Source of the DNA: Nitrospirota bacterium
Lineage (GTDB): Bacteria; Nitrospirota; Nitrospiria; Nitrospirales; Nitrospiraceae
Assembly (NCBI GenBank): GCA_030682135.1
Contig: JAUXQT010000086.1
Location: 38,839 to 102,838 of the forward strand
DNA length: 64,000 nucleotides
Direction of reading: 5' to 3'
The notes under the pieces are model-generated. The model did no database searches. It saw nothing but the letters and a program-made list of their open reading frames with translations, and was not told the DNA's origin. Each line of letters begins with the position of its first letter. Within the stretch, counting starts at the first letter, position 1. The position numbers were made by a program, and so were the translations under genes. Below, piece by piece: positions 1 through 64,000 of this stretch.

Positions 1-687
1 GCTGACACGGGCCAGGGGATAGGCGTCATTGTTCTTGTTGAGATCGTCGGCGAGCTGCTCAGGCAGGATGGCGTAGCCCACACGGAAACCGGCCAGGCTG
101 TGGGCCTTGGACAATGTGCGTGTCACGAGCAAATTCCGATGGCGCGGCACCCAGGAGGCCACCGACTGGCCGGCCATGCCGACGAAGGCCTCATCCACCA
201 GGAATTGCGTGTCCGGATGGCGCGCCAGCAAATCGGGAAGCGGCGCCATGTCGAACGTCCCGCCATTGGGATTATTGGGATTGACGATCGCAACAAGCGT
301 CGTGCCTGGTGGGATCGTGAGCGCCGCCAGGTCGAATGAGAAATTGTCCTGAGGCAAGAGCCGTGTCTCTGTGTAGGACTCGGCAATCTCAGGGAAGAGC
401 ACATAGGTCGGCGTCAGCAAGTGCACACGTTGCCCGAGCCTCGCAAACAGCTGGCGCAGAATGAGTTCCGACCCCGCATTGATATGAATCAGTCGCTCCG
501 GAACACCCAGCTGTTCGCTCAGCAACCGACGGAGCGGAGCGGAGTAGGCTTCCGTGTAGTAGTTGCTCCGGGCCAGTTCCTCTTGGGCAGCGGCAATCGC
601 CTCATCCAGTGGCGGGAGCGGGTTCTCGCAGAGCAGCATTTTGATGCCGGCAAACGTCCCGCCACCTTTTTCGAGCAATGACGTCAT
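1..687 (-). CDS. PLP-dependent aminotransferase class I/II (HisC/CobD-like), 3' end outside window
   Basis: Fold-type I PLP aminotransferase; 229 residues are visible and the C-terminus lies beyond the left edge. I read this frame directly from the minus strand. Visible landmarks are the substrate/cofactor loop NPNNPNGG, the VDEAF segment that holds the Asp pairing with the pyridine nitrogen, and TRTLSKAHSLAGFRVGY, whose Lys should form the Schiff base. This pattern is typical of histidinol-phosphate aminotransferase and the related CobD threonine-phosphate decarboxylase; the two cannot be separated from this fragment. The ATG is preceded by AGGGGAGGA and overlaps the stop of the ferritin-like gene by ATGA, so the two are probably translationally coupled. 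Confidence 0.8.
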   Translation of the reverse strand, partial: MTSLLEKGGGTFAGIKMLLCENPLPPLDEAIAAAQEELARSNYYTEAYSAPLRRLLSEQLGVPERLIHINAGSELILRQLFARLGQRVHLLTPTYVLFPEIAESYTETRLLPQDNFSFDLAALTIPPGTTLVAIVNPNNPNGGTFDMAPLPDLLARHPDTQFLVDEAFVGMAGQSVASWVPRHRNLLVTRTLSKAHSLAGFRVGYAILPEQLADDLNKNNDAYPLARVS

Positions 688-1157
688 ATAGTCCTCCCCT
701 GACGGCGGAATCGTTTTTGACCGGATCCGGCTTGTGCCTTCCCCCGACCTGCTTCCCCGCCTCGCGCGACACAGCGTTCGAACGCAGGCAGATGAGCGTC
801 GCGTGACCTGGCTTGGAGCCGTTGAAAGAGGCCCCTCACCTCAGGCTCCTCTGTCTCACGCAAAAACCGGTCATACATCGCGATATTCTCATATTCCCCC
901 TCGACGCCGGTCCGGCAGGCTTCCAACATAGATGCGGGAGGTTGCAGCTTCGCCTCCCAGTCATCGGGCGAGAGCGGAATCCCATACCGAGCGCAGAGCG
1001 CTTCGACCGCTCTCGCATGGGTGTCTTCCGCCTCCACGATGTTGATGAACGGCCGCACGGGACCGAATGTCTTGATCACCAGCCGATAGAAGGCGCGCGC
1101 CTTATATTCATCGTTCAGGGCTTCGAGGATCATGGCCTTGGTCTTCTCGTCGAGCAT
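684..1157 (-). CDS. Ferritin-like (DUF2202-type) protein
   Basis: A 157-residue protein with no signal peptide. It has Glu/His-rich helices typical of the ferritin-like superfamily: EALNDEYKA near residue 15, IVEAEDTHA near residue 41 and EGEYENIAMYDRFL near residue 86, which together would supply the di-iron E/ExxH ligands. The C-terminal 30 residues are basic and look disordered. DUF2202 members are poorly characterised; a di-iron redox or iron-handling role is inferred from the motif pattern. It lies upstream of, and overlaps by 4 bp, the aminotransferase gene. Confidence 0.65.
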   Translation of the reverse strand: MLDEKTKAMILEALNDEYKARAFYRLVIKTFGPVRPFINIVEAEDTHARAVEALCARYGIPLSPDDWEAKLQPPASMLEACRTGVEGEYENIAMYDRFLRETEEPEVRGLFQRLQARSRDAHLPAFERCVARGGEAGRGKAQAGSGQKRFRRQGRTI

Positions 1158-1166
1158 GGTTCACCG

Positions 1167-1652
1167 TCACAACTTATAGGCCCGATGGCAGGAGACACAG
1201 GCCTCGATGGTCTTTTCGAGTTTCGGCAGGATCGTCTTGAGATCCTTCGAGGACAGCACCTTGGCCAGGTCTTCAGCCTCCTGATGGTGCGCCATCGCGA
1301 GCTCGTGATATTTCGGTGGAAAGGTCGCCCCCGATTCTCGTTCCATGGCTTGGTGATGCTTCGGAAAACCGAGTTCCTCGTGAGCCACTTTGGCCGCCGC
1401 ATCAAACTCTTGCCGGCTCAACGAGGCGACAATGTCGCGGATCGCTTCCAAGTGTTCCCGCATCGTCAGCTTCAAGCCTGCTTCAGCGGCCTGGCTGAGG
1501 CCCAGCGCCGCGCGTTCGTCAGGATGACTATCGCCCGGAGTTCCCTCTTTGATCATGGAGTGCCCATGGACATGCTGAGCCTGCCCGACAGCAGTCAGGC
1601 TCAACAGCCCAACCAATCCCAATCCAACTGTTACGATCGTGATTCGGTTCAT
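1167..1652 (-). CDS. Monoheme cytochrome c'-like periplasmic protein
   Basis: A 161-residue protein with an N-terminal signal peptide (MNRITIVTVGLGLVGLLSL, cleavage near AQA-Q) and one heme motif, CVSCH, only five residues from the C-terminus. A C-terminal CXXCH behind predicted helices is the hallmark of class II cytochromes (c', four-helix bundle). The mature part is rich in His and Glu (HVHGHS, PKHHQAM, MAHHQEAED). It is one of a run of c-type cytochromes and may be cotranscribed with the downstream ferritin-like gene (10 bp gap). Its redox partner cannot be told from sequence. Confidence 0.75.
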   Translation of the reverse strand: MNRITIVTVGLGLVGLLSLTAVGQAQHVHGHSMIKEGTPGDSHPDERAALGLSQAAEAGLKLTMREHLEAIRDIVASLSRQEFDAAAKVAHEELGFPKHHQAMERESGATFPPKYHELAMAHHQEAEDLAKVLSSKDLKTILPKLEKTIEACVSCHRAYKL

Positions 1653-1741
1653 CCCGTCCCCTATTGCCTAACCGTGAAAGCACCTGTGCGCAGCGGCCGC
1701 GCCAAGCCCGCGGCTGCTGCGCATCCGTCCTTGCCTGCGGA

Positions 1742-2356
1742 TTACTTGTGTTCAGCCATGTGTTCGGTTACACGAATCGCATAGGTCATCGCCCCCATGG
1801 TCGCTGATTCCGTATCCCTCGTTCCCAGAGCGGCCCGCAGCAACGCGGCGGACATGCGAGCCTGGGCCTGGGACATCCCGGCCATGCGGCCCAACTCGAT
1901 GGACTTTTTCCCGTGCTCGACTGCGGCCCTGAGATATTCCAGGGTACTTTCGATCGCATCGCAAGTATTGACGGGGGTGCACCCCTTCATCGCGTCGTGC
2001 GCTTCCTGGAGATACTTCATCACGCCATGCCCATCGCCAGGATTCTCAACATCCTTGTTGAAGTCCGGATTCCCCGACCCCACGACGACATTGATCGCTC
2101 GCTGCGTATGCGCTCGATGCCAGCCCATTCCCGTTTGGTGCGGCGCAATGGCGAGTTCGGAGTAGTGGATCGCAATTCGCAGCTGCTCATGGGCCTTCAT
2201 CAGGATCTCATGCGAAGAGGACGAGCCCTTTTCCGGTTCCGCACTCCTGGCTGGAGCCGGAGCGATGACGAGTGACAGGGTCGATGCAGCCATGAGGGCG
2301 ACGATCGCCATGGCTTTGGTCCTCGCTGGCAGATGTTTCATCATGAACGTATACAT
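1742..2356 (-). CDS. Secreted helical protein, possibly SmbP-like metal-binding
   Basis: A 204-residue secreted protein of unknown function. I chose the ATG at 2356 because AAGGAGGAG lies 5 bp upstream and a signal peptide ending near PARSAEP follows directly; the longer frame to 2461 has no such support. The mature chain is helical with regularly spaced Ala/His (HEILMKAHEQLRIAIHYSEL; EHGKKSIELGRM), which resembles small metal-binding proteins of the SmbP type from nitrifiers, but I regard this only as a suggestion. There is no CXXCH; the two Cys (GCTPVNTCD) may form a disulfide. It sits among cytochromes and is probably periplasmic. Confidence 0.55.
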   Translation of the reverse strand: MYTFMMKHLPARTKAMAIVALMAASTLSLVIAPAPARSAEPEKGSSSSHEILMKAHEQLRIAIHYSELAIAPHQTGMGWHRAHTQRAINVVVGSGNPDFNKDVENPGDGHGVMKYLQEAHDAMKGCTPVNTCDAIESTLEYLRAAVEHGKKSIELGRMAGMSQAQARMSAALLRAALGTRDTESATMGAMTYAIRVTEHMAEHK

Positions 2357-2613
2357 GGCTTCTCCTCCTTGAGCACGCACTCCACCGGCCAGAGGCGCAG
2401 ATTGGTTAACGGTGATGTACCCTCGCGACTTTCTGCATTTTGATAAGGACGCACTCCTCATCCTAGGTGCACCTGTTCATCACATTGACCTCCTTCCCAT
2501 CCATTTTCACTTCGTTTCCGCTCAGCAACTGAATCGCTCGAATTCGACCGCTTCGCACGCCACGACCGCCTCCGCTACCCTCAACGATCTCCTTACGCGA
2601 CGACGCCCTCCGT

Positions 2614-3198
2614 TTACTCAGGTATCGGAATTGAGATCAGGACCGCGCCCAGCACATCGTTCAGCTTATAGTCACGCTTCGAGCTGCGGGGGTCGGCGTT
2701 ATGACAGCTCACACAAATGGGCGAGACCGCCAGGTCCGCATACAGGGCTTGGAAGTAGCGGGCGCCTCCCTCCTTGACTTGGCCCTTATACGGCTGCTCG
2801 GGATGTGCCATGACCGCCTCAAGCGCCTTGCGCTCGAATTCGGTCTGAGGCCCGCTTTGTTTGTTGATGGGATTCAAGCTGATCAACCGGTACCGCACGC
2901 TGCTTCCCGTCAGCGTCGCCAGGCTCGCCGCCTCCTGAAAGAATTGGGCCGGCAACGGGAGCGCGCTGACCTCGCGCCACTTCTCCGACGATTCGATTAC
3001 GCCCCTCCGCTGCATCCGCTCCACGACGTGGACGGTATAAAATGTCCGGTCGGCCTCCAGCACGGAATGGATGTAATCCACGACCGTTTCCAGCGGAACA
3101 CTGCCGGCCGACTCCTTGCCGGCAAAGCCGGGCCTCCAAGCCACAAACAGACACAGGACGACGCCCAACCCTCCGGCAAACCACTTCCTGAACGACAT
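2614..3198 (-). CDS. DUF3365/Tll0287-like monoheme protein
   Basis: A 194-residue exported protein. The start at 3198 has GAAGGGAGGG upstream and is followed by a signal peptide (MSFRKWFAGGLGVVLCLFVA). The mature sequence fits the DUF3365 (Tll0287-like) family: VVDYIHSVLEADRTFYTVHV, a central YRLISLNPINK segment and a C-terminal CVSCHN heme site followed by DVLGAVLISIPI. Family members are heme-bearing sensory or redox domains, and this one is a stand-alone secreted form. It belongs to the leftward cytochrome run, 77 bp downstream of a DUF4177-like membrane protein gene. Confidence 0.75.
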   Translation of the reverse strand: MSFRKWFAGGLGVVLCLFVAWRPGFAGKESAGSVPLETVVDYIHSVLEADRTFYTVHVVERMQRRGVIESSEKWREVSALPLPAQFFQEAASLATLTGSSVRYRLISLNPINKQSGPQTEFERKALEAVMAHPEQPYKGQVKEGGARYFQALYADLAVSPICVSCHNADPRSSKRDYKLNDVLGAVLISIPIPE

Positions 3199-3275
3199 GA
3201 CACCCTCCCTTCGAAAGAGCTGTATCCGGCCCGGAGACCGGAACATGATGAAGAATGCCGCCCCCCTGCCTCCTT

Positions 3276-3557
3276 TCACTCTGGAGCAGAGGGAGCCCCC
3301 TTCTTGAAGATGAGCCGCGGAGTTTGCAGCTCGCCCATTTCAAACGCCGCGAGTTCCCATCCAGCTTGGCCATACTCGTTTAATGCGGATTGGATGCTGC
3401 GCGTGTCGGGCGGAACTTCGATAACCCGGTACTCGAATCGCGGTTGATTCGAAGGACCTTGCGACACAACGGGTGTCGCGCGTAGGGAGAGGAAGAGAAC
3501 CAGCAATAGACAGCCGGTTCCTATGAATAACCACCGCCAGCGGTTGGCCTCATCCAT
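3276..3557 (-). CDS. Small membrane-anchored protein, DUF4177-like
   Basis: A 93-residue protein with one N-terminal transmembrane helix (WLFIGTGCLLLVLFLSLRA) and a short soluble domain FEYRVIEVPPD...LNEYGQAGWELAAFEM, which matches the DUF4177 pattern (hydrophobic beta strand, then LNxxGxxGWEL). Function of that domain is unknown. I prefer the ATG at 3557, preceded by GAGGAGAG, over the in-frame ATG four codons earlier. It lies 18 bp downstream of the monoheme cytochrome gene and is likely in the same transcript. Confidence 0.6.
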   Translation of the reverse strand: MDEANRWRWLFIGTGCLLLVLFLSLRATPVVSQGPSNQPRFEYRVIEVPPDTRSIQSALNEYGQAGWELAAFEMGELQTPRLIFKKGAPSAPE

Positions 3558-3575
3558 GGCTCTCCTCATCCAGGG

Positions 3576-3947
3576 TTACGGCTTGAGCGACCGGATGTAC
3601 GCCAGTAAATCGGCCAACTGAGCCTCTTCAAATGCCCCGTCATAACTCGACATGGCCGTACCGGGCCGCCCCTCCAGGATCGTCTTGCGCAGTTGTGCGT
3701 CGGTCTTTGTCTGAGTGGCCTTGGCCGCGAGGTTCGCGGGCGGCGGGGCCAGATAGGCGGCCATGTCGCTGTCGCCTTTTCCCGTCGGGCCATGGCAGCT
3801 CTGACAACTCTCCAGATAGAGCTTCTTGCCTGACTCGGGATTTCCCTTTCCCTGCGCGGCCCCCGTCTCTCCGACCAACAAAATACTTGTGACGATCAGG
3901 ATTGCGACGGATATCGCGATTGTCGTCCATTGCCCTGCACGGTTCAT
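3576..3947 (-). CDS. Monoheme cytochrome c class I
   Basis: A 123-residue protein: signal peptide, then a compact class I cytochrome c domain with CQSCH near residue 49, a Pro-rich loop (YLAPPPANL) and the terminal helix LADLLAYIRSLKP. The probable Met axial ligand is in GTAMSSYDG. Small soluble periplasmic electron carriers have this form. It lies 21 bp downstream of the diheme cytochrome (3969-4658) and 18 bp upstream of the DUF4177-like gene, consistent with one operon. Confidence 0.85.
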   Translation of the reverse strand: MNRAGQWTTIAISVAILIVTSILLVGETGAAQGKGNPESGKKLYLESCQSCHGPTGKGDSDMAAYLAPPPANLAAKATQTKTDAQLRKTILEGRPGTAMSSYDGAFEEAQLADLLAYIRSLKP

Positions 3948-3968
3948 CGTACCCTCCTCTTCTCGTCC

Positions 3969-4658
3969 CTACTTCAACGTCATCATGTAGGCCGTGATCG
4001 CATAGATGTCTTTATCCGGCAGAGGCGGCTTCGGAATATAGGCGCCGCTGTCAGGCTCGAAATCGTTCGGATTCTGGTTGAAGCGATAGACCCAGTCTCC
4101 ATTGAGGCGTTCATTGAACTTGATGAACGACGTACTCGATGTTCCCCCGGCGTAGCCCTTGGCCGTTTTGGCCGGTGTGAAGTGGCAGTTTTGACAGCCG
4201 TGCTCTCGATAGAGTGCTTCCCCTCGCTGGAGTTGCTCCGGCGTTCCAGGCTTCATCACGCCCTCTTTGATTCGTCCATCCTTCCGCGTGGCGAGAAACC
4301 CGGTCACAGCTTTCGCCTGATCGGCGGGCAAAGCCAGATGCCGCTTCTTCCGCTCCGGGCGAAAATCATAACCGATGGGGTAATGTTTGAACTCCGGGTT
4401 CTGAAGCCACTCGGCAAGCCAGTCGCGCTGATATTTGTTCCCGGCCCAGATGAGGTCCGGCGCCTGCTTCGTTCGACGCGGCGCAGGCTTCCCCTCGATC
4501 CGATGGCACTGCACACAGGTGGTTTTCACGATCTTTTCACCGGGATCTGCAGCAGTCGCCATTGCGAACTTGGCGATGACCAGCAAGTTCACCATCGAGA
4601 CGGCGATGCCAAGTACAACCGTAAATCGTATCTTCCGATGCGAGCGGCTCCGGTTCAT
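3969..4658 (-). CDS. Diheme cytochrome c (paralogue of the 8483-9493 triheme protein)
   Basis: A 229-residue exported diheme cytochrome. The start at 4658 is preceded by GGAGGATTTGAG; the basic N-terminus MNRSRSHRKIR and hydrophobic segment form a signal peptide. Heme motifs are CVQCH (48-52) and CQNCH (155-159). Between them lies APDLIWAGNKYQRDWLAEWL, and the end has DWVYRFNQNPNDFEPDSG. Both segments recur closely in the protein at 8483-9493, so the two are paralogues, this one lacking the third C-terminal heme domain. Soluble periplasmic electron transfer is the likely role; partners unknown. Confidence 0.85.
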   Translation of the reverse strand: MNRSRSHRKIRFTVVLGIAVSMVNLLVIAKFAMATAADPGEKIVKTTCVQCHRIEGKPAPRRTKQAPDLIWAGNKYQRDWLAEWLQNPEFKHYPIGYDFRPERKKRHLALPADQAKAVTGFLATRKDGRIKEGVMKPGTPEQLQRGEALYREHGCQNCHFTPAKTAKGYAGGTSSTSFIKFNERLNGDWVYRFNQNPNDFEPDSGAYIPKPPLPDKDIYAITAYMMTLK

Positions 4659-5162
4659 CTCAAATCCTCCATGCCTCTGCAGCAGCTCCTTCGCCTTACT
4701 TTCGGCTGCGCCCCACAGCCCTCGTTTCACTCATCCCAATCCATACGAGTCATTCCCGTAAGATTGGATTCAAGGACATTAGACTACCCCTCTCGTACAC
4801 ATGCCGTAGAAACAACCATTGCCATTCGAAATGGTGCAAAATGATGCACGTGCTTCTACGCAGATGCGATTCGGGTGCCACCGAGACAGTTTCGAGGCCG
4901 CGTCAGCACATTGCACAAAAACAAGCAGTTGAAGCTGTCAGATCGGAGCAGGGCGGTGGTGAGGTGGCGCAAAGATACCCAGAAGACCCATATCAGACGA
5001 GGTAAATCGCTACGACGTACGCAGAGGATGCAGTTGATTCCTTGCGATCAAGGAAGGGGAAGGCGCCATCTCCGTAGACAACGCGGCTGGAGAGATTCGG
5101 ATTGGCCTGGCCTGTATGGTACCCGACACGCACTCTCGACTCAGGAACGCAGAGGGCAGGAA
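4659..5162. other. About 500 bp without a convincing gene
   Basis: Open frames here have composition unlike proteins (very Arg-rich, no recognisable domain) and no ribosome site, so I call none. The stretch upstream of the 4658 start must hold the promoter of the leftward cytochrome run. It contains a near-palindrome ccattcgaaatgg followed by tgcaaaatgatgca around 4820-4850, which could be an operator. I could not identify a confident -10/-35 pair. Confidence 0.4.
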
Positions 5163-5717
5163 TCAGAAAAACGGATGGGGGGATATGCCGAACGGTAACG
5201 CCTTGGTATCCTCGCCTGCGTGGCCTCGAATGCGCCAGGCTCCATTTTCATAGACCACATGGTGAATTTCGTAAAACCAGCTATCGATGATCACCCGCTT
5301 TCCCGTTTCTTTCGACAATCCCCACAAGCTGCCGGTACAGGAAATATCGGCGGTGGGCTGCTTGGCCGATCCTCCAACGTGAATGCGTGAAAACGTGTGG
5401 GTGCTGGCCAAATTGTCATAGCCCGCAAACATCTCCTCCCAAATCTTTCTCAAATCGCTTTTCGACAACCCGTGGTAACGATACTGTTCGGAATACAGGG
5501 CCATCAGGCCGTCCAGATCGCGGGCATGGAGTGCATCCTCCGCTCTGTTAAAGGCGGCGAGAATTTCGCTCACATCCTTGTCGCTGCCCTTGATCTCGGC
5601 CCATCGGTCGACATAGATCTTGCCTGCGTCTGGCAGAGCCGGCAGACTGCACCCGCCGAGGAGCATCACGATCGCGACCAAGACCATGCGTGTCCCGAAT
5701 GCTTGGATCTTGTTCAT
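5163..5717 (-). CDS. NTF2/SnoaL-like lipoprotein
   Basis: A 184-residue lipoprotein. The start at 5717 gives a signal peptide with lipobox LLGGC (Cys near residue 23) and an AGGA ribosome site. The mature part is an NTF2-like fold domain: SEILAAFNRAEDALHARDLD, LMALYSEQYRYHG, then beta strands ending in YENGAWRIRGH, as in DUF4440/SnoaL-like proteins. Such domains bind small molecules or act as scaffolds; no catalytic role can be assigned. It is separated from the downstream cytochrome run by about 500 bp. Confidence 0.65.
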   Translation of the reverse strand: MNKIQAFGTRMVLVAIVMLLGGCSLPALPDAGKIYVDRWAEIKGSDKDVSEILAAFNRAEDALHARDLDGLMALYSEQYRYHGLSKSDLRKIWEEMFAGYDNLASTHTFSRIHVGGSAKQPTADISCTGSLWGLSKETGKRVIIDSWFYEIHHVVYENGAWRIRGHAGEDTKALPFGISPHPFF

Positions 5718-5834
5718 TCCTGATTCGCTCCTCAGATCCTGCGCATCGAGGCCATCGCTCCACGTCATATCTGTCCGTGCAAGGGCTGAGACATGAGAGC
5801 CGCCGGCGTCTCGTTTCATGGTTCCCATCTCAGG

Positions 5835-6392
5835 TTACCGGCCACAGGCTTCGCCTTCACAACCGCCCATGCCACCTCTCGGTCCACGATGTTCCATCCC
5901 GCCCATCCCGCCGCCAGGACCCATCATGGGTCCCATGCCTTCTCCATGGCCCATCATGCCGGGGCCATGTTCGCCGCCGAAGCTGCGCTCGTACTGCATG
6001 ATGGTCCAAATTTCTTCGTCCGTCAGCTGGCCGCCAAATCCCACCATGCTGGTCCCGGCCGATCCGTGCTTGATCACCCAGAAAATTTCGCCCTCAGTCC
6101 GGTGACGCCAGAATCCATGATGCTGGAAATTGCGCGGCGACGGATCTAGTTGGGCCGCCACCGGCCCATTGCCACTCCCGTCTTTTCCATGGCAGTTGAA
6201 GCAAGCCCCTTTGCCGTTGTAGAGCGCCTTGCCCTGCGCAACGATCTCAGGGGAACTCGTCAAGGGACTCGTCAATGCGCGCGCTTCGGCCAGCTTATCG
6301 GCCGGCACCCGCGGCTGCATGATTTGTCGCTCCGCAGCCCAAGAGGGAATGGCAAAAGACAACGCCACGATAATCAGGGGGAATATCTTCAT
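5835..6392 (-). CDS. Monoheme cytochrome c with Gly/Met-rich tail
   Basis: A 185-residue exported cytochrome. The start at 6392 (MKIFPLIIVALSF) has CAGGAG upstream and a signal peptide cleaved near SWAAE. A class I domain follows with CFNCH near residue 65 and probable Met ligand in GTSMVGFGG. The last 45 residues are unusual: Gly, Met and His dominate (GPGMMGHGEGMGPMMGPGGG), ending in GGCEGEACGR. Met/His-rich tails of this kind often bind copper; that is an inference here. It lies between the NTF2-like lipoprotein and a DUF2231 membrane protein. Confidence 0.85.
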   Translation of the reverse strand: MKIFPLIIVALSFAIPSWAAERQIMQPRVPADKLAEARALTSPLTSSPEIVAQGKALYNGKGACFNCHGKDGSGNGPVAAQLDPSPRNFQHHGFWRHRTEGEIFWVIKHGSAGTSMVGFGGQLTDEEIWTIMQYERSFGGEHGPGMMGHGEGMGPMMGPGGGMGGMEHRGPRGGMGGCEGEACGR

Positions 6393-6421
6393 CGTCTTGC
6401 TCCTGTGATCGTCCACTTGCT

Positions 6422-6463
6422 GCTCATCGTTCTGCGCTCATCGTTCTGCGCTCATCGCTCTGC
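6422..6463. repeat. Three tandem 14-bp units
   Basis: The unit gctcatcgttctgc occurs three times in a row, the third copy with one T-to-C change. It lies just upstream of the 6392 cytochrome start, between its ribosome site and the DUF2231 gene stop. It could be a simple slippage expansion or spaced binding sites. Confidence 0.85.
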
Positions 6464-6478
6464 GTTTTCCACATCCCG

Positions 6479-6922
6479 TTAGGGAGTCACCGGAGCCATC
6501 ACGGTTTTCACCCCGATCCCGTACACATACACGAGTTCGCCACCCCAATAGCCTGTAAGACCCAGGATGACAATCCCGATCGCACCGAGACCGAGCGTGA
6601 GAGAACGGATTTCTTTGAGCCACCCCCACTGCATGGCGAGCCGCAACCCCAACAGCACCACGAAGATGACCAACGTGACTTGGCCCAGGCTCTCGTGGAG
6701 TTCGAGCACCGATTCCGGCGCACCGGCCCGCTTGGCCAGATCCTCTTCCATTCCGCCCGTCACCACCGCCAGCCCTGCGGCCATGACACCGGCCAGCAGG
6801 GTATAGAGACTTGTTTCGCGAAGGCCTCCTGTCGGCCAGCGGGACGCGAGGGCATCGAATGCGACGCTGGCACACAACAGGGCAATGGGGAAATGGACGA
6901 CGATCGGATGAATCGGATGCAT
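6479..6922 (-). CDS. DUF2231 membrane protein
   Basis: A 147-residue integral membrane protein with four predicted helices. It begins MHPIHPIVVHFPIALL, the conserved H-P-(I/L)-H-P-x-x-V-H-F-P start of DUF2231, whose His residues suggest heme or metal binding in the membrane; the biochemical role is unknown. Later segments GWLKEIRSL and GYWGGELVYVYGIGV also fit the family. The ATG at 6922 is preferred to the adjacent TTG at 6925. It precedes the Met-rich monoheme cytochrome, which could be its periplasmic partner. Confidence 0.75.
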   Translation of the reverse strand: MHPIHPIVVHFPIALLCASVAFDALASRWPTGGLRETSLYTLLAGVMAAGLAVVTGGMEEDLAKRAGAPESVLELHESLGQVTLVIFVVLLGLRLAMQWGWLKEIRSLTLGLGAIGIVILGLTGYWGGELVYVYGIGVKTVMAPVTP

Positions 6923-6941
6923 CAAGTCTTGTTCTTTCCTG

Positions 6942-8003
6942 TCACAAATCCAATTCCACCATCTTGCGGTGGAATCGGGTAATCACATTGGGATCCGGCG
7001 TCAGACGGATCGGGGCTTCATCCTTGCCTTTGTACGGCAACAGGTTCAGGACGTGCCGGAGGCTTTCCAGTCGCGCCGCCTGCTTGTCGTTGGCTTTGAC
7101 AATGATCCAGGGACTGAACGTCGCATGTGTCTTGCTAAACATTTCTTCTTTATAACGGGTGTAGGAATCCCACAGCTCCTGCGCCTTCTCATCGACCGGG
7201 CTCAGCTTCCATTGCTTGAGCGGGTTCTGCCTGCGCGCCTCGAACCGCTTGGCCTGCTCGTCCTTGGAGATGGAGAACCAGAACTTGATGATGGTCACCC
7301 CATCTTCATAGAGCATATGTTCGAATTCAGGAACCTGCTGGAGGAACCGTTGATGTTCCTTCTTGCTGCAGAATCCCATTACCGGTTCGACCACCGCACG
7401 GTTGTACCAACTGCGGTCGAAGAACACGATCTCGCCCTTGTTGGGCAACTGGCGAATATAGCGCTGAAAGTACCATTGGCCTCGCTCTTCGTCCGAGGGT
7501 TTTGGCAGCGCAACCACCCGCATAGCGCGAGGATTCAGATGTTCGGTGAACCGCCGGATCGTGCCACCCTTGCCGGCCGCATCGCGTCCTTCGACCAGGA
7601 TCGCGATCCGCTCACCGTTGCTCTGGACCCACCGTTGCAGCCTGACCAACTCAACTTGTAGTTGCCGCAACTCCTGTTCGTACAGCAAGGTCTTGCGGAC
7701 TTCCTCGATATCGACCGCTTTATTCTCGAGCAGTTGGAGGAGGCCTTTTCTCGTATTAACCCGTCTGAGATCATCGTCGGTCAACGCATGCCCCAATTCA
7801 CCGATGCGTCCTAGCCCCTGAGCGATCGACCTGCTGCCTAGCGGTTGGTAGCCATCCCCTTCTCTCGGCACCATCGTGGGGATGGTCTCCAACCCATTAA
7901 CGTCAAGACGCCCGTCCTTTTCGACGAACTCGTCGATCTCCACCGCATCTTCTCGATTCTTGCGGCTTTTTGATTTTCCGGTCGATTCGCCATCGGCTGA
8001 CAT
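6942..8003 (-). CDS. ppk2: Polyphosphate kinase 2 family protein
   Basis: A 353-residue cytosolic enzyme transferring phosphate between polyphosphate and nucleotides. The PPK2 catalytic domain occupies about residues 110-340: Walker A EGRDAAGKGG, PKPSDEERGQWYFQRYI, Walker B VFFDRSWYNRA, and the lid-region Arg run RFEARRQNPLKQWK. The first 100 residues are a charged extension rich in Asp/Glu and Lys. Start ATG at 8003 has AAAGGAA upstream. PPK2 subclasses differ in nucleotide preference (GDP, ADP or AMP); the single-domain form does not settle this. Polyphosphate stores would link it to the energy-reserve genes near 34-40 kb. Confidence 0.9.
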   Translation of the reverse strand: MSADGESTGKSKSRKNREDAVEIDEFVEKDGRLDVNGLETIPTMVPREGDGYQPLGSRSIAQGLGRIGELGHALTDDDLRRVNTRKGLLQLLENKAVDIEEVRKTLLYEQELRQLQVELVRLQRWVQSNGERIAILVEGRDAAGKGGTIRRFTEHLNPRAMRVVALPKPSDEERGQWYFQRYIRQLPNKGEIVFFDRSWYNRAVVEPVMGFCSKKEHQRFLQQVPEFEHMLYEDGVTIIKFWFSISKDEQAKRFEARRQNPLKQWKLSPVDEKAQELWDSYTRYKEEMFSKTHATFSPWIIVKANDKQAARLESLRHVLNLLPYKGKDEAPIRLTPDPNVITRFHRKMVELDL

Positions 8004-8029
8004 AGGGGATTCCTTTCTTCGCTGCGCAA

Positions 8030-8389
8030 TCAGAATGCGACGTTGCGGTCACGTTCGGCCACGGCCTTGATGTAGTCTGCCATACCCTTGATCGTTGCGC
8101 CAGAAACGAGATCTCCGACGCCGATCTGCCGCGCCACAGCGCAGGCCCCGCAGACCCAGATGGGAATATTCGCGGCTTGCACGGCAGCCAGCAGATCTTT
8201 CAACGGCGTCAGGTTGACTCCCGTCACGTGCTCGGCGGTTCCCTTGCGTCCGAGCGTCACGGATTCATTCCACAGCCAGAGCACGACATCGTGCCCTTGC
8301 TCCTTCGCCACTTTTGCAGCCATGAACGGCAAGGTCGCCATCGTGGGATCGTCTGTGCCTCGACTGCCGGAAATAATAAACGTCGCCAT
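8030..8389 (-). CDS. DsrE/DsrF-like protein
   Basis: A 119-residue soluble protein of the DsrE family: beta strand FIISGSRGTDDPTMATLPFM, GHDVVLWLWNESV, and the loop VCGACAVARQIG carrying two Cys at the site where sulfurtransferase members bind persulfide. It has no signal peptide, so it is cytosolic. Family members relay sulfur (DsrE, TusD) or have unknown roles. The ATG is preceded by GGAGG. It is 26 bp upstream of ppk2. A second DsrE-type protein, exported, lies at 24617-25075. Confidence 0.75.
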   Translation of the reverse strand: MATFIISGSRGTDDPTMATLPFMAAKVAKEQGHDVVLWLWNESVTLGRKGTAEHVTGVNLTPLKDLLAAVQAANIPIWVCGACAVARQIGVGDLVSGATIKGMADYIKAVAERDRNVAF

Positions 8390-8420
8390 CGATGAATCCT
8401 CCGTCTCTCGTCATTCGTCT

Positions 8421-8462
8421 TTCGTATCTCGCGGACGTTATTCATACTCCGCGAGATACGAA
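8421..8462. repeat. Perfect 15-bp inverted repeat, 12-nt loop
   Basis: Left arm ttcgtatctcgcgga (8421-8435) is the exact reverse complement of 8448-8462. It sits between the stop of the triheme cytochrome and the start of the DsrE gene, both read leftward. No T-tract follows on either strand, so it is not a simple intrinsic terminator; it could stabilise the 3' end of the cytochrome message or be a palindromic repeat. Confidence 0.9.
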
Positions 8463-8482
8463 CGACACTTCACAGATATTCC

Positions 8483-9493
8483 CTACTTCGGGCCTTTGAA
8501 GTTCGCTTTGAGATAGGCCATGACATCAGCCACACCCTGCTGCCCGAGGGTCAACCCCCAATAGGGCATGTTGGCTGACTTGCCCATCGCCGCTCCGCCG
8601 TGATTGACCATGTTGTAGAGATACTCGGTCGGCACCTCGCTGAAGTTGATATTGGCATGGATCGCCGGTTTCGGTTCGATCGTGGCCGCAGCCGGTCCAT
8701 CCCCTTTTCCGGCAGCCCCGTGGCACTGCATACAGTACTCTTTGTAAATCACCTTCCCCCGCCCGACACTGGCCTTTCCGAACTCCGGAGCCGTCCAGGG
8801 TTCATAGAACTTAAAGTCCGGAGCGCCCTGCACGGCCAGGAACCCGAGTACTGCGCGCAGTTGCGGCTCCGTCGCATCGGCAAGGAATTCGCCGCTATGC
8901 GGGGTGAAATCCTGCGGATTCTGGCCGAAGCGGAACAGCCAGTCCATGTTGTACCGTTGACCGGATTTCTCCAACGCCGCGCTCTGCTGCCCACCGATGA
9001 GTTTTCCGTTTTCCTCGATCGTATGGCAGCCGAGACAGGCATGCGCTTTAAAGGCCATGCCACCGAATGTCGCTTCGAATTTGGTGACCTTCGTCACGTC
9101 ATACGCGCCGACTTTCACCCGGGGATCTTTGTTGTTCTTGTCGAAGTAGTCGGCAATCGCATTCGCCTCGGTCTCGGTGACCACCGGATGCTTCACCGCC
9201 CCTTCACTGAGGTCCCAACGATAACCCTTCTGATAGAGCGGCGCTTCTTTCCCGGTCAGCCACCCAATCAACCAGGTCCGCTTATATTTGCTGCCTGCCC
9301 AGATGAGATCGGGCGCCCGCAAATTAAAGCGCGAGTCGGGCTGCCCCTCCAGGCGATGACATTGGACACAGGCCTGCTGGATCAGTTCCTTCGCCCGGGG
9401 CTGGTCGCTCCCGAAGAGCAGCTTTGGAGTGGACATCAGTCCCACCAACGTCAACAACGCGCCGCCAATGACAATCCCTTTCCGCAAATTCAT
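8483..9493 (-). CDS. Triheme cytochrome c
   Basis: A 336-residue exported protein. Start at 9493 has AAAGGAG and is followed by the signal peptide MNLRKGIVIGGALLTLVGL. Heme motifs CVQCH (42-46), CLGCH in the middle and CMQCH near residue 258 are visible. The first two-thirds is a paralogue of the diheme cytochrome at 3969-4658: both share APDLIWAG-KY and FGQNPQDF/FNQNPNDF. The last third is an added class I cytochrome domain with HGAAGKGDGPAA and a VADVMAYLKANF terminal helix. The fusion suggests a periplasmic wire; substrate, if any, unknown. It is 37 bp downstream of the SorB-like cytochrome gene. Confidence 0.88.
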   Translation of the reverse strand: MNLRKGIVIGGALLTLVGLMSTPKLLFGSDQPRAKELIQQACVQCHRLEGQPDSRFNLRAPDLIWAGSKYKRTWLIGWLTGKEAPLYQKGYRWDLSEGAVKHPVVTETEANAIADYFDKNNKDPRVKVGAYDVTKVTKFEATFGGMAFKAHACLGCHTIEENGKLIGGQQSAALEKSGQRYNMDWLFRFGQNPQDFTPHSGEFLADATEPQLRAVLGFLAVQGAPDFKFYEPWTAPEFGKASVGRGKVIYKEYCMQCHGAAGKGDGPAAATIEPKPAIHANINFSEVPTEYLYNMVNHGGAAMGKSANMPYWGLTLGQQGVADVMAYLKANFKGPK

Positions 9494-9530
9494 GACCGCT
9501 CCTTTCATCTGTAGTGAGGTCCTCTCACCG

Positions 9531-10262
9531 TTACTTCGACAACAACCATGCGTGCACATCGGCAATGTCCTGGTGGCTCAGCACCGAACCCCAGGCCGGC
9601 ATCGGCCCCCGTCCGTGCAGGACCGTCTCCCAGAACAGGTCCTCATGTTTCAGAATCGGATTCTTTGCCAGCTTCGGACCCATCCCACCCGTGGCCCCGG
9701 TCCCGTGGCAACCCTGGCAGTTATGCTCGAAGATACCGGCGCCTCTGGTGGCAACTCCCGTCACCGGACCTTCAGCCAGCGGCTCCTGCGTCAGCGGCTC
9801 TGCCTTCCTCAACTCACTGTCGAGCGGCGGCAGGTGATCCGGTGCACCGGGGTGATACCTCGCCGAGAGGTACCGCACGAGCAGGTCGGCCTCGTCGCTG
9901 GAAATCTCCGCACCCCAATGTTTCATTTTCTCAACCGTGGCTTCCCATCGCGCGCGAGGCAACCGCTGCTGCGCAACAAGATCAGGACTGTGGCAGACGG
10001 AACAACGCGCGATGATCAATCCCTCAGCACGAGGCGCCAGTGCCGCACTCACCGTGGCCAGATCCTCCTCCTGCGCCGCCGTCACAACGACCAGACCCGC
10101 CATGATGATGGCCGCCGACAGCATGGCAACGGAGAGAGAGAATGCTGAAAAAGGTCTTCCAGCAAGGCCGCAGCGAGCGATAGCCCGAGGCGTACGTTTC
10201 ATGTACGTTGAGGGCTTGAGCGAAGCGAGAACGAAGCTGGAAGCCTTTTGCAGCGTTCTCAT
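9531..10262 (-). CDS. Diheme cytochrome c, SorB/SoxD-like partner of the adjacent molybdoenzyme
   Basis: A diheme cytochrome with CSVCH and CQGCH motifs and terminal class I helix ADVHAWLLSK; about 135 residues separate the signal region from the end. The start is uncertain. The ATG at 10262 overlaps the stop of the sulfite-dehydrogenase-like gene (ATGA), which argues for translational coupling and gives 243 residues, but the first 40 residues are encoded by an 86-bp palindromic repeat (10157-10242). The ATG at 10124 (MLSAAIIMAGL) would give a minimal signal segment without a ribosome site. I infer that the repeat inserted in frame into the leader region. Pairing with a sulfite-oxidase-family protein mirrors SorAB and SoxCD. 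Confidence 0.78.
   Translation of the reverse strand: MRTLQKASSFVLASLKPSTYMKRTPRAIARCGLAGRPFSAFSLSVAMLSAAIIMAGLVVVTAAQEEDLATVSAALAPRAEGLIIARCSVCHSPDLVAQQRLPRARWEATVEKMKHWGAEISSDEADLLVRYLSARYHPGAPDHLPPLDSELRKAEPLTQEPLAEGPVTGVATRGAGIFEHNCQGCHGTGATGGMGPKLAKNPILKHEDLFWETVLHGRGPMPAWGSVLSHQDIADVHAWLLSK
10157..10242. repeat. 86-bp palindromic repeat, copy 1
   Basis: Begins ttccagcaaggccgcagcga and ends gctggaa, with nested inner stems (agccc/gggct and cgtac/gtacg). Copy 2 lies at 43151-43236. Outer parts are identical in the two copies while inner stem bases differ on both arms so that pairing is kept. Copy 1 is inside the open frame of the SorB-like cytochrome gene. Confidence 0.92.
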
Positions 10263-11437
10263 GCCGTCACCGTCACCGATACGCGATCCCACCCGTTCCA
10301 CAAAAATCCGCTCGGATTCCAGGGTGTCATGGCCGACTGCTGCTCTCCGCTGGCATCCGCCGCGCGGCAGAGAATCGTGAACGCGCCTGCCGTCTTCGCC
10401 TTCCAGACCAACTGCCATTGCCTCCATGCGTAAGGGCGATCTTCACCTACCAGCCTCGCCGGCTCCCACGTCTTCCCCTCGTCAAAGGACACCTCGACCT
10501 TCACGACCTTCACCTCTCCACTCCACGCCATACCTTGAATGGTCACGGGACCGGACTTCACGGTCTCACCCTCTTGCGGCGCAGCGATGAGCGACTTCAC
10601 CACCATCCCTTCCACGGGGGCCGAAGGAACGTTGGGTGTCGTCCCGGACTCCACAGGCTGCGTCGGGACCCGATAGGCCGTCTGCATGTAGTAGCCCTGC
10701 GACTCTTCCGCCTGCACCGTGATCTCCGTCAGCCACTTCATACAGGAGTCCGCCATCCAGCCAGGCGTGATCACTCGCAATGGCGCGCCATGCAAGAGCG
10801 GCAGGGGACGCCCGTTCATTTCATAGGCGAGAATTGTATCCGGATGAAGCGCTTTCTCCAGCGGAATACTTCTGGTAAACAGCGGCACAGAGGCCACGAC
10901 AGGCCGATCCGCTCCTTGCAGTTGCACATGCCGCGCGCCGGCTTGAACCCCGGCCTTCGCCAAGAGATCTCGCAGCCGCACCCCGGTCCATTCTGCGTTC
11001 CCGACTGCGCCCCGTTCCCATTGCACGCCGGGAACTTTGGGCCGATGAAATGCGCGACCGTTGCCGCTGCATTGAACGACCGCCGTGATGGTCACGGCGT
11101 CCATCTGACGCAGGTCTTTCAGCGTAAATTCCTGCGATCGTTCAACCAGGCCACCCACACGAAGCGTCCAATTGGCCTCGGAGATTGCGTCAGGCGGCGG
11201 TGGGCCGAAATGACTCCGCACGAAGAAACGATGGTTGGGCGTCAGGAACGGTCTGAATTCTCGCACCGGCGTTTCGGCATCGAAGGGCCTGGCCACCCGG
11301 ACCGTCAACGGCCCAGATTCGTTCCTCGCCGGCTCTTCCCCGGCTGCCTGCACGACAGGAACCTGCCGATTGACGATCACGGCTACTCCAAGCCCTTGAA
11401 GCAGCCGTCCGAGCAATGAACGCCGTGAGAGAGTCAT
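10259..11437 (-). CDS. Sulfite-oxidase-family molybdoenzyme (SorA/SoxC-like)
   Basis: A 392-residue molybdopterin enzyme exported by Tat: the N-terminus has SRRSLLGRLLQ and a hydrophobic stretch ending VVQAAG. The Moco domain (about 45-270) shows FFVRSHFGPPPPD, VVQCSGNGRAF with the molybdenum-ligand Cys123, and LLHGAPLRVITPGW; the C-terminal Mo-co dimerisation domain contains WSGEVKVVKVEVSFDEGKTW. Sequence order fits sulfite dehydrogenases SorA and SoxC. Nitrate reductases of the same superfamily are the alternative. Overlap with the downstream diheme cytochrome (ATGA) and with OsmC upstream (ATGA) indicates one operon. The start was chosen for the Tat motif and GGAGG. Confidence 0.85.
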   Translation of the reverse strand: MTLSRRSLLGRLLQGLGVAVIVNRQVPVVQAAGEEPARNESGPLTVRVARPFDAETPVREFRPFLTPNHRFFVRSHFGPPPPDAISEANWTLRVGGLVERSQEFTLKDLRQMDAVTITAVVQCSGNGRAFHRPKVPGVQWERGAVGNAEWTGVRLRDLLAKAGVQAGARHVQLQGADRPVVASVPLFTRSIPLEKALHPDTILAYEMNGRPLPLLHGAPLRVITPGWMADSCMKWLTEITVQAEESQGYYMQTAYRVPTQPVESGTTPNVPSAPVEGMVVKSLIAAPQEGETVKSGPVTIQGMAWSGEVKVVKVEVSFDEGKTWEPARLVGEDRPYAWRQWQLVWKAKTAGAFTILCRAADASGEQQSAMTPWNPSGFLWNGWDRVSVTVTA

Positions 11438-11871
11438 GGGGTGATCGTTCCTCCTGATGGCTGGCTCCCCACATGGCTGTGCGGATTCAGCGTAATCGCT
11501 ATGTTCGGCGCAACCGTCAGCGACTGATGGACGGTGCAGGCATGCGCAACTTTCAACAAACGTTCTTTGAGATCCGGCGTCAGACGGTGAGGAAGATGGA
11601 TCGCCAGAGCCATCGCGCCGACACGATGCGGGCCCTCGGCCATCGTCCACTCGGCATCGATCTTCAGCCCGTCCTGAGGGATGTCGTGGCGCGCGCAAAA
11701 CTGCCCGACAAAATACCCGACGCAACTGGCCACCGATCCGACAAACAGTTCGACGGGACTCATCCCGGCATCCTGCCCGCCATCGTCTGCCGGTTGATCC
11801 GTGACGATGCGATGTGTGCCGCTCGTGATGTTGTAGCGCATCCCGCCATGGTATGAAGCTGTGAGTTTCAT
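11434..11871 (-). CDS. OsmC/Ohr-family protein
   Basis: A 145-residue cytosolic protein of the OsmC superfamily. Start at 11871 has GAGGAGGG upstream. Family landmarks: beta strands MKLTASYHGGMRYNI, the helix with MSPVELFVGSVASCVGYFV carrying the first redox Cys, and AHACTVHQSL carrying the second. Members reduce organic peroxides with the two Cys or act as thiol-handling proteins. Coupling to a sulfite-dehydrogenase-like gene suggests a sulfur-thiol function, by context only. A second OsmC protein (24136-24570) is encoded beside the exported DsrE protein. Confidence 0.85.
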   Translation of the reverse strand: MKLTASYHGGMRYNITSGTHRIVTDQPADDGGQDAGMSPVELFVGSVASCVGYFVGQFCARHDIPQDGLKIDAEWTMAEGPHRVGAMALAIHLPHRLTPDLKERLLKVAHACTVHQSLTVAPNIAITLNPHSHVGSQPSGGTITP

Positions 11872-11906
11872 GTCGCCCTCCTCGCAGAGGCCCTCGTCCG
11901 AAGAAA

Positions 11907-12030
11907 AGAGCATATAGCGTATGGCTTATGGCGAGGAACCAGAGCTGGAACTACCGAAACCAATGATCGACGCCTCGTCTCGACAGACGATGGCTTTTCC
12001 ATGCCATCAGCTATAAGCCATACGCTCTTA
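11907..12030. repeat. Inverted repeat of the gctata-agccatacgc family
   Basis: The segment at 11907-11931 (core gcgtatggcttat) is inverted at 12004-12030 (core ataagccatacgc). The right arm continues into cttatcccccaagat, shared with 42291-42305, where a similar repeat sits between the MCE and MlaF genes. Related half-copies occur near 24585. No coding role is seen; it is an intergenic palindromic repeat. Confidence 0.8.
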
Positions 12031-12053
12031 TCCCCCAAGATACGCCTCATGCG

Positions 12054-12893
12054 CTAATACGGCGAGTCCGCAGGCTTTCCGCCCTTCGGCCAATCATTCG
12101 TTTTGCCGGGAAAATCCGGACGCGGTTGCGCGTTGATAAATGCTGCGACGTCGTAGGCATCGTCATCCGACAGGGTCCAACCCCAGCCACGCGGCATGTT
12201 CGATTTGATAAAGGCGGCGGCAACGCTCACCCGCGCCATGCCTGCGGCAATGTTGTAAGACTTCGGTCCCCAAACCGGCGGCCCCGACATCGTTCCCAGG
12301 CCATCGGAGCCGTGACAGAAGGCACATTTGTTCGCAAATATCTTCTTCCCGTTGGCTGGATCGAGTGGCCTCCGTGAGTCAATGTGCTGGAGTCCCCTCC
12401 AGGGAATGGTCGCGCCTTGCGGTACTCCCTCAGAAAGCCAGGTGATATAGGCCACGATGGCCTGCATCTTGGAACTGTCCGGCGGAAGGGCTCGCCCATT
12501 GAGGCTCCGCTCAAAACACTCGTTGATGCGGTCTGCCAACGTATTCACCTTCGCGTTGCGGGAGCGGTACAGGGGATAAACTGACGCAAGGCCGACAAAT
12601 GAGGCTGCATTTGGATTGAGTCCGCCATCAAGGTGACAGTTGGTACAATTGAGGCGGTTGCCAACATAGGGCCGGCCATATTCCTGAGTATTGACGACAA
12701 TCTCATAGCCAAGCCTGATCTGTTCGCCGAGCCGACTTCCTGGAATGGTCTCCGGAGAGGGCGGAGCGAACTCGATCACGGCACGGTCGGTTCGGTCTGC
12801 CCCGTGAAACTCCTCGGTCTGAACCCGAGCCGTCTCGCCGGCACAGCTCACGAGCATAGTCATCCCAAGCACCATCGACAACAGCCACATCAT
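12054..12893 (-). CDS. TsdA-like diheme cytochrome c lipoprotein
   Basis: A 279-residue diheme cytochrome with lipobox LVSC (Cys17), so anchored at the periplasmic face. Heme motifs are CTNCH (83-87) and CAFCH (190-194). After the first heme comes RINECFERSLNG with Cys126, the placement of the Cys axial ligand in thiosulfate dehydrogenase TsdA, and KSNMPRG gives a probable Met ligand for heme 2. TsdA interconverts thiosulfate and tetrathionate. The residue pattern is seen; the activity is inferred. Start at 12893 has AGGGGAGAG; the earlier in-frame ATG at 12911 does not. Confidence 0.75.
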   Translation of the reverse strand: MMWLLSMVLGMTMLVSCAGETARVQTEEFHGADRTDRAVIEFAPPSPETIPGSRLGEQIRLGYEIVVNTQEYGRPYVGNRLNCTNCHLDGGLNPNAASFVGLASVYPLYRSRNAKVNTLADRINECFERSLNGRALPPDSSKMQAIVAYITWLSEGVPQGATIPWRGLQHIDSRRPLDPANGKKIFANKCAFCHGSDGLGTMSGPPVWGPKSYNIAAGMARVSVAAAFIKSNMPRGWGWTLSDDDAYDVAAFINAQPRPDFPGKTNDWPKGGKPADSPY

Positions 12894-13196
12894 ATCTCTC
12901 CCCTGTGCCAAGACCGTGCCACTAGCGTTGACAATGTACCTGCTGTTTTTACCATTAAATCAATCGATTAGACATCAGAACCCATTTCTACTGGAGCGAA
13001 AAGCCACAGGGCCGACTCCAGACTTGTTGCCGGATGCCACAGGGGCCAGGCACGTGGCAAGGGGCAAGGGGCGAAGAGCCAGAGGCAAGAAGTGAAAGAG
13101 ACAACATCCCTTCATTATTTCCCCTTGCCTCTGGCCACGCGCTCCTCGCCAAACCAAGGGGCGCTTACGGCAGAAGCGCCCCCTGGATGGCCTAGA
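12894..13196. repeat. Intergenic stretch with inverted repeat of the ccagaggcaag family
   Basis: About 300 bp with no gene. It contains a 12-bp exact inverted repeat gccagaggcaag (13078-13089) and cttgcctctggc (13124-13135), flanked by more aggggcaagg copies. Similar aggcaagaggcaag tracts flank the formylglycine-generating-enzyme-like gene at 57596-58552. Confidence 0.75.
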
Positions 13197-14519
13197 TTAG
13201 GACGGGGTTCGCTTGAGGCTCAGCATGTAGCTCGTCAGATCGTTAACTTGCTTGTCGTCCAGGGGAAATTTCGGCATGAACGACCCCGGCGATACCGACT
13301 GAGGATCGCGAAAATGTTTCAAATGCCATTCACGGTCAGGCCTCCCGTCGCCGACATAGGACAACTCCGGCCCCACGGCACCGCCTTCACCGTGAATGCG
13401 ATGACAGCCGATGCAGCCGAATTGCTGATAGAGCGCCTGCCCCCTGGCGAGAGCCGGATCCACACGCGGCACGGCATAGAGATTCCTGATCGAGAGGCCC
13501 AGTAACGAAAAGACCACGAGAAGAAACAGCAGCCCCGAGACCAGCGCAGCAGGACGCTTAATCGGATTGCGCACCGGATTCCTGTCGATGAAGGGCCAGA
13601 AGAAGAGGCCGAGAACCACGACCATCGGCAGCACCCAGGTCGCCAGCGGCTCCAACGGTCCATGCACGTATTTCAGTAATTCGTAATAGAAGAGGAAATA
13701 CCATTCCGGCACCGGCACGAAACTGGTATCGGACGGGTTCGCCTTGTCGGTCAAGGGGAAAGGCACCAGCAGCGCGAGACTCGCCAAAACCGCGAACACC
13801 GCTAACATGACGACAGCGTCCATATAGACCTGCCGCGGATAGAAGGTTTCGCGGCCGAGCGATGCCCGCTCATCGGTCCAGGGTCCGGCCGGGCCCACAC
13901 GCCGCAGAATGAAGAGATGGGCGGCGATCAAGGTGACGAGGATCGCCGGCAGAAACAAGACATGGACGGCAAAGAACCGTGACAAGGTGAGCGCCCCCAA
14001 CAATTCTCCGCCCCGCATGACCTTCATCAGGAACTCTCCGACCAGCGGAACCGTGCCCACCATATTGAGCCCGATCTGGGTCGCCCAATAGGCCGTCTGA
14101 TCCCACGGCAGCAAATACCCGGTGAAGGCAAACGCCATCACGATGAGAAAGAGCACGACGCCGACCATCCACATGACTTCGCGAGGCGACTTGTACGCCC
14201 CGTACAAGAATGTCTGGAGCATATGCAGCCCGATCGCGACCACCATCCCTGAAGCCCCCCAATGGTGGAGCCCGCGCACGAATGCGCCGAACGTGACCTG
14301 CTCTTCAATGAACTGAATACTGTCGTAGGCGTGATCGGGCGTCGGAGCATAATAGATGGCGAGAAACATGCCGGTCACGGCTTGGAGCAGGAAGAGAAAG
14401 AGCGTCGCCGAGCCGAACACATAGATCCAGCTGGCGCCGCCGGGGATCGGCTCGTCGAGCAGGGTCCGTTCGACCGGCTTGAGGTTCAAGCGGCGGTCAA
14501 GCCATTTGTAGATTCGCAT
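13197..14519 (-). CDS. Cytochrome b (bc complex) fused to a C-terminal cytochrome c domain
   Basis: A 440-residue integral membrane subunit of a quinol:cytochrome c oxidoreductase. Heme b ligands His85/His99 and His186/His201 have spacings of 14 and 15, the b6-type pattern. The Qo motif is PEWY (271-274) and transmembrane helices continue to about residue 345. A class I c domain follows with CIGCH (369-373) and terminal helix VNDLTSYMLSLK, with Met in GSFMPKFP. It thus fuses full-length cytochrome b with one c heme, which could replace cytochrome c1. The start MRIYKWLDRR fits the family. The Rieske subunit is directly upstream. Confidence 0.9.
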   Translation of the reverse strand: MRIYKWLDRRLNLKPVERTLLDEPIPGGASWIYVFGSATLFLFLLQAVTGMFLAIYYAPTPDHAYDSIQFIEEQVTFGAFVRGLHHWGASGMVVAIGLHMLQTFLYGAYKSPREVMWMVGVVLFLIVMAFAFTGYLLPWDQTAYWATQIGLNMVGTVPLVGEFLMKVMRGGELLGALTLSRFFAVHVLFLPAILVTLIAAHLFILRRVGPAGPWTDERASLGRETFYPRQVYMDAVVMLAVFAVLASLALLVPFPLTDKANPSDTSFVPVPEWYFLFYYELLKYVHGPLEPLATWVLPMVVVLGLFFWPFIDRNPVRNPIKRPAALVSGLLFLLVVFSLLGLSIRNLYAVPRVDPALARGQALYQQFGCIGCHRIHGEGGAVGPELSYVGDGRPDREWHLKHFRDPQSVSPGSFMPKFPLDDKQVNDLTSYMLSLKRTPS

Positions 14520-14597
14520 CAGAATGCTCCGGGCTAGAGGCATGCGGCTAAGGGCGAGTGGTAGGATTTCCCGAACCCCTCTAGCCGCTCGCCAATT

Positions 14598-15143
14598 TCA
14601 CAGTTCCACCGGCTTCGACAAGCCAGACTTGAACTCTTTGTACATGACCAGCAATCGTCCTTCTTCGATTTTTGTCGGCAAGCGGTCCAGCGCACGAGGG
14701 GCCGGGCCGGCCAACACCGCTCCGGTCACATCATAAACGCTGCCATGGCAGGGGCATTTGAACTTCCGGTCCGTCGTATCCCAGTGGTAGCCGCAGCCCA
14801 GATGCGTGCAGAGCGGCGCAAACACGGTGACGGCTCCGTCCGGATGTTTGACTGCCCAAACTGCCTTCTGGGTTTTGGCCTCCAGGTAGCCGTCTCTGAC
14901 GATCGTCACATACTCAAGTTGTGACGGCTCCCCCTGCGGCAAACTATCGACCTGACCGACCTCAACCCACGATTGAGCCCTGCGCTTCAGCGCTGGTGAG
15001 ATCACATACCCGGCCAAGGGAATCGCCAGCCCGAGCCCGATCAGGCCTGCCGCCACCTTCGTCACCCAGCCGAAAAACGTCCGCCTCGAACCGACAGGGG
15101 TGTGGTCCCCTCCCTCTTCAAGGCCTCCCTGTTGCTCACTCAC
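14598..15143 (-). CDS. Rieske iron-sulfur protein
   Basis: A 181-residue Rieske subunit of the bc-type complex. I infer a GTG start at 15143 because GGAGGACT lies just upstream and it overlaps the TauE stop by GTGA; the open frame further upstream reads antisense-like sequence. One N-terminal transmembrane helix (FFGWVTKVAAGLIGLGLAI) is followed by the [2Fe-2S] domain with CTHLGC and CPCHGS motifs. It lies 78 bp upstream of the cytochrome b/c gene and completes the minimal quinol oxidase core. Confidence 0.92.
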   Translation of the reverse strand: MSEQQGGLEEGGDHTPVGSRRTFFGWVTKVAAGLIGLGLAIPLAGYVISPALKRRAQSWVEVGQVDSLPQGEPSQLEYVTIVRDGYLEAKTQKAVWAVKHPDGAVTVFAPLCTHLGCGYHWDTTDRKFKCPCHGSVYDVTGAVLAGPAPRALDRLPTKIEEGRLLVMYKEFKSGLSKPVEL

Positions 15144-15943
15144 AATAGTCCTCCGTTGATCTTCCAGAGATTGTGGCCGATGAGGATCGCTGCGACCGCC
15201 CATGCGACGACGGCAAAGGCTCTGGTTAACAGCCTGGGGGAGAGAGCACGACTCACCTGTCTCCCGGCCAGCATTCCGATAGCGGCGCCGGCAATCAAGA
15301 ACGAGAGGACGCGCAGATCCATCGGAACCAGACGAGCATATGCGGCGACTCCTGTCAGGGCAATCAGCGTAATGATGAACAGGGAAGTCCCCACCGCCAC
15401 CCGCATCGGAAACCCGAGCAACAGCGTCAGCGCCGGCACAATCACAAACCCTCCTCCTACCCCGAAGAATCCGGTCAACAGGCCGACCACCAGTCCGATC
15501 CCGCTCACTTTCACCCAACAGGTCCGCGGAAACAGATCCGCGCAGATGCTCCGTTCCTCAGGATCCTCCCGCAAGGTCGTGCGCCACCACATCTGTCCGG
15601 CCGCCACAATCATCAGCAGGCCGAAGAGTAGGAGCGTGATTTCCTCCCGTACGAGCCGATGGCTTACGGAGCCCAGCCACCCGCCGATCATACCGGTGCC
15701 GCTCAGGAGTAGCGCCGCCTTCACCTTGACGAGGCCGGACTGAAACGATTCGATGGCGCCGATGGAGGCGGCGGCAGCGACGAGCGCGAGTGAAAGACTC
15801 ACGGCTTCCTGCAGGCTCGTCCCGAGCACATAGACCAGAAGGGGAATTGCGATCAGCGATCCGCCGCTCCCCGTGACGCCCAGCGAGAGACCCACCAGGC
15901 TTCCCACCAAGACAGCAAGGATCGCTGGATCGCCGCCCGTCAT
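15140..15943 (-). CDS. TauE/SafE family permease
   Basis: A 267-residue membrane protein with about eight helices in two repeats. Each repeat begins with a Gly-rich signature: GSLVGLSLGVTGSGGSLIAIP and LLTGFFGVGGGFVIVPAL, as in TauE/SafE proteins that export sulfite, sulfoacetate or related organosulfur anions. It overlaps the Rieske gene by 4 bp. In a window with sulfite-dehydrogenase-like, TsdA-like and SQR genes a sulfur-anion exporter would make sense; specificity cannot be read from sequence. Confidence 0.88.
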   Translation of the reverse strand: MTGGDPAILAVLVGSLVGLSLGVTGSGGSLIAIPLLVYVLGTSLQEAVSLSLALVAAAASIGAIESFQSGLVKVKAALLLSGTGMIGGWLGSVSHRLVREEITLLLFGLLMIVAAGQMWWRTTLREDPEERSICADLFPRTCWVKVSGIGLVVGLLTGFFGVGGGFVIVPALTLLLGFPMRVAVGTSLFIITLIALTGVAAYARLVPMDLRVLSFLIAGAAIGMLAGRQVSRALSPRLLTRAFAVVAWAVAAILIGHNLWKINGGLL

Positions 15944-15982
15944 GCGTCTCTTCTTGTGAGGCTCATGAAACCCACGATACGG

Positions 15983-17014
15983 CTAGACCACAACTTGTGA
16001 TTTGATGACCGCTTCAAGGCGCTTCAAACTTTCCGGCTGACCCAACACAATCAATTTGTCGCCCTCGGCTAGCAGGACCTTGGGGCCTGGATTGAACTCA
16101 AGATGGCCCGATGTGCGCTTGACCGCGATGAGGACCAGCCCTCGATCCTCGGCCAGTCCGCAATCGCAAGGGGTCCGGCCATCGAACCGTGAGCCCTTCT
16201 CGACGGTCAGCTCTTCCATCTGAAGATCCAGATGTTCACTCTGCGTCGCCAGTTCGAGAAAATCCATGACCGCGGGACGGATCAAGGCTTGTGCCATTTG
16301 CACCCCGCCGATGTGATAGGGCGACGAGACGCGGTTTGCGCCGGCCCTCATCAGCTTGTGCTCCGACCCTTCGTCGCCGGCGCGCGCCACGATGTAGAGA
16401 TCCTTGTTCAATCCCCTGGCCGTCAGCACGATGTAGAGGTTCTCCGTGTCCGTATTCACGACCGACACCACCCCTTTGGCCCGTTCGATCCCTGCCCGGA
16501 TCAGGACCTCATCCTGTGTGGCATCGCCTTCCACCGCCATCAGACCTTCCCGTTGCAAGGCGGCAATGACGTCAGGACTCTTGTCGATCACGACGAACGG
16601 CAGCGGTTTCGCGCTGAGTTCCTTGCAGATCCGCTTCCCCATCCGTCCGTATCCACATACGATGTAATGATTCGCCACCGTCTTCATTTTTCCCTCAGTC
16701 CGATACCGTCCGAAAATCGCGCTCAGTTCCCCTTCTAACAGCAGCCGCGCCACGTTGCCCAACACATAGAAGAGGGTTCCCACGCCGCTGATGATCAGGA
16801 CGATCGTGAAGGCCCGGCCGGCCGGCGACAGCGGATGAACTTCCTGGTACCCGACGGTCGCAACGGTCGTAACCGTCATGTAGAAGGCATCGAAGGCGGA
16901 CCAGCCTTCGATCACCATGTAACCGAGCGTCCCCAACGCGATGACGGCCACCACGGCCATAACCGCCAGCATCAGATGCCGCGTCGTGTCCGACGAGCGA
17001 GACGTTCCTATCAT
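15983..17014 (-). CDS. Potassium channel with TrkA-N and TrkA-C domains
   Basis: A 343-residue two-helix K+ channel. Residues 13-95 hold two transmembrane helices and the pore with selectivity filter TVGYQEV. A RCK/TrkA-N domain begins at HYIVCGYGRMGKRICKEL (NAD-binding Gly pattern) and a TrkA-C domain ends at KLIVLGQPESLKRLEAVI. Members gate K+ flow in response to ligands or Ca2+. It stands between the TauE gene and the superoxide dismutase gene with short gaps of 39 and 13 bp. Confidence 0.9.
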   Translation of the reverse strand: MIGTSRSSDTTRHLMLAVMAVVAVIALGTLGYMVIEGWSAFDAFYMTVTTVATVGYQEVHPLSPAGRAFTIVLIISGVGTLFYVLGNVARLLLEGELSAIFGRYRTEGKMKTVANHYIVCGYGRMGKRICKELSAKPLPFVVIDKSPDVIAALQREGLMAVEGDATQDEVLIRAGIERAKGVVSVVNTDTENLYIVLTARGLNKDLYIVARAGDEGSEHKLMRAGANRVSSPYHIGGVQMAQALIRPAVMDFLELATQSEHLDLQMEELTVEKGSRFDGRTPCDCGLAEDRGLVLIAVKRTSGHLEFNPGPKVLLAEGDKLIVLGQPESLKRLEAVIKSQVVV

Positions 17015-17027
17015 TCGGCACGGTCTT

Positions 17028-17612
17028 TCACTCTTTCACAATCACGCCGCAGGCGATACGGGGTCCGCCAGGAGCATCCTTTGACGGCGGGTCCGGCAGA
17101 TACTTATCGTCCAACTCATGGATGATGAAGGCGCTCCCGTCCTTATCGAACAGGCTGTTGAGCCCCTCCGACAGGGTCACCCGGCTCGTGATCGTATAGA
17201 GGGACCCGTTCCGGTCATCGTTCACAGAGAGGTTCTGGAGATCGCCGAGATGATAGGGATGGTTCCCCAACCCTGGCGTCACGTTCGCGTCAGGATTCAC
17301 TGCCGGATCCACATTCCCGTCATAATGCCCCTTGGCCGCCGAGAAGGGCTCGCAGTTGCCGGTCTCGTGAATGTGGATCGCATGCCGTCCCGGTTTCAAT
17401 TTACTGTCCGGCGTGCCCTGGAGCTTCAACTTGATCCTGACGCGCCCTTCATACTCCTCGTAGAGATGCGCCTCTCCCGTAATCCCTGGGCCGGCGATGA
17501 CGGCCTTCGCATGCAAAGTCTTCTCATGCTTGCCCGTATGATAGGACGAGCAACCGGCGAGCGGTACGAGCGCTGACAGTGCAAGTGCAGTTCCCATCAA
17601 TATACGGTTCAT
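17028..17612 (-). CDS. sodC: Cu/Zn superoxide dismutase, lipoprotein
   Basis: A 194-residue periplasmic superoxide dismutase. The start at 17612 has AAGGAGG; the signal ends in lipobox PLAGC. Copper and zinc ligands can be followed: HAIHIHETGNC, KGHYDGNVDP, NHPYHLGDLQN and AFIIHELDD, with the paired Cys in GNCEP and RIACGV. It would protect exported heme and copper proteins from superoxide. The downstream K+ channel gene follows after 13 bp. Confidence 0.88.
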   Translation of the reverse strand: MNRILMGTALALSALVPLAGCSSYHTGKHEKTLHAKAVIAGPGITGEAHLYEEYEGRVRIKLKLQGTPDSKLKPGRHAIHIHETGNCEPFSAAKGHYDGNVDPAVNPDANVTPGLGNHPYHLGDLQNLSVNDDRNGSLYTITSRVTLSEGLNSLFDKDGSAFIIHELDDKYLPDPPSKDAPGGPRIACGVIVKE

Positions 17613-17656
17613 CGTATCCTCCTTGGTGATTCGATTCTCCGACCGGACGGCCACTC

Positions 17657-18082
17657 CTACTGAGAACAGCGCGCGAAGATTGCGTCGCAATGGTTCTCGG
17701 CCCCCAACCATTCGGGCACCGACTCATATCGCACGTCGGTCACACGACCGTCCTTGAGCATAACCGTCGCCCGACAACGATGGGGGATATCCCGTGGACC
17801 GCTCGACTTCGCGCCGGGGACGGATAGTTCAACGAGTTCGGCTTCCTCCTGGTACACCATCACCGCCAAACCCTCAGATGTGCTCTCTCTACGCGGCGCA
17901 CCGGCACAGGCGAGGAGTTCCTGCTTCGTCTTGCCCTTCAAGACATCCGCCGTCTTCACCGCGTCCGAACGATCCGCCGGACCACCGGCACAAGCAGTGA
18001 ACAACAATGCAACTAGCACCAGCAGCCCCATCTTCGTGAGCCGGAAACACCTCACAGCGAAGGGGAGCGTTATCGTATTCAT
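17657..18082 (-). CDS. BamE/SmpA-like small lipoprotein
   Basis: A 141-residue lipoprotein with lipobox FTAC near residue 30. The mature part has KGKTKQELLACAGAPRRES, a helix-loop resembling BamE/SmpA domains (GMTKAEVLALLGPP), then beta strands EGLAVMVYQ and TVMLKDGRVTDVRYES, with two further Cys near the end. The fold is a guess from this pattern; function unknown. Its ATG overlaps the stop of the SQR gene (ATGA), so it is cotranslated with SQR. Confidence 0.6.
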   Translation of the reverse strand: MNTITLPFAVRCFRLTKMGLLVLVALLFTACAGGPADRSDAVKTADVLKGKTKQELLACAGAPRRESTSEGLAVMVYQEEAELVELSVPGAKSSGPRDIPHRCRATVMLKDGRVTDVRYESVPEWLGAENHCDAIFARCSQ

Positions 18083-19326
18083 GCCGGCTTATCCAACTTC
18101 TCGATGCCCAACGCTTTCAGAATCACTTTTTCATAGTAGGGCTCGCTGATACCGCGTTTCATCTTATGGAGGAAATATTTTTCCAGCCCGATCTTGGCCA
18201 GGTGGACCCACTTGCCCTTCTTCGCCCAGGTCACATTTCTCGGCGCCATCTGTGGCAAGGCCACGAACGCGACGCCCGTGTCCCCCATGTCGGCCAGGCA
18301 GATCGCATTCCAGGTCGCGGTATCGCGCTTGGGATCGTTCTCGATATCCGCCTTGATGTTGTGGACTGCGGCGGAAACCATCGATTCGATCATGTAACCG
18401 GTCTTGGGGGCGCCGGTCGGAATGGGGGTCACTTCGACCGGTGGAATCGCCACGCAAACACCGACCGAATAAATATTTTTGTACTTGGGATTGGCCTGAT
18501 AGGCATCGATGTTCACGAACCCCTTGGGGTTGCACAAGCCTGGCGTACCAGCCACCGCATCCACCCCGGCGAACGGCGGGATGAACATGGAATACCGGAA
18601 CGGGATCTCCTGTCCGTCCTCCAGCAGCACCTTGCCGGGCTGGACTTCTTTGATCGAACTATTCGGAATTGGCTTGATGGAATGTTCGGCGAACTCGTCC
18701 TCCATGAGGCGGCGCGAAGCCCCCACTCCGGCCAATCCCATATGTCCGATGTACGGTTCCGGCGTCACGAAATAGATCGGCACTTTCTTCCGAAGCTTCT
18801 TTTTCCGAAGATCGGTGTCGAGGATGAACGCCATCTCATAGGCCGGTCCGAAACAGGAGGCGCCTTGGGCCGCCCCGACGACGATGGGACCGGGATTTTT
18901 GAGGAAAGCCTGGTACGAGCCCCAGGCCTGCTCGGCATGGTCCACATTACAGATGGATTGGGTATAGCCGCTGGGGCCCAGCCCTGGGACCGCGCCGAAA
19001 TTCAGCTTGGGCCCCGTCGCGATGATCAGATAGTCGTACGGCACCTCGCCCTTAGCAGTGACCACTCGATTCTGCTCGGGCTCGATCCGGTCCGCCGTGG
19101 CATGGACGAACTCGATCCCTTTCTTGGCCAAGACAGGCGCGATCTGAAAACTGATGTCTTTCCTGGTCCGCCAACCGACGGCGACCCAGGGATTCGACGG
19201 CACGAAATGAAAGGACTCGACATTGGAGATAACCGTGACCTTGTGTTTCTTTGCGAGAAACGCCCGCGCCTCATAGGCCGCCGGCAGTCCGCCGATCGAT
19301 GCGCCGATGATCACCACTCGTGCCAT
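18079..19326 (-). CDS. sqr: Sulfide:quinone oxidoreductase family flavoprotein
   Basis: A 415-residue FAD enzyme oxidising sulfide and passing electrons to quinone at the membrane surface. The N-terminal dinucleotide fold is VVIIGASIGGLPAAYEA and the second fold GPIVVGAAQGASCFGP. Cys126, Cys158 and Cys343 (in NAICLADMGD) occupy the three positions of the catalytic cysteines of characterised SQRs (for example Cys124, Cys156 and Cys347 in Aquifex). The C-terminus has basic and aromatic residues suited to membrane binding. The start at 19326 has AAAGGAG. Flavocytochrome c sulfide dehydrogenase is the near relative, less likely given the third Cys. Confidence 0.85.
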   Translation of the reverse strand: MARVVIIGASIGGLPAAYEARAFLAKKHKVTVISNVESFHFVPSNPWVAVGWRTRKDISFQIAPVLAKKGIEFVHATADRIEPEQNRVVTAKGEVPYDYLIIATGPKLNFGAVPGLGPSGYTQSICNVDHAEQAWGSYQAFLKNPGPIVVGAAQGASCFGPAYEMAFILDTDLRKKKLRKKVPIYFVTPEPYIGHMGLAGVGASRRLMEDEFAEHSIKPIPNSSIKEVQPGKVLLEDGQEIPFRYSMFIPPFAGVDAVAGTPGLCNPKGFVNIDAYQANPKYKNIYSVGVCVAIPPVEVTPIPTGAPKTGYMIESMVSAAVHNIKADIENDPKRDTATWNAICLADMGDTGVAFVALPQMAPRNVTWAKKGKWVHLAKIGLEKYFLHKMKRGISEPYYEKVILKALGIEKLDKPA

Positions 19327-19442
19327 GTTCCGCTCCTTTGGTGTGGATGGCGGCAAGCCATCAGCCTTCAGCAGTCAGCCTGAACACGAAGCCTGTCGTC
19401 GGGCTATTTCCGAAGCTGATGGCTGGTTGCTGATAGCTCCCC

Positions 19443-19652
19443 TTATCTCTTCCCCGTCTGACAGGTATTGATTCCCAGCAAGGTCCAGGCTGGGCAGAAG
19501 CCGATTGCGCCCGTGACCAACATGATCGTCCCGACCACCAGCGCGATACCAGTTCCTACCGGGGGCAACCCGGCAAAAGCCCCGATCCCGAGCAATGCGA
19601 TTCCCAAAACAATCCGAATCGGTCGTTCAACTCCCCCTACATTGCATGCCAT
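19443..19652 (-). CDS. DUF2892 small membrane protein
   Basis: A 69-residue protein with two transmembrane helices: NVGGVERPIRIVLGIALLG and a second with GTIMLVTGAIGFCPAWTLLG, ending NTCQTGK. This is the DUF2892 (YgaP-like membrane) pattern with its conserved CP...LLG...C segment. These domains often accompany rhodanese and sulfur genes. It precedes sqr by 116 bp. A second DUF2892 protein is at 30559-30747. Confidence 0.8.
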   Translation of the reverse strand: MACNVGGVERPIRIVLGIALLGIGAFAGLPPVGTGIALVVGTIMLVTGAIGFCPAWTLLGINTCQTGKR

Positions 19653-19675
19653 GGGTGCACCTCCTTGGTTGGGCT

Positions 19676-19856
19676 GAAGCTATCAGCTCTCAGCGTTCAG
19701 CCGTCAGGGTTCGGATTCGGAGACTGTCGGCTGATTCCTATCTTGATCGGTATGAGTCCTCGCAGAGGAAATGGATTCAGCTTTCTCTCGGCGTATTCTC
19801 TTGTGATTCTCCGCTGTATTCTCATACTGATAGCTGAATGCTGACGGCTGACCGCT
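19676..19856. repeat. Imperfect inverted repeat
   Basis: The left part gctatcagctctcagcgttc (19680 region) is echoed in inverse orientation by tgatagctgaatgctgacgg (19830 region). It belongs to the intergenic gctatcagct repeat family also seen at 19360-19435, 24585 and 42240. No gene is seen. Confidence 0.65.
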
Positions 19857-20328
19857 ACTTATCCACTCCGAATCGATACAAATCATGGCACGTCGTGCAG
19901 CGCGCGGTCATGCTGGAGAGACGCTGGAGAATCTGCTGTGGAGTCTCTTTCTGGACAACCGCATCTGCGAGGGCATCCATGTCCTTATGGATCGACATGC
20001 CCATTTGCTTGAATGGCAACGGTAGTTTCGCCATCAGCGCCGGATTCACATCCGCCGCCATGCCCATTCCCGCTGAGCGGGCCGCCTGTTCAATCTGCGT
20101 TCGATCCGCAGCCTGATCCTGGCTGGTCAAGCCCGTGACCACTCCATGGACCGCCTTCAAAAGCATCCGCATCTCTCCCAGGATCATGTCTCGCTCGGCC
20201 GGTGCTAAGACGATTTGCGTCCGCCCATCCGTGCCAGGCATCGTCCATCCGCGCACGAAGAACCATCCAGCAACCGCCATCGTCACAATCCATAATCCCA
20301 ACGTGATCCGGCAGAATGTCGATCTCAT
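19855..20328 (-). CDS. Monoheme cytochrome c'-like protein, membrane-anchored
   Basis: A 157-residue protein with an N-terminal hydrophobic helix (LWIVTMAVAGWFFV) and one heme motif CTTCH 11 residues from the C-terminus, the class II (c') arrangement also seen in the 1167-1652 protein. The central part is helical and Met/Ala-rich. Its start overlaps the stop of the next cytochrome by ATGA, so the two are probably made together. Confidence 0.75.
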   Translation of the reverse strand: MRSTFCRITLGLWIVTMAVAGWFFVRGWTMPGTDGRTQIVLAPAERDMILGEMRMLLKAVHGVVTGLTSQDQAADRTQIEQAARSAGMGMAADVNPALMAKLPLPFKQMGMSIHKDMDALADAVVQKETPQQILQRLSSMTARCTTCHDLYRFGVDK

Positions 20329-20705
20329 CGAAGCTCACCTCCCATGCCATCATTTTGTTGAGGAGCCAGCGTGCGCACATAAGCGAGCGCATCCCAAATC
20401 TCATCGTCTGTGAGTGATTCCCTCCAGGCTCCCATCGCCGTATTCGGCTTGCCGTCATGCACACTCTTGAACAACCTCGCATCCAGCTTCCCTTGAACCG
20501 CCGGAGATGTCAGGTCGGCAACCGGAGGCGTAAACTTCATCTGCCCCTCACCCTTCCCGTCGATCCCATGACAACGGACACAAGTCGTCGAAAAAATCAC
20601 TCTGCCGCTGAGCACATCCCGCTCCGGTTGAGAGACGTTCAATTCTTTCAGGCTCGCGCCCCCAGCAAGCGCCAAGAGCACGGCTCCAACCAGTACGATT
20701 TTCAT
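20325..20705 (-). CDS. Monoheme cytochrome c class I
   Basis: A 126-residue exported cytochrome with a short signal peptide (MKIVLVGAVLLALAGGAS), CVRCH near residue 42, a probable Met ligand in NTAMGAWRE, and terminal helix IWDALAYVRTL. It is the upstream member of a two-gene cytochrome operon and the last of the left-hand cytochrome group. Confidence 0.85.
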   Translation of the reverse strand: MKIVLVGAVLLALAGGASLKELNVSQPERDVLSGRVIFSTTCVRCHGIDGKGEGQMKFTPPVADLTSPAVQGKLDARLFKSVHDGKPNTAMGAWRESLTDDEIWDALAYVRTLAPQQNDGMGGELR

Positions 20706-21095
20706 TTCATTGCCTCCTTGCCTTCCTGTCCGTTGAATAACATTGCGAGTGAGATGCCACGCAGACGTGGAAATACCTCGGGCCTAAACCTCTGCACAAA
20801 CAAAGCCTTAGGAGGAAGGGGTTGGAAAGCAACGCCGACAGATTACTGGAACTGGCGAGAAAGACCCCGCTGAGCATCTGCTCACTGTCGCAAGACGCTA
20901 CAGCTGGGGAAGGTCAACGGTCATTCGTCGTCACGACTCAGGTAGATAGGCCGAAGGCTTTTAGCCTTAGGCCTTCCGCCTGAACACCTCAATAGCTACC
21001 ATTCGGCAATCGGTCATCCTGCGACAATAATGAGCTGGGACTGGCTCCGATTCCAAGCGGTGCCTGTCCCGCTTCTTGTTCACTCTCCCTCAGTC
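20706..21095. other. About 390 bp without a gene
   Basis: Divergent region between the leftward cytochrome pair and the rightward brnTA remnant. It must hold the promoter for the cytochrome pair. A palindromic segment ggccgaaggcttttagcctt occurs near 20950. No coding frame shows protein-like composition. Confidence 0.4.
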
Positions 21096-21124
21096 TTGCG
21101 GCATCCAGGCGATTAGTGTATATA
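21096..21124 (+). promoter_or_regulatory. Candidate sigma-70 promoter for brnTA
   Basis: TTGCGG (21096-21101), 17-nt spacer, TATATA (21119-21124), eight bases before the GTG of the brnT reading frame. The position close to the start suggests a short or leaderless message. BrnT/BrnA operons are normally autorepressed by BrnA. Confidence 0.5.
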
Positions 21125-21131
21125 CGATAAT

Positions 21132-21422
21132 GTGTTTACGTGAGACATTTCGAAGGCCATCGCGAACTTCGAGAAGCATGGCGTTCCGTTCGAGGAGGCA
21201 GCCACAGTCTTCGGCGATGCCAACGGACTTGACTGGGACGACGTGGCACATTCGCACCAGGAACAGCGGTTCAAGCGACTTGGCCTATCAGTGAGCAAGC
21301 GGCTGTTGCTCGTCGTGTATACGGTACGGAGGATGGAACATGAAAAAGAAAAATTTAGGATCATCAGTGCGCGGCCAGCGAGCCGGCGGGAGCGCCAAGC
21401 CTATACCAGACTCACAGATTGA
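21132..21422 (+). pseudogene. brnT: BrnT-type toxin gene with a stop codon at position 4
   Basis: Reading from GTG at 21132 gives V-F-T-stop-D-I-S-K-A-I-A-N, then an uninterrupted BrnT sequence: NFEKHGVPFEEAATVFGD, GLDWDDVAHSHQEQRFKRLG, KRLLLVVYTVRR, FRIISARPASRRERQAY. BrnT proteins usually start with x-F-x-W-D, so the TGA at 21141-21143 stands where TGG (Trp4) is expected; one base change explains it. TGA is a normal stop elsewhere in the window. No good downstream start lies near the N-terminus, so the ribonuclease toxin is probably not made. The 3' end overlaps brnA, as in intact operons. Confidence 0.85.
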
Positions 21423-21633
21423 TTTCTCGGACATCCCGGAGTCTACAGAGGAAGAACTCCGGCGCGCGCGTCGGGTCGGCAGACCGGCCAGCGGCATGGC
21501 GAAGCAGTTGATCGCCATTCGTCTCTCGCCGCGGCTGTTGAGCCAGCTCAGAAAGATGGCAGCCAAGCAAGGGAAGCCCTATCAGTCACTGATTCATGAA
21601 CTCTTAGAAAAAGCCGCCTCCAAAGCCGCGTAA
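21340..21633 (+). CDS. brnA: BrnA-like antitoxin
   Basis: A 97-residue DNA-binding antitoxin. The N-terminal half is charged and probably binds toxin (DSQIDFSDIPESTEEELRRA). The C-terminal half contains a ribbon-helix-helix: QLIAIRLSPRLLSQLRKMAA and YQSLIHELLEKA, as in BrnA. GGAGG lies upstream and the gene starts within the end of brnT. With its toxin broken, it may be a leftover or serve as a free regulator or anti-addiction antitoxin. Confidence 0.82.
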   Translation: MKKKNLGSSVRGQRAGGSAKPIPDSQIDFSDIPESTEEELRRARRVGRPASGMAKQLIAIRLSPRLLSQLRKMAAKQGKPYQSLIHELLEKAASKAA

Positions 21634-21962
21634 CGGTCCTTCTGGTCTGTCTCGTCTATCTCGTCTGTCTGGTTCCTCTGGTTGGTTTCCCAACCTGGCC
21701 AGCCAGACAACCCCTCTCGCATTTCTCGCTCGCCCCTCATCTCTCGCGCTCCACCACACAGACCGGAACCCACCAGCCTCGTCTCGCATCGGAACCCAGG
21801 CCGCTCTCGTACAAGCGTAAAGGGGCAAGGTCAAGCAACGACCCCGGTGCTTCTCTCCTAAATGGCTTGTGGGCTGATCTGCAGCCGATACCGTCATGGG
21901 AGCGGTGAAAAAAGTAGTCGAGAATAGAAGGGCTTGGTCGGGCGAGGAATTGCAGATAAATA
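21634..21962. other. About 330 bp without a gene
   Basis: Convergent region after brnA and after the leftward cassette. The first 60 bases are a pyrimidine-rich run (tctggtctgtctcgtctatc) related to the run at 39896-39960. No coding frame or clear terminator is visible. Confidence 0.4.
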
Positions 21963-22544
21963 TTACTCGCTCTGATGATCTTCTGGAAGACCAATTCGCT
22001 GCTGGAAATATGAGAAACGACTACTCAGATGTTCGAAATATGGACTTTTCATGACACAGCGTCGTTTTGCTTCGAATGTAAGTCTCCTATACACCTCGTC
22101 TGTTGGAACGGAAAAGTACCGCTTAAAGTCTATTCCTAGCTCTTGGAGGCCTTCCCTCAATGCGTCGGCTTCTGGGGCAACCTTCTGAAGAAAATGATAG
22201 CGTTCAAGTTTATTCTTTACGAAAAAATCCTGCTCCCTTGTACTCAGTGGGGTCGCGCCCAAACAAAGCTCATCGGCTGTGGTGACTTCACAGAACAGGA
22301 TATTCGGCAACATTTTGTCAGGCCTAACCGTAGCACCATTTCTGGCGCGAAAGTCCTGCAGTAGATCGCAGTCTTGCGAGACTATGACCGCATATGGGTG
22401 TTTGATCCGGTCGACTTTCGGGACTGAAGTAGCATCTACGGTTGTAATATCAAGGCGTGCTTGGACGAGGTTCGAAATAATCTCTCCTTGCCTTAACTCT
22501 CCCTCAGAGAGCGAGGCAACATAAATGACACCCTCGCCAGGCAA
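21963..22544 (-). CDS. Hypothetical protein with a SQDCDL motif
   Basis: A 193-residue cytosolic protein of unknown function, the last gene of a three-gene leftward cassette. It starts MPGEGVIYVASLSEGELRQG and carries HPYAVIVSQDCDLLQDF, a motif I know from proteins in variable genome regions, and a C-terminal RRLTFEAKRRCVMKSPY segment. The DNA here is visibly more AT-rich than the flanks, suggesting recent transfer. It is 4 bp downstream of the preceding gene. I do not recognise an enzyme. Confidence 0.55.
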   Translation of the reverse strand: MPGEGVIYVASLSEGELRQGEIISNLVQARLDITTVDATSVPKVDRIKHPYAVIVSQDCDLLQDFRARNGATVRPDKMLPNILFCEVTTADELCLGATPLSTREQDFFVKNKLERYHFLQKVAPEADALREGLQELGIDFKRYFSVPTDEVYRRLTFEAKRRCVMKSPYFEHLSSRFSYFQQRIGLPEDHQSE

Positions 22545-22548
22545 GCGA

Positions 22549-22953
22549 TTAGTCCTCCGCTATTATATGGAAACCTGGGCGCTGATAGGATTTCCCTTGG
22601 TTGGCTGGAACTGACTGACGCGAAGGTAAGGCTTGACGCTGATACTGTGCGCGTTTGCGATCACAGTCGTAGATTTCAGCCATCGACTCACACAATTCAG
22701 GCATGCCACGTTCTGAAATGTAGTCCACAATTTTGTGACAAAGAATTCTTGCCAAGGGAAGTTTTTGAGAAAGAGTCCACTTAGCCAGATCCTGAGCAGA
22801 GGTTGTAATAACGTGGTAGTCGGATGAGGTGGTAAACAATACCTCTGTTTCGGCGCCAAGGGTTGAAGTGACCGTGGTTGTCCCTGTGCCGAATTCTTCA
22901 GGATTGAGCAGAAGGCTGCACTCCTGGTGTGATTGCTCTTGGTTCCATCGCAT
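22549..22953 (-). CDS. Small hypothetical protein of the TIGR04255-like cassette
   Basis: A 134-residue protein from ATG 22953 (MRWNQEQSHQECSLL), overlapping the 3' end of the TIGR04255-like gene by 56 bp in another frame. It contains DYHVITTSAQDLAKWTLSQK and a middle helix IYDCDRKRAQYQRQAL. No domain is recognised. Its frame is closed neatly between its neighbours, which supports it as real, but a frameshifted annotation cannot be excluded. Confidence 0.45.
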   Translation of the reverse strand: MRWNQEQSHQECSLLLNPEEFGTGTTTVTSTLGAETEVLFTTSSDYHVITTSAQDLAKWTLSQKLPLARILCHKIVDYISERGMPELCESMAEIYDCDRKRAQYQRQALPSRQSVPANQGKSYQRPGFHIIAED

Positions 22954-23716
22954 TGTGGAGCTGGGGAGTAACACACCACTTAAAAAGCCTTCCAGCCTCT
23001 CGGTTGAAGTAGTTGAGTCTCTCTCCGGCACTGTTGACCTCCATTTTTTCGGAGACAAAGAAATCCGAATCTATCATGTAGCAAGGCTCGTCCGTGTCTG
23101 GTCGTTGAGTAAGTCCATGCACAATGCGTACATTTCCCATTCCGTTGTCTAATTCTACCAAAAGCTCTTTCCTTACATTCTGCACATTCTTACCTATGAC
23201 GGAGCCCAGCTCTCCCGAAATATGAGGTGCAAGAAGCGCTGACCATTCGACACCTTTGAGATTGAGCTTTGATCGATTGATTACATCTCGATAACGCAAT
23301 CCAATGCGCGTGAAATGCGCAGGTTGGTATGTTCGTTCAAGGCTATCCACGGCATGAAGCAGGCGATCCTTAAAATCACTCCACTGCGAGTAGCGCTTGG
23401 AAGTTAATGCAATAAATTCATTCGAAAGAGTAACGGTCCAAGTCTCGTCTTCTGAATAGAAATCGTACGCCAGCCTACCTGATTTAACTGCCCATGGAAT
23501 GTCATCTCCAAAAACTTTTTTAATCTCTGGGGGTAAAGACAGCGCCGCATCAAACTGGCGCTCCTTGAATAACGGGTATGTAGCTCTTAGTTGTTCTTGA
23601 AATTGAAAGGGAGACTCCGCATCAATTCGCAAAATAGGGGGGAAGCGTAATTGGCAGATGACGGTTTCTAGTGGATTCTTTGCGTAGATAACGCGATCAC
23701 TGTCAGGGAAGCGCAT
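22898..23716 (-). CDS. TIGR04255-like protein
   Basis: A 272-residue cytosolic protein. It begins RFPDSDRVIYAKNPLETVICQLRFPP and has FTRIGLRYRDVINR in the middle and DSDFFVSEKMEV, NYFNREAGRLFKWCVTPQLHN near the end, the layout of the TIGR04255 family, which is found sporadically in bacteria and has no known function. Lower GC than the surroundings and lack of neighbours of known pathway suggest horizontal acquisition. It heads a three-gene cassette with the two hypothetical genes downstream. Confidence 0.65.
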   Translation of the reverse strand: MRFPDSDRVIYAKNPLETVICQLRFPPILRIDAESPFQFQEQLRATYPLFKERQFDAALSLPPEIKKVFGDDIPWAVKSGRLAYDFYSEDETWTVTLSNEFIALTSKRYSQWSDFKDRLLHAVDSLERTYQPAHFTRIGLRYRDVINRSKLNLKGVEWSALLAPHISGELGSVIGKNVQNVRKELLVELDNGMGNVRIVHGLTQRPDTDEPCYMIDSDFFVSEKMEVNSAGERLNYFNREAGRLFKWCVTPQLHNAMEPRAITPGVQPSAQS

Positions 23717-24135
23717 GTGGCCTTTCGTTAGGCTCGATCAGTCATTAGCAGGGGCAATGTGAAACAATAGCACATACGGGGGTCCACCAACACCGTAACA
23801 TTTTGCGCGAGAATTGAAATCATTGTCAACGTTTGAACTTCAAGTTAGGCGCAATCGATTCCGAAACTAGTCAAAGCGGATAAAGGTCGACGGTATCCGC
23901 CGCCATCTCTTTGGTAGACGGCTTCGAGTGTCTATATTTACAGACTTCCCAAAAGGAACCCCGGGCCATTCTTCGCTGACACAGCAAACATCCAAATATG
24001 GTCCTTCCTAGCCTACTCATTTACGTTACCCCAGGATGGCCCGGATGAGTCCCCCATTGCGCGCGTCCAACGAGGGGAGTCCGCGCCCGCGCGTTGCGCG
24101 AGCACAGGGGACTCACCGGGCCACCCCTCCCCCTA
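23717..24135. other. About 420 bp without a gene, with a GC-rich inverted repeat
   Basis: Upstream region of the TIGR04255-like cassette. An imperfect inverted repeat ggcccggatgagtcccc (24038-24054) and ggggactcaccgggcc (24107-24122) encloses about 50 bp of GC-rich sequence; the left arm has one extra A. It lies just beyond the stop of the OsmC gene and may act as its transcription end. The rest (23720-24030) is AT-rich and must hold the cassette promoter. Confidence 0.6.
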
Positions 24136-24570
24136 CTACCGGATCGTCGCCTCCAAGGTCACTTTGGCCTTCATCGAGTTGGAAATCAGACAGTTCGCCT
24201 CGGCTTTCTCGATCAGCTCCTTCGCCTTGGCCGCATCGGCGCTCGTCGAAAGCGTGATGGTCGGCTTCAACGTGATGGCCGTGAACTGAAACTTCCCCTC
24301 GACCAATTCCAGCTTTCCTTCTGCCGCGCTCTCGTAGGAGGTAAAGATCAGACCTGCTCGCTCCGCCACTGACAGGAATGTCGTCATCAAACAGATATTG
24401 GCGGACGCAACGAATAGATCCTCCGGCGACCAGACGCCTTCGTGTCCTTTGAACTCCGGCGGCGTTGCAACTTGGATATCCGGTTTGCCGGCACAGGAAA
24501 TAACTCCCTTCCGCTGCTCCGTCCATTTCACCGCCGTGTGATACAGATAGACTTTCGGCTTCACATCCAT
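24136..24570 (-). CDS. OsmC-family protein (second copy)
   Basis: A 144-residue cytosolic OsmC-superfamily protein: YHTAVKWTEQRKGVISCAGK, then WSPEDLFVASANICLMTTFLSVAE with the first conserved Cys and EKAEANCLISNSM with the second. The latter arrangement, a Cys in a later helix before NSMK, is typical of the YhfA-like/Ohr subgroup. It is 47 bp downstream of an exported DsrE protein gene; the OsmC/DsrE combination also occurs near 8-12 kb. Confidence 0.83.
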   Translation of the reverse strand: MDVKPKVYLYHTAVKWTEQRKGVISCAGKPDIQVATPPEFKGHEGVWSPEDLFVASANICLMTTFLSVAERAGLIFTSYESAAEGKLELVEGKFQFTAITLKPTITLSTSADAAKAKELIEKAEANCLISNSMKAKVTLEATIR

Positions 24571-24616
24571 GATTCCTCCCAGTTCCTGCTATCAGCTATA
24601 GGCCATCAGCTCTTCG

Positions 24617-25075
24617 TTACGGTTTGATGTAGGCCCACCCCTGCTCTTGCAATTCCATCAGACGAACCATAGCCGGCATGGTGCGATCCACCTGATCGAT
24701 CAAATCGGCCCTCGTAAGCCCTTGAGCCTTCATCGTGTTTGAACAGGCGGTATACGAGACCCCATAGGAGGTCTTCAGCCTCGCCAGCTCTTCGGCCAGC
24801 TTCGTATCCTGTTTCGTGAACAACGACAGTCCAGCTCCATGGGCGACGAGTTCCACCATCACTCGTTCGGCTCCTATGGCTTCATAAAGATTCTTGATGT
24901 TGTTGAGCGCGCCCTTCTGCACCTTCTCCTCTCCGCTATTCAGATGCATGACCACGCGATGGATCTTGCTGCCAGCCTCCGGTCCTTCTGCGCTCTGCAC
25001 CGGTCCCACGCCACAGACAAGACCGATGAATATCATCAAGCCGACGAAACCGACAACAGTGGCATATCGAGACAT
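24617..25075 (-). CDS. Exported DsrE-family protein
   Basis: A 152-residue protein with a signal peptide (MSRYATVVGFVGLMIFIGLV, cleavage near VQSAEG) and a DsrE domain: KIHRVVMHLNSGEE, a central VMVELVAHGAGLSLF and YTACSNTMKAQGLT with the single active-site-like Cys. The start at 25075 gives correct spacing to AAGGAGCG; the ATG two codons earlier is too close. Periplasmic DsrE proteins are little studied; a persulfide- or sulfur-binding role is inferred. Confidence 0.75.
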   Translation of the reverse strand: MSRYATVVGFVGLMIFIGLVCGVGPVQSAEGPEAGSKIHRVVMHLNSGEEKVQKGALNNIKNLYEAIGAERVMVELVAHGAGLSLFTKQDTKLAEELARLKTSYGVSYTACSNTMKAQGLTRADLIDQVDRTMPAMVRLMELQEQGWAYIKP

Positions 25076-25269
25076 GATCATCGCTCCTTGAATGACAGGC
25101 TTACTTCCCTGCCGCCGCTCGGGAGAGCACATGGTGAGAGACTACGTTGGTTGGGGTAGACGGAGAAAGTTCAGGATTGGGCTCAGACTGCCATCGAACA
25201 CTACCTCGCTATCGAGCCTCGCCTCCTTCTGCGTCGGTCACCAGGGCTCTCTTAGGAACCGCTCTTCGC

Positions 25270-25578
25270 TTATTTTTCATCACTCCTAGCGCGAGCGACC
25301 CAATAACCAGGCCGACGGCTATGGTGAGCCACTGCCAGGATGAGGAAACCATCTTTCTCAATTGAATAGATGAGCGAGTACCGGAACTGCCGAAGCAAGC
25401 GCTTCCGGATGCCCGGTCGAATCTCCTCAGCCGATTCCGGGAACTGGACGATGAGGCTCTCGGCCCGACGGACCTCGGCGAAAAACCGCCGTCCCAGCCC
25501 TGTCGCTCGAAGTTCGAGGTAGCCGATCTCGTTCAGCAACTCGGCCTCGGCCCCCTCGTGGTACTTGATTGGCGTCAC
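25270..25578 (-). CDS. ParE/RelE-family toxin
   Basis: A 102-residue toxin of the ParE/RelE superfamily: IKYHEGAEAELLNEIGYLEL, GRRFFAEVRRAESLI, IRKRLLRQFRYSLIYSI and AVAHHSRRPGYW at the end. The frame starts on a ATGA overlap with the antitoxin stop. Members poison gyrase or cleave ribosome-bound mRNA. Confidence 0.85.
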   Translation of the reverse strand: MTPIKYHEGAEAELLNEIGYLELRATGLGRRFFAEVRRAESLIVQFPESAEEIRPGIRKRLLRQFRYSLIYSIEKDGFLILAVAHHSRRPGYWVARARSDEK

Positions 25579-25802
25579 CGGAAGAGTCGTTCCGCCTTTG
25601 CATGCACCTCATCCGCCTGAACCGCTTGAGCACGACCTGCGCGATACTCCTCCAAGCGTCTTTGCGCCTCCTCCGCCCACAAGCGATTCGCTTCCTCCTC
25701 GGTGAGCTCCTCCAGACTAGCTAGAAGCTTTTCCGCCAGGGCCGCACGATCACGAACCTCTAAGCTCAGGGCATTTCCGAGAACTTCGGCTAAGTTTGCC
25801 AC
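25575..25802 (-). CDS. Addiction-module antitoxin, ParD/TIGR02574-like
   Basis: A 75-residue acidic protein: LGNALSLEVRDRAALAEKLL, SLEELTEEEANRLWAEEAQR and RRLEEYRAG, the pattern of antitoxins paired with ParE toxins. It is the upstream partner of the toxin and overlaps it by 4 bp. The Trp-Ala-Glu-Glu segment is typical of the family. Confidence 0.82.
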   Translation of the reverse strand: MANLAEVLGNALSLEVRDRAALAEKLLASLEELTEEEANRLWAEEAQRRLEEYRAGRAQAVQADEVHAKAERLFR

Positions 25803-26111
25803 CTTGACCTCCTGTCTGAACTCCTAACAACGCATGGACCAGTCGCTGGCCTAACTACCAGGTCCCTCCGGCCTGCCGAGACAGCCTAGCAAGGCAGCCT
25901 CCTTCATTGGTTGAAGTCCTTCAGCAGTTCGCCGCACCGGTCCCTCATACGGCAGAAGTATAGCCATGCCCTGATGGATTGTCACGGAAAGCGAGGGGCA
26001 AGGGTTCGAAGTTCAAAGTTTTTGGGACTTCGAACCCCAGGCGTTGAACTTCGGATCGCGCTTTTCTCACATGTCTCGCCTGCCCCGCGATTGAGAGACT
26101 GGCGGACTTTT
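25803..26111. repeat. Intergenic stretch with hairpin and fragment of a palindromic element
   Basis: About 310 bp without a gene. An 11-bp inverted repeat gggttcgaagt (26002-26012) and acttcgaaccc (26027-26037) is present. At 26101-26123 is the 23-bp motif ggcggactttttcagcatcc..., repeated with two changes at 39959-39981; its first half supplies the last codons of the RND gene. No T-tract follows the hairpin. Confidence 0.65.
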
Positions 26112-29100
26112 TCAGCATCCTGCCTTCTTCTCGCCATCCCCCTCGGTTGGCTCAGGAGGAGGCGACCATTTGATCAGACTGACATAGAGAACCGGGATCA
26201 CGACCAATGTCAGCAGGGTCGAGGCGCCGACTCCGAAGAGCAGCGAGACCGCGAGCCCCTGAAAGATCGGATCGAGAATGATGACGAAGGCCCCGACCAT
26301 CAGCGCCGCCGCGGTCAAGAGAATCGGACGCGTGCGGATGGCTCCGGCCCGGATCACCGCTTCCTGCAACGGCCAGCCCTCCCGTCGTTGCAACTCGATG
26401 AAGTCCACCAATAAAATTGAATTGCGCACGATAATCCCGGCCAGGGCGATGAACCCGATCATCGACGTGGCGGTAAAATACGAGCCGGTGACCCAATGCC
26501 CAGGCACGATGCCGATCAACGTCAAGGGAATGGGCGCCATGATGATGAGCGGCGTGAGAAACGACTGGAACTCACCGACGATCAAGAGATAGATCAACAA
26601 CATGGCGATGGCAAAGGCGATCCCCATGTCCCGGAAGGTCTCGTAGGTGATCTGCCATTCCCCGTCCCACTTCACCGCTAAGCGGCTCTCGGACCAGGGC
26701 GCCTTCGCGTAGTGCTGTTCGATCTCATAACCTTCCGGCGGGCGATAGGCCTTCAGCCGGTCACCGATCCCGAGCACCCCGTACACGGGACTCTCCGCTT
26801 TCTCCGCACCGGCCCCTCCGACGTCGCCGACGACATAGACCACCGGCTTCTGGTTCTTGTGGTAGATGGCTTTCTCTTCGATCGTTTGTTCCAACCGTAA
26901 GAGTTCCGACAACTGCACCATTTCACCGGTCGGCCGCCGCACGGCAATTTCGCCGAAATGTTCTAATCCGGTCCGCTCCGCCTGCGGCAGCCGCATGACG
27001 ATCTGAACAGGACTTTTCTCTTTGGGAATATGCACCAGGCCGATCTTGTCCCCGCCCAGCGCCATGCGCAACGTCCTGACGATATCATCGGACGGAACCC
27101 CCGCCAGCGCCGCCTTCGCATGATCGACGGTAAAGACATATTTGGTCTGATCGTGCTCCATGAAATCGTCCACATCCACCACTCCGGGGGTCGCCTCGAA
27201 CATGGCTCGCAGTTCCTTGGCCACAGCCCGTTGCCGGTCGTAGTCCGGTCCATAGACTTCCGCCACCAGCACCGATTGCACGGGAGGCCCAGGCGGCACT
27301 TCCACCACTTTCACGTTCGCGCCAAACTGACGACCGATCTCCTGCACGGCCGGCCGCACTATCCTGGCAATCTCGTGGCTCTGCGCCGACCGCTGATCCT
27401 TGGGCAACAGATTCATCTGAATATCGGCTTGATGGCTCCCCTCGCGGAGAAAGTAATGCCGGACCAGACCGTTGAAATTGAACGGCGAGGCCGTCCCGAC
27501 ATAGGCCTGGTAATCGCGAACTTCTGGAATCGTGCGGACATACTGGGTCACGGCCTTCGTCACCCGGGCCGTTTCTTCCAACGTGGTGCCTTCCGGCATA
27601 TCGACGACCAATTGCAATTCACTCTTGTTGTCGAACGGCAGCATCTTGACCGTCACGCTTCTCGTATAGAACAGCGAGACCGATGCGACGAGCAGCAAAC
27701 CGACCAGGGCCAGAAACCCATAGGCGAGCAATGGGTGCCGGAGCAGCGGCGTCAGCACTCGCTGATAGAAACGGTATGTCCAGCCGTCTGTCACATCGTC
27801 TTGCTCCGCGCCCTTCATCACCACCCCTGCGCGATAGCAGGTCTGGCAAAACCATGGAATGACGATGAACGCGACCAGCAATGAAAAGAACATGGCGATC
27901 GACGCGTTCACCGGTATGGGCCTCATATAGGGGCCCATGAGGCCGGAGATAAAGGCCATGGGCAGGAGGGCCGCGATCACGGTAAAGGTGGCCAGGATCG
28001 TGGGATTCCCCACTTCGTCCACGGCATAAATGGAGGCTTCGCGATGGGGACGGCGGCGCATGGTCAAATGCCGATAGGTATTCTCCACCACGACAATCGC
28101 GTCATCGACCAGAATGCCGATCGAAAAGATCAAGGCGAAGAGTGTGACCCGGTTGATCGTGTAACCGATCAACATGGAGGTAAAGAGCGTAAGAGAGAGC
28201 GTCACGGGAATGGCCAGCGAGACGACCATCGCCGGCCGCACGCCCAGGGTCAGCCCGAGAAACAGCACCACCGCTGCCACAGCGATCAGCAGATGCCAGA
28301 GCAGTTCATTCGCCTTGTCATCGGCCGTCTCCCCGTAATCGCGCGTGACCGTGACGCGCACGTCCGACGGGATAATCGTGCCTTTCAACTCATCGACGGT
28401 ACGGAGCACTTCGCGGGTGACGGTGACGGCATTCATGCCCCGCTGCTTGGCGACTGCCACGGTCACGGCAGGGGACTCGTGAAGCGTCGCTCGTGAAGCG
28501 TCGCTCGTGCGGCCCGTTTCACGATCCCCACCGGCGCCCAGGCCGAACCAGACGTATCGCGTGACGTCGGAAGGACCATCGATCACGTCTGCGACCTGAC
28601 GGAGATAGATCGGCCTGCCATCGCGGACTCCGACCACCAGCGCTTCGAGATCTTCGCGCGAACGAATGAAGCGGCCTGTTTCCAGCACATACTCGTGGTT
28701 CTGACTTTGGAAACGGCCGGCAGGCAACGCCAGATTCTCGCCTCGAATCACGCCGGCCATATCGAGGGGCGTCACCCCGTAGGCACGCATACGGGCCGGA
28801 TCAAGTTGAATCCGGAGTTCGCGCGGGCGTCCGCCGACAAAGAATCCTCCGGCCGTCCCCGGCACCTTTTTCACGTTTTCAAGCACATGCTCCGCAAGCT
28901 GGTGGAGCTGGACATCGCCGTAGCGGTCGCTGGAGAGGGTGACCGTCACGATGGGCACATCGTTGATGTCCCGCGGCTTCACGAGGAAGGTCCCGGCGCC
29001 CGGCGGAAACAGATCCTGATTGGACATGAGCTTGTCGTAGAGGTCGACGAGGCTCTGCTCCATCGGTTCACCGACATAGAACCGCACAATGATCAGGACA

Positions 29101-29384
29101 CCGCTGGGCCGGGAGATCGAATAGACATATTCGACCCCGCGAATTTCGGAGATCTTGCGCTCGAACGGTTTGGTGAGTTGTTCTTCGACTACCTTCGCGG
29201 AGGCGCCGGGAAACGACAGGAAGACGTCGGCCATCGGCACGACGATTTGCGGCTCTTCTTCTCGCGGCGTGACGACGACGGCGAACAGGCCGAGCAACAG
29301 CGCCCCTATTAAGATCAGAGGCGTGAGCTTGCTCCCGATGAATAGCCCGGCAAGACGTCCTGAGAGACCGACGTGGGTGGACAT
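26112..29384 (-). CDS. RND-family efflux transporter (AcrB/HAE1-like)
   Basis: A 1090-residue inner-membrane proton/substrate antiporter. The RND layout is complete: helix 1 near residue 25, a large periplasmic loop with FLSFPGASAKVVEEQLTKP and DINDVPIVTVTL, helices 2-6 with FSIGILVDDAIVVVENTYRH carrying the Asp-Asp of the proton relay, a second periplasmic loop, and helices 8-12 ending in LVVIPVLYVSLIKW. This Asp-containing helix 4 is typical of HAE1/HAE-type pumps; heavy-metal CusA Met residues are not evident, so multidrug or organic substrates are likelier. The adaptor gene lies 83 bp upstream. Confidence 0.9.
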   Translation of the reverse strand: MSTHVGLSGRLAGLFIGSKLTPLILIGALLLGLFAVVVTPREEEPQIVVPMADVFLSFPGASAKVVEEQLTKPFERKISEIRGVEYVYSISRPSGVLIIVRFYVGEPMEQSLVDLYDKLMSNQDLFPPGAGTFLVKPRDINDVPIVTVTLSSDRYGDVQLHQLAEHVLENVKKVPGTAGGFFVGGRPRELRIQLDPARMRAYGVTPLDMAGVIRGENLALPAGRFQSQNHEYVLETGRFIRSREDLEALVVGVRDGRPIYLRQVADVIDGPSDVTRYVWFGLGAGGDRETGRTSDASRATLHESPAVTVAVAKQRGMNAVTVTREVLRTVDELKGTIIPSDVRVTVTRDYGETADDKANELLWHLLIAVAAVVLFLGLTLGVRPAMVVSLAIPVTLSLTLFTSMLIGYTINRVTLFALIFSIGILVDDAIVVVENTYRHLTMRRRPHREASIYAVDEVGNPTILATFTVIAALLPMAFISGLMGPYMRPIPVNASIAMFFSLLVAFIVIPWFCQTCYRAGVVMKGAEQDDVTDGWTYRFYQRVLTPLLRHPLLAYGFLALVGLLLVASVSLFYTRSVTVKMLPFDNKSELQLVVDMPEGTTLEETARVTKAVTQYVRTIPEVRDYQAYVGTASPFNFNGLVRHYFLREGSHQADIQMNLLPKDQRSAQSHEIARIVRPAVQEIGRQFGANVKVVEVPPGPPVQSVLVAEVYGPDYDRQRAVAKELRAMFEATPGVVDVDDFMEHDQTKYVFTVDHAKAALAGVPSDDIVRTLRMALGGDKIGLVHIPKEKSPVQIVMRLPQAERTGLEHFGEIAVRRPTGEMVQLSELLRLEQTIEEKAIYHKNQKPVVYVVGDVGGAGAEKAESPVYGVLGIGDRLKAYRPPEGYEIEQHYAKAPWSESRLAVKWDGEWQITYETFRDMGIAFAIAMLLIYLLIVGEFQSFLTPLIIMAPIPLTLIGIVPGHWVTGSYFTATSMIGFIALAGIIVRNSILLVDFIELQRREGWPLQEAVIRAGAIRTRPILLTAAALMVGAFVIILDPIFQGLAVSLLFGVGASTLLTLVVIPVLYVSLIKWSPPPEPTEGDGEKKAGC

Positions 29385-29467
29385 GATAACTCGTGATGCG
29401 TGAACTGCGACGGGGAAAGGAGCCGTCCCGTCGTCCTGTCTCTTATTACCGAGGGCGGGAAAGCCTG

Positions 29468-30502
29468 TTACCGCGTCACGGCTTCGATCCGAGCCCCCTC
29501 GATGCCTGTCCTGGCGTCCGCAAGCAGCCGTTCTCCGGCTGTGACCCCGGAGAGGATCTCGATCGACTCACCCACCGTGCGGCCCAACTTGACCCACCGC
29601 AGGCGGGCCAACGAGTCGGGTCCCACGATATAGAGCCCCGTGAGCTCGCCTCGCTCGATGACTGCAGCCCTCGGAACAACCAGCGTCTGGCCGGTTCCCT
29701 TATCCACCAACATGCGCCCGAACATCCCGGTCTTCAGCCCGGGCGTCGGAGGCAGCTCCACCTTGACGAGGAACGTATGGGTCGCTGCGTCTCCCGCCGG
29801 AAGAATCTGCGCCACCGTGCCGGGCAACGTCTTGGGACCGAGCGCGTCGATCATGACCGGAATCGTCGCACCGCGCGAGAGCGCTTGGAGGTCTCCCTCC
29901 GCCACGGTTGCTTCCAGGCGCAATCGTTGCGGATCTTCCATTTTCAGGAGCGGCTGTCCGGGAGAGGCAATCTCGCCGGCCTCGATCTTCTTTTCCGTGA
30001 TGACCCCGTCGAACGGCGCCGTGACGATGGTGTAGCTCACCTTCGTCAGCGCGGCCCGCCGGCTGGCCTCGGCCACTTTGAACGTGCGATCGGCGTTCTC
30101 CTTCTCCTGCTTCGAGACTGCATCCTCACCATAGAGTTGCTTCATGCGATCGAGATGCGCGCGGGCATTCTCAGACTCTGCTTGCGCCCGGGCGAGTTCC
30201 TCACGAAGGTCACGGCTGTCGAGGACCACCAGCGTCTGGCCCTTCTTCACAACCGTACCCTCTCGAACCAAAAGCTTGTCCACCGTGGATTGGACTTGGC
30301 TCGACAACGTCGCCTGCACCAACGCGGTGATCTGCCCCGTAACTTCGACGCGGAGCGGAACTTGAACCGTCTGCACCTCTGTCACCGCGGCCTGAATCGG
30401 TGCAGAGGATGCGGAAGTCCGCGCCGGTTGGACCGGCTCCTCCCGGGAGTTACAGGCTGTGATCGAAACAACCATCATGACGGCAAGCACGAACCGGTAC
30501 AT
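29468..30502 (-). CDS. RND adaptor protein (membrane fusion, HlyD-like)
   Basis: A 344-residue lipoprotein adaptor. The start at 30502 gives a signal peptide and lipobox SITAC. The order is typical: beta-barrel strand EVTGQITALVQATLSSQVQ, lipoyl half with VREGTVVKKGQTLVVLDSRD, a coiled coil (RAQAESENARAHLDRMKQLY), the second lipoyl half with APFDGVITEKKIEAGEI, and the barrel ending near VAQILPAGDAATHTF. It partners the RND pump (26112-29384). No TolC gene is next to the pair; the TolC at 53088-54437 belongs to another operon but might serve. Confidence 0.88.
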   Translation of the reverse strand: MYRFVLAVMMVVSITACNSREEPVQPARTSASSAPIQAAVTEVQTVQVPLRVEVTGQITALVQATLSSQVQSTVDKLLVREGTVVKKGQTLVVLDSRDLREELARAQAESENARAHLDRMKQLYGEDAVSKQEKENADRTFKVAEASRRAALTKVSYTIVTAPFDGVITEKKIEAGEIASPGQPLLKMEDPQRLRLEATVAEGDLQALSRGATIPVMIDALGPKTLPGTVAQILPAGDAATHTFLVKVELPPTPGLKTGMFGRMLVDKGTGQTLVVPRAAVIERGELTGLYIVGPDSLARLRWVKLGRTVGESIEILSGVTAGERLLADARTGIEGARIEAVTR

Positions 30503-30558
30503 GAGCAGATTCTCTCCCTCTCTAGTCACGACATCCATTCCAACGACCCGCCCACGAA

Positions 30559-30747
30559 TTACTCCTGCACACCCAGCCACCGCAAGAAGGCCATCATCGG
30601 ACACCAGCCGGTGAAGGCAGACTGGATCTGATTCACCGCCACAAACACCGCGGCATAATTCCAATAGGGATGGACGGTGGCCCCGAGGACAATCGCCAGC
30701 AGGACAAAGAGCCCGGCAATCAACCGCAACCATTCATTGAGCTTCAT
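30559..30747 (-). CDS. DUF2892 small membrane protein
   Basis: A 62-residue protein of two transmembrane helices with WLRLIAGLFVLLAIVLGAT and NQIQSAFTGWCPMMAFLRWLG, where GWCPM matches the CP position of DUF2892. It is 57 bp upstream of the RND adaptor gene and probably in its transcript. A paralogue is encoded beside sqr at 19443-19652. Confidence 0.7.
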   Translation of the reverse strand: MKLNEWLRLIAGLFVLLAIVLGATVHPYWNYAAVFVAVNQIQSAFTGWCPMMAFLRWLGVQE

Positions 30748-31012
30748 CGAATCACCTCCCGGTTTACGCTACCTGTATGATCGATAAGCGCAGGAAAGGA
30801 TTCACCGATCATGCAACCCATGGCCCGCAATGATTTCGCGCCCTTCTACTGAGCATTCTCAACAGCATCCTGTCAGGGTGCGGCCTCGCTCCAGGGGATC
30901 CCCTTGACTGTATCTGATATTCGAGGCCCTGCCACAATAATTTTCTCCGGCAGCAGAAACGCCAGGCCATTCATCCCGTCTAACCGGTAGAACTGCTCAA
31001 GCGAAGGACACC

Positions 31013-31417
31013 ATGCGTCGATTACAGAGCCTCCATCTTCACCTGTCCCCTGCCGGATACCTATGCCGTTTCGCCTCTTTATTCCTGCTGCTCGGTCTCG
31101 CATGCCTGGCCTCAGTTGCTCTCGCTGCCGATGGAGCCAGGCCGCCGATTCACGTACAGTTCCTGCTTCAGCGCCCGCTGGACGTTCCATCGGAACGGCT
31201 GGAACGCCCACGACGGACGCCTCCCGATCCCCTACAGCCCATCAACTTGAATACGGCATCGATCGAGCAACTCATTGCGCTGCCCGGTATCAATGCCGCT
31301 CTCGCTCAGCGGATCATTGGAGGCCGCCCCTATCGCGCCAAGACAGATCTGCGAGAGAAGCAGATTCTGTCGGACGACGCATACAACCGGATCGACGCCC
31401 TCCTCACCATCGAGTGA
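31013..31417 (+). CDS. Exported helix-hairpin-helix protein (ComEA-like domain)
   Basis: A 134-residue protein and one of the few rightward genes. A signal peptide (FASLFLLLGLACLASVALAADG) precedes a Pro-rich linker and a helix-hairpin-helix domain: INLNTASIEQLIALPGINAALAQRII, then YRAKTDLREKQIL and IDALLTI. Such domains bind DNA without sequence preference in ComEA-type competence proteins. The ribosome site is GAAGGAC. The stop is 21 bp from the convergent mgtA stop. DNA uptake is suggested but other DNA-binding roles are possible. Confidence 0.8.
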   Translation: MRRLQSLHLHLSPAGYLCRFASLFLLLGLACLASVALAADGARPPIHVQFLLQRPLDVPSERLERPRRTPPDPLQPINLNTASIEQLIALPGINAALAQRIIGGRPYRAKTDLREKQILSDDAYNRIDALLTIE

Positions 31418-31438
31418 GACTCGCCTGACAGTCCCGCT

Positions 31439-33958
31439 TCAATAGACCACATGCCGGTAAAAGATCTTCTTGGCGAACTCGGCCGCTCCCACATAGGCAA
31501 TCACGATGCAGAGCAAGGCCGCCAGGAACGATGCCGGTAACGGCACGAACCCCAGCGGCCCGCGCAGCGGAGTATAGGGCAAGAGCAGCGTCAATCCCAC
31601 CACCGCGAGCGTCGCTGCCAGCAAGCCCCGGCTCGGTTTGCTGCGCATGAACGGCCGCCGGCTCCGCACGACCAGCACGATGACCGAAGCGGAGATCACC
31701 GACTCCACGAACCAACCGGTCCTGAACTCCTCGACACCGGCTTGAAGAAACCAGAGCAGCACCCCGAACGTCAGATAGTCGAAGATAGAACTCACTAAAC
31801 CGAACGTGAGCATGAACTTTCTGATGAACGCGATATTCCACCGCCTAGGCCGATCGATCAGCTCTTCATCCACACGATCGCCGGCGATGGTCATTTCCGG
31901 AATGTCGGTCAGGAGATTGGTCAATAATATTTGCTTGGGCAGTAGCGGCAGAAAGGACAGAAAGAGCGAAGCCCCCGCCATGCTGAACATGTTGCCGAAA
32001 TTTGCGCTGGTCGCCATGAAGACGTACTTCAATGTATTGGCAAACGTCCTCCGCCCTTCCTGGACGCCTTCGACCAAAATGCCGAGATCCTTTTCCAGCA
32101 ATACGATATCCGCCGCCTCTTTCGCCACATCCACCGCACTTTCGACGGACACGCCGACGTCCGCCGCATGTAAAGCCGACGCATCGTTGATCCCATCGCC
32201 CCCGTAGCCGACGACATGGCCTGCCTTTTTTAGGGCCAGGATGATTCTTTCTTTTTGATTCGGCTCGACCTCCGCAAACACATGGACGTCATTCACGCGC
32301 GACACCAGCGCTTCGTCGCTCATTTTCCGCAAATCCTCGCCGGTCAACATATGTCCATTCATCAAACCTATCGCCTGCCCGACATGGGCCGCAACGAGAC
32401 GATTGTCGCCGGTCACAATCTTCAAGGTGACACCCAGGCTCCTGAGACGACCGACTGTCTCCGGGACATCGGCCTTGATGGGATCTTCGAACACCAGAAA
32501 TCCCAAAAACGTCATGCCCGCCTCGTCGTCCTTGGTGATGCCCTCTCGCGCACCCAACTCACGAGAAGCAAGCCCGAGCACCCGCCATCCCTGGCCGGCC
32601 CACTGCGCCATCTGCGATTGGATGGCATCCCGTACGACCGCTAACTCAACGACGGTGCCATCCGCATTCTCAGCGGTTGAACAGACCGCCAGCACATTCG
32701 CCAGGGCGCCCTTGGTCACCAAGAGATGCGTGGTCGGCGTGGCCACTAATACCGAGAGTCGTTTGCGAACGAAGTCGTAGGGTTCTTCATCCAATTTCCG
32801 ATAGGGAGAGAGATCGAACGGTCGAGCGGTGCGAATGGCTTCGTCGATCGGGTTATGAAATCCTGTTTCGAAACTCGCATTCAGCGCGCCGTGCAAGAAC
32901 ACCCGCTCGCTCGGATTGCCCGCGATGTCGCAGGCGGACTTCAGCCGGACGAGCCCTTCGGTCAATGTCCCGGTCTTGTCCGAACAGAAGACGGTCATGC
33001 TCCCGAAGTTTTCGATCGAGGCCAAGCGCTTGACGATCACTTTCTGTTGCGCCATGCGCTTAGCCCCATGAGCCAAATTGATGCTGATGATGGCCGGCAG
33101 CAGCTGCGGAGTGAGACCGACCGCGAGGGCGAGGGAGAACAGAAACGCTTCAAGCACAGGCCGGGCTAGATACACGTTGACCGCAAAGATGGCGACGACC
33201 AACACCACGGTCACTTCCAAGAGCAGATACCCGAATTGCCTGATGCCTCGCTCGAATTCCGTCTCCGGCGGTCTGAGCTGCAACCGGCCAGAGACCTTCC
33301 CGAATTCCGTATCCGACCCGATGTGCACCACGACAGCCGTACTGTTTCCACTGATGACATGGGTCCCAAGAAAGAGGCTGTTTGTCCGCCGACCCAAGGG
33401 AATATCGGCAGACAGGACACCGCAGACTTTTTCGGCCGGATAGGTTTCGCCCGTGAGGGCCGCCTCGTCCACAAAGAGATCTTTCGATTCAAGCAGGAGA
33501 CAGTCGCCGGGGACCGTATCGCCCGCTCTCAGCAGGACGACATCGCCCGGCACGACCTCGTCGACCGGCACAGCGACCTGACTTCCGTCACGCCACACAT
33601 CGGCTTTGATCTGCACGATTGCGAGCAGGCTGGCCACCGCCCGGTTCGCGCTCCGTTCCTGCCAGAATCCGAGCAGACCGCTGGCGAGCACGATCAGAAG
33701 AATGATCGCCGTGTCGGTCGGATCTGCCAGAAAGAAGGCCAGCCCCGCGGCGGCCAGGAGGATGAGGATGATCGGGCTGGTAAATTGCCGGAACAGCAGA
33801 TCGTAGGTGGACAGGCGGCTCTTCGGCTTTAACAAGAGATGGGCATCGCGCAAATGACGCCGTCGCGCTTCATCGCTCGAAAGACCCTGGGGGACCGTTT
33901 CAAGCTGCTGCAGCACCTCGGCCGATGGACGGCTCCAAAAGTTCCACGTATCAGACAT
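31439..33958 (-). CDS. mgtA: P-type ATPase, Mg2+ transporter MgtA-like
   Basis: An 839-residue type IIIB P-type ATPase. Features in order: an N-terminal cytosolic segment, TLTGETYPAEK, the phosphorylation site CSDKTGTLTEG, KGALANVLAVCS in the nucleotide-binding domain, and GYGGDGINDASALHAADVG. Ten transmembrane segments are expected, the last near LPASFLAALLCIVIAYV. MgtA/MgtB members import Mg2+ driven by ATP. Length is close to the family's usual 860-900. A Ca2+ or other cation ATPase is less likely since the SPIILILLAAAGLAFFLADP region fits MgtA. Confidence 0.88.
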   Translation of the reverse strand: MSDTWNFWSRPSAEVLQQLETVPQGLSSDEARRRHLRDAHLLLKPKSRLSTYDLLFRQFTSPIILILLAAAGLAFFLADPTDTAIILLIVLASGLLGFWQERSANRAVASLLAIVQIKADVWRDGSQVAVPVDEVVPGDVVLLRAGDTVPGDCLLLESKDLFVDEAALTGETYPAEKVCGVLSADIPLGRRTNSLFLGTHVISGNSTAVVVHIGSDTEFGKVSGRLQLRPPETEFERGIRQFGYLLLEVTVVLVVAIFAVNVYLARPVLEAFLFSLALAVGLTPQLLPAIISINLAHGAKRMAQQKVIVKRLASIENFGSMTVFCSDKTGTLTEGLVRLKSACDIAGNPSERVFLHGALNASFETGFHNPIDEAIRTARPFDLSPYRKLDEEPYDFVRKRLSVLVATPTTHLLVTKGALANVLAVCSTAENADGTVVELAVVRDAIQSQMAQWAGQGWRVLGLASRELGAREGITKDDEAGMTFLGFLVFEDPIKADVPETVGRLRSLGVTLKIVTGDNRLVAAHVGQAIGLMNGHMLTGEDLRKMSDEALVSRVNDVHVFAEVEPNQKERIILALKKAGHVVGYGGDGINDASALHAADVGVSVESAVDVAKEAADIVLLEKDLGILVEGVQEGRRTFANTLKYVFMATSANFGNMFSMAGASLFLSFLPLLPKQILLTNLLTDIPEMTIAGDRVDEELIDRPRRWNIAFIRKFMLTFGLVSSIFDYLTFGVLLWFLQAGVEEFRTGWFVESVISASVIVLVVRSRRPFMRSKPSRGLLAATLAVVGLTLLLPYTPLRGPLGFVPLPASFLAALLCIVIAYVGAAEFAKKIFYRHVVY

Positions 33959-33991
33959 CGTGAGGAAAATCCTCTCTGGGCAACCTAGGGC

Positions 33992-34516
33992 TTAGGCATT
34001 CATCAACTTGGTGAGGCTCCACACGAGCAGCAACGAATACACGCTGCCGAAAAACCAGGGAAAACTGACGGCTCGATGGGCCCACCATTGACGATGCCTG
34101 CGGAAGGCCCAGTTCGGCTCAAACACCCGGGGCTCGTTCCGCCGATCCTCGATCGGCTGCCTGGTCTCATGGAGCAAACGGAGACTGGTCACCAGCTTCT
34201 CTTTCTGCCACGCAGGATCTAGCTCGATCCCGCTCAATCGCCATTCCCAGAGCGCATTCTGACCTGACAACCGGCCGAGGACGATCGCCATTTGGAGGCA
34301 CAGGAGAACGCCGAAGACACAGAGGAGCACGATCAGCACTGTGAAGGACAATGGCAGTGACTCCCGCGACACGATCAGCCCGATCACCGCGACAAAAATG
34401 GAGTTGGCCGTGAGATAGTCGGAGAGCATCGTGTGATAGTCCCGCACCCCGGATGTCCAGAGGGTGATGAGATGCTCGTAGGTTGCGTCGAGGTCGGCTT
34501 TGCCTGGCGTCGTCAT
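33992..34516 (-). CDS. Hypothetical membrane protein
   Basis: A 174-residue protein with probable helices at about 33-50 (SIFVAVIGLIVSRES), 55-75 (LIVLLCVFGVLLCLQM) and 150-170 (FPWFFGSVYSLLLVWSL). The N-terminus YEHLITLWTSGVRDYHTMLSDYLTANS is soluble and aromatic-rich, with similar layout to small membrane proteins of unknown function. It ends 34 bp before mgtA and may be cotranscribed with it. Confidence 0.55.
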   Translation of the reverse strand: MTTPGKADLDATYEHLITLWTSGVRDYHTMLSDYLTANSIFVAVIGLIVSRESLPLSFTVLIVLLCVFGVLLCLQMAIVLGRLSGQNALWEWRLSGIELDPAWQKEKLVTSLRLLHETRQPIEDRRNEPRVFEPNWAFRRHRQWWAHRAVSFPWFFGSVYSLLLVWSLTKLMNA

Positions 34517-34559
34517 AAAACTTTCCCCCCCTCACAAAACCCATTCCGTTGCACAACAC

Positions 34560-36926
34560 TCATCGTTTCCCGCTCCATCGCCAGTTGCGGATCTCCGGCA
34601 GATCATCGCCATATTCCGAGATGTATTGTTTATGCTCAATGAGTTTTTCCCCGAGCCATTGCTTGGCATAGGCAGCGCGGGCTCCCAACTGGGGCAAACG
34701 GTCGATCACATCGCCGACCAGATGGAACCGGTCGAGATCGTTCATGACCGTAATGTCGAACGGCGTGGTGGTCGTCCCTTCCTCCTTATACCCGCGCACA
34801 TGCAAATTCTTGTGGTTCGTCCGGCGGTAGGTCAGCCGATGAATCAGCCAGGGATAGCCATGAAACGCAAAGATGATCGGCTTGTCGGTCGTGAACAGGC
34901 TGTCGAACTCCTTGTCGCTCAACCCGTGCGGATGCTCGCGTTGCGGCTGGAGCTTCATCAGGTCCACCACGTTAATCACTCGCACGGTGAGCTGAGGGAA
35001 CAATGTCCGGAGCAGGCCGACGGCGGCCAGCGTTTCCAGCGTGGGAACGTCGCCGCAGCAGGCCATGACGACATCCGGCTCACCGCCACGGTCGTTGCTG
35101 GCCCATGGCCAGATACCGAGCCCGGCGGTGCAATGTTTGATCGCGGCGTCCATGTTCAACCACTGCGGCGCAGACTGCTTCCCGGCGACGATGACGTTCA
35201 CGTAGTTGCGGCTGCGCAGACAATGATCGGTGACGGACAAGAGCGTATTCGCGTCCGGCGGGAGATAGACCCGGATGACCTCGGCCTTTTTATTCACCAC
35301 ATGGTCGATGAACCCAGGGTCCTGGTGGCTGAACCCGTTGTGATCCTGCCGCCACACATGCGAGGACAAGAGATAATTCAAGGAGGCAATCGGCCGCCGC
35401 CAGGGAATATGATTCGACATTTTGAGCCACTTGGCATGCTGATTGAACATCGAGTCGACGATATGGATAAAGGCTTCATAACAGGAGAACATGCCGTGGC
35501 GGCCCGTCAAGAGATACCCTTCGAGCCAGCCTTCGCATTGATGCTCGCTTAACATTTCCATCACGCGGCCATCCGGCGCCACATGGTCGTCGCCGGGCAG
35601 GATCTCCGCGGTCGAGCAGCGGTTCGTTACTTCGAACACCGCCCCCCAGCGGTTCGAGTTCGTCTCGTCCGGGCTGAAGACGCGGAAGTTGTTGGCATTA
35701 CCTTTCATCACATCGCGAATAAACTCCCCTTGGACGCGCGTGGCTTCGCCATCCACCGCCCCGGGCTTCCGCACTTTCACTGCGTAGTCGCGGAAATCCG
35801 GCAAACGCAGGTCGTGCAACAGGAGACCGCCGTTAGCATGAGGATTGGCGCTCATGCGGAGGGAGCCGGCCGGTGCTAGAGCTGCCAACTCAGGAATGAG
35901 CTTGCCGGCCTTATCGAAGAGTTCCCCCGGCTTGTAACTCTTCATCCACTTCTCGAGAATCTTGACGTGCCCGGGCTTGGTCATATCGCCCATCGGCACC
36001 TGGTGTGACCGGAATGTCCCTTCAGACGGCTTCCCATCCACGACCTTCGGCCCGGTCCAGCCCTTCGGCGAACGCAGAACGATCATGGGCCAGCGAGGCC
36101 GCTTTCTAAATCCTTTGGCCCGCGCAGTCCGCTGGATCTTCTTGATGTCAGCCACGACCGAATCGAGGGTGGCAGCCATCGCTTGATGCATCGTGGCGGG
36201 ATCGTCGCCCTCGACGAAATAGGGACGGTAACCATACCCGATGAAGAGCGATTCCAATTCGTCATGCGGAAGCCGCGCCAGCACAGTGGGGCCGGCGATC
36301 TTGTACCCGTTCAGATGCAGGATCGGCAGCACGGCTCCGTCCCGCACAGGATTCAAAAACTTGTTCGAATGCCAACTGGTCGCCAGCGGGCCGGTTTCCG
36401 CTTCCCCGTCGCCCACGACACAGGCGACGAGCAGGTCAGGATTATCGAAGGCCGCGCCGAACGCATGGGACAGCGAATAGCCCAACTCGCCTCCCTCGTG
36501 AATCGACCCAGGGGTCTCCGGTGAGACGTGACTCGGAATGCCGCCGGGAAAGGAGAACTGTGTGAACAGCCGTTTCAGGCCCTCTTCATCTTGCGAGACG
36601 TTCGGATAGACCTCGCTATAGGTGCCTTCGAGATAGGCGTTCGCCACCAGTCCGGGACCACCGTGCCCCGGCCCGGTGATGTACATGACGTTCAGCTCGT
36701 ATTCGGTAATGACACGGTTCAGGTGGACATAGACGAAATTCAGCCCCGGCGTGGTGCCCCAGTGGCCGAGCAAGCGCGGCTTGATATGGGCCAGCGTGAG
36801 CGGCTTCTTTAGTAAGGGATTGTCGTAGAGATAGATTTGACCCACGGATAGGTAATTGGCTGCGCGCCAATAGGCATCCATTTTCCGAAGCTGCTCCGGC
36901 TTCAACCGCTTGTGGCTTCTCAGCAT
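34560..36926 (-). CDS. xfp: Phosphoketolase
   Basis: A 788-residue thiamine-diphosphate enzyme cleaving xylulose 5-phosphate (or fructose 6-phosphate) to acetyl phosphate and a sugar phosphate. The start at 36926 has GAGGAG; a longer frame to 36989 lies inside the acetate kinase 3' end. Seen are [20 protein letters not shown] near the N-terminus, the TPP motif [19 protein letters not shown], and [17 protein letters not shown]. Length fits (about 790). Acetate kinase is immediately upstream (7 bp gap), so acetyl phosphate would be used for ATP. Confidence 0.92.
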
Positions 36927-36933
36927 AATCTCC

Positions 36934-38136
36934 TCATCGATCCTGGCGATCCTCTGCCAGCACATGAAGGACAGATTGCGCGATCTCACGCTCTTCGTCC
37001 GTATGGATGACGCGAACGGTCACTCGGCTGCCTGCTGTGGAAATGACGGCTTCACCGGCTCCGTTCCGAACCTCATCGATGGTCAGACCGAGGAATTCCA
37101 ACCCGTCACAGATGCGCGCGCGGATGACCGTTGCATGCTCACCGATCCCGCCGCTGAAGACGAGGCTGTCCAATCCGCCCAACGCCGCGGCAAATGAGCC
37201 GATCCACTTCTTGGCCTGGTAGCAGAAGAGCGCCACGGCTTCAGCCGCTCGTACATCACTGCCCTCACAGGCAAGGAGGTCGCGAATATCGGAACTCGTC
37301 TCCGACAGACCGAGCAGTCCCGATTGCCGATTGACCATCGTATGGAACTGCTCCACCGTCATACCTTCCGTTCTCGACAAATAGGACAGCAAGCCAGGGT
37401 CGAGATCGCCTGAGCGTGTGCTCATCGGCAACCCCGCCGTGGGCGTAAAACCCATGCTCGTATCGATGCTCTTGCCCCCGCGCACCGCCGCCATGCTCGC
37501 CCCATTTCCCAGATGAGCCAAAATGACGCGGCCCTGTGCCTCATCAGGCGCAAGCCGCCTGAGTTCCCCCATGAGGTAGGCATAGGAGAGGCCATGAAAC
37601 CCGTAGCGCCTGATTCCAGCGGCCTCGTACCGTCTGGGGATCGGCAAGAGACTGGCGACGCGCGGCAGGTCGCGATGAAAGGCGGTGTCGAAACAGGCGA
37701 CTTGCGGGACCGTTGGAAACCGTCGTCCGAGCGTCTCGATCAGCGCAATCTCCGCCGGCAGATGTTCCGGATCATAGGGACTGAGCCGGCGCAACTCGCC
37801 CATGACTTCAGACGTAATCACGCGCGGCTCGCGATACCGATGACCTCCATGCACCACGCGATGGCCGATGGCCACAAGGTCTGCGATCGTGAGCTTCTGC
37901 TCCAGCCATGTGACGAGCGGATCGACACAATCCTTGTGATGCGTGGCCTGAATCGTCCGGCGCTCGCTGGTACCGCTGGCCAGGTCCGTGAGGGTCAGCG
38001 TGACATCTGGAAACCCGATTCGGTCGACCAGGCAGGAGACAACAGGCGTGAGCGAGGGACCGACCTGAAAGAGCGAACACTTCAAGCTCGACGAGCCTCC
38101 ATTGATGGTCAAGATGAAACCCTGTTGGGATTTCAT
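36934..38136 (-). CDS. ackA: Acetate kinase
   Basis: A 400-residue ASKHA-fold enzyme making ATP and acetate from acetyl phosphate. N-terminal phosphate loop is [16 protein letters not shown], followed by [45 protein letters not shown] and [18 protein letters not shown], ending [17 protein letters not shown]. All conserved blocks are present and length is normal. The start overlaps the phosphorylase stop by ATGA. Together with phosphoketolase it forms a pathway from sugar phosphates to acetate with substrate-level ATP. Confidence 0.94.
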
Positions 38137-39842
38137 GCCGGCCCCAAGCGATAGGCATCGTGGAGGTACTGAGCGACCATGCGCTGCGTGTTAAAAAATG
38201 CGCCGTTCAACGCAATCGCATGCCGCATGATCTCGATAAAACGACCTTGGTCCTTATAGAAACAGGGCAAGACTTTCTCTTCTAATTTTCGATAGAGCTC
38301 TGCGGCGTGACAGGTATCCATCCCTGGCTGGGGCTCCATGCAGGCTTCCACCCGATCGCCGATCGACCAGCCGGTCACATCCTCCAGATGGCCCTCGATC
38401 CACCAGCCATCGAGCACACTCAAGCTGGGCACCCCGTTCATCGCCGCCTTCATCCCGCTCGTCCCCGATGCCTCCAGCGGCGGCAACGGAGTATTGAGCC
38501 ACACATCGGAACCGGCACAGAGCATCCTGGCCACCTCCATGTCGTAATTGGTCAGATACGACACCGCAACCATGCCCTGCAGCGCATCACGCATCTCATG
38601 GATGTGCGCAATCAAATCTTTGCCCTCACGGTCGTGTGGATGCGCCTTGCCGGCAAAGACGATCTGGATCGGTCCGGACGCTCGGACAATCTGCTTGAGC
38701 CGCTCGAGATCCTGGAAGATCAGACCGGCACGTTTGTAGGCTGCAAACCGGCGGGCGAATCCGATCGTCAAGACCTCGCGATCGAACCCCGCGTTCGATT
38801 CCCGGTTCACATGCTCAACCAACGTGCGCTTAGCATCTACGTGCGCCGCCCAGATCTCCGAAGTCGGAATGCCCACAGCGTAGCGCAGGGAGAGTTGATC
38901 GCGCCGCCAATCCGGCAGATGGGTATCGAAGAGCTTCTGGAACGACGGCGCGGTCCAGGTGGCCGCGTGGACTCCGTTGGTAATGGAATGGATCGGATAA
39001 CCGGGGAACATGCTATGCGAGACCTCCCCATGTTTCATCGCCACGCCATTCACATACCGGGAGCCCCGCAGGGCCAGTTGCGTCAGATTCAATCGCTGCT
39101 CGATGCCGCAGTCCTTCAGCCTGGCCCACCGCTGTTCCCCCAATACGTTGCGCGCGAGTTCCTCGGAAAATTGATCGTGACCTGCCGGCACAGGGGTATG
39201 GGTCGTAAACACACATTGTTCACGAACGGTGTCGATGACGTCGGTCAATAGAGATTCCGACTGGCCCTGCAACGCCAGTTTCTCCTCGACTAGCGCGAGC
39301 ACGAGCAAGGCTGCATGCCCCTCATTCATATGGAATCGGAGAAGGTCCCGGTATCCGAGCGATCGCAACAGGCGGAGGCCTCCGATCCCCAGCACCACCT
39401 CCTGACACAAGCGATAATGGTCGTCGCCTCCGTAGAGCACATCGGTGAGGGTCCTGTCCCAAGGCTGGTTCTCGCTCACATCGGTATCGAGCAGATACAC
39501 CGGAACGACATGCCCGGACTCACCGATGACGCGATACCGCCAGGCCCTGACATGGACCCTGCGACCTTCGATGTCGACCGTGATCCGCTCGTCGATCAGT
39601 TCCGCGAAGTCATTGACCGGCCAGGCGACGGGTTCCTCGGTTTGATGGCCCTGCACGTCCAGGCGCTGGAAAAAATATCCTCGCCGGTGCAGCAACGACA
39701 CCGCCACCATCGGCACATCGAGATCCGCAGCCGAGCGAATCGTGTCGCCGGCGAGCACACCGAGCCCTCCCGAATAGGTCGGCATCCCGGACTCCAGGCC
39801 GATCTCCATGGAAAAGTATGCGACAAGCGGTGGCTGCACCAT
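38133..39842 (-). CDS. glgP: Alpha-glucan (glycogen) phosphorylase
   Basis: A 569-residue PLP enzyme releasing glucose 1-phosphate from glycogen or maltodextrin. From ATG 39842 the protein starts VQPPLVAYFSMEIGLESGMP, then FHMNEGHAALLVLALVEEK, TNYDMEVARMLCAGSDVWLNTP and the cofactor region EASGTSGMKAAMNGVP holding the PLP Lys. The shorter bacterial form (about 570 residues) lacks the long N-terminal regulatory part. It heads the glgP-ackA-xfp operon (4-bp overlap with ackA), linking glycogen breakdown to acetyl phosphate. Confidence 0.9.
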   Translation of the reverse strand: MVQPPLVAYFSMEIGLESGMPTYSGGLGVLAGDTIRSAADLDVPMVAVSLLHRRGYFFQRLDVQGHQTEEPVAWPVNDFAELIDERITVDIEGRRVHVRAWRYRVIGESGHVVPVYLLDTDVSENQPWDRTLTDVLYGGDDHYRLCQEVVLGIGGLRLLRSLGYRDLLRFHMNEGHAALLVLALVEEKLALQGQSESLLTDVIDTVREQCVFTTHTPVPAGHDQFSEELARNVLGEQRWARLKDCGIEQRLNLTQLALRGSRYVNGVAMKHGEVSHSMFPGYPIHSITNGVHAATWTAPSFQKLFDTHLPDWRRDQLSLRYAVGIPTSEIWAAHVDAKRTLVEHVNRESNAGFDREVLTIGFARRFAAYKRAGLIFQDLERLKQIVRASGPIQIVFAGKAHPHDREGKDLIAHIHEMRDALQGMVAVSYLTNYDMEVARMLCAGSDVWLNTPLPPLEASGTSGMKAAMNGVPSLSVLDGWWIEGHLEDVTGWSIGDRVEACMEPQPGMDTCHAAELYRKLEEKVLPCFYKDQGRFIEIMRHAIALNGAFFNTQRMVAQYLHDAYRLGPA

Positions 39843-39895
39843 CAAAGGGCCCTTCAGCAATCTCGCCTCCAGAGGATATGGGCGAGGGTTGATCT

Positions 39896-39981
39896 GGTTC
39901 ATCTGGTCTATCTGGTTTAACCAAACAAACGAGACAGACCAAATGAACAAAACAGACCGGCGGACTTTTACTGCATCCTGC
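39896..39981. repeat. Intergenic pyrimidine/purine inverted run plus ggcggactttt motif
   Basis: A pyrimidine-rich run (tggttcatctggtctatctgg) is followed by its purine-rich near-complement (aaccaaacaaacgagacaga). The run tctggtctat-type also occurs at 21641-21690. At 39959-39981 the motif ggcggacttttactgcatcc is a near copy of 26101-26123 and overlaps the stop region of the VIT gene. Confidence 0.7.
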
Positions 39982-40457
39982 TAACTCAAATGCGAGTGGA
40001 TCCAATCACCTAAGACATGCGTGATCGCAATCACGCTGACGCCAATGACCAAATGCTCCGCGATGACATTCCAGGCCGGAATCTGCTGCGCCCGCGCCAG
40101 AAAATAGCTCAGCACCGCAAGTAACGTAAGGCCCCATGCCACGCTCACCAGCATCGCCTCCCCTAGCGGCAACATGAGCACCGGCACGACAAAGGTCAAC
40201 GCGATCAGGAACTTGGCCACAAAAGTGGCGATGGTCGACTCCCAGATCTCCGAGGCCTTCCCGTTGTTTTTAGACTCCTCCGCTATATGCATCCCCAGCG
40301 CATCGGAGAGGGCATCGGCCACCGCGATCGTCACAATGCCGCCGATGACCGCGAGCCGCGAATGCGTCCCGGCATTCAATCCGACCATAAGGCCGAGCGT
40401 CGTGATCACCCCCGAGGTCAACCCAAAGCTGAAACCGGTCTTGAGCGATTGCTTCAT
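39981..40457 (-). CDS. VIT1/CCC1-family membrane protein
   Basis: A 158-residue membrane protein with about five helices. The start MKQSLKTGFSFGLTSGVIT at 40457 and the segment GGIVTIAVADALSDALGMHIAEESKN, with acidic residues, fit the VIT (vacuolar iron transporter) fold; family members move Fe2+ or Mn2+ out of the cytosol. The usual second Glu-rich loop is short here. It overlaps the upstream lipoprotein gene by ATGA, so it is in the MCE operon, an unusual place for it. Confidence 0.68.
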   Translation of the reverse strand: MKQSLKTGFSFGLTSGVITTLGLMVGLNAGTHSRLAVIGGIVTIAVADALSDALGMHIAEESKNNGKASEIWESTIATFVAKFLIALTFVVPVLMLPLGEAMLVSVAWGLTLLAVLSYFLARAQQIPAWNVIAEHLVIGVSVIAITHVLGDWIHSHLS

Positions 40458-41107
40458 CGTGAGCAACCGCTTTCCTGGCTGCCCGACACACAACCGCTGA
40501 GCCAGCCTGCTACCTCCCGTAAGAGCTTGTCGGCCGCCCGATTCGCGGCAACTGCCCCACCGTAAGCATCGTCAGTGAACGATACTTCGACCACATCGAA
40601 CAGGCGAGTGCCGAGCACCAGATATTCCGGCAGCTTGATTACTTGTACACGCAACGCAAGGCGCACCTGACTCGGTTTCTGTAGAAAGGTCTGTACGAGT
40701 TCCAGCTGATCGATCTCCACACGGTGGTCGCCGCGCACGGATGTCGGCATCGGGACAATGGCTCGCCAATAACCCGTCTGTTCCAACGCTTGAATCAATA
40801 CGGGCGTCACCATTCTGGCCGGGGAGTCCGCCCATCGATGGGTCGCGTAATAGCTCACTTCATAGGGACGTTGCATATATGCCATGTGTGGCCCGTCGAA
40901 CCCGGGCTGCGCCACCGGCACGTTGACGACCAGCGTCCCGGCTTTCGGTCTTACTTCCGAGATAGCCGTCCCTCCAGCCGAACGGTCCAGGCTCAAGAAG
41001 AACGTCTGGATCTGGTGCGTATCGTGCGGAAGTGACAGGCAACCAGCCAGCGCCAGCGCGCCAATCCCGATTCCCATTGCTGTACCGAGCCGTACCGGCA
41101 TCATCAT
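40454..41107 (-). CDS. ABC-transport auxiliary lipoprotein (PqiC/MlaC-like position)
   Basis: A 217-residue lipoprotein with lipobox LALAGC. Mature part: FFLSLDRSAGGTA, GTLVVNVPVAQPGF, MAYMQRPYEVSYYATHRWAD, the layout of ABC_trans_aux/PqiC proteins that sit with MCE systems at the outer membrane. It is 3 bp downstream of the MCE-domain gene. GGGAGAG precedes the ATG cluster. It replaces MlaC in this operon. Confidence 0.8.
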   Translation of the reverse strand: MMMPVRLGTAMGIGIGALALAGCLSLPHDTHQIQTFFLSLDRSAGGTAISEVRPKAGTLVVNVPVAQPGFDGPHMAYMQRPYEVSYYATHRWADSPARMVTPVLIQALEQTGYWRAIVPMPTSVRGDHRVEIDQLELVQTFLQKPSQVRLALRVQVIKLPEYLVLGTRLFDVVEVSFTDDAYGGAVAANRAADKLLREVAGWLSGCVSGSQESGCSR

Positions 41108-41110
41108 CGG

Positions 41111-42073
41111 CTACTCTCCCGGTCCTCGTGGTTGAGACTTCTTCCCCAGCACGAGCGAATTCGGCTCCTGCTCCAGTTGACGGGCCACTCGCTGCAGCGT
41201 GCCTGTGAGTTGGCGCAGTTCTGTCACTAAGGCACCGGTCTCACTCAATGTCTGTCGGGTGAACTGTTCAATATCCGGTCGGCTCTCTTGCACCGCCGAT
41301 CGCACAGATCTTCCCGTATGAGCCAATTCTTCGGTCATGGTTTGGAGCGCCGCAGCACTCTTGTTGACTCGTTCCAATAACACAGGCATCTGCTTGTTCA
41401 TGGTCTCAGTCATCCTCGCGACATTTTGCGCCGCGTTCGAGGCGCCGACCAAGCCGCTGTCCAGTCGCTCACTCTGATCCGCGACGGTACGCGTGATATC
41501 CGACAGATCTTTGAGAATCTGTTTGATGGTTGCGCGATTCTCTTCGTCCACCACCGCCGTCGCATTCTGACTGAGCACATTCACATTGGCGAGCAGCTTC
41601 GTCAGCCCCTGATCGGAGAGCAAGCGCGAAATGGCCATGTCGAGGCGAAAGAACAGCGAGGGGCCGCTCTTGATGACCGGATATTCCTGGCCCGGTGCAC
41701 TCGCTAACGCCGGCGCCTCTCGACTGCCCCCGTTCAGATTGACGGTGGCCAGCCCGGTCAGCCCTTGCGTTTCAAGCACCGCCACCGTATCCGTTTTGAT
41801 CGGTGTGGCACGGAGAATGTCGAGGGTGAGCCGAACCTCTTCAGGATTCTCCGGATTTAACTGAATATCCTTCACGCGCCCGACCTCGACCCCCCGATAT
41901 TTCACCGTGGAGTTGACGCTCAACCCGGCCACAGACTCTTGCATGTAGGTGTAGTACCGGTCATAGACTCCGCGGTAATCGGACTTTCCCAGCCAGAGGA
42001 CGACCAGCAGAATCGCCGCCCCTAAGACCGAGACAAACGCTCCGACGATGACGTAATTGACCTTGTTGTCCAT
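41111..42073 (-). CDS. MCE-domain protein (MlaD-like)
   Basis: A 320-residue protein with one N-terminal transmembrane helix (YVIVGAFVSVLGAAILLVVL) and an MCE domain at about residues 35-110: YTYMQESVAGLSVNSTVKYR, GVEVGRVKDIQLNPENP, VAVLETQGLTGLATVNL. The second half is a long coiled region rich in Gln, Glu, Ala and Thr, longer than E. coli MlaD. MCE proteins form rings that shuttle phospholipid between membranes. It is followed by the PqiC-like lipoprotein. Confidence 0.88.
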   Translation of the reverse strand: MDNKVNYVIVGAFVSVLGAAILLVVLWLGKSDYRGVYDRYYTYMQESVAGLSVNSTVKYRGVEVGRVKDIQLNPENPEEVRLTLDILRATPIKTDTVAVLETQGLTGLATVNLNGGSREAPALASAPGQEYPVIKSGPSLFFRLDMAISRLLSDQGLTKLLANVNVLSQNATAVVDEENRATIKQILKDLSDITRTVADQSERLDSGLVGASNAAQNVARMTETMNKQMPVLLERVNKSAAALQTMTEELAHTGRSVRSAVQESRPDIEQFTRQTLSETGALVTELRQLTGTLQRVARQLEQEPNSLVLGKKSQPRGPGE

Positions 42074-42115
42074 AATTCGTTCCTCGTCACACGTGAAGCG
42101 TCATTCGCATAAGGC

Positions 42116-42306
42116 CAAGAGCATATGGCGTATGGCTGATTGCGTATGGCTCAGGACAAGAGCAAATAGCCGATGGCCTATGGCAGATAGTATGCAGGCC
42201 GAGCATAGAGCGTTCCCTCGTTCGTGCTATCGGCCATTAGCTATCAGCTCCTATCGTAGGCTTTCAGCCTATAGGCTATACGCCTTACGCTCTTATCCCC
42301 CAAGAT
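42116..42306. repeat. Intergenic cluster of the gctatcagct/gcgtatggct repeat family
   Basis: The 220-bp gap between MCE and MlaF genes is made of gcgtatggct and agccgatggcc direct and inverted copies, ending gctcttatcccccaagat (42289-42306), identical to part of 12023-12041. The last codons of the MlaF gene (stop at 42293) overlap it. Confidence 0.75.
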
Positions 42307-43105
42307 GCGCTTCACGCTTCACGGCTTGCTCCCTCGCCGCGCGGCCGCGCGGACCGTGAAAGTATTCGTGGATCATGGGATCGGCCGAGCGCGACAATTC
42401 CTGCATGGTGCCGATCCCCAAGACCGTCCCGTTGCCCAACACGGCCACACGGTCTGAAATGCGCCAGAGCGAATCGAGATCGTGGGTCACCATCACCACC
42501 GTGAGCCCCAGTAATGCTTTGAGTTGCAGAACCAATTCATCGAACCCGGCCGCGATGATCGGATCCAATCCGGCGGTCGGCTCATCCAGGAACAACACCT
42601 CCGGGTCCATCACGATGGCCCGTGCCAGAGCCGCGCGCCGCCTCATGCCGCCACTGAGTTCGTTCGGAAATTTCGCGGCGCTGTCTGCCGGCAACCCGAC
42701 CGACGCAATCTTCAAGGCAACAATGTCATGAACGATCTCACGGCTCAGCTTCGTATGTTCTTTTAATGGCACTGCGACATTCTCCGCCAGGGTGAGAGAA
42801 CTGAACAAGCCGCCCTGCTGAAACATGACGCCGAACCGGCGATGGATCTCTTGCGGGTGCCCGTCTCGCAACAACCGGCTATCCATGCCGAAGAGCTTCG
42901 CCGATCCGGAGGTCGGCTCTAGCAGTCCGACAATCTCACGCATCAGCGTGGACTTCCCGCAGCCGTTCCCCCCGGCAATGGCAAAGACCTCGCCTCGCTG
43001 AATCGTCAAGCTGACATCCCGGTGCACGACCGCTTCGCCGAAACGGGTCGCGACATGATTGACCTCGATGATCGGAACATTCTTCTCGTTCTCCACGATA
43101 GCCAT
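42293..43105 (-). CDS. MlaF-like ABC ATPase
   Basis: A 270-residue ATP-binding subunit for phospholipid transport. Walker A is GGNGCGKST, the signature LSGGMRRRAALARAI, Walker B VLFLDEPTAGLD and the switch His in VMVTHDLDSLWRI. It lies between the MCE protein gene and the MlaE permease gene. The C-terminus appears to be partly derived from the downstream repeat. Confidence 0.9.
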   Translation of the reverse strand: MAIVENEKNVPIIEVNHVATRFGEAVVHRDVSLTIQRGEVFAIAGGNGCGKSTLMREIVGLLEPTSGSAKLFGMDSRLLRDGHPQEIHRRFGVMFQQGGLFSSLTLAENVAVPLKEHTKLSREIVHDIVALKIASVGLPADSAAKFPNELSGGMRRRAALARAIVMDPEVLFLDEPTAGLDPIIAAGFDELVLQLKALLGLTVVMVTHDLDSLWRISDRVAVLGNGTVLGIGTMQELSRSADPMIHEYFHGPRGRAAREQAVKREAHLGG

Positions 43106-43150
43106 TACCTATAGATCCCTTGCCTGCTCCAAGGGATGTTCAAAATGGAT

Positions 43151-43236
43151 TTCCAGCAAGGCCGCAGCGAGCGAAGAGGCGAGGCGTACCCTTGTGGTAC
43201 GTTGAGCCTCTGAGCGATGCGAGAACGAAGCTGGAA
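43151..43236. repeat. 86-bp palindromic repeat, copy 2
   Basis: Matches 10157-10242 over its outer parts (ttccagcaaggccgcagcga to gaagctggaa). Inner stem is agaggc/gcctct here versus tagccc/gggctt in copy 1, and the loop stem is gtacc/ggtac versus cgtac/gtacg. It lies in the gap between the MlaE and MlaF genes. Confidence 0.92.
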
Positions 43237-43254
43237 GCCATTTTCAACATCCCG

Positions 43255-44391
43255 TTATAAATCCCACCAATTCAACAGAATGCTGCACAACGCATCGAAC
43301 ACAATGACCAGGAAGATACTCTGCACAACGCTGGTGGTCGTGTGCCGCCCCACATCGTCCACTCCCCCTCGGATCTGAAATCCCTGATAACAGCCCACCA
43401 GCGCAATGATCATTGCGAAGAAAGGCGCCTTCACGATTCCAATGAGAAAATGGCGCACCGCCACTGCCTCTTCAAAGCGTGAGACAAACTCGGTGAAACT
43501 GACATTGAGCAAATTCGACGCGATCAACATGCCACCGAACACGCCCAATCCATCCGCATAGACCGTGAGCAACGGCAAGGCGATCATCAGCGCAAAGACC
43601 CTGGGCAGCACCAGCAACTGCATCGGCGAGAGGCCTATCGTTTGGACCGCGTCCAGTTCCTCCGTCACCTTCATCGTGCCGATCTCCGCGGCATAGGCCG
43701 AACCGGAGCGGCCGGCGATCAATATGGCGACGATCAATGGAGAGATCTCGCGCAACAACGAAATCCCGACCAGATCCACCACGAAAATATTCGTGCCGAA
43801 CTTCCGTAACTGCTCCGCCCCCTGATAGGAGATCACCACTCCGATCAGGAAGGCGAGAAGGCCCGTGATGGGCAACGCATGAAATCCATCCAGTTCGAGA
43901 CTTCTAAACAGAGCCTGCCAACGAATGAGCGAGGGCCTCTTCAGGGACCGCCAGACCGCAACTGTGCTCTCACCGATAAATCCAAGCGCCGTCACGACGT
44001 GTCGGGCGCGATCCGCGATGAATCGACTCAGCTGCTCCAGCCAGTCAGACTTTGGCGGCGGAGCCGCCTCGATGCGATCCCAATTGGCAGACACCATGCG
44101 GAGCAGCTCGGCGAACTCAGCACGCAACCCTTCGACCGACACCTGCCGTCCCTGCCGGCGGAGTTGCGTCACCGTTCGATACAGCAGCACCGCTCCACCA
44201 GTATCCATCGCGGTGACATGACCAGCTTCGCACACCAGTTCTCTCGACCGGGGCCACGACAGGCTCATCAGCTCCCGTTCAAGATTCTGTAGGTAGTCGA
44301 GTGTCCAGGGGCCGACACAATGCACGATCTGGTCGTGACCGATCGTGATGCCCGCTTGTTCCAATTGAGCTGCCGCCGACATAGACGTCAC
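43255..44391 (-). CDS. MlaE-like permease with N-terminal STAS-type domain
   Basis: A 378-residue permease of the MlaE/YrbE family. Residues 1-110 form a soluble STAS-like domain (VCEAGHVTAMDTGGAVLLYR), a fusion that takes the role of the separate MlaB. The permease part has AAEIGTMKVTEELDAVQTIG, a conserved family block, and about five transmembrane helices. With MlaF and the MCE protein it forms the core ABC transporter for phospholipids. FtsH is 4 bp upstream. Confidence 0.88.
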   Translation of the reverse strand: MTSMSAAAQLEQAGITIGHDQIVHCVGPWTLDYLQNLERELMSLSWPRSRELVCEAGHVTAMDTGGAVLLYRTVTQLRRQGRQVSVEGLRAEFAELLRMVSANWDRIEAAPPPKSDWLEQLSRFIADRARHVVTALGFIGESTVAVWRSLKRPSLIRWQALFRSLELDGFHALPITGLLAFLIGVVISYQGAEQLRKFGTNIFVVDLVGISLLREISPLIVAILIAGRSGSAYAAEIGTMKVTEELDAVQTIGLSPMQLLVLPRVFALMIALPLLTVYADGLGVFGGMLIASNLLNVSFTEFVSRFEEAVAVRHFLIGIVKAPFFAMIIALVGCYQGFQIRGGVDDVGRHTTTSVVQSIFLVIVFDALCSILLNWWDL

Positions 44392-44395
44392 ATTC

Positions 44396-46207
44396 CTACT
44401 TGTCCATAATCGCTTTGAGTTCCGCCCCGCTGATCACCTCGCGCTCGAGCAGCTGCTTCGCGCCTTCGAGGAGCGAAACCTTCTGTTCCGCCAACAGCCG
44501 CTTCACCAGCTCATACTGCTCGTCGATGATACGGCGGACTTCGCAGTCGATCTCACGGGCGGTCTCCTCCGAATAGTCGCCTTTCTCCTGAGGCGTCTGG
44601 ATCTGCATAAAGAAGGGCTGGCGCTCACGATCGAGCGTAACGGTGCCCAGCTTGTCGCTCATCCCGTAGGATTTGACCATACTCTTGGCAATATCCGTGG
44701 CCTTGACCAGGTCGTTCTGCGCGCCAGTGGAGGCCTCGCCAAAGATCAACTCTTCTGCAATCCGCCCTCCCAGTAACACGGCAACCTTGTTCTCCAGCTC
44801 CGTCTTGGTCATCAGAAAGCGATCCTCGGTCGGGAGCTGAAGGGTATAGCCCAACGCGGCAATCCCGCGAGGAATGATCGAGATCTTCTGGATCGGGTCT
44901 GCCCCCGGAAACGACAGGGCCACCAACGCATGGCCCACTTCATGGTAGGCAACCCGTTCCTTCTCCATCTTGTTAAGGACACGGTTCCTCTTCTCCAACC
45001 CGGCCACGACCCGTTCTACCGCTTCTTGCAATTCCGGGAGGCCTACCTGCTCCTTGCCACGGCGGACGGTCAACAGCGTCGCCTCATTGATGATATTGGC
45101 GAGATCGGCACCCGAGAAACCGGGAGTCATCCCGGCGATCACTTCGAGATCCGCATCGGGGCCCATGACCACCTGCTTCGCATGGACACGCAAGATGGCC
45201 AGGCGTCCGATCTTGTCCGCACGATCGACCAATACTTGTCTGTCGAAGCGACCGGCCCGCAACAATGCGGGATCCAGGATTTCAGGCCGATTGGTCGCCG
45301 CCATCAGAATGACGCCGATGCGAGGATCGAAGCCATCCATCTCGACCAGCAACTGATTCAAGGTCTGCTCCCGCTCTTCATGCGCCATCGGTCCCATCCC
45401 GCGCGCTTTTCCGATCGCATCCAGTTCATCGATGAAGATGATGCAGGGCGCTTTGACCTTCGCCTGCTCGAACAGGTCCCGCACGCGAGCCGCCCCGACC
45501 CCCACAAACATTTCCACGAACTCGGACCCGCTGATGCTGAAAAAGGTCACGCCGGCCTCTCCGGCTACGGCCCGGGCCAGGAGCGTCTTCCCGGTGCCAG
45601 GCGGGCCGACGAGCAAGATGCCTTTCGGAATCTTTCCTCCGAGTCGCGTGAACTTTTCCGGCGTCTTGAGAAATTCGATCACCTCGCGCAGTTCGTCCTT
45701 CGCCTCGTCCACACCGGCCACATCCGCGAAGGTGACCTTTGTGTCTTTCTCCGCATAGATCTTCGCCTTCGACTGCCCTACCGTCATAAACCCGCTTTGG
45801 CCCTGGCCTAAGCGACGGAAGATGAAATACCAGATGCCCACGAAGACCAGCGTCGGCAGCAGCCATGAGATGAGGTCCTTCAGGAAGGTACTCTCAATCA
45901 CACCGGTAAACTTCACGTGATGCGCATCCAGCTCTTTGACAAGGTCCGGATCCTCGACGCGAATCGTCGTAAACGATTTCTGCTCTTTGGCCCCCTCTTC
46001 CTGCTTCAGCTTCCCGGTCAGTGCCTGGTGCGTGACCGTGACCTCCTCCACTTTGCCGGCTGCGACGAGCGTCCTGAACTCGCTGTAGGGAAGCTCTTCA
46101 AGCTTCTGCAGGGCATGAATGAAATCGTGCACGAGGATGACCGCCCAGATGGCGATAAAGACGTACCAGATCGAAAAGGAGATCTTCTTATTGATGGGAT
46201 CAGCCAT
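44396..46207 (-). CDS. ftsH: ATP-dependent zinc metalloprotease FtsH
   Basis: A 603-residue membrane protease. Two N-terminal helices (about 10-30 and 105-125) frame a periplasmic domain. AAA domain: [19 protein letters not shown] (Walker A), [16 protein letters not shown] (Walker B), second-region [20 protein letters not shown]. The zinc site is [13 protein letters not shown] plus a downstream Asp in [15 protein letters not shown]. It degrades unfolded and short-lived membrane proteins. It precedes mlaE by 4 bp, so the lipid-transport genes may be cotranscribed with it. Confidence 0.95.
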
Positions 46208-46281
46208 GACGTACAGTGTCTCTCAAATTACGAGCCATTGATATCGCGAAGTCTGCGTGATCTGTACCTTCACGCACCAAC

Positions 46282-47292
46282 TCAGAAGGCCAGATAGATG
46301 CCGACACCGACACTTTCGACCTTCTGCCCATAGAACTGTCCATAGGGATTGTTGCCGTGATAGTAATTGACGAGGACCCGGAACCGTCGAAGTGCTCCGG
46401 CACGCGCAAATTCAAGACCTCCCACGACATTCGTGTTAAGAGTCCAATTCAATTGCTCGAATGTTTTGAAGTCCGCCCCAAAGACCGGAGTCACGACGAG
46501 AGGCCCGCTCACGAATCGTTCCATCGGACCGCTAGTCCACGTCGGCCCTCGCAGTTCGACCCCTGCCTGAACCTTCAACCGGTCCAGGTTGGCCGGCTCA
46601 CGATGCAGTAAGTATCCGCCACCGGCGTACAGGCGTCCCCAGCCGCCAGGGGCATCCAGGGACAGAATCGCTTCCGCTTCTTCATAACTGTAGTTGACCC
46701 GGCCGACTCCGGGATTGTGAAGCACAAACTCATCGCCCAAATGGGTGCTCTGATGGTAGAGGCGCACACGTGTCGAGAAGAGGCCGCTCCGCCAGGACAC
46801 CGGAATACCGACCACGTAATCGGTATTGATAAGGTCCGAGGATGGCGCATTCATATCGAATTGCGAGAAGACACCGGCGAGAAGCCCCACCTGCCACCCA
46901 TTACATCCGTCCCGACGCGAATAGAAACCGAAGTTCTCTCCGAACCCGACCGATCCCACCGTGGCCGAGGTCTTTGAGTCTCTGATCTTCACCGCCTGTA
47001 AGGTTGCGAATGTCTGCGGCTGCTTCGGGTCCGCAAAGAGCGGACGGAAAACATCGCCATCGGGGAACGGGATACTCACGGTCGAGCCAGAGCCTTCTGC
47101 CGCTGAGGCCTGAGTGGCAGTCTCGTAACGACAATCGACAGGAGGAGTCACCTTCTCGCCCTCTGCCTCACCCGCCAAGGCCACAGCCCCTCCGATCACC
47201 CACAGCAGGGCTCCCATCACCAACATCCAACAGACCTTCACCTGAAAGGCTCGAATCGTACAAAGACCCCCCACTGTTAACTCCCCCTTCAT
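46282..47292 (-). CDS. DUF1207-like outer-membrane protein
   Basis: A 336-residue exported protein; the ATG at 47292 is my choice (signal: VCWMLVMGALLWVIGGAVAL), a TTG at 47338-47340 being the alternative. The mature part has FPDGDVFRPLFADPKQPQTF, a DUF1207 signature, then alternating beta strands (RLYHQSTHLGDEFVL, RFRVLVNYYHGNNPYGQFYG) ending in aromatic GVGIYLAF, typical of a beta-barrel. Function unknown; probable outer-membrane location. Confidence 0.72.
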   Translation of the reverse strand: MKGELTVGGLCTIRAFQVKVCWMLVMGALLWVIGGAVALAGEAEGEKVTPPVDCRYETATQASAAEGSGSTVSIPFPDGDVFRPLFADPKQPQTFATLQAVKIRDSKTSATVGSVGFGENFGFYSRRDGCNGWQVGLLAGVFSQFDMNAPSSDLINTDYVVGIPVSWRSGLFSTRVRLYHQSTHLGDEFVLHNPGVGRVNYSYEEAEAILSLDAPGGWGRLYAGGGYLLHREPANLDRLKVQAGVELRGPTWTSGPMERFVSGPLVVTPVFGADFKTFEQLNWTLNTNVVGGLEFARAGALRRFRVLVNYYHGNNPYGQFYGQKVESVGVGIYLAF

Positions 47293-47353
47293 TCGAACAG
47301 CTTGCGCAAACCCCACGACAGTTGTTGTCACAATTTTCAACCCTTATGGGGCC

Positions 47354-47500
47354 CTATACACGTCGACCTTGAATGACACGAACCAGAATCACCACGATCG
47401 CAATGACCAAGAGGGCATGAATGAATCCGCCCATCGTGTACGAGCTGACAAGCCCCAAAATCCAGAGGACAACCAACACGATCGCAATTGTCTCGAGCAT
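47354..47500 (-). CDS. Lmo0937-family (DUF5670) small membrane protein
   Basis: A 48-residue protein that I read from the sequence: MLETIAIVLVVLWILGLVSS, then YTMGGFIHALLVIAIVVILV, R-V-I-Q-G-R-R-V and stop. Two transmembrane helices and the G-x-x-H-x-L middle match the lmo0937 family, often stress-induced; function unknown. AAAGGAG is located 7 bp upstream of the ATG. Confidence 0.85.
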   Translation of the reverse strand: MLETIAIVLVVLWILGLVSSYTMGGFIHALLVIAIVVILVRVIQGRRV

Positions 47501-47597
47501 GGTACTTCTCCTTTTGCCACACATTGGCCATTCGAAAATTTAGCGGCTGATCGCCGCCTATCAACTACATCTACTGGGGCCACCATACCTTCCATTT

Positions 47598-48755
47598 TCA
47601 TTCGAACTGTTTTCTAAACCGCCACATGCCGAAGCCGAACAGCGAGCCGCCCAACGCCACCATCGACAGGGCCTGACTCCATAACATCTCGAGCCCAATG
47701 CCTTTCAACAGAATGCCGGTCGCGATTTCGATGAAATATCGAAGCGGGGACAGCGCCATCAGATAGCGCACCCAGGCGGGCATCGTCTCCAGCGGCGTGA
47801 AAATCCCGGACAGCAACAGCATGGGGGCAACCACGAGCAACGTCATCATCCCCACCTGCGCCTGATTTTTCGTGACGGTCGATGCAAACACCCCTATCCC
47901 CGCTGTGGCCACGATGAAGAGAGCCGTCAAGAGGAACAGCAGTGCGATGCTTCCTCTGATCGGCACGTCGAATACGGGGAGCATGACTCCAAACAAGGCC
48001 ACCGCTGTTGCGCCAAGAATCACCAATGTCATTGCTACGACTTTAGGTAACATGATTTGCGCCGGAGTCAGCGGCGACACCAGAAGTTGCTCCACCGTGC
48101 CGCGCTCTTTCTCTCGCACCAACGCCGCCGCCGGCAGCAACACCGCAAAAATCGTGATCATCCGCAACAGGTGCGAGATGGACTCGAACCATGTTTCGTT
48201 CTGGTCTTGATTGAACCAGACGCGATGGTCGCTCAGGATCATCGGCACAGTCGTCGAAGACGAGCCCGTCTGGCCATTTCGCATCATGATCAATTCTTGG
48301 CTGAACTGCCCCACGATTCGAGCGGCGTAGCCGGCGGCCGAAAGCCCTTGCGGCGAGTTGGTCGTGTCGACGAGCAATTGCACGGCGGTCTGCTCTCCTG
48401 CGGTCAACGCCTCATGGAAGCGGGCGGGAATATCCAACACCATCATGGACCGTCCTCGGTCCAGCCAATGGAACCCTTCGTCCGGGTGGGTCAGCTCGCC
48501 GTCGAAACGGAAATACGGGGGATGAAACCGAGAGATCAATTCGCGCGATGAGACACTGCGATCGGCATCGTAGACTACCAACCCGGCATTCTTCAGTTGC
48601 GTCTGAATGCCGTTTCCCGTGACGTACACAGACAATGTGAATGAGTAGATGAGAAATCCCATCAGAGGGGTGTCGCGAAACAACTGTACCAGTTCTTTCC
48701 GCGTCATCACTGCGAGTCGTCGACACCAGACGGCGAGGCGATCAGCCAATTTCAT
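47598..48755 (-). CDS. ABC-2 type permease
   Basis: A 385-residue inner-membrane permease of the YbhS/YbhR type. Start at 48755 overlaps the next gene's stop by ATGA. After the first helix (PLMGFLIYSFTLSVYVTG) a periplasmic domain of about 150 residues follows, then five helices including LVREKERGTVEQLLVSPLT, the conserved cytosolic loop, and LLLSGIFTPLETMPAWVRYL. With its paralogue it forms a heterodimeric channel of the exporter. Confidence 0.88.
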   Translation of the reverse strand: MKLADRLAVWCRRLAVMTRKELVQLFRDTPLMGFLIYSFTLSVYVTGNGIQTQLKNAGLVVYDADRSVSSRELISRFHPPYFRFDGELTHPDEGFHWLDRGRSMMVLDIPARFHEALTAGEQTAVQLLVDTTNSPQGLSAAGYAARIVGQFSQELIMMRNGQTGSSSTTVPMILSDHRVWFNQDQNETWFESISHLLRMITIFAVLLPAAALVREKERGTVEQLLVSPLTPAQIMLPKVVAMTLVILGATAVALFGVMLPVFDVPIRGSIALLFLLTALFIVATAGIGVFASTVTKNQAQVGMMTLLVVAPMLLLSGIFTPLETMPAWVRYLMALSPLRYFIEIATGILLKGIGLEMLWSQALSMVALGGSLFGFGMWRFRKQFE

Positions 48756-49906
48756 ATGCGCGGTCTCTTGGTGAACAATCGATACCCGACGGTTCCAAGC
48801 ACCGTTGCGTAGACGACGAGGGCAAGGACATCTGGCCACAAAACCGCAGGACCGACATTCTTCAGGAACGTGCCTCTGACGATGTTGGTGTAGTACATGC
48901 CGGGAAATAGATGTGCCTGGAACTGCGAAACTTGGCTGAGGGAGGAGACCGGCACGATCAGCCCGGAGAAGAGGATCGTGGGGACGGTACTCACCACCAC
49001 CGTAATGATCAGTGCAGCCTGCTGCGTGCTCACCAGCAATGACACGACCAGGCCGATGCCGGTGCTCGTGAGGACGAACAGGATGGACGTGACAAGAAAC
49101 AACAACAGGCTCCCCTTAAACGGAACGGCAAACAGAAGGACAGCCATCAGCCACAGCACCACGACATTCAGGGCGGAAATCATAACGTAGGGCACCAACT
49201 TGCCGACCAGGAACTCCAGTCTGGTCGCCGTGGAACTATAGATGTTGTAGATCGAGCCGGTTTCCTTTTCCCGAACCACGCCCAGTGCGGTCAGCAGAGG
49301 AGACGAGACCATGAGCGAAAACATGATAAGCGCAGGCACTGTCGACCAAGTGCTACGGACCTCTTCATTGTACAGATACCGCACTTCGAGCCCAAGCGGA
49401 CGCGTACGCCGGAGCGCCTCGTCGCGTGACAAACCTCTGGTCCGCGCCAGGTGATCTGCCAGCAGGTCCATATTGAAGGCATTGTTGATCGCGATGACGT
49501 AGCCCTTGGTAATATCCGCGCGCAGAGGGAACGTACCATCGATGAGGGTCTGGACATTGGTCGGCTGTCCCGACCGGAGACGCTCCTGAAACTGCTCCGG
49601 CACAATGATCACAGCCCGCGCCTTCCCGCTTTGCAACCAAGCGTCGGCGTTTCCTTCGCCCGCGAGTTCTCCTTGAAAGCTAAAATAACGAGATTGATAA
49701 AAGCGGTACAGGTAGTCCCGGCTCAGTGAACTGTGATCACGGTCCACCACCACGAAGGAAATGTGCTCCACATCCAGCACAAGGCCATAGCCGAACACAA
49801 ACATCCAGACTGCCGGCATGCAGAAGGCCAGAAGCAGAAACATCCGGTCGCGAGTCACCTCGCGCCACTCTTTGGAAGCCACGGCTGCGACCCGGCGAAT
49901 ATTCAT
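48752..49906 (-). CDS. ABC-2 type permease (paralogue)
   Basis: A 384-residue permease of the same fold: helix 1 at MFLLLAFCMPAVWMFVFGYG, a periplasmic domain with VVVDRDHSSLSRDYLYRF, the cytosolic loop VVREKETGSIYNIYSSTATR, and terminal helices with VPTILFSGLIVPVSSLSQV. It overlaps the double ATPase gene by 4 bp. Confidence 0.88.
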   Translation of the reverse strand: MNIRRVAAVASKEWREVTRDRMFLLLAFCMPAVWMFVFGYGLVLDVEHISFVVVDRDHSSLSRDYLYRFYQSRYFSFQGELAGEGNADAWLQSGKARAVIIVPEQFQERLRSGQPTNVQTLIDGTFPLRADITKGYVIAINNAFNMDLLADHLARTRGLSRDEALRRTRPLGLEVRYLYNEEVRSTWSTVPALIMFSLMVSSPLLTALGVVREKETGSIYNIYSSTATRLEFLVGKLVPYVMISALNVVVLWLMAVLLFAVPFKGSLLLFLVTSILFVLTSTGIGLVVSLLVSTQQAALIITVVVSTVPTILFSGLIVPVSSLSQVSQFQAHLFPGMYYTNIVRGTFLKNVGPAVLWPDVLALVVYATVLGTVGYRLFTKRPRI

Positions 49907-51909
49907 GCTGCCGCCCCTTTCGCCGCCGCTTGCTCCTGCCTCTCCAGCGCCATGACCCGATGGACGAATACGTCCTCAAGGCTGAGGGGACGTGTGGAGA
50001 CGGACTGGATGTGCAGGCCGTCGGATGCCAGGACCATGCGAAGCCGCGCTTCATCCTGAGGGGGATCGAGCGACAGCAGGTGGATTTTCGTTCCAAAGAG
50101 CGCGGCACCGGCAAACCCAGCCTCCGCCACTCGACGCAACGCCGGCCCCGGTTGATCTGTGACGACCTCGAGGAGCTGTCCAGCTTCTTGCTCAACTTGG
50201 CGCTTCATCTCGCCCGGCGATCCCTCCGCCACGATCCGGCCCGCGAACATCAGCGCGAGATGGTCGCAATGTTCGGCTTCGCTCATATAATGGGTGGTCA
50301 CGAGGATCGCCACTCCTTCTTCACGCGCCAGCCTCGACAGGATCTCCCAGAAATTCCTCCGGCCGATCGGATCGACGCCGGAGGTCGGTTCGTCCAGAAA
50401 CAACACGCGCGGTTGGTGGACGAGGGCGCAGCCGAGCGCCAACCGCTGGCGGACTCCCATAGGCAATCGGCCTGTGAGATTCGACTCGTATCCCTTCAAG
50501 CCTGCCATCGATACGATCCATGTGAGCCGCTGGTCTGTTGCTTTCGTATCCAGTCCGTAGATCCCTGCAAATAGACGGATGTTTTCCACGACGGTCAGGT
50601 CCAAATACAGCGAGAAGGCTTGGGACATGTAGCCGATCCGCTCCTTGATGGCCCCGCCCGCGGTCTTCATGTCCGCCCCGGCCACCCATCCTTCTCCCCC
50701 GGTCGGCGGCATGATGCCGTTCAACATCTTGATGACCGTCGTCTTCCCTGCTCCATTCGCCCCGAGAAGGCCGAAGATCTCTCCGGACTTCACCTGAAAA
50801 CTCACCCGGTCCACCGCACGAAAGGTTCCGAAATCTCGAATGAGCCCCTTCGCTTCGATGGCCAACCCGTGATTCGCCAACAGGCCCATGGTGCGAGGCA
50901 ACTCGGCGGGCGGTGGCTGCGCTGGTTGCCGCAGCAACAGCGCCACGAACACATCTTCAAGCTCCGGCTCATCGACTCGAAGATGGACAGGCGTGATATC
51001 GCCCAGACTCGAGATAATCGATTGCATCGCGGCAGCGGGAACGGTTTCCTCCGTGAAGACGTGGAGGAGGGAGCCCAGCGCCTCAACCTGCTTATACCCT
51101 GTCTTGAGACGGGCCATTGCACCCATTTGAGGCGTCGCTTCAAACGTCACCATCAAGCCGGGAACCAGCGCTTGGACTTCCGCCGGTGTTCCTGCTGCCA
51201 CCACCTTGCCGCCCGACAGAAACGACAATCGATGAAACCGCGCGGCCTCGTCCAGGTAGGCCGTGGAGACCAGCACCGTCATACCGCGCTCCTGCTGCAT
51301 TTCGGCGAGAATGGTCCAAAAATCACGGCGCGACACAGGATCGACGCCGGTCGTCGGTTCATCCAGGATTGCGAGCTCAGGCTCATGAATCAGCGTGCAG
51401 ATCAACCCCAACTTCTGCTTCATGCCGCCGGAGAGGTTCTTCATCGGGCGGTCGCGGAACTTTTCGAGCCTCGTCATCGCCAGAAACCGAGCCTTCCGCT
51501 GATCCAATTCGTGCTCCGGCACCAGCCTGATCCGCGCGAAGAAATCGATGTTCTCCTCGACGGAAAGATCGGGATAGAGATTCAGACCCAGCCCTTGAGG
51601 TAAAAATCCAATCTTCTGCTTAATCTGCTCGGCCGATCTCTCGGAATCGACCGTCGTGCCAAAGACCTCCACGGTCCCACCCTCATACGACAGCACACCG
51701 GCGATGGCCTTCATCAGACTGCTTTTCCCGGCGCCGTCTGGACCGATCAAACCGTAGATTTCTCCTCGTTTGATCTCCAGATCCACCCCCTGTACCGCGA
51801 TCTGTTTCTTGTAGCGTTTGACGAAGCCACTGACCCGAACAACGGGCGTGATGGGTGATGCGTGATCAGTGATCGGTGAGTTCGGGATGGTTCTGCCTTC
51901 CATACTCAT
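49903..51909 (-). CDS. Double ABC ATPase (two nucleotide-binding domains)
   Basis: A 668-residue cytosolic ATPase with two ABC domains in one chain. Domain 1 (about 25-240): GLIGPDGAGKSSLMKAIAG, LSGGMKQKLGLICTL, LAILDEPTTGVDPVSR. Domain 2 (about 360-570): GLLGANGAGKTTVIKMLNG, LFLDEPTSGVDPIGRR, but the signature reads LPMGVRQRLALGCAL in place of LSGG. The second C-loop may therefore be impaired, giving an asymmetric pair. YbhF of E. coli has the same fused layout. Confidence 0.92.
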   Translation of the reverse strand: MSMEGRTIPNSPITDHASPITPVVRVSGFVKRYKKQIAVQGVDLEIKRGEIYGLIGPDGAGKSSLMKAIAGVLSYEGGTVEVFGTTVDSERSAEQIKQKIGFLPQGLGLNLYPDLSVEENIDFFARIRLVPEHELDQRKARFLAMTRLEKFRDRPMKNLSGGMKQKLGLICTLIHEPELAILDEPTTGVDPVSRRDFWTILAEMQQERGMTVLVSTAYLDEAARFHRLSFLSGGKVVAAGTPAEVQALVPGLMVTFEATPQMGAMARLKTGYKQVEALGSLLHVFTEETVPAAAMQSIISSLGDITPVHLRVDEPELEDVFVALLLRQPAQPPPAELPRTMGLLANHGLAIEAKGLIRDFGTFRAVDRVSFQVKSGEIFGLLGANGAGKTTVIKMLNGIMPPTGGEGWVAGADMKTAGGAIKERIGYMSQAFSLYLDLTVVENIRLFAGIYGLDTKATDQRLTWIVSMAGLKGYESNLTGRLPMGVRQRLALGCALVHQPRVLFLDEPTSGVDPIGRRNFWEILSRLAREEGVAILVTTHYMSEAEHCDHLALMFAGRIVAEGSPGEMKRQVEQEAGQLLEVVTDQPGPALRRVAEAGFAGAALFGTKIHLLSLDPPQDEARLRMVLASDGLHIQSVSTRPLSLEDVFVHRVMALERQEQAAAKGAAA

Positions 51910-51946
51910 CTCTTACCACCCATCACTGATCACGCATCACACTTCA

Positions 51947-53053
51947 CTATCTCGGTTTCGCCCATGGCACATCCCCGCGCCAGCGGATGATCGCATCGGC
52001 AGGAAGACCTGGCGTGAGCCGATGATCCGGGTTCGTTGCCAGGTAGAGCTTCACTGCATAGATCAATTTGATCCGCTCGTCCGGCGTCTGAACTTCTTTC
52101 GGAGTGAATTCGGCCTTGGAGGCGATATAACGCACGGTCGCATCGAAGGGCTGATCAGGAAAGGCGTCGGTGTAGATGCGAGCCGCTAGATCGAGACGTA
52201 ATTTCCCGATCTGCACCTCCGGCACGTATACTTTCAGATACAGCCGATCGAGATCGACCAATTCCAGCAAGGGGGCGCCTGCTGCAACCACTTCTCCCAC
52301 ATCGACCATCCTTGTTGTCACTGTTCCGCTCGTGGGAGCCGTGATCGTCAAGTCCTTGAGTACGCTTTCGGCCTCGGCGAGAACTGCCTCCGCCTGGTCT
52401 CTCTGCCGTTCGAGCGCAGTCACGTCCGATTCCATCGCACGAATCCGCTTCCATCCTAGTTCAGCCTGGGCCAGTTCTTTGACCGCTTGGGTCAGCGCAG
52501 AACGGGAGGAGGCAATATCCTTTTGTGCGACTTCCCATCGCATGGCCGCTTGATCCCGTTGCTGGATCGAGGCTTCATCTTTCACCGCAAGATCCCGGAA
52601 CCGTTGCGCGTCGGTCCGTGCCTCACGTTCCACAGATAACGCTTTGCCCACCCCATCTTTGGCTTTGGCAACCTGTGCCTCCGCTCGTTCGATGGACAGC
52701 GGCACATCGAGGTTGAGGACGGTCAATGTCATATGTGCGGCCTGCACCTGCGCCTCATGCGCCTCGAATGCATGCCTCGCTTGATCGGCACGGGCACTCG
52801 TTTGACGATCATCCAGCCGGATCAATACTTGACCGGACGTCACCGTTGCTCCCTCCCGCACGAACAATTGCTGAATGCGTCCAGGAAACTTGCTCGCCAC
52901 CGTCACATGATCGCCCTCGATCCGTCCGTTCGCCTGGATCAACCCATCCGGCAGCCGCTGGTTCCAGACAAGCCGATCGAGCAACAGGAAGGAGCCGACG
53001 GCCAGTGGGATGATGAGAGCGGCACTGAGAAGATATGGGCGAGATAACTTCAT
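51947..53053 (-). CDS. HlyD-family adaptor of the ABC exporter
   Basis: A 368-residue periplasmic adaptor with one N-terminal helix (YLLSAALIIPLAVGSFLLL). Then VASKFPGRIQQLFVREGATV (barrel/lipoyl half), a long coiled coil (AEAQVAKAKDGVGKAL...), the second lipoyl half TITAPTSGTVTTRMVDVGEV and the barrel. It resembles YbhG/EmrA-like proteins. The start at 53053 follows a weak ribosome site; the frame extends to 53119 inside the TolC gene. It links the ABC complex to the TolC encoded upstream. Confidence 0.88.
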   Translation of the reverse strand: MKLSRPYLLSAALIIPLAVGSFLLLDRLVWNQRLPDGLIQANGRIEGDHVTVASKFPGRIQQLFVREGATVTSGQVLIRLDDRQTSARADQARHAFEAHEAQVQAAHMTLTVLNLDVPLSIERAEAQVAKAKDGVGKALSVEREARTDAQRFRDLAVKDEASIQQRDQAAMRWEVAQKDIASSRSALTQAVKELAQAELGWKRIRAMESDVTALERQRDQAEAVLAEAESVLKDLTITAPTSGTVTTRMVDVGEVVAAGAPLLELVDLDRLYLKVYVPEVQIGKLRLDLAARIYTDAFPDQPFDATVRYIASKAEFTPKEVQTPDERIKLIYAVKLYLATNPDHRLTPGLPADAIIRWRGDVPWAKPR

Positions 53054-53087
53054 GATGGTGTGGCAACAGATCCTGGTGCGACGCGTC

Positions 53088-54437
53088 TCAAAAGATCTGT
53101 TCCAGCTCTCCCTTCGCACGCGCCAGATTGATGCGGGAGGCGTTGAACCGGAACAGGGCTTCGATCAAATTGTCGCGGGCACGCGCCACCGAGGTTTGCG
53201 CGTTCGTCACCTCGATATTCGTCGCGAGGCCTGCAACAAACCGATCTCGTGCAAAGGTGAGCTCCTTCATCGCGAGCTCAATCCCCTTCTGGGCGACCCC
53301 TACCTGTTGCGTGGACGAGTCGAGCGTGAGGAGGGCGTTACGGACTTCGAGGGTGATCTGATCGGACACATCCTTCATCCGGATCGACTCCTGCCGCACG
53401 CGGCTGCGGGTCTCGGAAATCCGGCCCTCCCGCTGGCCTCCGTCGAAAATCGGCACCGAGAGCATGAGGCCGACCGAGCGCGTAGCCAAGGCATCATCCG
53501 GTTTCAACCCGATCCACCCATAGTCGCCGTTGAACGATAACGAAGGGACCCGTTCGCTCGTGACGGAGCTGAGGCTGAGCGAGGCCAGCTTCTGGCGCGT
53601 GATCTGCGCCTTGAGCTCAGTGCGGTTTTCGTGGGCCGTGACGAGCGCTTCGGTGGGGGATTGAGAAGGCACGGTGACCAGGGTCAGCTCGTCCGTCAAC
53701 GTTAACCGCACATCGAAGTCGATGCCCAAGGCGCGAATGAGGTTCAGTTTGGCGCTCTCTTGATCGTTCTGCGCCACCAGCAACCGTTGGCGGGTATTCT
53801 CCAACTGCACTTCTTCCCTTGTGACGTCGAGCCCTGTCGCCACGCCGGCTTTCTTTCTATCTTGAGCCAATTTCAGCAGTTGCTGACTCAGATCGATGTC
53901 GGCCTGACGAGCTTTCACGGCTGCCTCAGCCCTAATGGCCTCCATGTACAACAGTCCCGCCGTGGCCATGACGTCGCGCTTCGTCACTTCGGCCTCAAGG
54001 CTCGCCACATCCACGCCTGACTTGGCTGCGCGCCATCGCTGAATCAGGCTCAAGCTGAAAATATTCTGGACGAGGCTGGCACGCGCGTCATACACATCGA
54101 AAGGTTGCGTCACGCCCCCAGACGATCCCAGAGCGCTGAGACCGGCTTGAGGAATGCCGAATGCGGCCAAATTGACCGTTTGATTGCGCCCTGTCGCATA
54201 ACCGGAGAGATTCGGCAATAACGCTCCCAAACTCGTGTCCGCTGCCGACTGCGCCGCAGCAATCCGCTCTTTCAACATTCGCACATTGACGTTGTTATCG
54301 ATCGCTGCTTGGATAGCATCGCGCAGGCTGAGACGAAGCTCGGGGGACACAGGAACCGCTTCAGCCGCTGAAGCACGATGGAACAAGACGCTGGTCAGCA
54401 TCAGGACAACCGCGACAGAAAGGAGAATGACTCGCAT
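53088..54437 (-). CDS. TolC-family outer-membrane channel
   Basis: A 449-residue outer-membrane protein with signal peptide (MRVILLSVAVVLMLTSVLFH). Two structural repeats are visible: LRDAIQAAIDNNVNVRMLK with LPNLSGYATGR, and AHENRTELKAQITRQKLASL with PSLSFNGDYGWIGLKP, as in TolC (conserved L-x-x-A-x-x-x-N). First gene of the exporter operon; the stop is 35 bp before the adaptor gene start. Confidence 0.92.
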   Translation of the reverse strand: MRVILLSVAVVLMLTSVLFHRASAAEAVPVSPELRLSLRDAIQAAIDNNVNVRMLKERIAAAQSAADTSLGALLPNLSGYATGRNQTVNLAAFGIPQAGLSALGSSGGVTQPFDVYDARASLVQNIFSLSLIQRWRAAKSGVDVASLEAEVTKRDVMATAGLLYMEAIRAEAAVKARQADIDLSQQLLKLAQDRKKAGVATGLDVTREEVQLENTRQRLLVAQNDQESAKLNLIRALGIDFDVRLTLTDELTLVTVPSQSPTEALVTAHENRTELKAQITRQKLASLSLSSVTSERVPSLSFNGDYGWIGLKPDDALATRSVGLMLSVPIFDGGQREGRISETRSRVRQESIRMKDVSDQITLEVRNALLTLDSSTQQVGVAQKGIELAMKELTFARDRFVAGLATNIEVTNAQTSVARARDNLIEALFRFNASRINLARAKGELEQIF

Positions 54438-54685
54438 CGTATTGGCTCCGGCCAGGGAAGAAGACAGCGCAAGACTACCCCGTGACTCTCGTCTTAGGAC
54501 TGCAAAGAAGAGACCCTGCCGCCTCGCCCTCAGAGCAAACGATTTTCCTAGCGATATGAATATCTTCGAGAGGGATCAGATAGATGGAAAAAGAAAATGG
54601 GGGGAGTCCTGCCACAGTGAGCCTGATTGCCGATGTAGCATATCGCGACAGCCCCGGACAGCTATCTGCCAGATTCTGACCCTGC
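54438..54685. other. Promoter-bearing gap upstream of the exporter operon
   Basis: About 250 bp between the leftward TolC operon and the stop of the CopD-like gene. It must contain the operon promoter; I could not fix a -10/-35 pair. No gene is seen. Confidence 0.4.
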
Positions 54686-55162
54686 TTACCACCTGACAAG
54701 AGCGACAGCGGCAAACAGAATAGCCAGAGCAAGGACGAGAGAGAATCGCGCAAGCCAGGGAGCCCACAACACCAGAGCCTGCTCCAACTTACTTCGGCTC
54801 TCGGCAGGAAGTCGGAGGATTCTCCCGACGCGTGGCCCGACAATGAGATCGTGGGTCAGCGTCAGCAATAGAAGAGCCGCCACGAGCCCCAGCTTGGCTG
54901 CCAGGACCGCCGGCCATGCTGACGGGTCTGCAATCGGGATCCCCCGCTGATGCAGCAACAGAGGGCCTGTGAGGAGGAGAACGGCAATCGCGCTCCACAC
55001 CACCGCGCGAAATCGCCGAGCGGTGGTCCGAAAGAGCAACGATCGCTGTGAAGCAAACGCTTCACCTCGAAGCACCGGCACGAGCACGACCGACAAGAAA
55101 ATCGTCCCGCCGATCCACGCGACCGCCGCCAGCATATGGAGCCAGACCAGAAGAACGATCAT
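54686..55162 (-). CDS. CopD-like membrane protein
   Basis: A 158-residue membrane protein with four helices: IVLLVWLHMLAAVAWIGG (His and Trp of the CopD pattern), AVVWSAIAVLLLTGPLLL, VLAAKLGLVAALLLLTLTHD and FSLVLALAILFAAVAL. CopD-like domains carry conserved His and are tied to copper import or heme. The ATG at 55162 has GGTGGAG upstream; a GTG at 55186 overlapping the next gene by GTGA is an alternative that adds eight residues. Confidence 0.72.
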   Translation of the reverse strand: MIVLLVWLHMLAAVAWIGGTIFLSVVLVPVLRGEAFASQRSLLFRTTARRFRAVVWSAIAVLLLTGPLLLHQRGIPIADPSAWPAVLAAKLGLVAALLLLTLTHDLIVGPRVGRILRLPAESRSKLEQALVLWAPWLARFSLVLALAILFAAVALVRW

Positions 55163-55182
55163 CGCCGCAACCACTCCACCGA

Positions 55183-55737
55183 TCACCCGCTCGTCATTCT
55201 GGGGTCGATGGTGAGAAGTGGGCTTCCGGACTGACTGCTCGGCCCCGACAGGCTGAGGTTCGGGCACCAGGAAATTTCTGCCAGTTCCGTCGCGACCGTG
55301 AACCGATCCTCTCCATCGACAGGGGACTGGTCCTGAGTCATGCGCATACAGGGTGTGCAAATGAACTGGCAGGGAACAGGACACCGATGCCCTTCGCACC
55401 CCACCAGCGTATTGAAGAAGGCGGTTTTCTGCAGACAATACCGCTCACGATCCAGCGCGTTCAGGCTGTCACGATAACAGTTCAGTCGCTGCCAGAGTTT
55501 GGTTAAACTCGACACTCGGTCGGAGTTCATGCTCGCCCAGGCTCCGGACAGTCTGACCGTTTCGCCCACGAGCTGAACCGCCAGGTCGATGCCAGACGGC
55601 AGCGACGGGAACGTCCCGATCGCCACCTTCCTGGCATCGACCCATTTCATCGTGAAGCTCGGAGCCTGCTGAGCCAAGCTCAACGCTCTTGCGCTATCCT
55701 CGTCGACCCGATACGGAATATGGACGACGAGATGCAT
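55183..55737 (-). CDS. Hypothetical protein with a Cys-rich segment
   Basis: A 184-residue protein of unknown function. The start at 55737 (MHLVVHIPYRVDEDS) has GGGAG upstream. Residues near 100-135 read RYCLQKTAFFNTLVGCEGH and RCPVPCQFICTPCMRM, seven Cys in about 40 residues, a plausible metal or disulfide cluster. No signal peptide is evident, so it is probably cytosolic. It precedes the CopD-like gene with a possible 4-bp overlap. Confidence 0.55.
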   Translation of the reverse strand: MHLVVHIPYRVDEDSARALSLAQQAPSFTMKWVDARKVAIGTFPSLPSGIDLAVQLVGETVRLSGAWASMNSDRVSSLTKLWQRLNCYRDSLNALDRERYCLQKTAFFNTLVGCEGHRCPVPCQFICTPCMRMTQDQSPVDGEDRFTVATELAEISWCPNLSLSGPSSQSGSPLLTIDPRMTSG

Positions 55738-55800
55738 CACGGCTCCCAGAGATATTCCTACGCTCACCACAAGTTCGTTCGACGGGATAATCGCCTGTAG

Positions 55801-56487
55801 TTAGTACAGGATTCCCAGATAGGCGCCCGCCGTGCCGTAGCTATTCACGGTATTGGTTTGATTGGATGCCAAATGATAGCGTGCATCAATTCCAAGGTTG
55901 AGCGGCCCCCAGAAGTTGTATTCGAAACCCGCCCCGAATTGCACACCAATGTCCAGATACTGCGACTGATTCGACGGCGGGCTGATCACGTGGAAATCCA
56001 GTCCGACTGGAATGACCCAGGGCCGGAACTTGCTCCCCTCCATGAATTTGAGCTTCGGAGCGATATCCACCGTCAGCATGGTCATTTGAACTTTATTGGT
56101 CCCTGCTGCCACGCCAGCCACAGTCGGTACAGCTTGCGCGACGGTGTTGGAATTCCATCGCTTGAACTCCACCCCGACTTCTCCCAGCAACGACATGCCT
56201 TTGAGCCCCAAAAAATCCTTGTGCATCAGGAGATCCAGGCCTCCTCCGACATAGTACCCAGCCGTACTGTCGTTGCTTCGTCCACCATTACGATACACAT
56301 CTGTGAACACCTCGCCAGACCGATTACTATTCATCCCGGCAGCGCCCCCCCGGAAGAACACCTGGTTGCTGAGGCCGGTACCTTCCTCAGCCGAAGCCGG
56401 CAATGCACCACAGACAGCGAGCCCCAGCATGATCGCAACTACGGCAGACCTGACTCCAATGTTCCTGTTTCCCATCCGAACCTGCAT
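55801..56487 (-). CDS. Outer-membrane beta-barrel protein
   Basis: A 228-residue exported protein with signal peptide (SAVVAIMLGLAVCGALPASA) and alternating strands typical of OmpW/OmpA-like barrels: GYYVGGGLDLLMHKDF, LLGEVGVEFKRWN, TVDIAPKLKF, GVQFGAGFEYNFWG, LGIDARYHLAS, ending in GAYLGILY. GGGAGGGGG precedes the ATG. It follows the two formylglycine-generating-enzyme-like genes with a 122-bp gap. Pore or structural role; substrate unknown. Confidence 0.8.
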   Translation of the reverse strand: MQVRMGNRNIGVRSAVVAIMLGLAVCGALPASAEEGTGLSNQVFFRGGAAGMNSNRSGEVFTDVYRNGGRSNDSTAGYYVGGGLDLLMHKDFLGLKGMSLLGEVGVEFKRWNSNTVAQAVPTVAGVAAGTNKVQMTMLTVDIAPKLKFMEGSKFRPWVIPVGLDFHVISPPSNQSQYLDIGVQFGAGFEYNFWGPLNLGIDARYHLASNQTNTVNSYGTAGAYLGILY

Positions 56488-56609
56488 GATGTCCCCCTCC
56501 CTGGGCGATCGTCGGAAGACGTTCCTTGTCCTCCGATAGTTGCGCTGATCTACGCTCGCCGGCCCGAGACATCAGCCTGGTGAATAAACCTTTCACAAGT
56601 GCCTTCCTT

Positions 56610-57575
56610 TTACGGCACGAGCTGTGACACTTTCGTCCCTGCTGTTTCCTGCGCATCCTTCGCGCAGCGGAATCCCATCCAGTTGATCTTCGTATTGGGA
56701 TCGGTCCCGTTCCGCATGGCGACACGCATCGTCGTGGTGCTGTCCATCCATCCACCGCCACGAAAGGCTTTCTGGGTGCCGGCCTCAGGACCTTTGGGGT
56801 TCCGATCCGGCGCCGTGGCGTAATAGTCCTGGTCGTACCAATCGGACACCCATTCAGACACGTTCCCGATCGTCTGATAGAGGCCGAAGGGGCTCACGGC
56901 ATTCTCATATTTATCGACCGAAATAATCGGGGGATAGAGCAAGAGCCGCTCTGGACGATCCCGCACCGGACCTGAGAGGCCGGTTCTTCCGAAATTCGCC
57001 CGGCTCGGTCCCGCATATTCCTTGCCCCAAGGGAAGAGACGCCCGTCCACTCCGCGCGCCGATTTCTCCCATTCCGCTTCGGTCGGCAGCCGTTTCCCTT
57101 CCCACTTGCAGAAGGCATCGGCGTCATACCAGGACACATGCATGATCGGATGGTGCGCCATCGCTTCCTGGAAATTTCCACCCTCATACCGCCAATCCAC
57201 TTGTGGCGGGCGGTTCGTCGCGAGCACGAACTTGAGATACTCCAGCGCCGTCACTTCGTACTTGCCGATCTCGAAGGCATCCAGATAGACACGCCGCTGC
57301 GGAATCTCGCCGCGATAGGCGAGCCGGTCCGTCTTCTTGTCGCTGCCCATGATAAACTCGCCGGCCGGCACCAGAACCATGTCATCCTTGGTTTTCCACT
57401 TGGCCGCCCGTTCTGCCGCAAGCTGTTTGCCCGCCTCGGTCCACTCCATCGTCACGTCCTGCGTATCGAGCCCCCAGGCAACGTTCGCAATCACCAGGGC
57501 CACTGCCAGGGCGATGATCGTATTCACCACCCGATTGACCGTCACCAATCGTTCCATTCCCGCCACATTCATCAT
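56610..57575 (-). CDS. Exported SUMF1/FGE-like protein (copy A)
   Basis: A 321-residue protein with an N-terminal hydrophobic segment (NTIIALAVALVIANVAWGL) and a formylglycine-generating-enzyme (SUMF1) domain from about residue 65: MVLVPAGEFIMGSDKK, YLDAFEIGKYEVTALEYLKF, RLPTEAEWEKSARG, LFPWGKEYAG, QTIGNVSEWVSDWYD, AFRGGGWMD and MGFRCAKD. True FGE uses two Cys near the C-terminus; I see only one in the terminal part, so catalysis on sulfatases is doubtful. AGGAGG precedes the ATG. Such proteins often serve as binding or maturation partners in nitrifiers. Confidence 0.85.
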   Translation of the reverse strand: MMNVAGMERLVTVNRVVNTIIALAVALVIANVAWGLDTQDVTMEWTEAGKQLAAERAAKWKTKDDMVLVPAGEFIMGSDKKTDRLAYRGEIPQRRVYLDAFEIGKYEVTALEYLKFVLATNRPPQVDWRYEGGNFQEAMAHHPIMHVSWYDADAFCKWEGKRLPTEAEWEKSARGVDGRLFPWGKEYAGPSRANFGRTGLSGPVRDRPERLLLYPPIISVDKYENAVSPFGLYQTIGNVSEWVSDWYDQDYYATAPDRNPKGPEAGTQKAFRGGGWMDSTTTMRVAMRNGTDPNTKINWMGFRCAKDAQETAGTKVSQLVP

Positions 57576-57595
57576 CCGGCCTCCTAGATCACAGG

Positions 57596-58552
57596 CTAGC
57601 GGCGCGAGGCAAGAGGCAAGGGGTGTACGGTTTCTTCCCGCTCGCCTTTCGCCTCAAGCCCCTTGCCCACTGCTGATTTCGCACATCGCAATCCCGTCAA
57701 ATAACTTCTGCGATCCGGCGTGCCGCCATTCCTCCCGGCAGATCGCGCGACCTCCGGATCTTCGTTCCAGGAGCCGCCACGGAACACTTTGAGTTCGCCG
57801 GTCGCCGGCCCCGTCGGATTGTCCGGCAGGCTGCTCCGGTAGTACTCGGGGTCGAACCAATCCGAGACCCACTCACTGACGTTACCGGCCATTTGATGGA
57901 CACCGTAGGGGCTGACACCCTTGTCGTACCGGTTCACATTGGCCAGCGGCGGATACTTAAATCCGCGTTTCGATCCAGAATGCGCGATATTACTTTTCAG
58001 CCACCCGGCCGGTTCGTTCCCCCAGGGGAACATGCGGCCGTCTTCACCGCGCGCGGCTTTTTCCCATTCGGCTTCGGTCGGCAGGCGTTTTCCCACCCAC
58101 CGGCAATAGGCCGTGGCTTCTTTCCAGCTCACCCCGATCACCGGATGCGCAGCCATCTTTTCGAGAAAGGGATCCTGCATCCAGAACTCCGGCCAGGCTG
58201 CCCCTGTCGCCAGCACGAATCGAAGGTAATGCACGTTGGTGACTTCATACCGGTCGATCTCGAAAGCATCCAGGGAAACGGGCCGCTGCGGCAATTCTTG
58301 AGGACCAGCTGCACGATCCACCTTGGGATTGCTGCCCATCAAGAATGGCCCTCCCGGCACTGGAACCATGCCTTCGGGAACCTCCAGCAACGCCAGCCGC
58401 TCCAGCTCCCAGGGTTGCGCCCAGGGATCATGCTTGGGAGACAAATGATCGGCGTAGGCAACCCCCAGGCAAGAGGCGAGAGGCAAAAGGCAAGAGGTGA
58501 ACAACAGCGCGCGCTGCCATCCGTTCTTACAGATTTCGCTCCATTGCCTCAT
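57596..58552 (-). CDS. Exported SUMF1/FGE-like protein (copy B)
   Basis: A 318-residue paralogue of copy A: GMVPVPGGPFLMGSNPK, VSLDAFEIDRYEVTNVHYL, YCRWVGKRLPTEAEWEKAA, MFPWGNEPAG, HQMAGNVSEWVSDWFDP, VFRGGSWNEDPE and YLTGLRCAKS. The N-terminus (LLFTSCLLPLASCLG) and the end (VHPLPLASRR) read through aggcaagaggcaag repeats, which look like repeat sequence fused to the gene at both ends; the real start and stop may therefore be displaced. 21 bp upstream of copy A, so a tandem pair. Confidence 0.8.
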   Translation of the reverse strand: MRQWSEICKNGWQRALLFTSCLLPLASCLGVAYADHLSPKHDPWAQPWELERLALLEVPEGMVPVPGGPFLMGSNPKVDRAAGPQELPQRPVSLDAFEIDRYEVTNVHYLRFVLATGAAWPEFWMQDPFLEKMAAHPVIGVSWKEATAYCRWVGKRLPTEAEWEKAARGEDGRMFPWGNEPAGWLKSNIAHSGSKRGFKYPPLANVNRYDKGVSPYGVHQMAGNVSEWVSDWFDPEYYRSSLPDNPTGPATGELKVFRGGSWNEDPEVARSAGRNGGTPDRRSYLTGLRCAKSAVGKGLEAKGEREETVHPLPLASRR

Positions 58553-58597
58553 GCCTATCGCCTCATCCCTCATCAGCACACCAACCGCTCTCACCGT

Positions 58598-59044
58598 TTA
58601 CGTTGGCCTAGAAACGGCTCCCTCTCCAGAGACGCAGGATCGGAGCTTTTCGAATGCTTCACGCGCCCTGGTGACGTCAACTCCCAACCATGCAGAGGCC
58701 ACATCCAGCGAGTTGAAAAGGATGACCCGCAGGCCATGGTCTATTGCTTGCTTCTCGTATACTCGCGCGCGATCGTAGGTCGATTCATTCACCAGGAGCG
58801 CCGCTTTCCCCACTCTCAACTTTTCTATCGATCGCCGATAGAGATCGGTGACTTCATGAACCTCTTCCATGCTTGTCTCGAACGATGCGCCTGTGGCATC
58901 GACGAGAACGGATGCGCCGCGCGCGATGGAGGCATCGCTCAAATGCTGGCGCTCATGGGTGAGAATTTCCTCGTGAGAGACCACCCCCGTCCACAACTCC
59001 AGCACCAGCGACCCCTCATTCAGCACGACATACGTGACCGGCAT
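58598..59044 (-). CDS. STAS/SpoIIAA-like protein
   Basis: A 148-residue soluble protein. VLNEGSLVLELWTGVVSHEE, ASVLVDATGASFETSMEEVH and KLRVGKAALLVNES alternate strands and helices in the SpoIIAA-like (STAS) pattern. No signal peptide. It lies between copy B and the multicopper oxidase gene; a role as a small anti-sigma or phospho-regulatory module is possible but unproven. Confidence 0.6.
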   Translation of the reverse strand: MPVTYVVLNEGSLVLELWTGVVSHEEILTHERQHLSDASIARGASVLVDATGASFETSMEEVHEVTDLYRRSIEKLRVGKAALLVNESTYDRARVYEKQAIDHGLRVILFNSLDVASAWLGVDVTRAREAFEKLRSCVSGEGAVSRPT

Positions 59045-59126
59045 CCGGATCCTTCCCCATCGACCCTGCGGACGACAGCTCTTTAACCATAGCCGCTCAG
59101 TGCGCCGAGGTTCTCGTTCTAAGAAA

Positions 59127-59161
59127 ACGGGGGAGCCACACCTTACGCGCAGCTCCCCCGT
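59127..59161 (-). terminator. Rho-independent terminator after the multicopper oxidase gene
   Basis: Read leftward, the stem ACGGGGGAGC and its perfect partner GCTCCCCCGT enclose a 15-nt loop and are followed by TTTTCTTAG. It lies 27 bp past the stop of the multicopper oxidase gene, so that gene is probably transcribed apart from the genes to the left. Confidence 0.88.
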
Positions 59162-59187
59162 CTTGACCGAGACTATTCCGCTGTCGA

Positions 59188-62100
59188 CTACTTCATCGCC
59201 GTCGGAATAGCGCGAGGCTCTGGCTGCACATCCGCATGCTTGGCACCCATTCCATGGGCACCCAGCGGTTGGATCCGTGAGTCACCGGCCGGCAACACAC
59301 GGAGGTAGCCCCATTGTCCGGACTGCGTGTAGGGCAGCCGCGCATTGGACCACACGAAGTCTCCCACCTGACGATACGGGCCGCCCGCACCGCCGCGGAT
59401 GAAGACATCGAGGATCTCAGACCCGGCGTACTCCACCACGCTGATCTGGTCGGCGCCGGGCATGTAGGGCTCGATCGGCCATTCATGGCCTTCGACCGCA
59501 AACATCCCGTTCTGTTCGCTATTTGCGCCAATCACATGGATACGAATCGCGTCACCGGCATGCGCCTCGATCAGAGGCGTGACCGGATCTTCTGGCTTGT
59601 CCACCACGCAGGGCTGGAATATCTTGCCCAGCGAGCAGCCTTGCTCCTCACGGAACTTATAGGGTTCCGCGCGATAGTTAACCGACGTCAACCCGGCCAC
59701 GTTTTGCACGTATGGCATGAACGCGGTGCCGATGATGTTGTCTTCGTCCTGGAAAAAGAGGGCCACGTCACGGTAGTTCCGCTTGCCCATATTCTCGGGC
59801 AAGCTAACATCCACAATGACGTCAGCTCTCCATGAGTTCTTCTGCGAGATATCGGCACCGGTGACAGGGTCCCGATACTGGGAGCCCTTCGGCCCGATCA
59901 CCACCGCTCCGTACAATCCGTTACGCGGATTGACGACGATGTTGCCACCGTCCCACACCAGCGACGTCGTTTCCTTGTTGGAAGGATGCGCGTAGTAGGT
60001 ATAGGTGCGGCTCTCGCCCGGGGCAATCGTCTGATCGCCAGGATTGTTCCCGACGTTCAGGCCCTGGCTGTCTCTCGGATCGAAGGCCAGGCCCGGCGCA
60101 AAGAACGACGCCCGGCTCGCCTTCATCTTGTTCTTCAGATGGACCTTGATGCAGTCGCCAAGATTGGCACGCAACGTGAGCGGATTCGGCATCACATTGC
60201 CCGCCACCGTGGTCGCTTCTTCTTCCAGCGCGAAGATCTTGCCTTCCGGCACGGTCATTTCGATCTTGCGCTCGAAGTCGACTTCGATCGCATCCGGCGC
60301 CTTCGGGTGGAGCCTCAACGGACGGTCCAAGGACACGACGTTGAAATTCTTCACCGGGGCATCGGACGGACAGACGGAACTCGGCGTGGCCGGAATCCCG
60401 AGAGGATTGGTTCCCTTGGGCAATGGCTTCAGGTCCGCCACTTCTTTATCGAGCACGCGCAGGATACCCCATCCACCTTCGGCGAAGTGTGACGTTCTGC
60501 CGTTGAAGTGGATGTAGTCGCCCGGCATACCCTGGAATCCGCCCGCTTTGCTCACGAGGTCATACCGTTCGGCGATCCCGACGTGAATCGAGTTCTTCCG
60601 ATTGGCATCTGCCGCATACCGTTCCGTGAGGAAGGTATGGCCTGAAATGGTCCAGACGTGGGACTCGTTCATGAGCTGGTGCAACAGACGGAACACCATG
60701 GTGTCCCCCGTGTACGCCCGCAAGAGCGGCGTGCCAGGATCGCCATGGATCGCGCTGTTGAACAGCTTGGACGTATCCGGATTGTTGGACAGACGTTGTG
60801 CAAACGGAGCCGCGCGGAAGTTGAACCCGCTGCCGGTCGTATGCGTACCGCCGTTGATGTACTTGTTCGGAGAAGCCAGAATCTTATCCGGCATCTGGAA
60901 CGAAATGGTCTTGCCTGCTTCCAACGCCACTTCGATGGGCTGTCCCGGAGGATTGCCCGCCTCGATGGTGTTCACCGTGTGCGGAACGGTGTCATGGATC
61001 GACACCATCAACTCACGGAAGCTGCCACTCACACCGGCACCGATCGGCTCGTTGCTGTGAATATCGGCAATCGGACCGCTATACACCAGCTTGCCGTTCT
61101 TCGGATCGTGATAGGTGGACCCGAACGGCTCCACGATCGTCACGCCGAACCCGCCATGCGGCCAGGTCGTCGCACCGAACGCATGGTCGTGCCAGAACAC
61201 GGTCCCCATATCGACGTCTACCCACCACCGGTACCGCACGAACTCCGGCGACACGAGATCGCCCGCCGGATGGTTCTGCTTCAGACCGGTGAAGAAAGTC
61301 ACCTCATCACCCTTGATGCTCTTGATGCGGACAACTTCCTGACAGCTCTTGTCACGCGGCAACGAAGCCGTGGCATCGTGACCCTTCTCCAAACAATCCA
61401 TGCCCACCATCAATTCGGTGTTCAGGTGGAAGGGCGTAGCACCCGGTGCCATCTGAATCTTGATGGACTTGGCACCTGCCTTCACGGCACCAGTCAGCTT
61501 ACCGACCATCGGCGCCGGCAACCCATGCTTGGTCTTCTTGCCCCACATGGTGAACGGACGAACCGACATTTCATATTCCATCCCTGAAATCACACCGTCC
61601 GAGTTCCCTGTATCGAACTGGAAGAAGTGGGGATGGATGTTGATCTTGGACGACTGGAAATTCGTGTAATCGTCGTCGTCCCACTCGCTCGTCAACAACA
61701 AGTCCACGCAGTCATACACGTTGGCGCGAATGACCGCCGGAAGCTTGAGGTCGTCGTTCGCTCTGGTCAGGTTCTCCTCTTCATGGAGCACGTAGATCAG
61801 ACCGTCCTTATCGACCATCGCCGGCTCTTTCCCCTGCTTCTTGGCCAGGGTGATCGGCATGCGGACGAAGTGGATGTTGTAATGCTTACGATTGGCATTG
61901 TCGGGGCAGAGGCTCCAACGGCCCTGCTCGCCCGGCTGTGCCGGCTCGGAAGTCCGCTCACCATTGGCGTCCTGGTGAATCGGTTCCAGCCATGGCGCAC
62001 CGCTATGGTTGGCAGAGAACGGTACCCGCTTGCCGAAATGCGGCTTGAACAGCGGCCAGGACATCTTGCCCGTCGTCGGGTCAAAAAGGATCGCTGGTCT

Positions 62101-64000
62101 GGTGCTGTCATCCCACTTGGCTGCCCATGGGTACTTCGGATTCTGTGCGGTGCTTTCCCGCTCACCCTTGGCAATGTTGCCGTCCCACTTCCAATCCCAC
62201 ACGGTGGAATCGTAGGAAATGATCTGAGCCTTCTCATCGTTCGTGTGGCCGGGCTGCCCCTGAGCCGGCACAAACATCTCGACCCAATCCTTGATGTTCA
62301 CAATGATGGGATCGGACTTCCAGTTGGTCTTCTGGCTCTTGTCGACAATCTTGAACGTCTTTCCGAACCAATCGACCGTCGTCCCGATCAACTTGTCTGA
62401 CGACACGCCCTGCTTCATCCGGCCCTGCCGATCCGGCAACTCCCGGAGATCCGGCATCGTGTCAGTATGCACGCCGCCAGCTTGCAGCGTGTTGTAGAAT
62501 CTGGCATACCCCCACATGCCTGCCACGTAGTGATGCGCGACATGGCAATGGAAGAGGAATTCACCGGCCAGATGCTGGCAGCCACCGCCACCGCATTCTG
62601 GCTCAAGATCCAACGCTTCTGAAGGCCCGATGACTTCCACGTCCACGCGATCGGACTTGGTCCGGACGACCGGATACTTCACCGGACCATCCTGACCCTT
62701 ATACCAATGCTCTTCCTGATCGGCACGCGGGCTGCGCTGCCAACGAATCGTTCCGCTGTGCGGATGGTGGGAATGGAACACTTCCGATCCACCATGCACC
62801 AACCGCCACTTGACGGGATCGCCCATATATCCGCGAGGAATCGTGGTTGGCGGATCGCCGAACGTATAGGCGCTGTAGGCCATCGATTCGTCTTCGAACC
62901 CGAAATACTCATGCTGCAAATGCATCTCGTCGATGCCGAACGGCTCACTGCGATAGTTTAACGCACGACCGCCAGGACGATAGGCATCCGTCAGCGGATC
63001 GCGCTGCGGGAGGAAGTCGCCCTTCTTGTTCAACGGACGGAAGGCTTCATCGCCGATCTCGTGATAGAACAACACGAACTCGCGGAAGTCCGGTCCGGAC
63101 CCGTTGTCGATGTTCACTTGCCAGCCGCTTGTGACCTGCTTGTCGGGGCCAGTCCCCAACGCATCGACATAGGTCGATCCCTTCGGCTCCACAATAAGGG
63201 CACCGAAGAGGCCCAGCACGGTCAACTCACGGTCATGGCTGTAGGAGTGAAACTGCCGGACACCCTCCTGCATCTGGGGATGGATGTACCACTCGAACTC
63301 CTGGGACTTGCCAGGAGCCACAATGGACTCAGGATTCGTCGTCAGGGCCGGCTTGCCGGTCGCGCTGACAATCATGCTGGAGGCGCTGACGAACAGGCTG
63401 CCATCCTCGCCTTCCATCTGGTTGCGGAGGGTCATCTTCATGCAATCGCCCTGGTTCACGCGAAGCACCAGGGGCTGAATCATGTCGCCCTGTAAACCGG
63501 TCGTCACGGCTCCTGGATCGAAGCCATCCTTGTCGCGAGCCGCCTTGTTCTTGGCTTCTTCAGCCCGCACCTTGTCGACATCCTGGGCCAACACATACAT
63601 GTAGCCTGGATAGAAATCGAGCCAACGGTTCAAGGTGATCTCGACGTTGATCATTGCCACGTCGTATTTCTTCACCGGCACACCGGCCGGGCACTTCCCG
63701 CCCGACGTCATCACCGGCTCGCCCTTGGTCCCATCCGACATCAGCAAGAAGCTGCTGCCGTCCTGGCCCATGTACTGGTGCATCATCGACATCTCGTTGA
63801 AGGCACCGGAGGTCTGCTGCGCCTTGGCATCTTTCTGCGCCTGCTGCTCGAGCTTCTCCATCAGGCGATGGTGCTGCATCTCCATCTTTTCTGCATTGCC
63901 CGAACGGCCCTCCATGGCATTTTCCACCACGGTCTGGCCCTTCAACTGCTGAGTCCATCCCGGCATGGCGACCGGAGTGGCATGCCCCTGATGGGACTCC
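59188..64000 (-). CDS. Giant multicopper oxidase (MofA/MnxG-like), 5' end outside window
   Basis: At least 1,603 residues; the frame stays open to the right edge beyond the ATG at 63966, so the start and any signal peptide are missing. Several cupredoxin domains follow each other. Copper motifs, in residues counted from ATG 63966: HSHHPH (398-403), HCHVAHHYVAGM (473-484, the T1/T3 L4-type motif), HPHFFQF (778 on, L1-like) and FWHDHAF (925 on, L2-like). Thus the T1/L4-type motif precedes the L1/L2 types, an order reported for the manganese oxidases MnxG and MofA. Later domains (about 1000-1600) have lost most His pairs. Mn(II) oxidation is inferred by family likeness, not shown. Confidence 0.85.
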   Translation of the reverse strand, partial: ESHQGHATPVAMPGWTQQLKGQTVVENAMEGRSGNAEKMEMQHHRLMEKLEQQAQKDAKAQQTSGAFNEMSMMHQYMGQDGSSFLLMSDGTKGEPVMTSGGKCPAGVPVKKYDVAMINVEITLNRWLDFYPGYMYVLAQDVDKVRAEEAKNKAARDKDGFDPGAVTTGLQGDMIQPLVLRVNQGDCMKMTLRNQMEGEDGSLFVSASSMIVSATGKPALTTNPESIVAPGKSQEFEWYIHPQMQEGVRQFHSYSHDRELTVLGLFGALIVEPKGSTYVDALGTGPDKQVTSGWQVNIDNGSGPDFREFVLFYHEIGDEAFRPLNKKGDFLPQRDPLTDAYRPGGRALNYRSEPFGIDEMHLQHEYFGFEDESMAYSAYTFGDPPTTIPRGYMGDPVKWRLVHGGSEVFHSHHPHSGTIRWQRSPRADQEEHWYKGQDGPVKYPVVRTKSDRVDVEVIGPSEALDLEPECGGGGCQHLAGEFLFHCHVAHHYVAGMWGYARFYNTLQAGGVHTDTMPDLRELPDRQGRMKQGVSSDKLIGTTVDWFGKTFKIVDKSQKTNWKSDPIIVNIKDWVEMFVPAQGQPGHTNDEKAQIISYDSTVWDWKWDGNIAKGERESTAQNPKYPWAAKWDDSTRPAILFDPTTGKMSWPLFKPHFGKRVPFSANHSGAPWLEPIHQDANGERTSEPAQPGEQGRWSLCPDNANRKHYNIHFVRMPITLAKKQGKEPAMVDKDGLIYVLHEEENLTRANDDLKLPAVIRANVYDCVDLLLTSEWDDDDYTNFQSSKINIHPHFFQFDTGNSDGVISGMEYEMSVRPFTMWGKKTKHGLPAPMVGKLTGAVKAGAKSIKIQMAPGATPFHLNTELMVGMDCLEKGHDATASLPRDKSCQEVVRIKSIKGDEVTFFTGLKQNHPAGDLVSPEFVRYRWWVDVDMGTVFWHDHAFGATTWPHGGFGVTIVEPFGSTYHDPKNGKLVYSGPIADIHSNEPIGAGVSGSFRELMVSIHDTVPHTVNTIEAGNPPGQPIEVALEAGKTISFQMPDKILASPNKYINGGTHTTGSGFNFRAAPFAQRLSNNPDTSKLFNSAIHGDPGTPLLRAYTGDTMVFRLLHQLMNESHVWTISGHTFLTERYAADANRKNSIHVGIAERYDLVSKAGGFQGMPGDYIHFNGRTSHFAEGGWGILRVLDKEVADLKPLPKGTNPLGIPATPSSVCPSDAPVKNFNVVSLDRPLRLHPKAPDAIEVDFERKIEMTVPEGKIFALEEEATTVAGNVMPNPLTLRANLGDCIKVHLKNKMKASRASFFAPGLAFDPRDSQGLNVGNNPGDQTIAPGESRTYTYYAHPSNKETTSLVWDGGNIVVNPRNGLYGAVVIGPKGSQYRDPVTGADISQKNSWRADVIVDVSLPENMGKRNYRDVALFFQDEDNIIGTAFMPYVQNVAGLTSVNYRAEPYKFREEQGCSLGKIFQPCVVDKPEDPVTPLIEAHAGDAIRIHVIGANSEQNGMFAVEGHEWPIEPYMPGADQISVVEYAGSEILDVFIRGGAGGPYRQVGDFVWSNARLPYTQSGQWGYLRVLPAGDSRIQPLGAHGMGAKHADVQPEPRAIPTAMK

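What the first reader, a model, noticed from the sequence alone, without database searches (positions are those of the whole stretch)
59188..64000. Giant MofA/MnxG-like multicopper oxidase in a nitrifier-like genome
The protein exceeds 1,600 residues, several times the size of laccases. Its copper motifs are ordered with the HCHxxxHxxxGM-type site before the HPH and FWHDH sites, the inverted layout known from Mn(II) oxidases MnxG and MofA. Nitrospirota relatives (Candidatus Manganitrophus) grow on Mn(II), but such growth is not established for Nitrospira-like nitrifiers. Two SUMF1-like proteins, an outer-membrane barrel and a CopD-like protein lie to its left, though a terminator separates them. 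Alternatives are copper or phenol oxidation.
Basis: partly seen in the sequence, partly recalled or inferred. Interest (0 to 1): 0.8.

Follow-up and report, generated by a model that had tools for sequence, protein, structure and literature searches.

The report
Giant copper oxidase with blue-copper partner
This Nitrospira-like bacterium carries a giant copper enzyme built like a known manganese oxidase; nearly every sampled relative in its class has it too, usually beside a gene for a predicted blue copper protein that likely trades electrons with it, so it is probably a core part of their copper chemistry rather than a sign of growth on manganese.

The parts
59188..63966 (-). giant multicopper oxidase, paralog type A; 5' end missing (contig end)
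62758..62775 (-). copper motif region 3, H398-x2-H401-x-H403 (T1, T2, T3 ligands by analogy)
   Evidence: 401 of 402 rows; the exception is fragment P0240
62515..62550 (-). copper motif region 4, H473-C474-H475-x3-H479-x4-M484 (T1 Cys, His and axial Met; T3 His, by analogy)
   Evidence: 401 of 402 rows; H479 aligns with the Ala of 9bxa, an entry titled Mnx H340A
61627..61635 (-). copper motif region 1, H778-x-H780 (trinuclear, by analogy)
   Evidence: 402 of 402 rows
61183..61191 (-). copper motif region 2, H926-D-H928 (trinuclear, by analogy)
   Evidence: 402 of 402 rows
59887..60219 (-). C-terminal cupredoxin domain PF07732, outside the four copper motifs
59113..59170 (-). terminator-like hairpin after the oxidase
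58598..59044 (-). 148-aa protein without Pfam match; sits where the blue copper gene lies in most relatives
57596..58594 (-). SUMF1-like protein of the type-A cluster
56610..57575 (-). second SUMF1-like protein of the type-A cluster

Best explanation
The gene encodes a MnxG-type giant multicopper oxidase with the full set of T1 and trinuclear copper ligands, which is predicted to be exported and likely works as the O2-reducing half of a periplasmic copper relay with a dedicated amicyanin-like blue copper protein. Steps: (shown by sequence) complete ligand set, permuted motif order, co-inheritance with the blue copper gene, sigma-54-type promoter motif upstream of most type-A genes; (predicted) signal peptide (read by eye in complete relatives), MnxG-like fold, cupredoxin fold of the partner; (inferred) electrons reach the T1 copper from a reduced metal ion or from the blue copper protein, pass along Cys-His to the trinuclear cluster and reduce O2 to water. 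The relay would be a core trait of the class Nitrospiria; the type-A copy would be an inducible version and the type-B copy a version under another promoter. The physiological substrate is not determined; protection of the periplasm against reactive metal ions or oxygen species is, in my judgement, more likely than energy gain from Mn(II) in this organism.
Against: No biochemical or expression data. For the window and 8 more of 42 type-A copies no blue copper gene was found within 3 kb downstream (three of the nine have only 1.5 kb in hand); in this genome an A-type one (84% to the best A partner) lies about 64 kb away. One Ca. Manganitrophus copy (L085:3198) and 4 of 10 Nitrospinota copies also lack it. 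Weaker relatives of the blue copper protein occur in 41 of 155 Nitrospirota genomes outside the class, none of which is among those with an oxidase match, so it is not exclusive to the oxidase. Model confidence is low around regions 3-4 (pLDDT 44-60). Co-location does not prove electron transfer, nor its direction.
Confidence: 0.5

Rival explanations
1. It is a Mn(II)/Mn(III) oxidase in the MnxG sense, depositing Mn oxide or Mn(III).
For: MnxG is the nearest solved structure by sequence and model; motif layout and ligands equal; Ca. Manganitrophus, which is reported to grow on Mn(II) (PMC9040806, passages), carries three copies.
Against: Identity to the Priestia MnxG-like protein is 32% and the MnxG profile gives 110 of 3100 bits; the MnxE/F subunits that MnxG needs (PMC5622069, passages) have no convincing match in five genomes (best E 0.375); it is in nearly all class members sampled.
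Confidence: 0.2
2. It makes Mn(III) as a scavenger of superoxide, the role proposed for the N. gracilis and N. defluvii enzyme in PMC3578206.
For: Those authors report that N. gracilis and Ca. N. defluvii lack superoxide dismutase and catalase (PMC3578206, passages); the family is in both phyla and class-wide.
Against: Rests on the untested Mn activity; does not explain the blue copper partner.
Confidence: 0.15
3. It is a cuprous or ferrous oxidase for metal homeostasis (CueO-like function in a MnxG-like body).
For: Two extra His next to the T1 ligands, H400 (267 of 267 Nitrospirota rows) and H478 (254 of 267), could bind a metal substrate; a CopD-like gene lies in the window.
Against: The CopD-like gene was seen in only 3 of 40 fetched relative loci (cluster 17); the substrate site is untested.
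Confidence: 0.15

Closest known systems
MnxG of Bacillus (PDB 9bxa; NF041487; Priestia plasmid homologue L076)
   Same: giant chain of cupredoxin domains, permuted motif order, all T1/trinuclear ligands, co-linear
   Different: 32% identity to the Priestia protein, long inserts, extra His at 400 and 478, no MnxE/F found, a blue copper partner instead
Periplasmic MnxG-like multicopper oxidase of Nitrospina gracilis and Ca. N. defluvii (PMC3578206)
   Same: probably the same family: N. defluvii carries it in three copies, Nitrospinota MAGs carry it at 57-61% to the query; N. gracilis itself was not searched
   Different: the paper draws it with NXR-containing regions; here no giant oxidase lies in the 60 kb of N. 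defluvii around its two NxrA-sized frames. Partner, class-wide census and promoter are not in the passages read
Two novel MCOs of Ca. Manganitrophaceae (PMC9040806)
   Same: probably the same family: Ca. Manganitrophus GAC4 has three copies, two of them beside a blue copper gene
   Different: the passages read do not describe a copper electron carrier beside them
Actinobacterial giant MCOs (Streptomyces NBC_00335 plasmid, WP_266914373.1)
   Same: full length, same ligands in 119 of 120 rows, the other a fragment
   Different: 33% identity over 94%, own clade; a gene annotated CopC follows it
Amicyanin / plastocyanin (for the partner)
   Same: cupredoxin fold; C-x2-H-x2-M loop (that amicyanin has this spacing is recalled)
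   Different: extra invariant Cys pair and a C-terminal carboxypeptidase-regulatory-like domain

Membership tests
MnxG equivalog (NF041487) | score at or above the curated cut-off | tested here: not met
   110.2 of 3100 bits; the query lacks about 50 N-terminal residues, which cannot explain the gap
MnxG equivalog (NF041487) | permuted copper motif order with complete T1 and trinuclear ligands | tested here: met
MnxG equivalog (NF041487) | MnxE and MnxF subunits encoded | tested here: not met
   no match at E <= 0.3 in G000, G055, G403, G404, G405; one chance-level match, E 0.375, in G403; queries are the two small ORFs upstream of the Priestia gene, taken as MnxE/F by position only; their own record rings. 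Very distant MnxE/F would be missed
MnxG equivalog (NF041487) | oxidises Mn(II) to Mn oxide | not testable with these tools
   needs protein
MnxG superfamily (fold) | same chain fold as 9bxa | tested here: met
MofA / McoA | closest sequence relative | not tested
   no MofA or McoA sequence was reached
three-domain laccase / CueO / PcoA | PF07732-PF00394-PF07731, about 500-600 aa (size and order recalled) | tested here: not met
   1592 aa, only PF07732, near the C-terminus, in the window protein; some relatives carry PF07731/PF00394 too
type-1 blue copper protein (partner) | His + Cys-x2-His-x2-Met ligands | tested here: met
   invariant in 29 of 29 chosen rows
type-1 blue copper protein (partner) | cupredoxin fold | tested here: met
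   top match amicyanin 2gb2, probability 1.00, E 6e-5
formylglycine-generating enzyme (SUMF1 neighbours) | copper-binding Cys pair after the RGGSW stretch (recalled) | tested here: not met
   pattern found in 0 of 21 rows, 17 of which show the RGGxW stretch; 21 of the 29 cluster members were tested; both window proteins read by eye

The most novel reading that the evidence does not exclude
The giant oxidase and its blue copper protein are a class-defining periplasmic copper wire that predates nitrite oxidation and Mn(II) lithotrophy in Nitrospiria: the blue copper protein takes electrons from the T1 site before O2 does and feeds them to cytochrome c, giving Ca. Manganitrophus the missing route from Mn(II) into respiration, and nitrifiers a sigma-54-switched copy of the same device.
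Probability: 0.15. Interest if true: 0.85.

Novelty: new variant of a known kind. Interest (0 to 1): 0.55.

Why it matters
How Ca. Manganitrophus could draw energy from Mn(II) is open; PMC9040806 (passages) states that its MCOs could serve only if electrons went to a periplasmic carrier. A conserved blue copper gene directly behind most of these oxidases names a concrete candidate carrier and makes the question testable with two proteins. It also shows that 'manganese oxidase' annotations in Nitrospira (e.g. N. tepida) mark a class-wide core gene, so they should not be used alone as evidence for Mn(II) oxidation in metagenomes.

Tried and rejected
Pseudo-enzyme or structural protein: rejected, 12 ligands kept in 401 of 402 rows. 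Leptospirillum as carrier: I first took family f2 for Leptospirillum from genome size (notebook); the kinship table only says 'same order', so the claim was dropped and is untested. Position inside the NXR cluster of N. defluvii: no giant oxidase in L157-L164; the B copy is about 60 kb from the nearer NxrA-sized frame. T1 His missing in MnxG: 9bxa is titled Mnx H340A, and the Priestia homologue has the His. SUMF1 as formylglycine-generating enzymes: no Cys pair. CopD link: 3 of 40 loci. MofA/McoA comparison: not done, the single genome-contig scan went to naming the family. The low-confidence zone around regions 3-4 stops any statement on copper geometry. Copy numbers are lower bounds, as at most two candidates per genome were scored; full scoring gave 3, 4, 3 and 1 in N. 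defluvii, N. moscoviensis, Ca. Manganitrophus GAC4 and Nitrospina LS_NOB. A few class matches are weak (G385 best E 1.7e-8, G313 1.3e-32; blue copper in G245 8.4e-9). The background (4 ORFs in 669.9 kb) wrongly counted loci that the profile had not scanned; recounted on scanned loci without the two overlapping stretches it is 3 in 484.5 kb. The sigma-54 pattern (consensus recalled) was fixed after a looser weighted scan of the same loci, and its shuffles are of single letters; the type-B set is the better control. Class A/B labels rest on identity to the window protein (>= 78%, 66-71%). The tree is a quick one with a midpoint root, a long-branch warning and no laccase rows.

Full report
What is there. 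The frame 59188-63966 (-) is one uninterrupted gene of 1592 codons from its first ATG and is open to the window edge. The edge is the end of contig C94 of the window's genome. The complete relatives listed at 97% identity are 1642-1646 residues long. A second contig, C4, begins with codons 1-125 of a 97% identical gene on the minus strand, continues into a charged and then hydrophobic leader (MRGDVCKPTRKRRR...), and then carries a sigma-54 activator, a response regulator, a histidine kinase and a second sigma-54 activator, the order also seen upstream of the gene in relative G085.

Copper sites. In an alignment of nine proteins (window, four further paralogs of the order and family, a deep class member, and Streptomyces, halophilic archaeal and Priestia MnxG-like proteins), H398, H401, H403, H473, C474, H475, H479, M484, H778, H780, H926 and H928 are invariant. 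Over 402 rows (267 filed as Nitrospirota including the window, 12 Nitrospinota, 120 proteins of the Streptomyces search, 3 plasmid loci; 375 distinct sequences) all twelve are kept in 401; the one other row is a fragment. The order is region 3, region 4, region 1, region 2 of ordinary multicopper oxidases (region names and ligand roles recalled). In the solved Mnx structure the counterpart of H479 reads Ala; the entry is titled Mnx H340A.

Spread. The oxidase is found in 243 of 246 genomes of the class, 175 of 176 of those at least 90% complete and at most 5% contaminated; the misses are G360, G323 and G245, and a few matches are weak. In 245 genomes of the phylum, the 88 in-class genomes listed match; the other five matches are weak (best 6.9e-19). 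The class name Nitrospiria is my reading of these names; the genome handles bear none. Outside, the nearest full-length relative seen is actinobacterial (33% over 94%; family).

Partner. Gene clusters around 40 loci showed a secreted protein of about 300 residues directly behind most copies; all 60 cluster members carry C-x2-H-x2-M. A C-terminal PF13620 domain is over its cut-off in 4 of 6 members scanned. In 29 of 29 chosen rows a His and the C-x2-H-x2-M loop, plus two more Cys, are invariant. Its model (mean pLDDT 84.2) matches amicyanin, an archaeal purple cupredoxin, auracyanin and plastocyanin. It is in 245 of 246 class genomes; in the phylum sample of 240 it is strong (E <= 9e-85) in 85 of 85 in-class genomes and weaker (E >= 6.5e-59) in 41 of 155 others. 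With at least 1.3 kb of downstream sequence in hand it lies within 3 kb on the same strand for 103 of 119 Nitrospirota and 6 of 10 Nitrospinota copies: 33 of 42 type A, 37 of 38 type B, 10 of 12 at 60-65% identity, 23 of 27 below. In loci not used for the profile the counts are 52 of 58 and 6 of 10, while 484.5 kb away from the oxidase hold 3 such ORFs (which corrects). One Nitrospinaceae contig has three oxidase genes in a row with the blue copper gene after the first two (the third runs to the contig end).

Two cluster types. Type A, the window's: oxidase, usually a blue copper gene, two SUMF1-like genes; 21 of 24 type-A copies with 4 kb in hand have a SUMF1-like gene there, 7 of 30 type B. 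Type B: oxidase, one or two blue copper genes, a 200-residue protein without Pfam match, a HEAT-repeat protein, often a further blue copper gene. The window's genome has both: type B on contig C1, with its blue copper genes in place. In the window's genome and in G085 and G077 of its genus the blue copper gene is missing from the type-A cluster, but G108 of the same genus has it. In this genome an A-type one (84% to the best A partner, median 83%; B partners directly behind the oxidase median 53%, best 80%) lies on the same contig at C94:33072-33980, about 64 kb away, near a cytochrome c and a ZIP-family transporter gene. The SUMF1-like proteins show no Cys pair of formylglycine-generating enzymes in the 21 rows tested.

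Control of expression. The pattern GGCAY-N5-TTGC lies within 400 nt upstream of the open frame (plus its first 60 nt) for 38 of 43 type-A genes (single-letter shuffles 0.10), 1 of 38 type-B genes, 3 of 14 at 60-65% identity and 9 of 36 below. A sigma-54 activator gene lies within 6 kb upstream on the same strand for 9 of 15 type-A, 1 of 24 type-B, 4 of 11 and 5 of 27 of the other copies. On C4 the site reads AGGCACGCAAGCTGCG, one letter off the pattern; the close relative G085 also misses the strict pattern. In the window a strong hairpin closes the oxidase, so here the SUMF1 genes are likely transcribed apart from it.

Literature. PMC3578206 (passages and its section 19 read) already describes a periplasmic MnxG-like multicopper oxidase in N. 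gracilis and Ca. N. defluvii, proposes Mn(III)-based defence against reactive oxygen, and places it with NXR regions. In N. defluvii I find copies at 3.28, 3.52 and 3.90 Mb, and none in the 60 kb holding the NxrA-sized frames at 3.19 and 3.22 Mb. PMC9040806 (passages) reports two novel MCOs per Ca. Manganitrophaceae genome and says that Mn(II) electrons would need a periplasmic carrier. PMC5622069 (passages) gives MnxG its MnxE/F partners. PMC13374858 (passages) treats a different, three-domain PcoA/CopA type. Passages were also seen of PMC10654088, PMC10367259, PMC10732223, PMC9224936 and PMC9797979. Ten searches and the passages I read gave no blue copper partner or sigma-54 control for this oxidase; one search found 76 papers and listed 40, and I opened only some, so absence from print is not claimed.

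Mechanism. With the T1 Cys-His bridge and trinuclear cluster kept in all but a fragment, the protein most likely takes single electrons at T1 and reduces O2. The unusual part is the inherited blue copper protein; its most economical role is electron exchange with T1. Direction, substrate and benefit are inference. The tree places Nitrospinota proteins beside deep Nitrospiria (support 99), which fits transfer between the two nitrite-oxidising phyla, but the root is unknown.

Noticed in passing
G000:C94:33072-33980 (L170:5043-5990), left of the window: A-type blue copper gene about 64 kb from the oxidase, with a cytochrome c and a ZIP-family transporter gene close upstream on the same strand.
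   Followed up: partly
G000:C4:1-12000 (L169): Start of a 97% identical oxidase gene with a leader peptide, preceded by two sigma-54 activators, a PAS histidine kinase and a response regulator.
   Followed up: partly
G000:C46:16564-17844, G000:C74:2587-3978: Further oxidase fragments (66% and 54%) at contig ends: the genome likely holds more than two copies.
   Followed up: no
L094 (Nitrospinaceae OFTM191): Three giant oxidase genes in a row, a blue copper gene behind the first two.
   Followed up: no
L101 (labelled Candidatus Poseidoniales archaeon): Short contig of 5.8 kb with an oxidase gene (58%) followed by a blue copper gene; possibly a misbinned bacterial contig.
   Followed up: no
window 58598-59044: 148-aa protein without Pfam match, in the place where most relatives have the blue copper gene.
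   Followed up: partly
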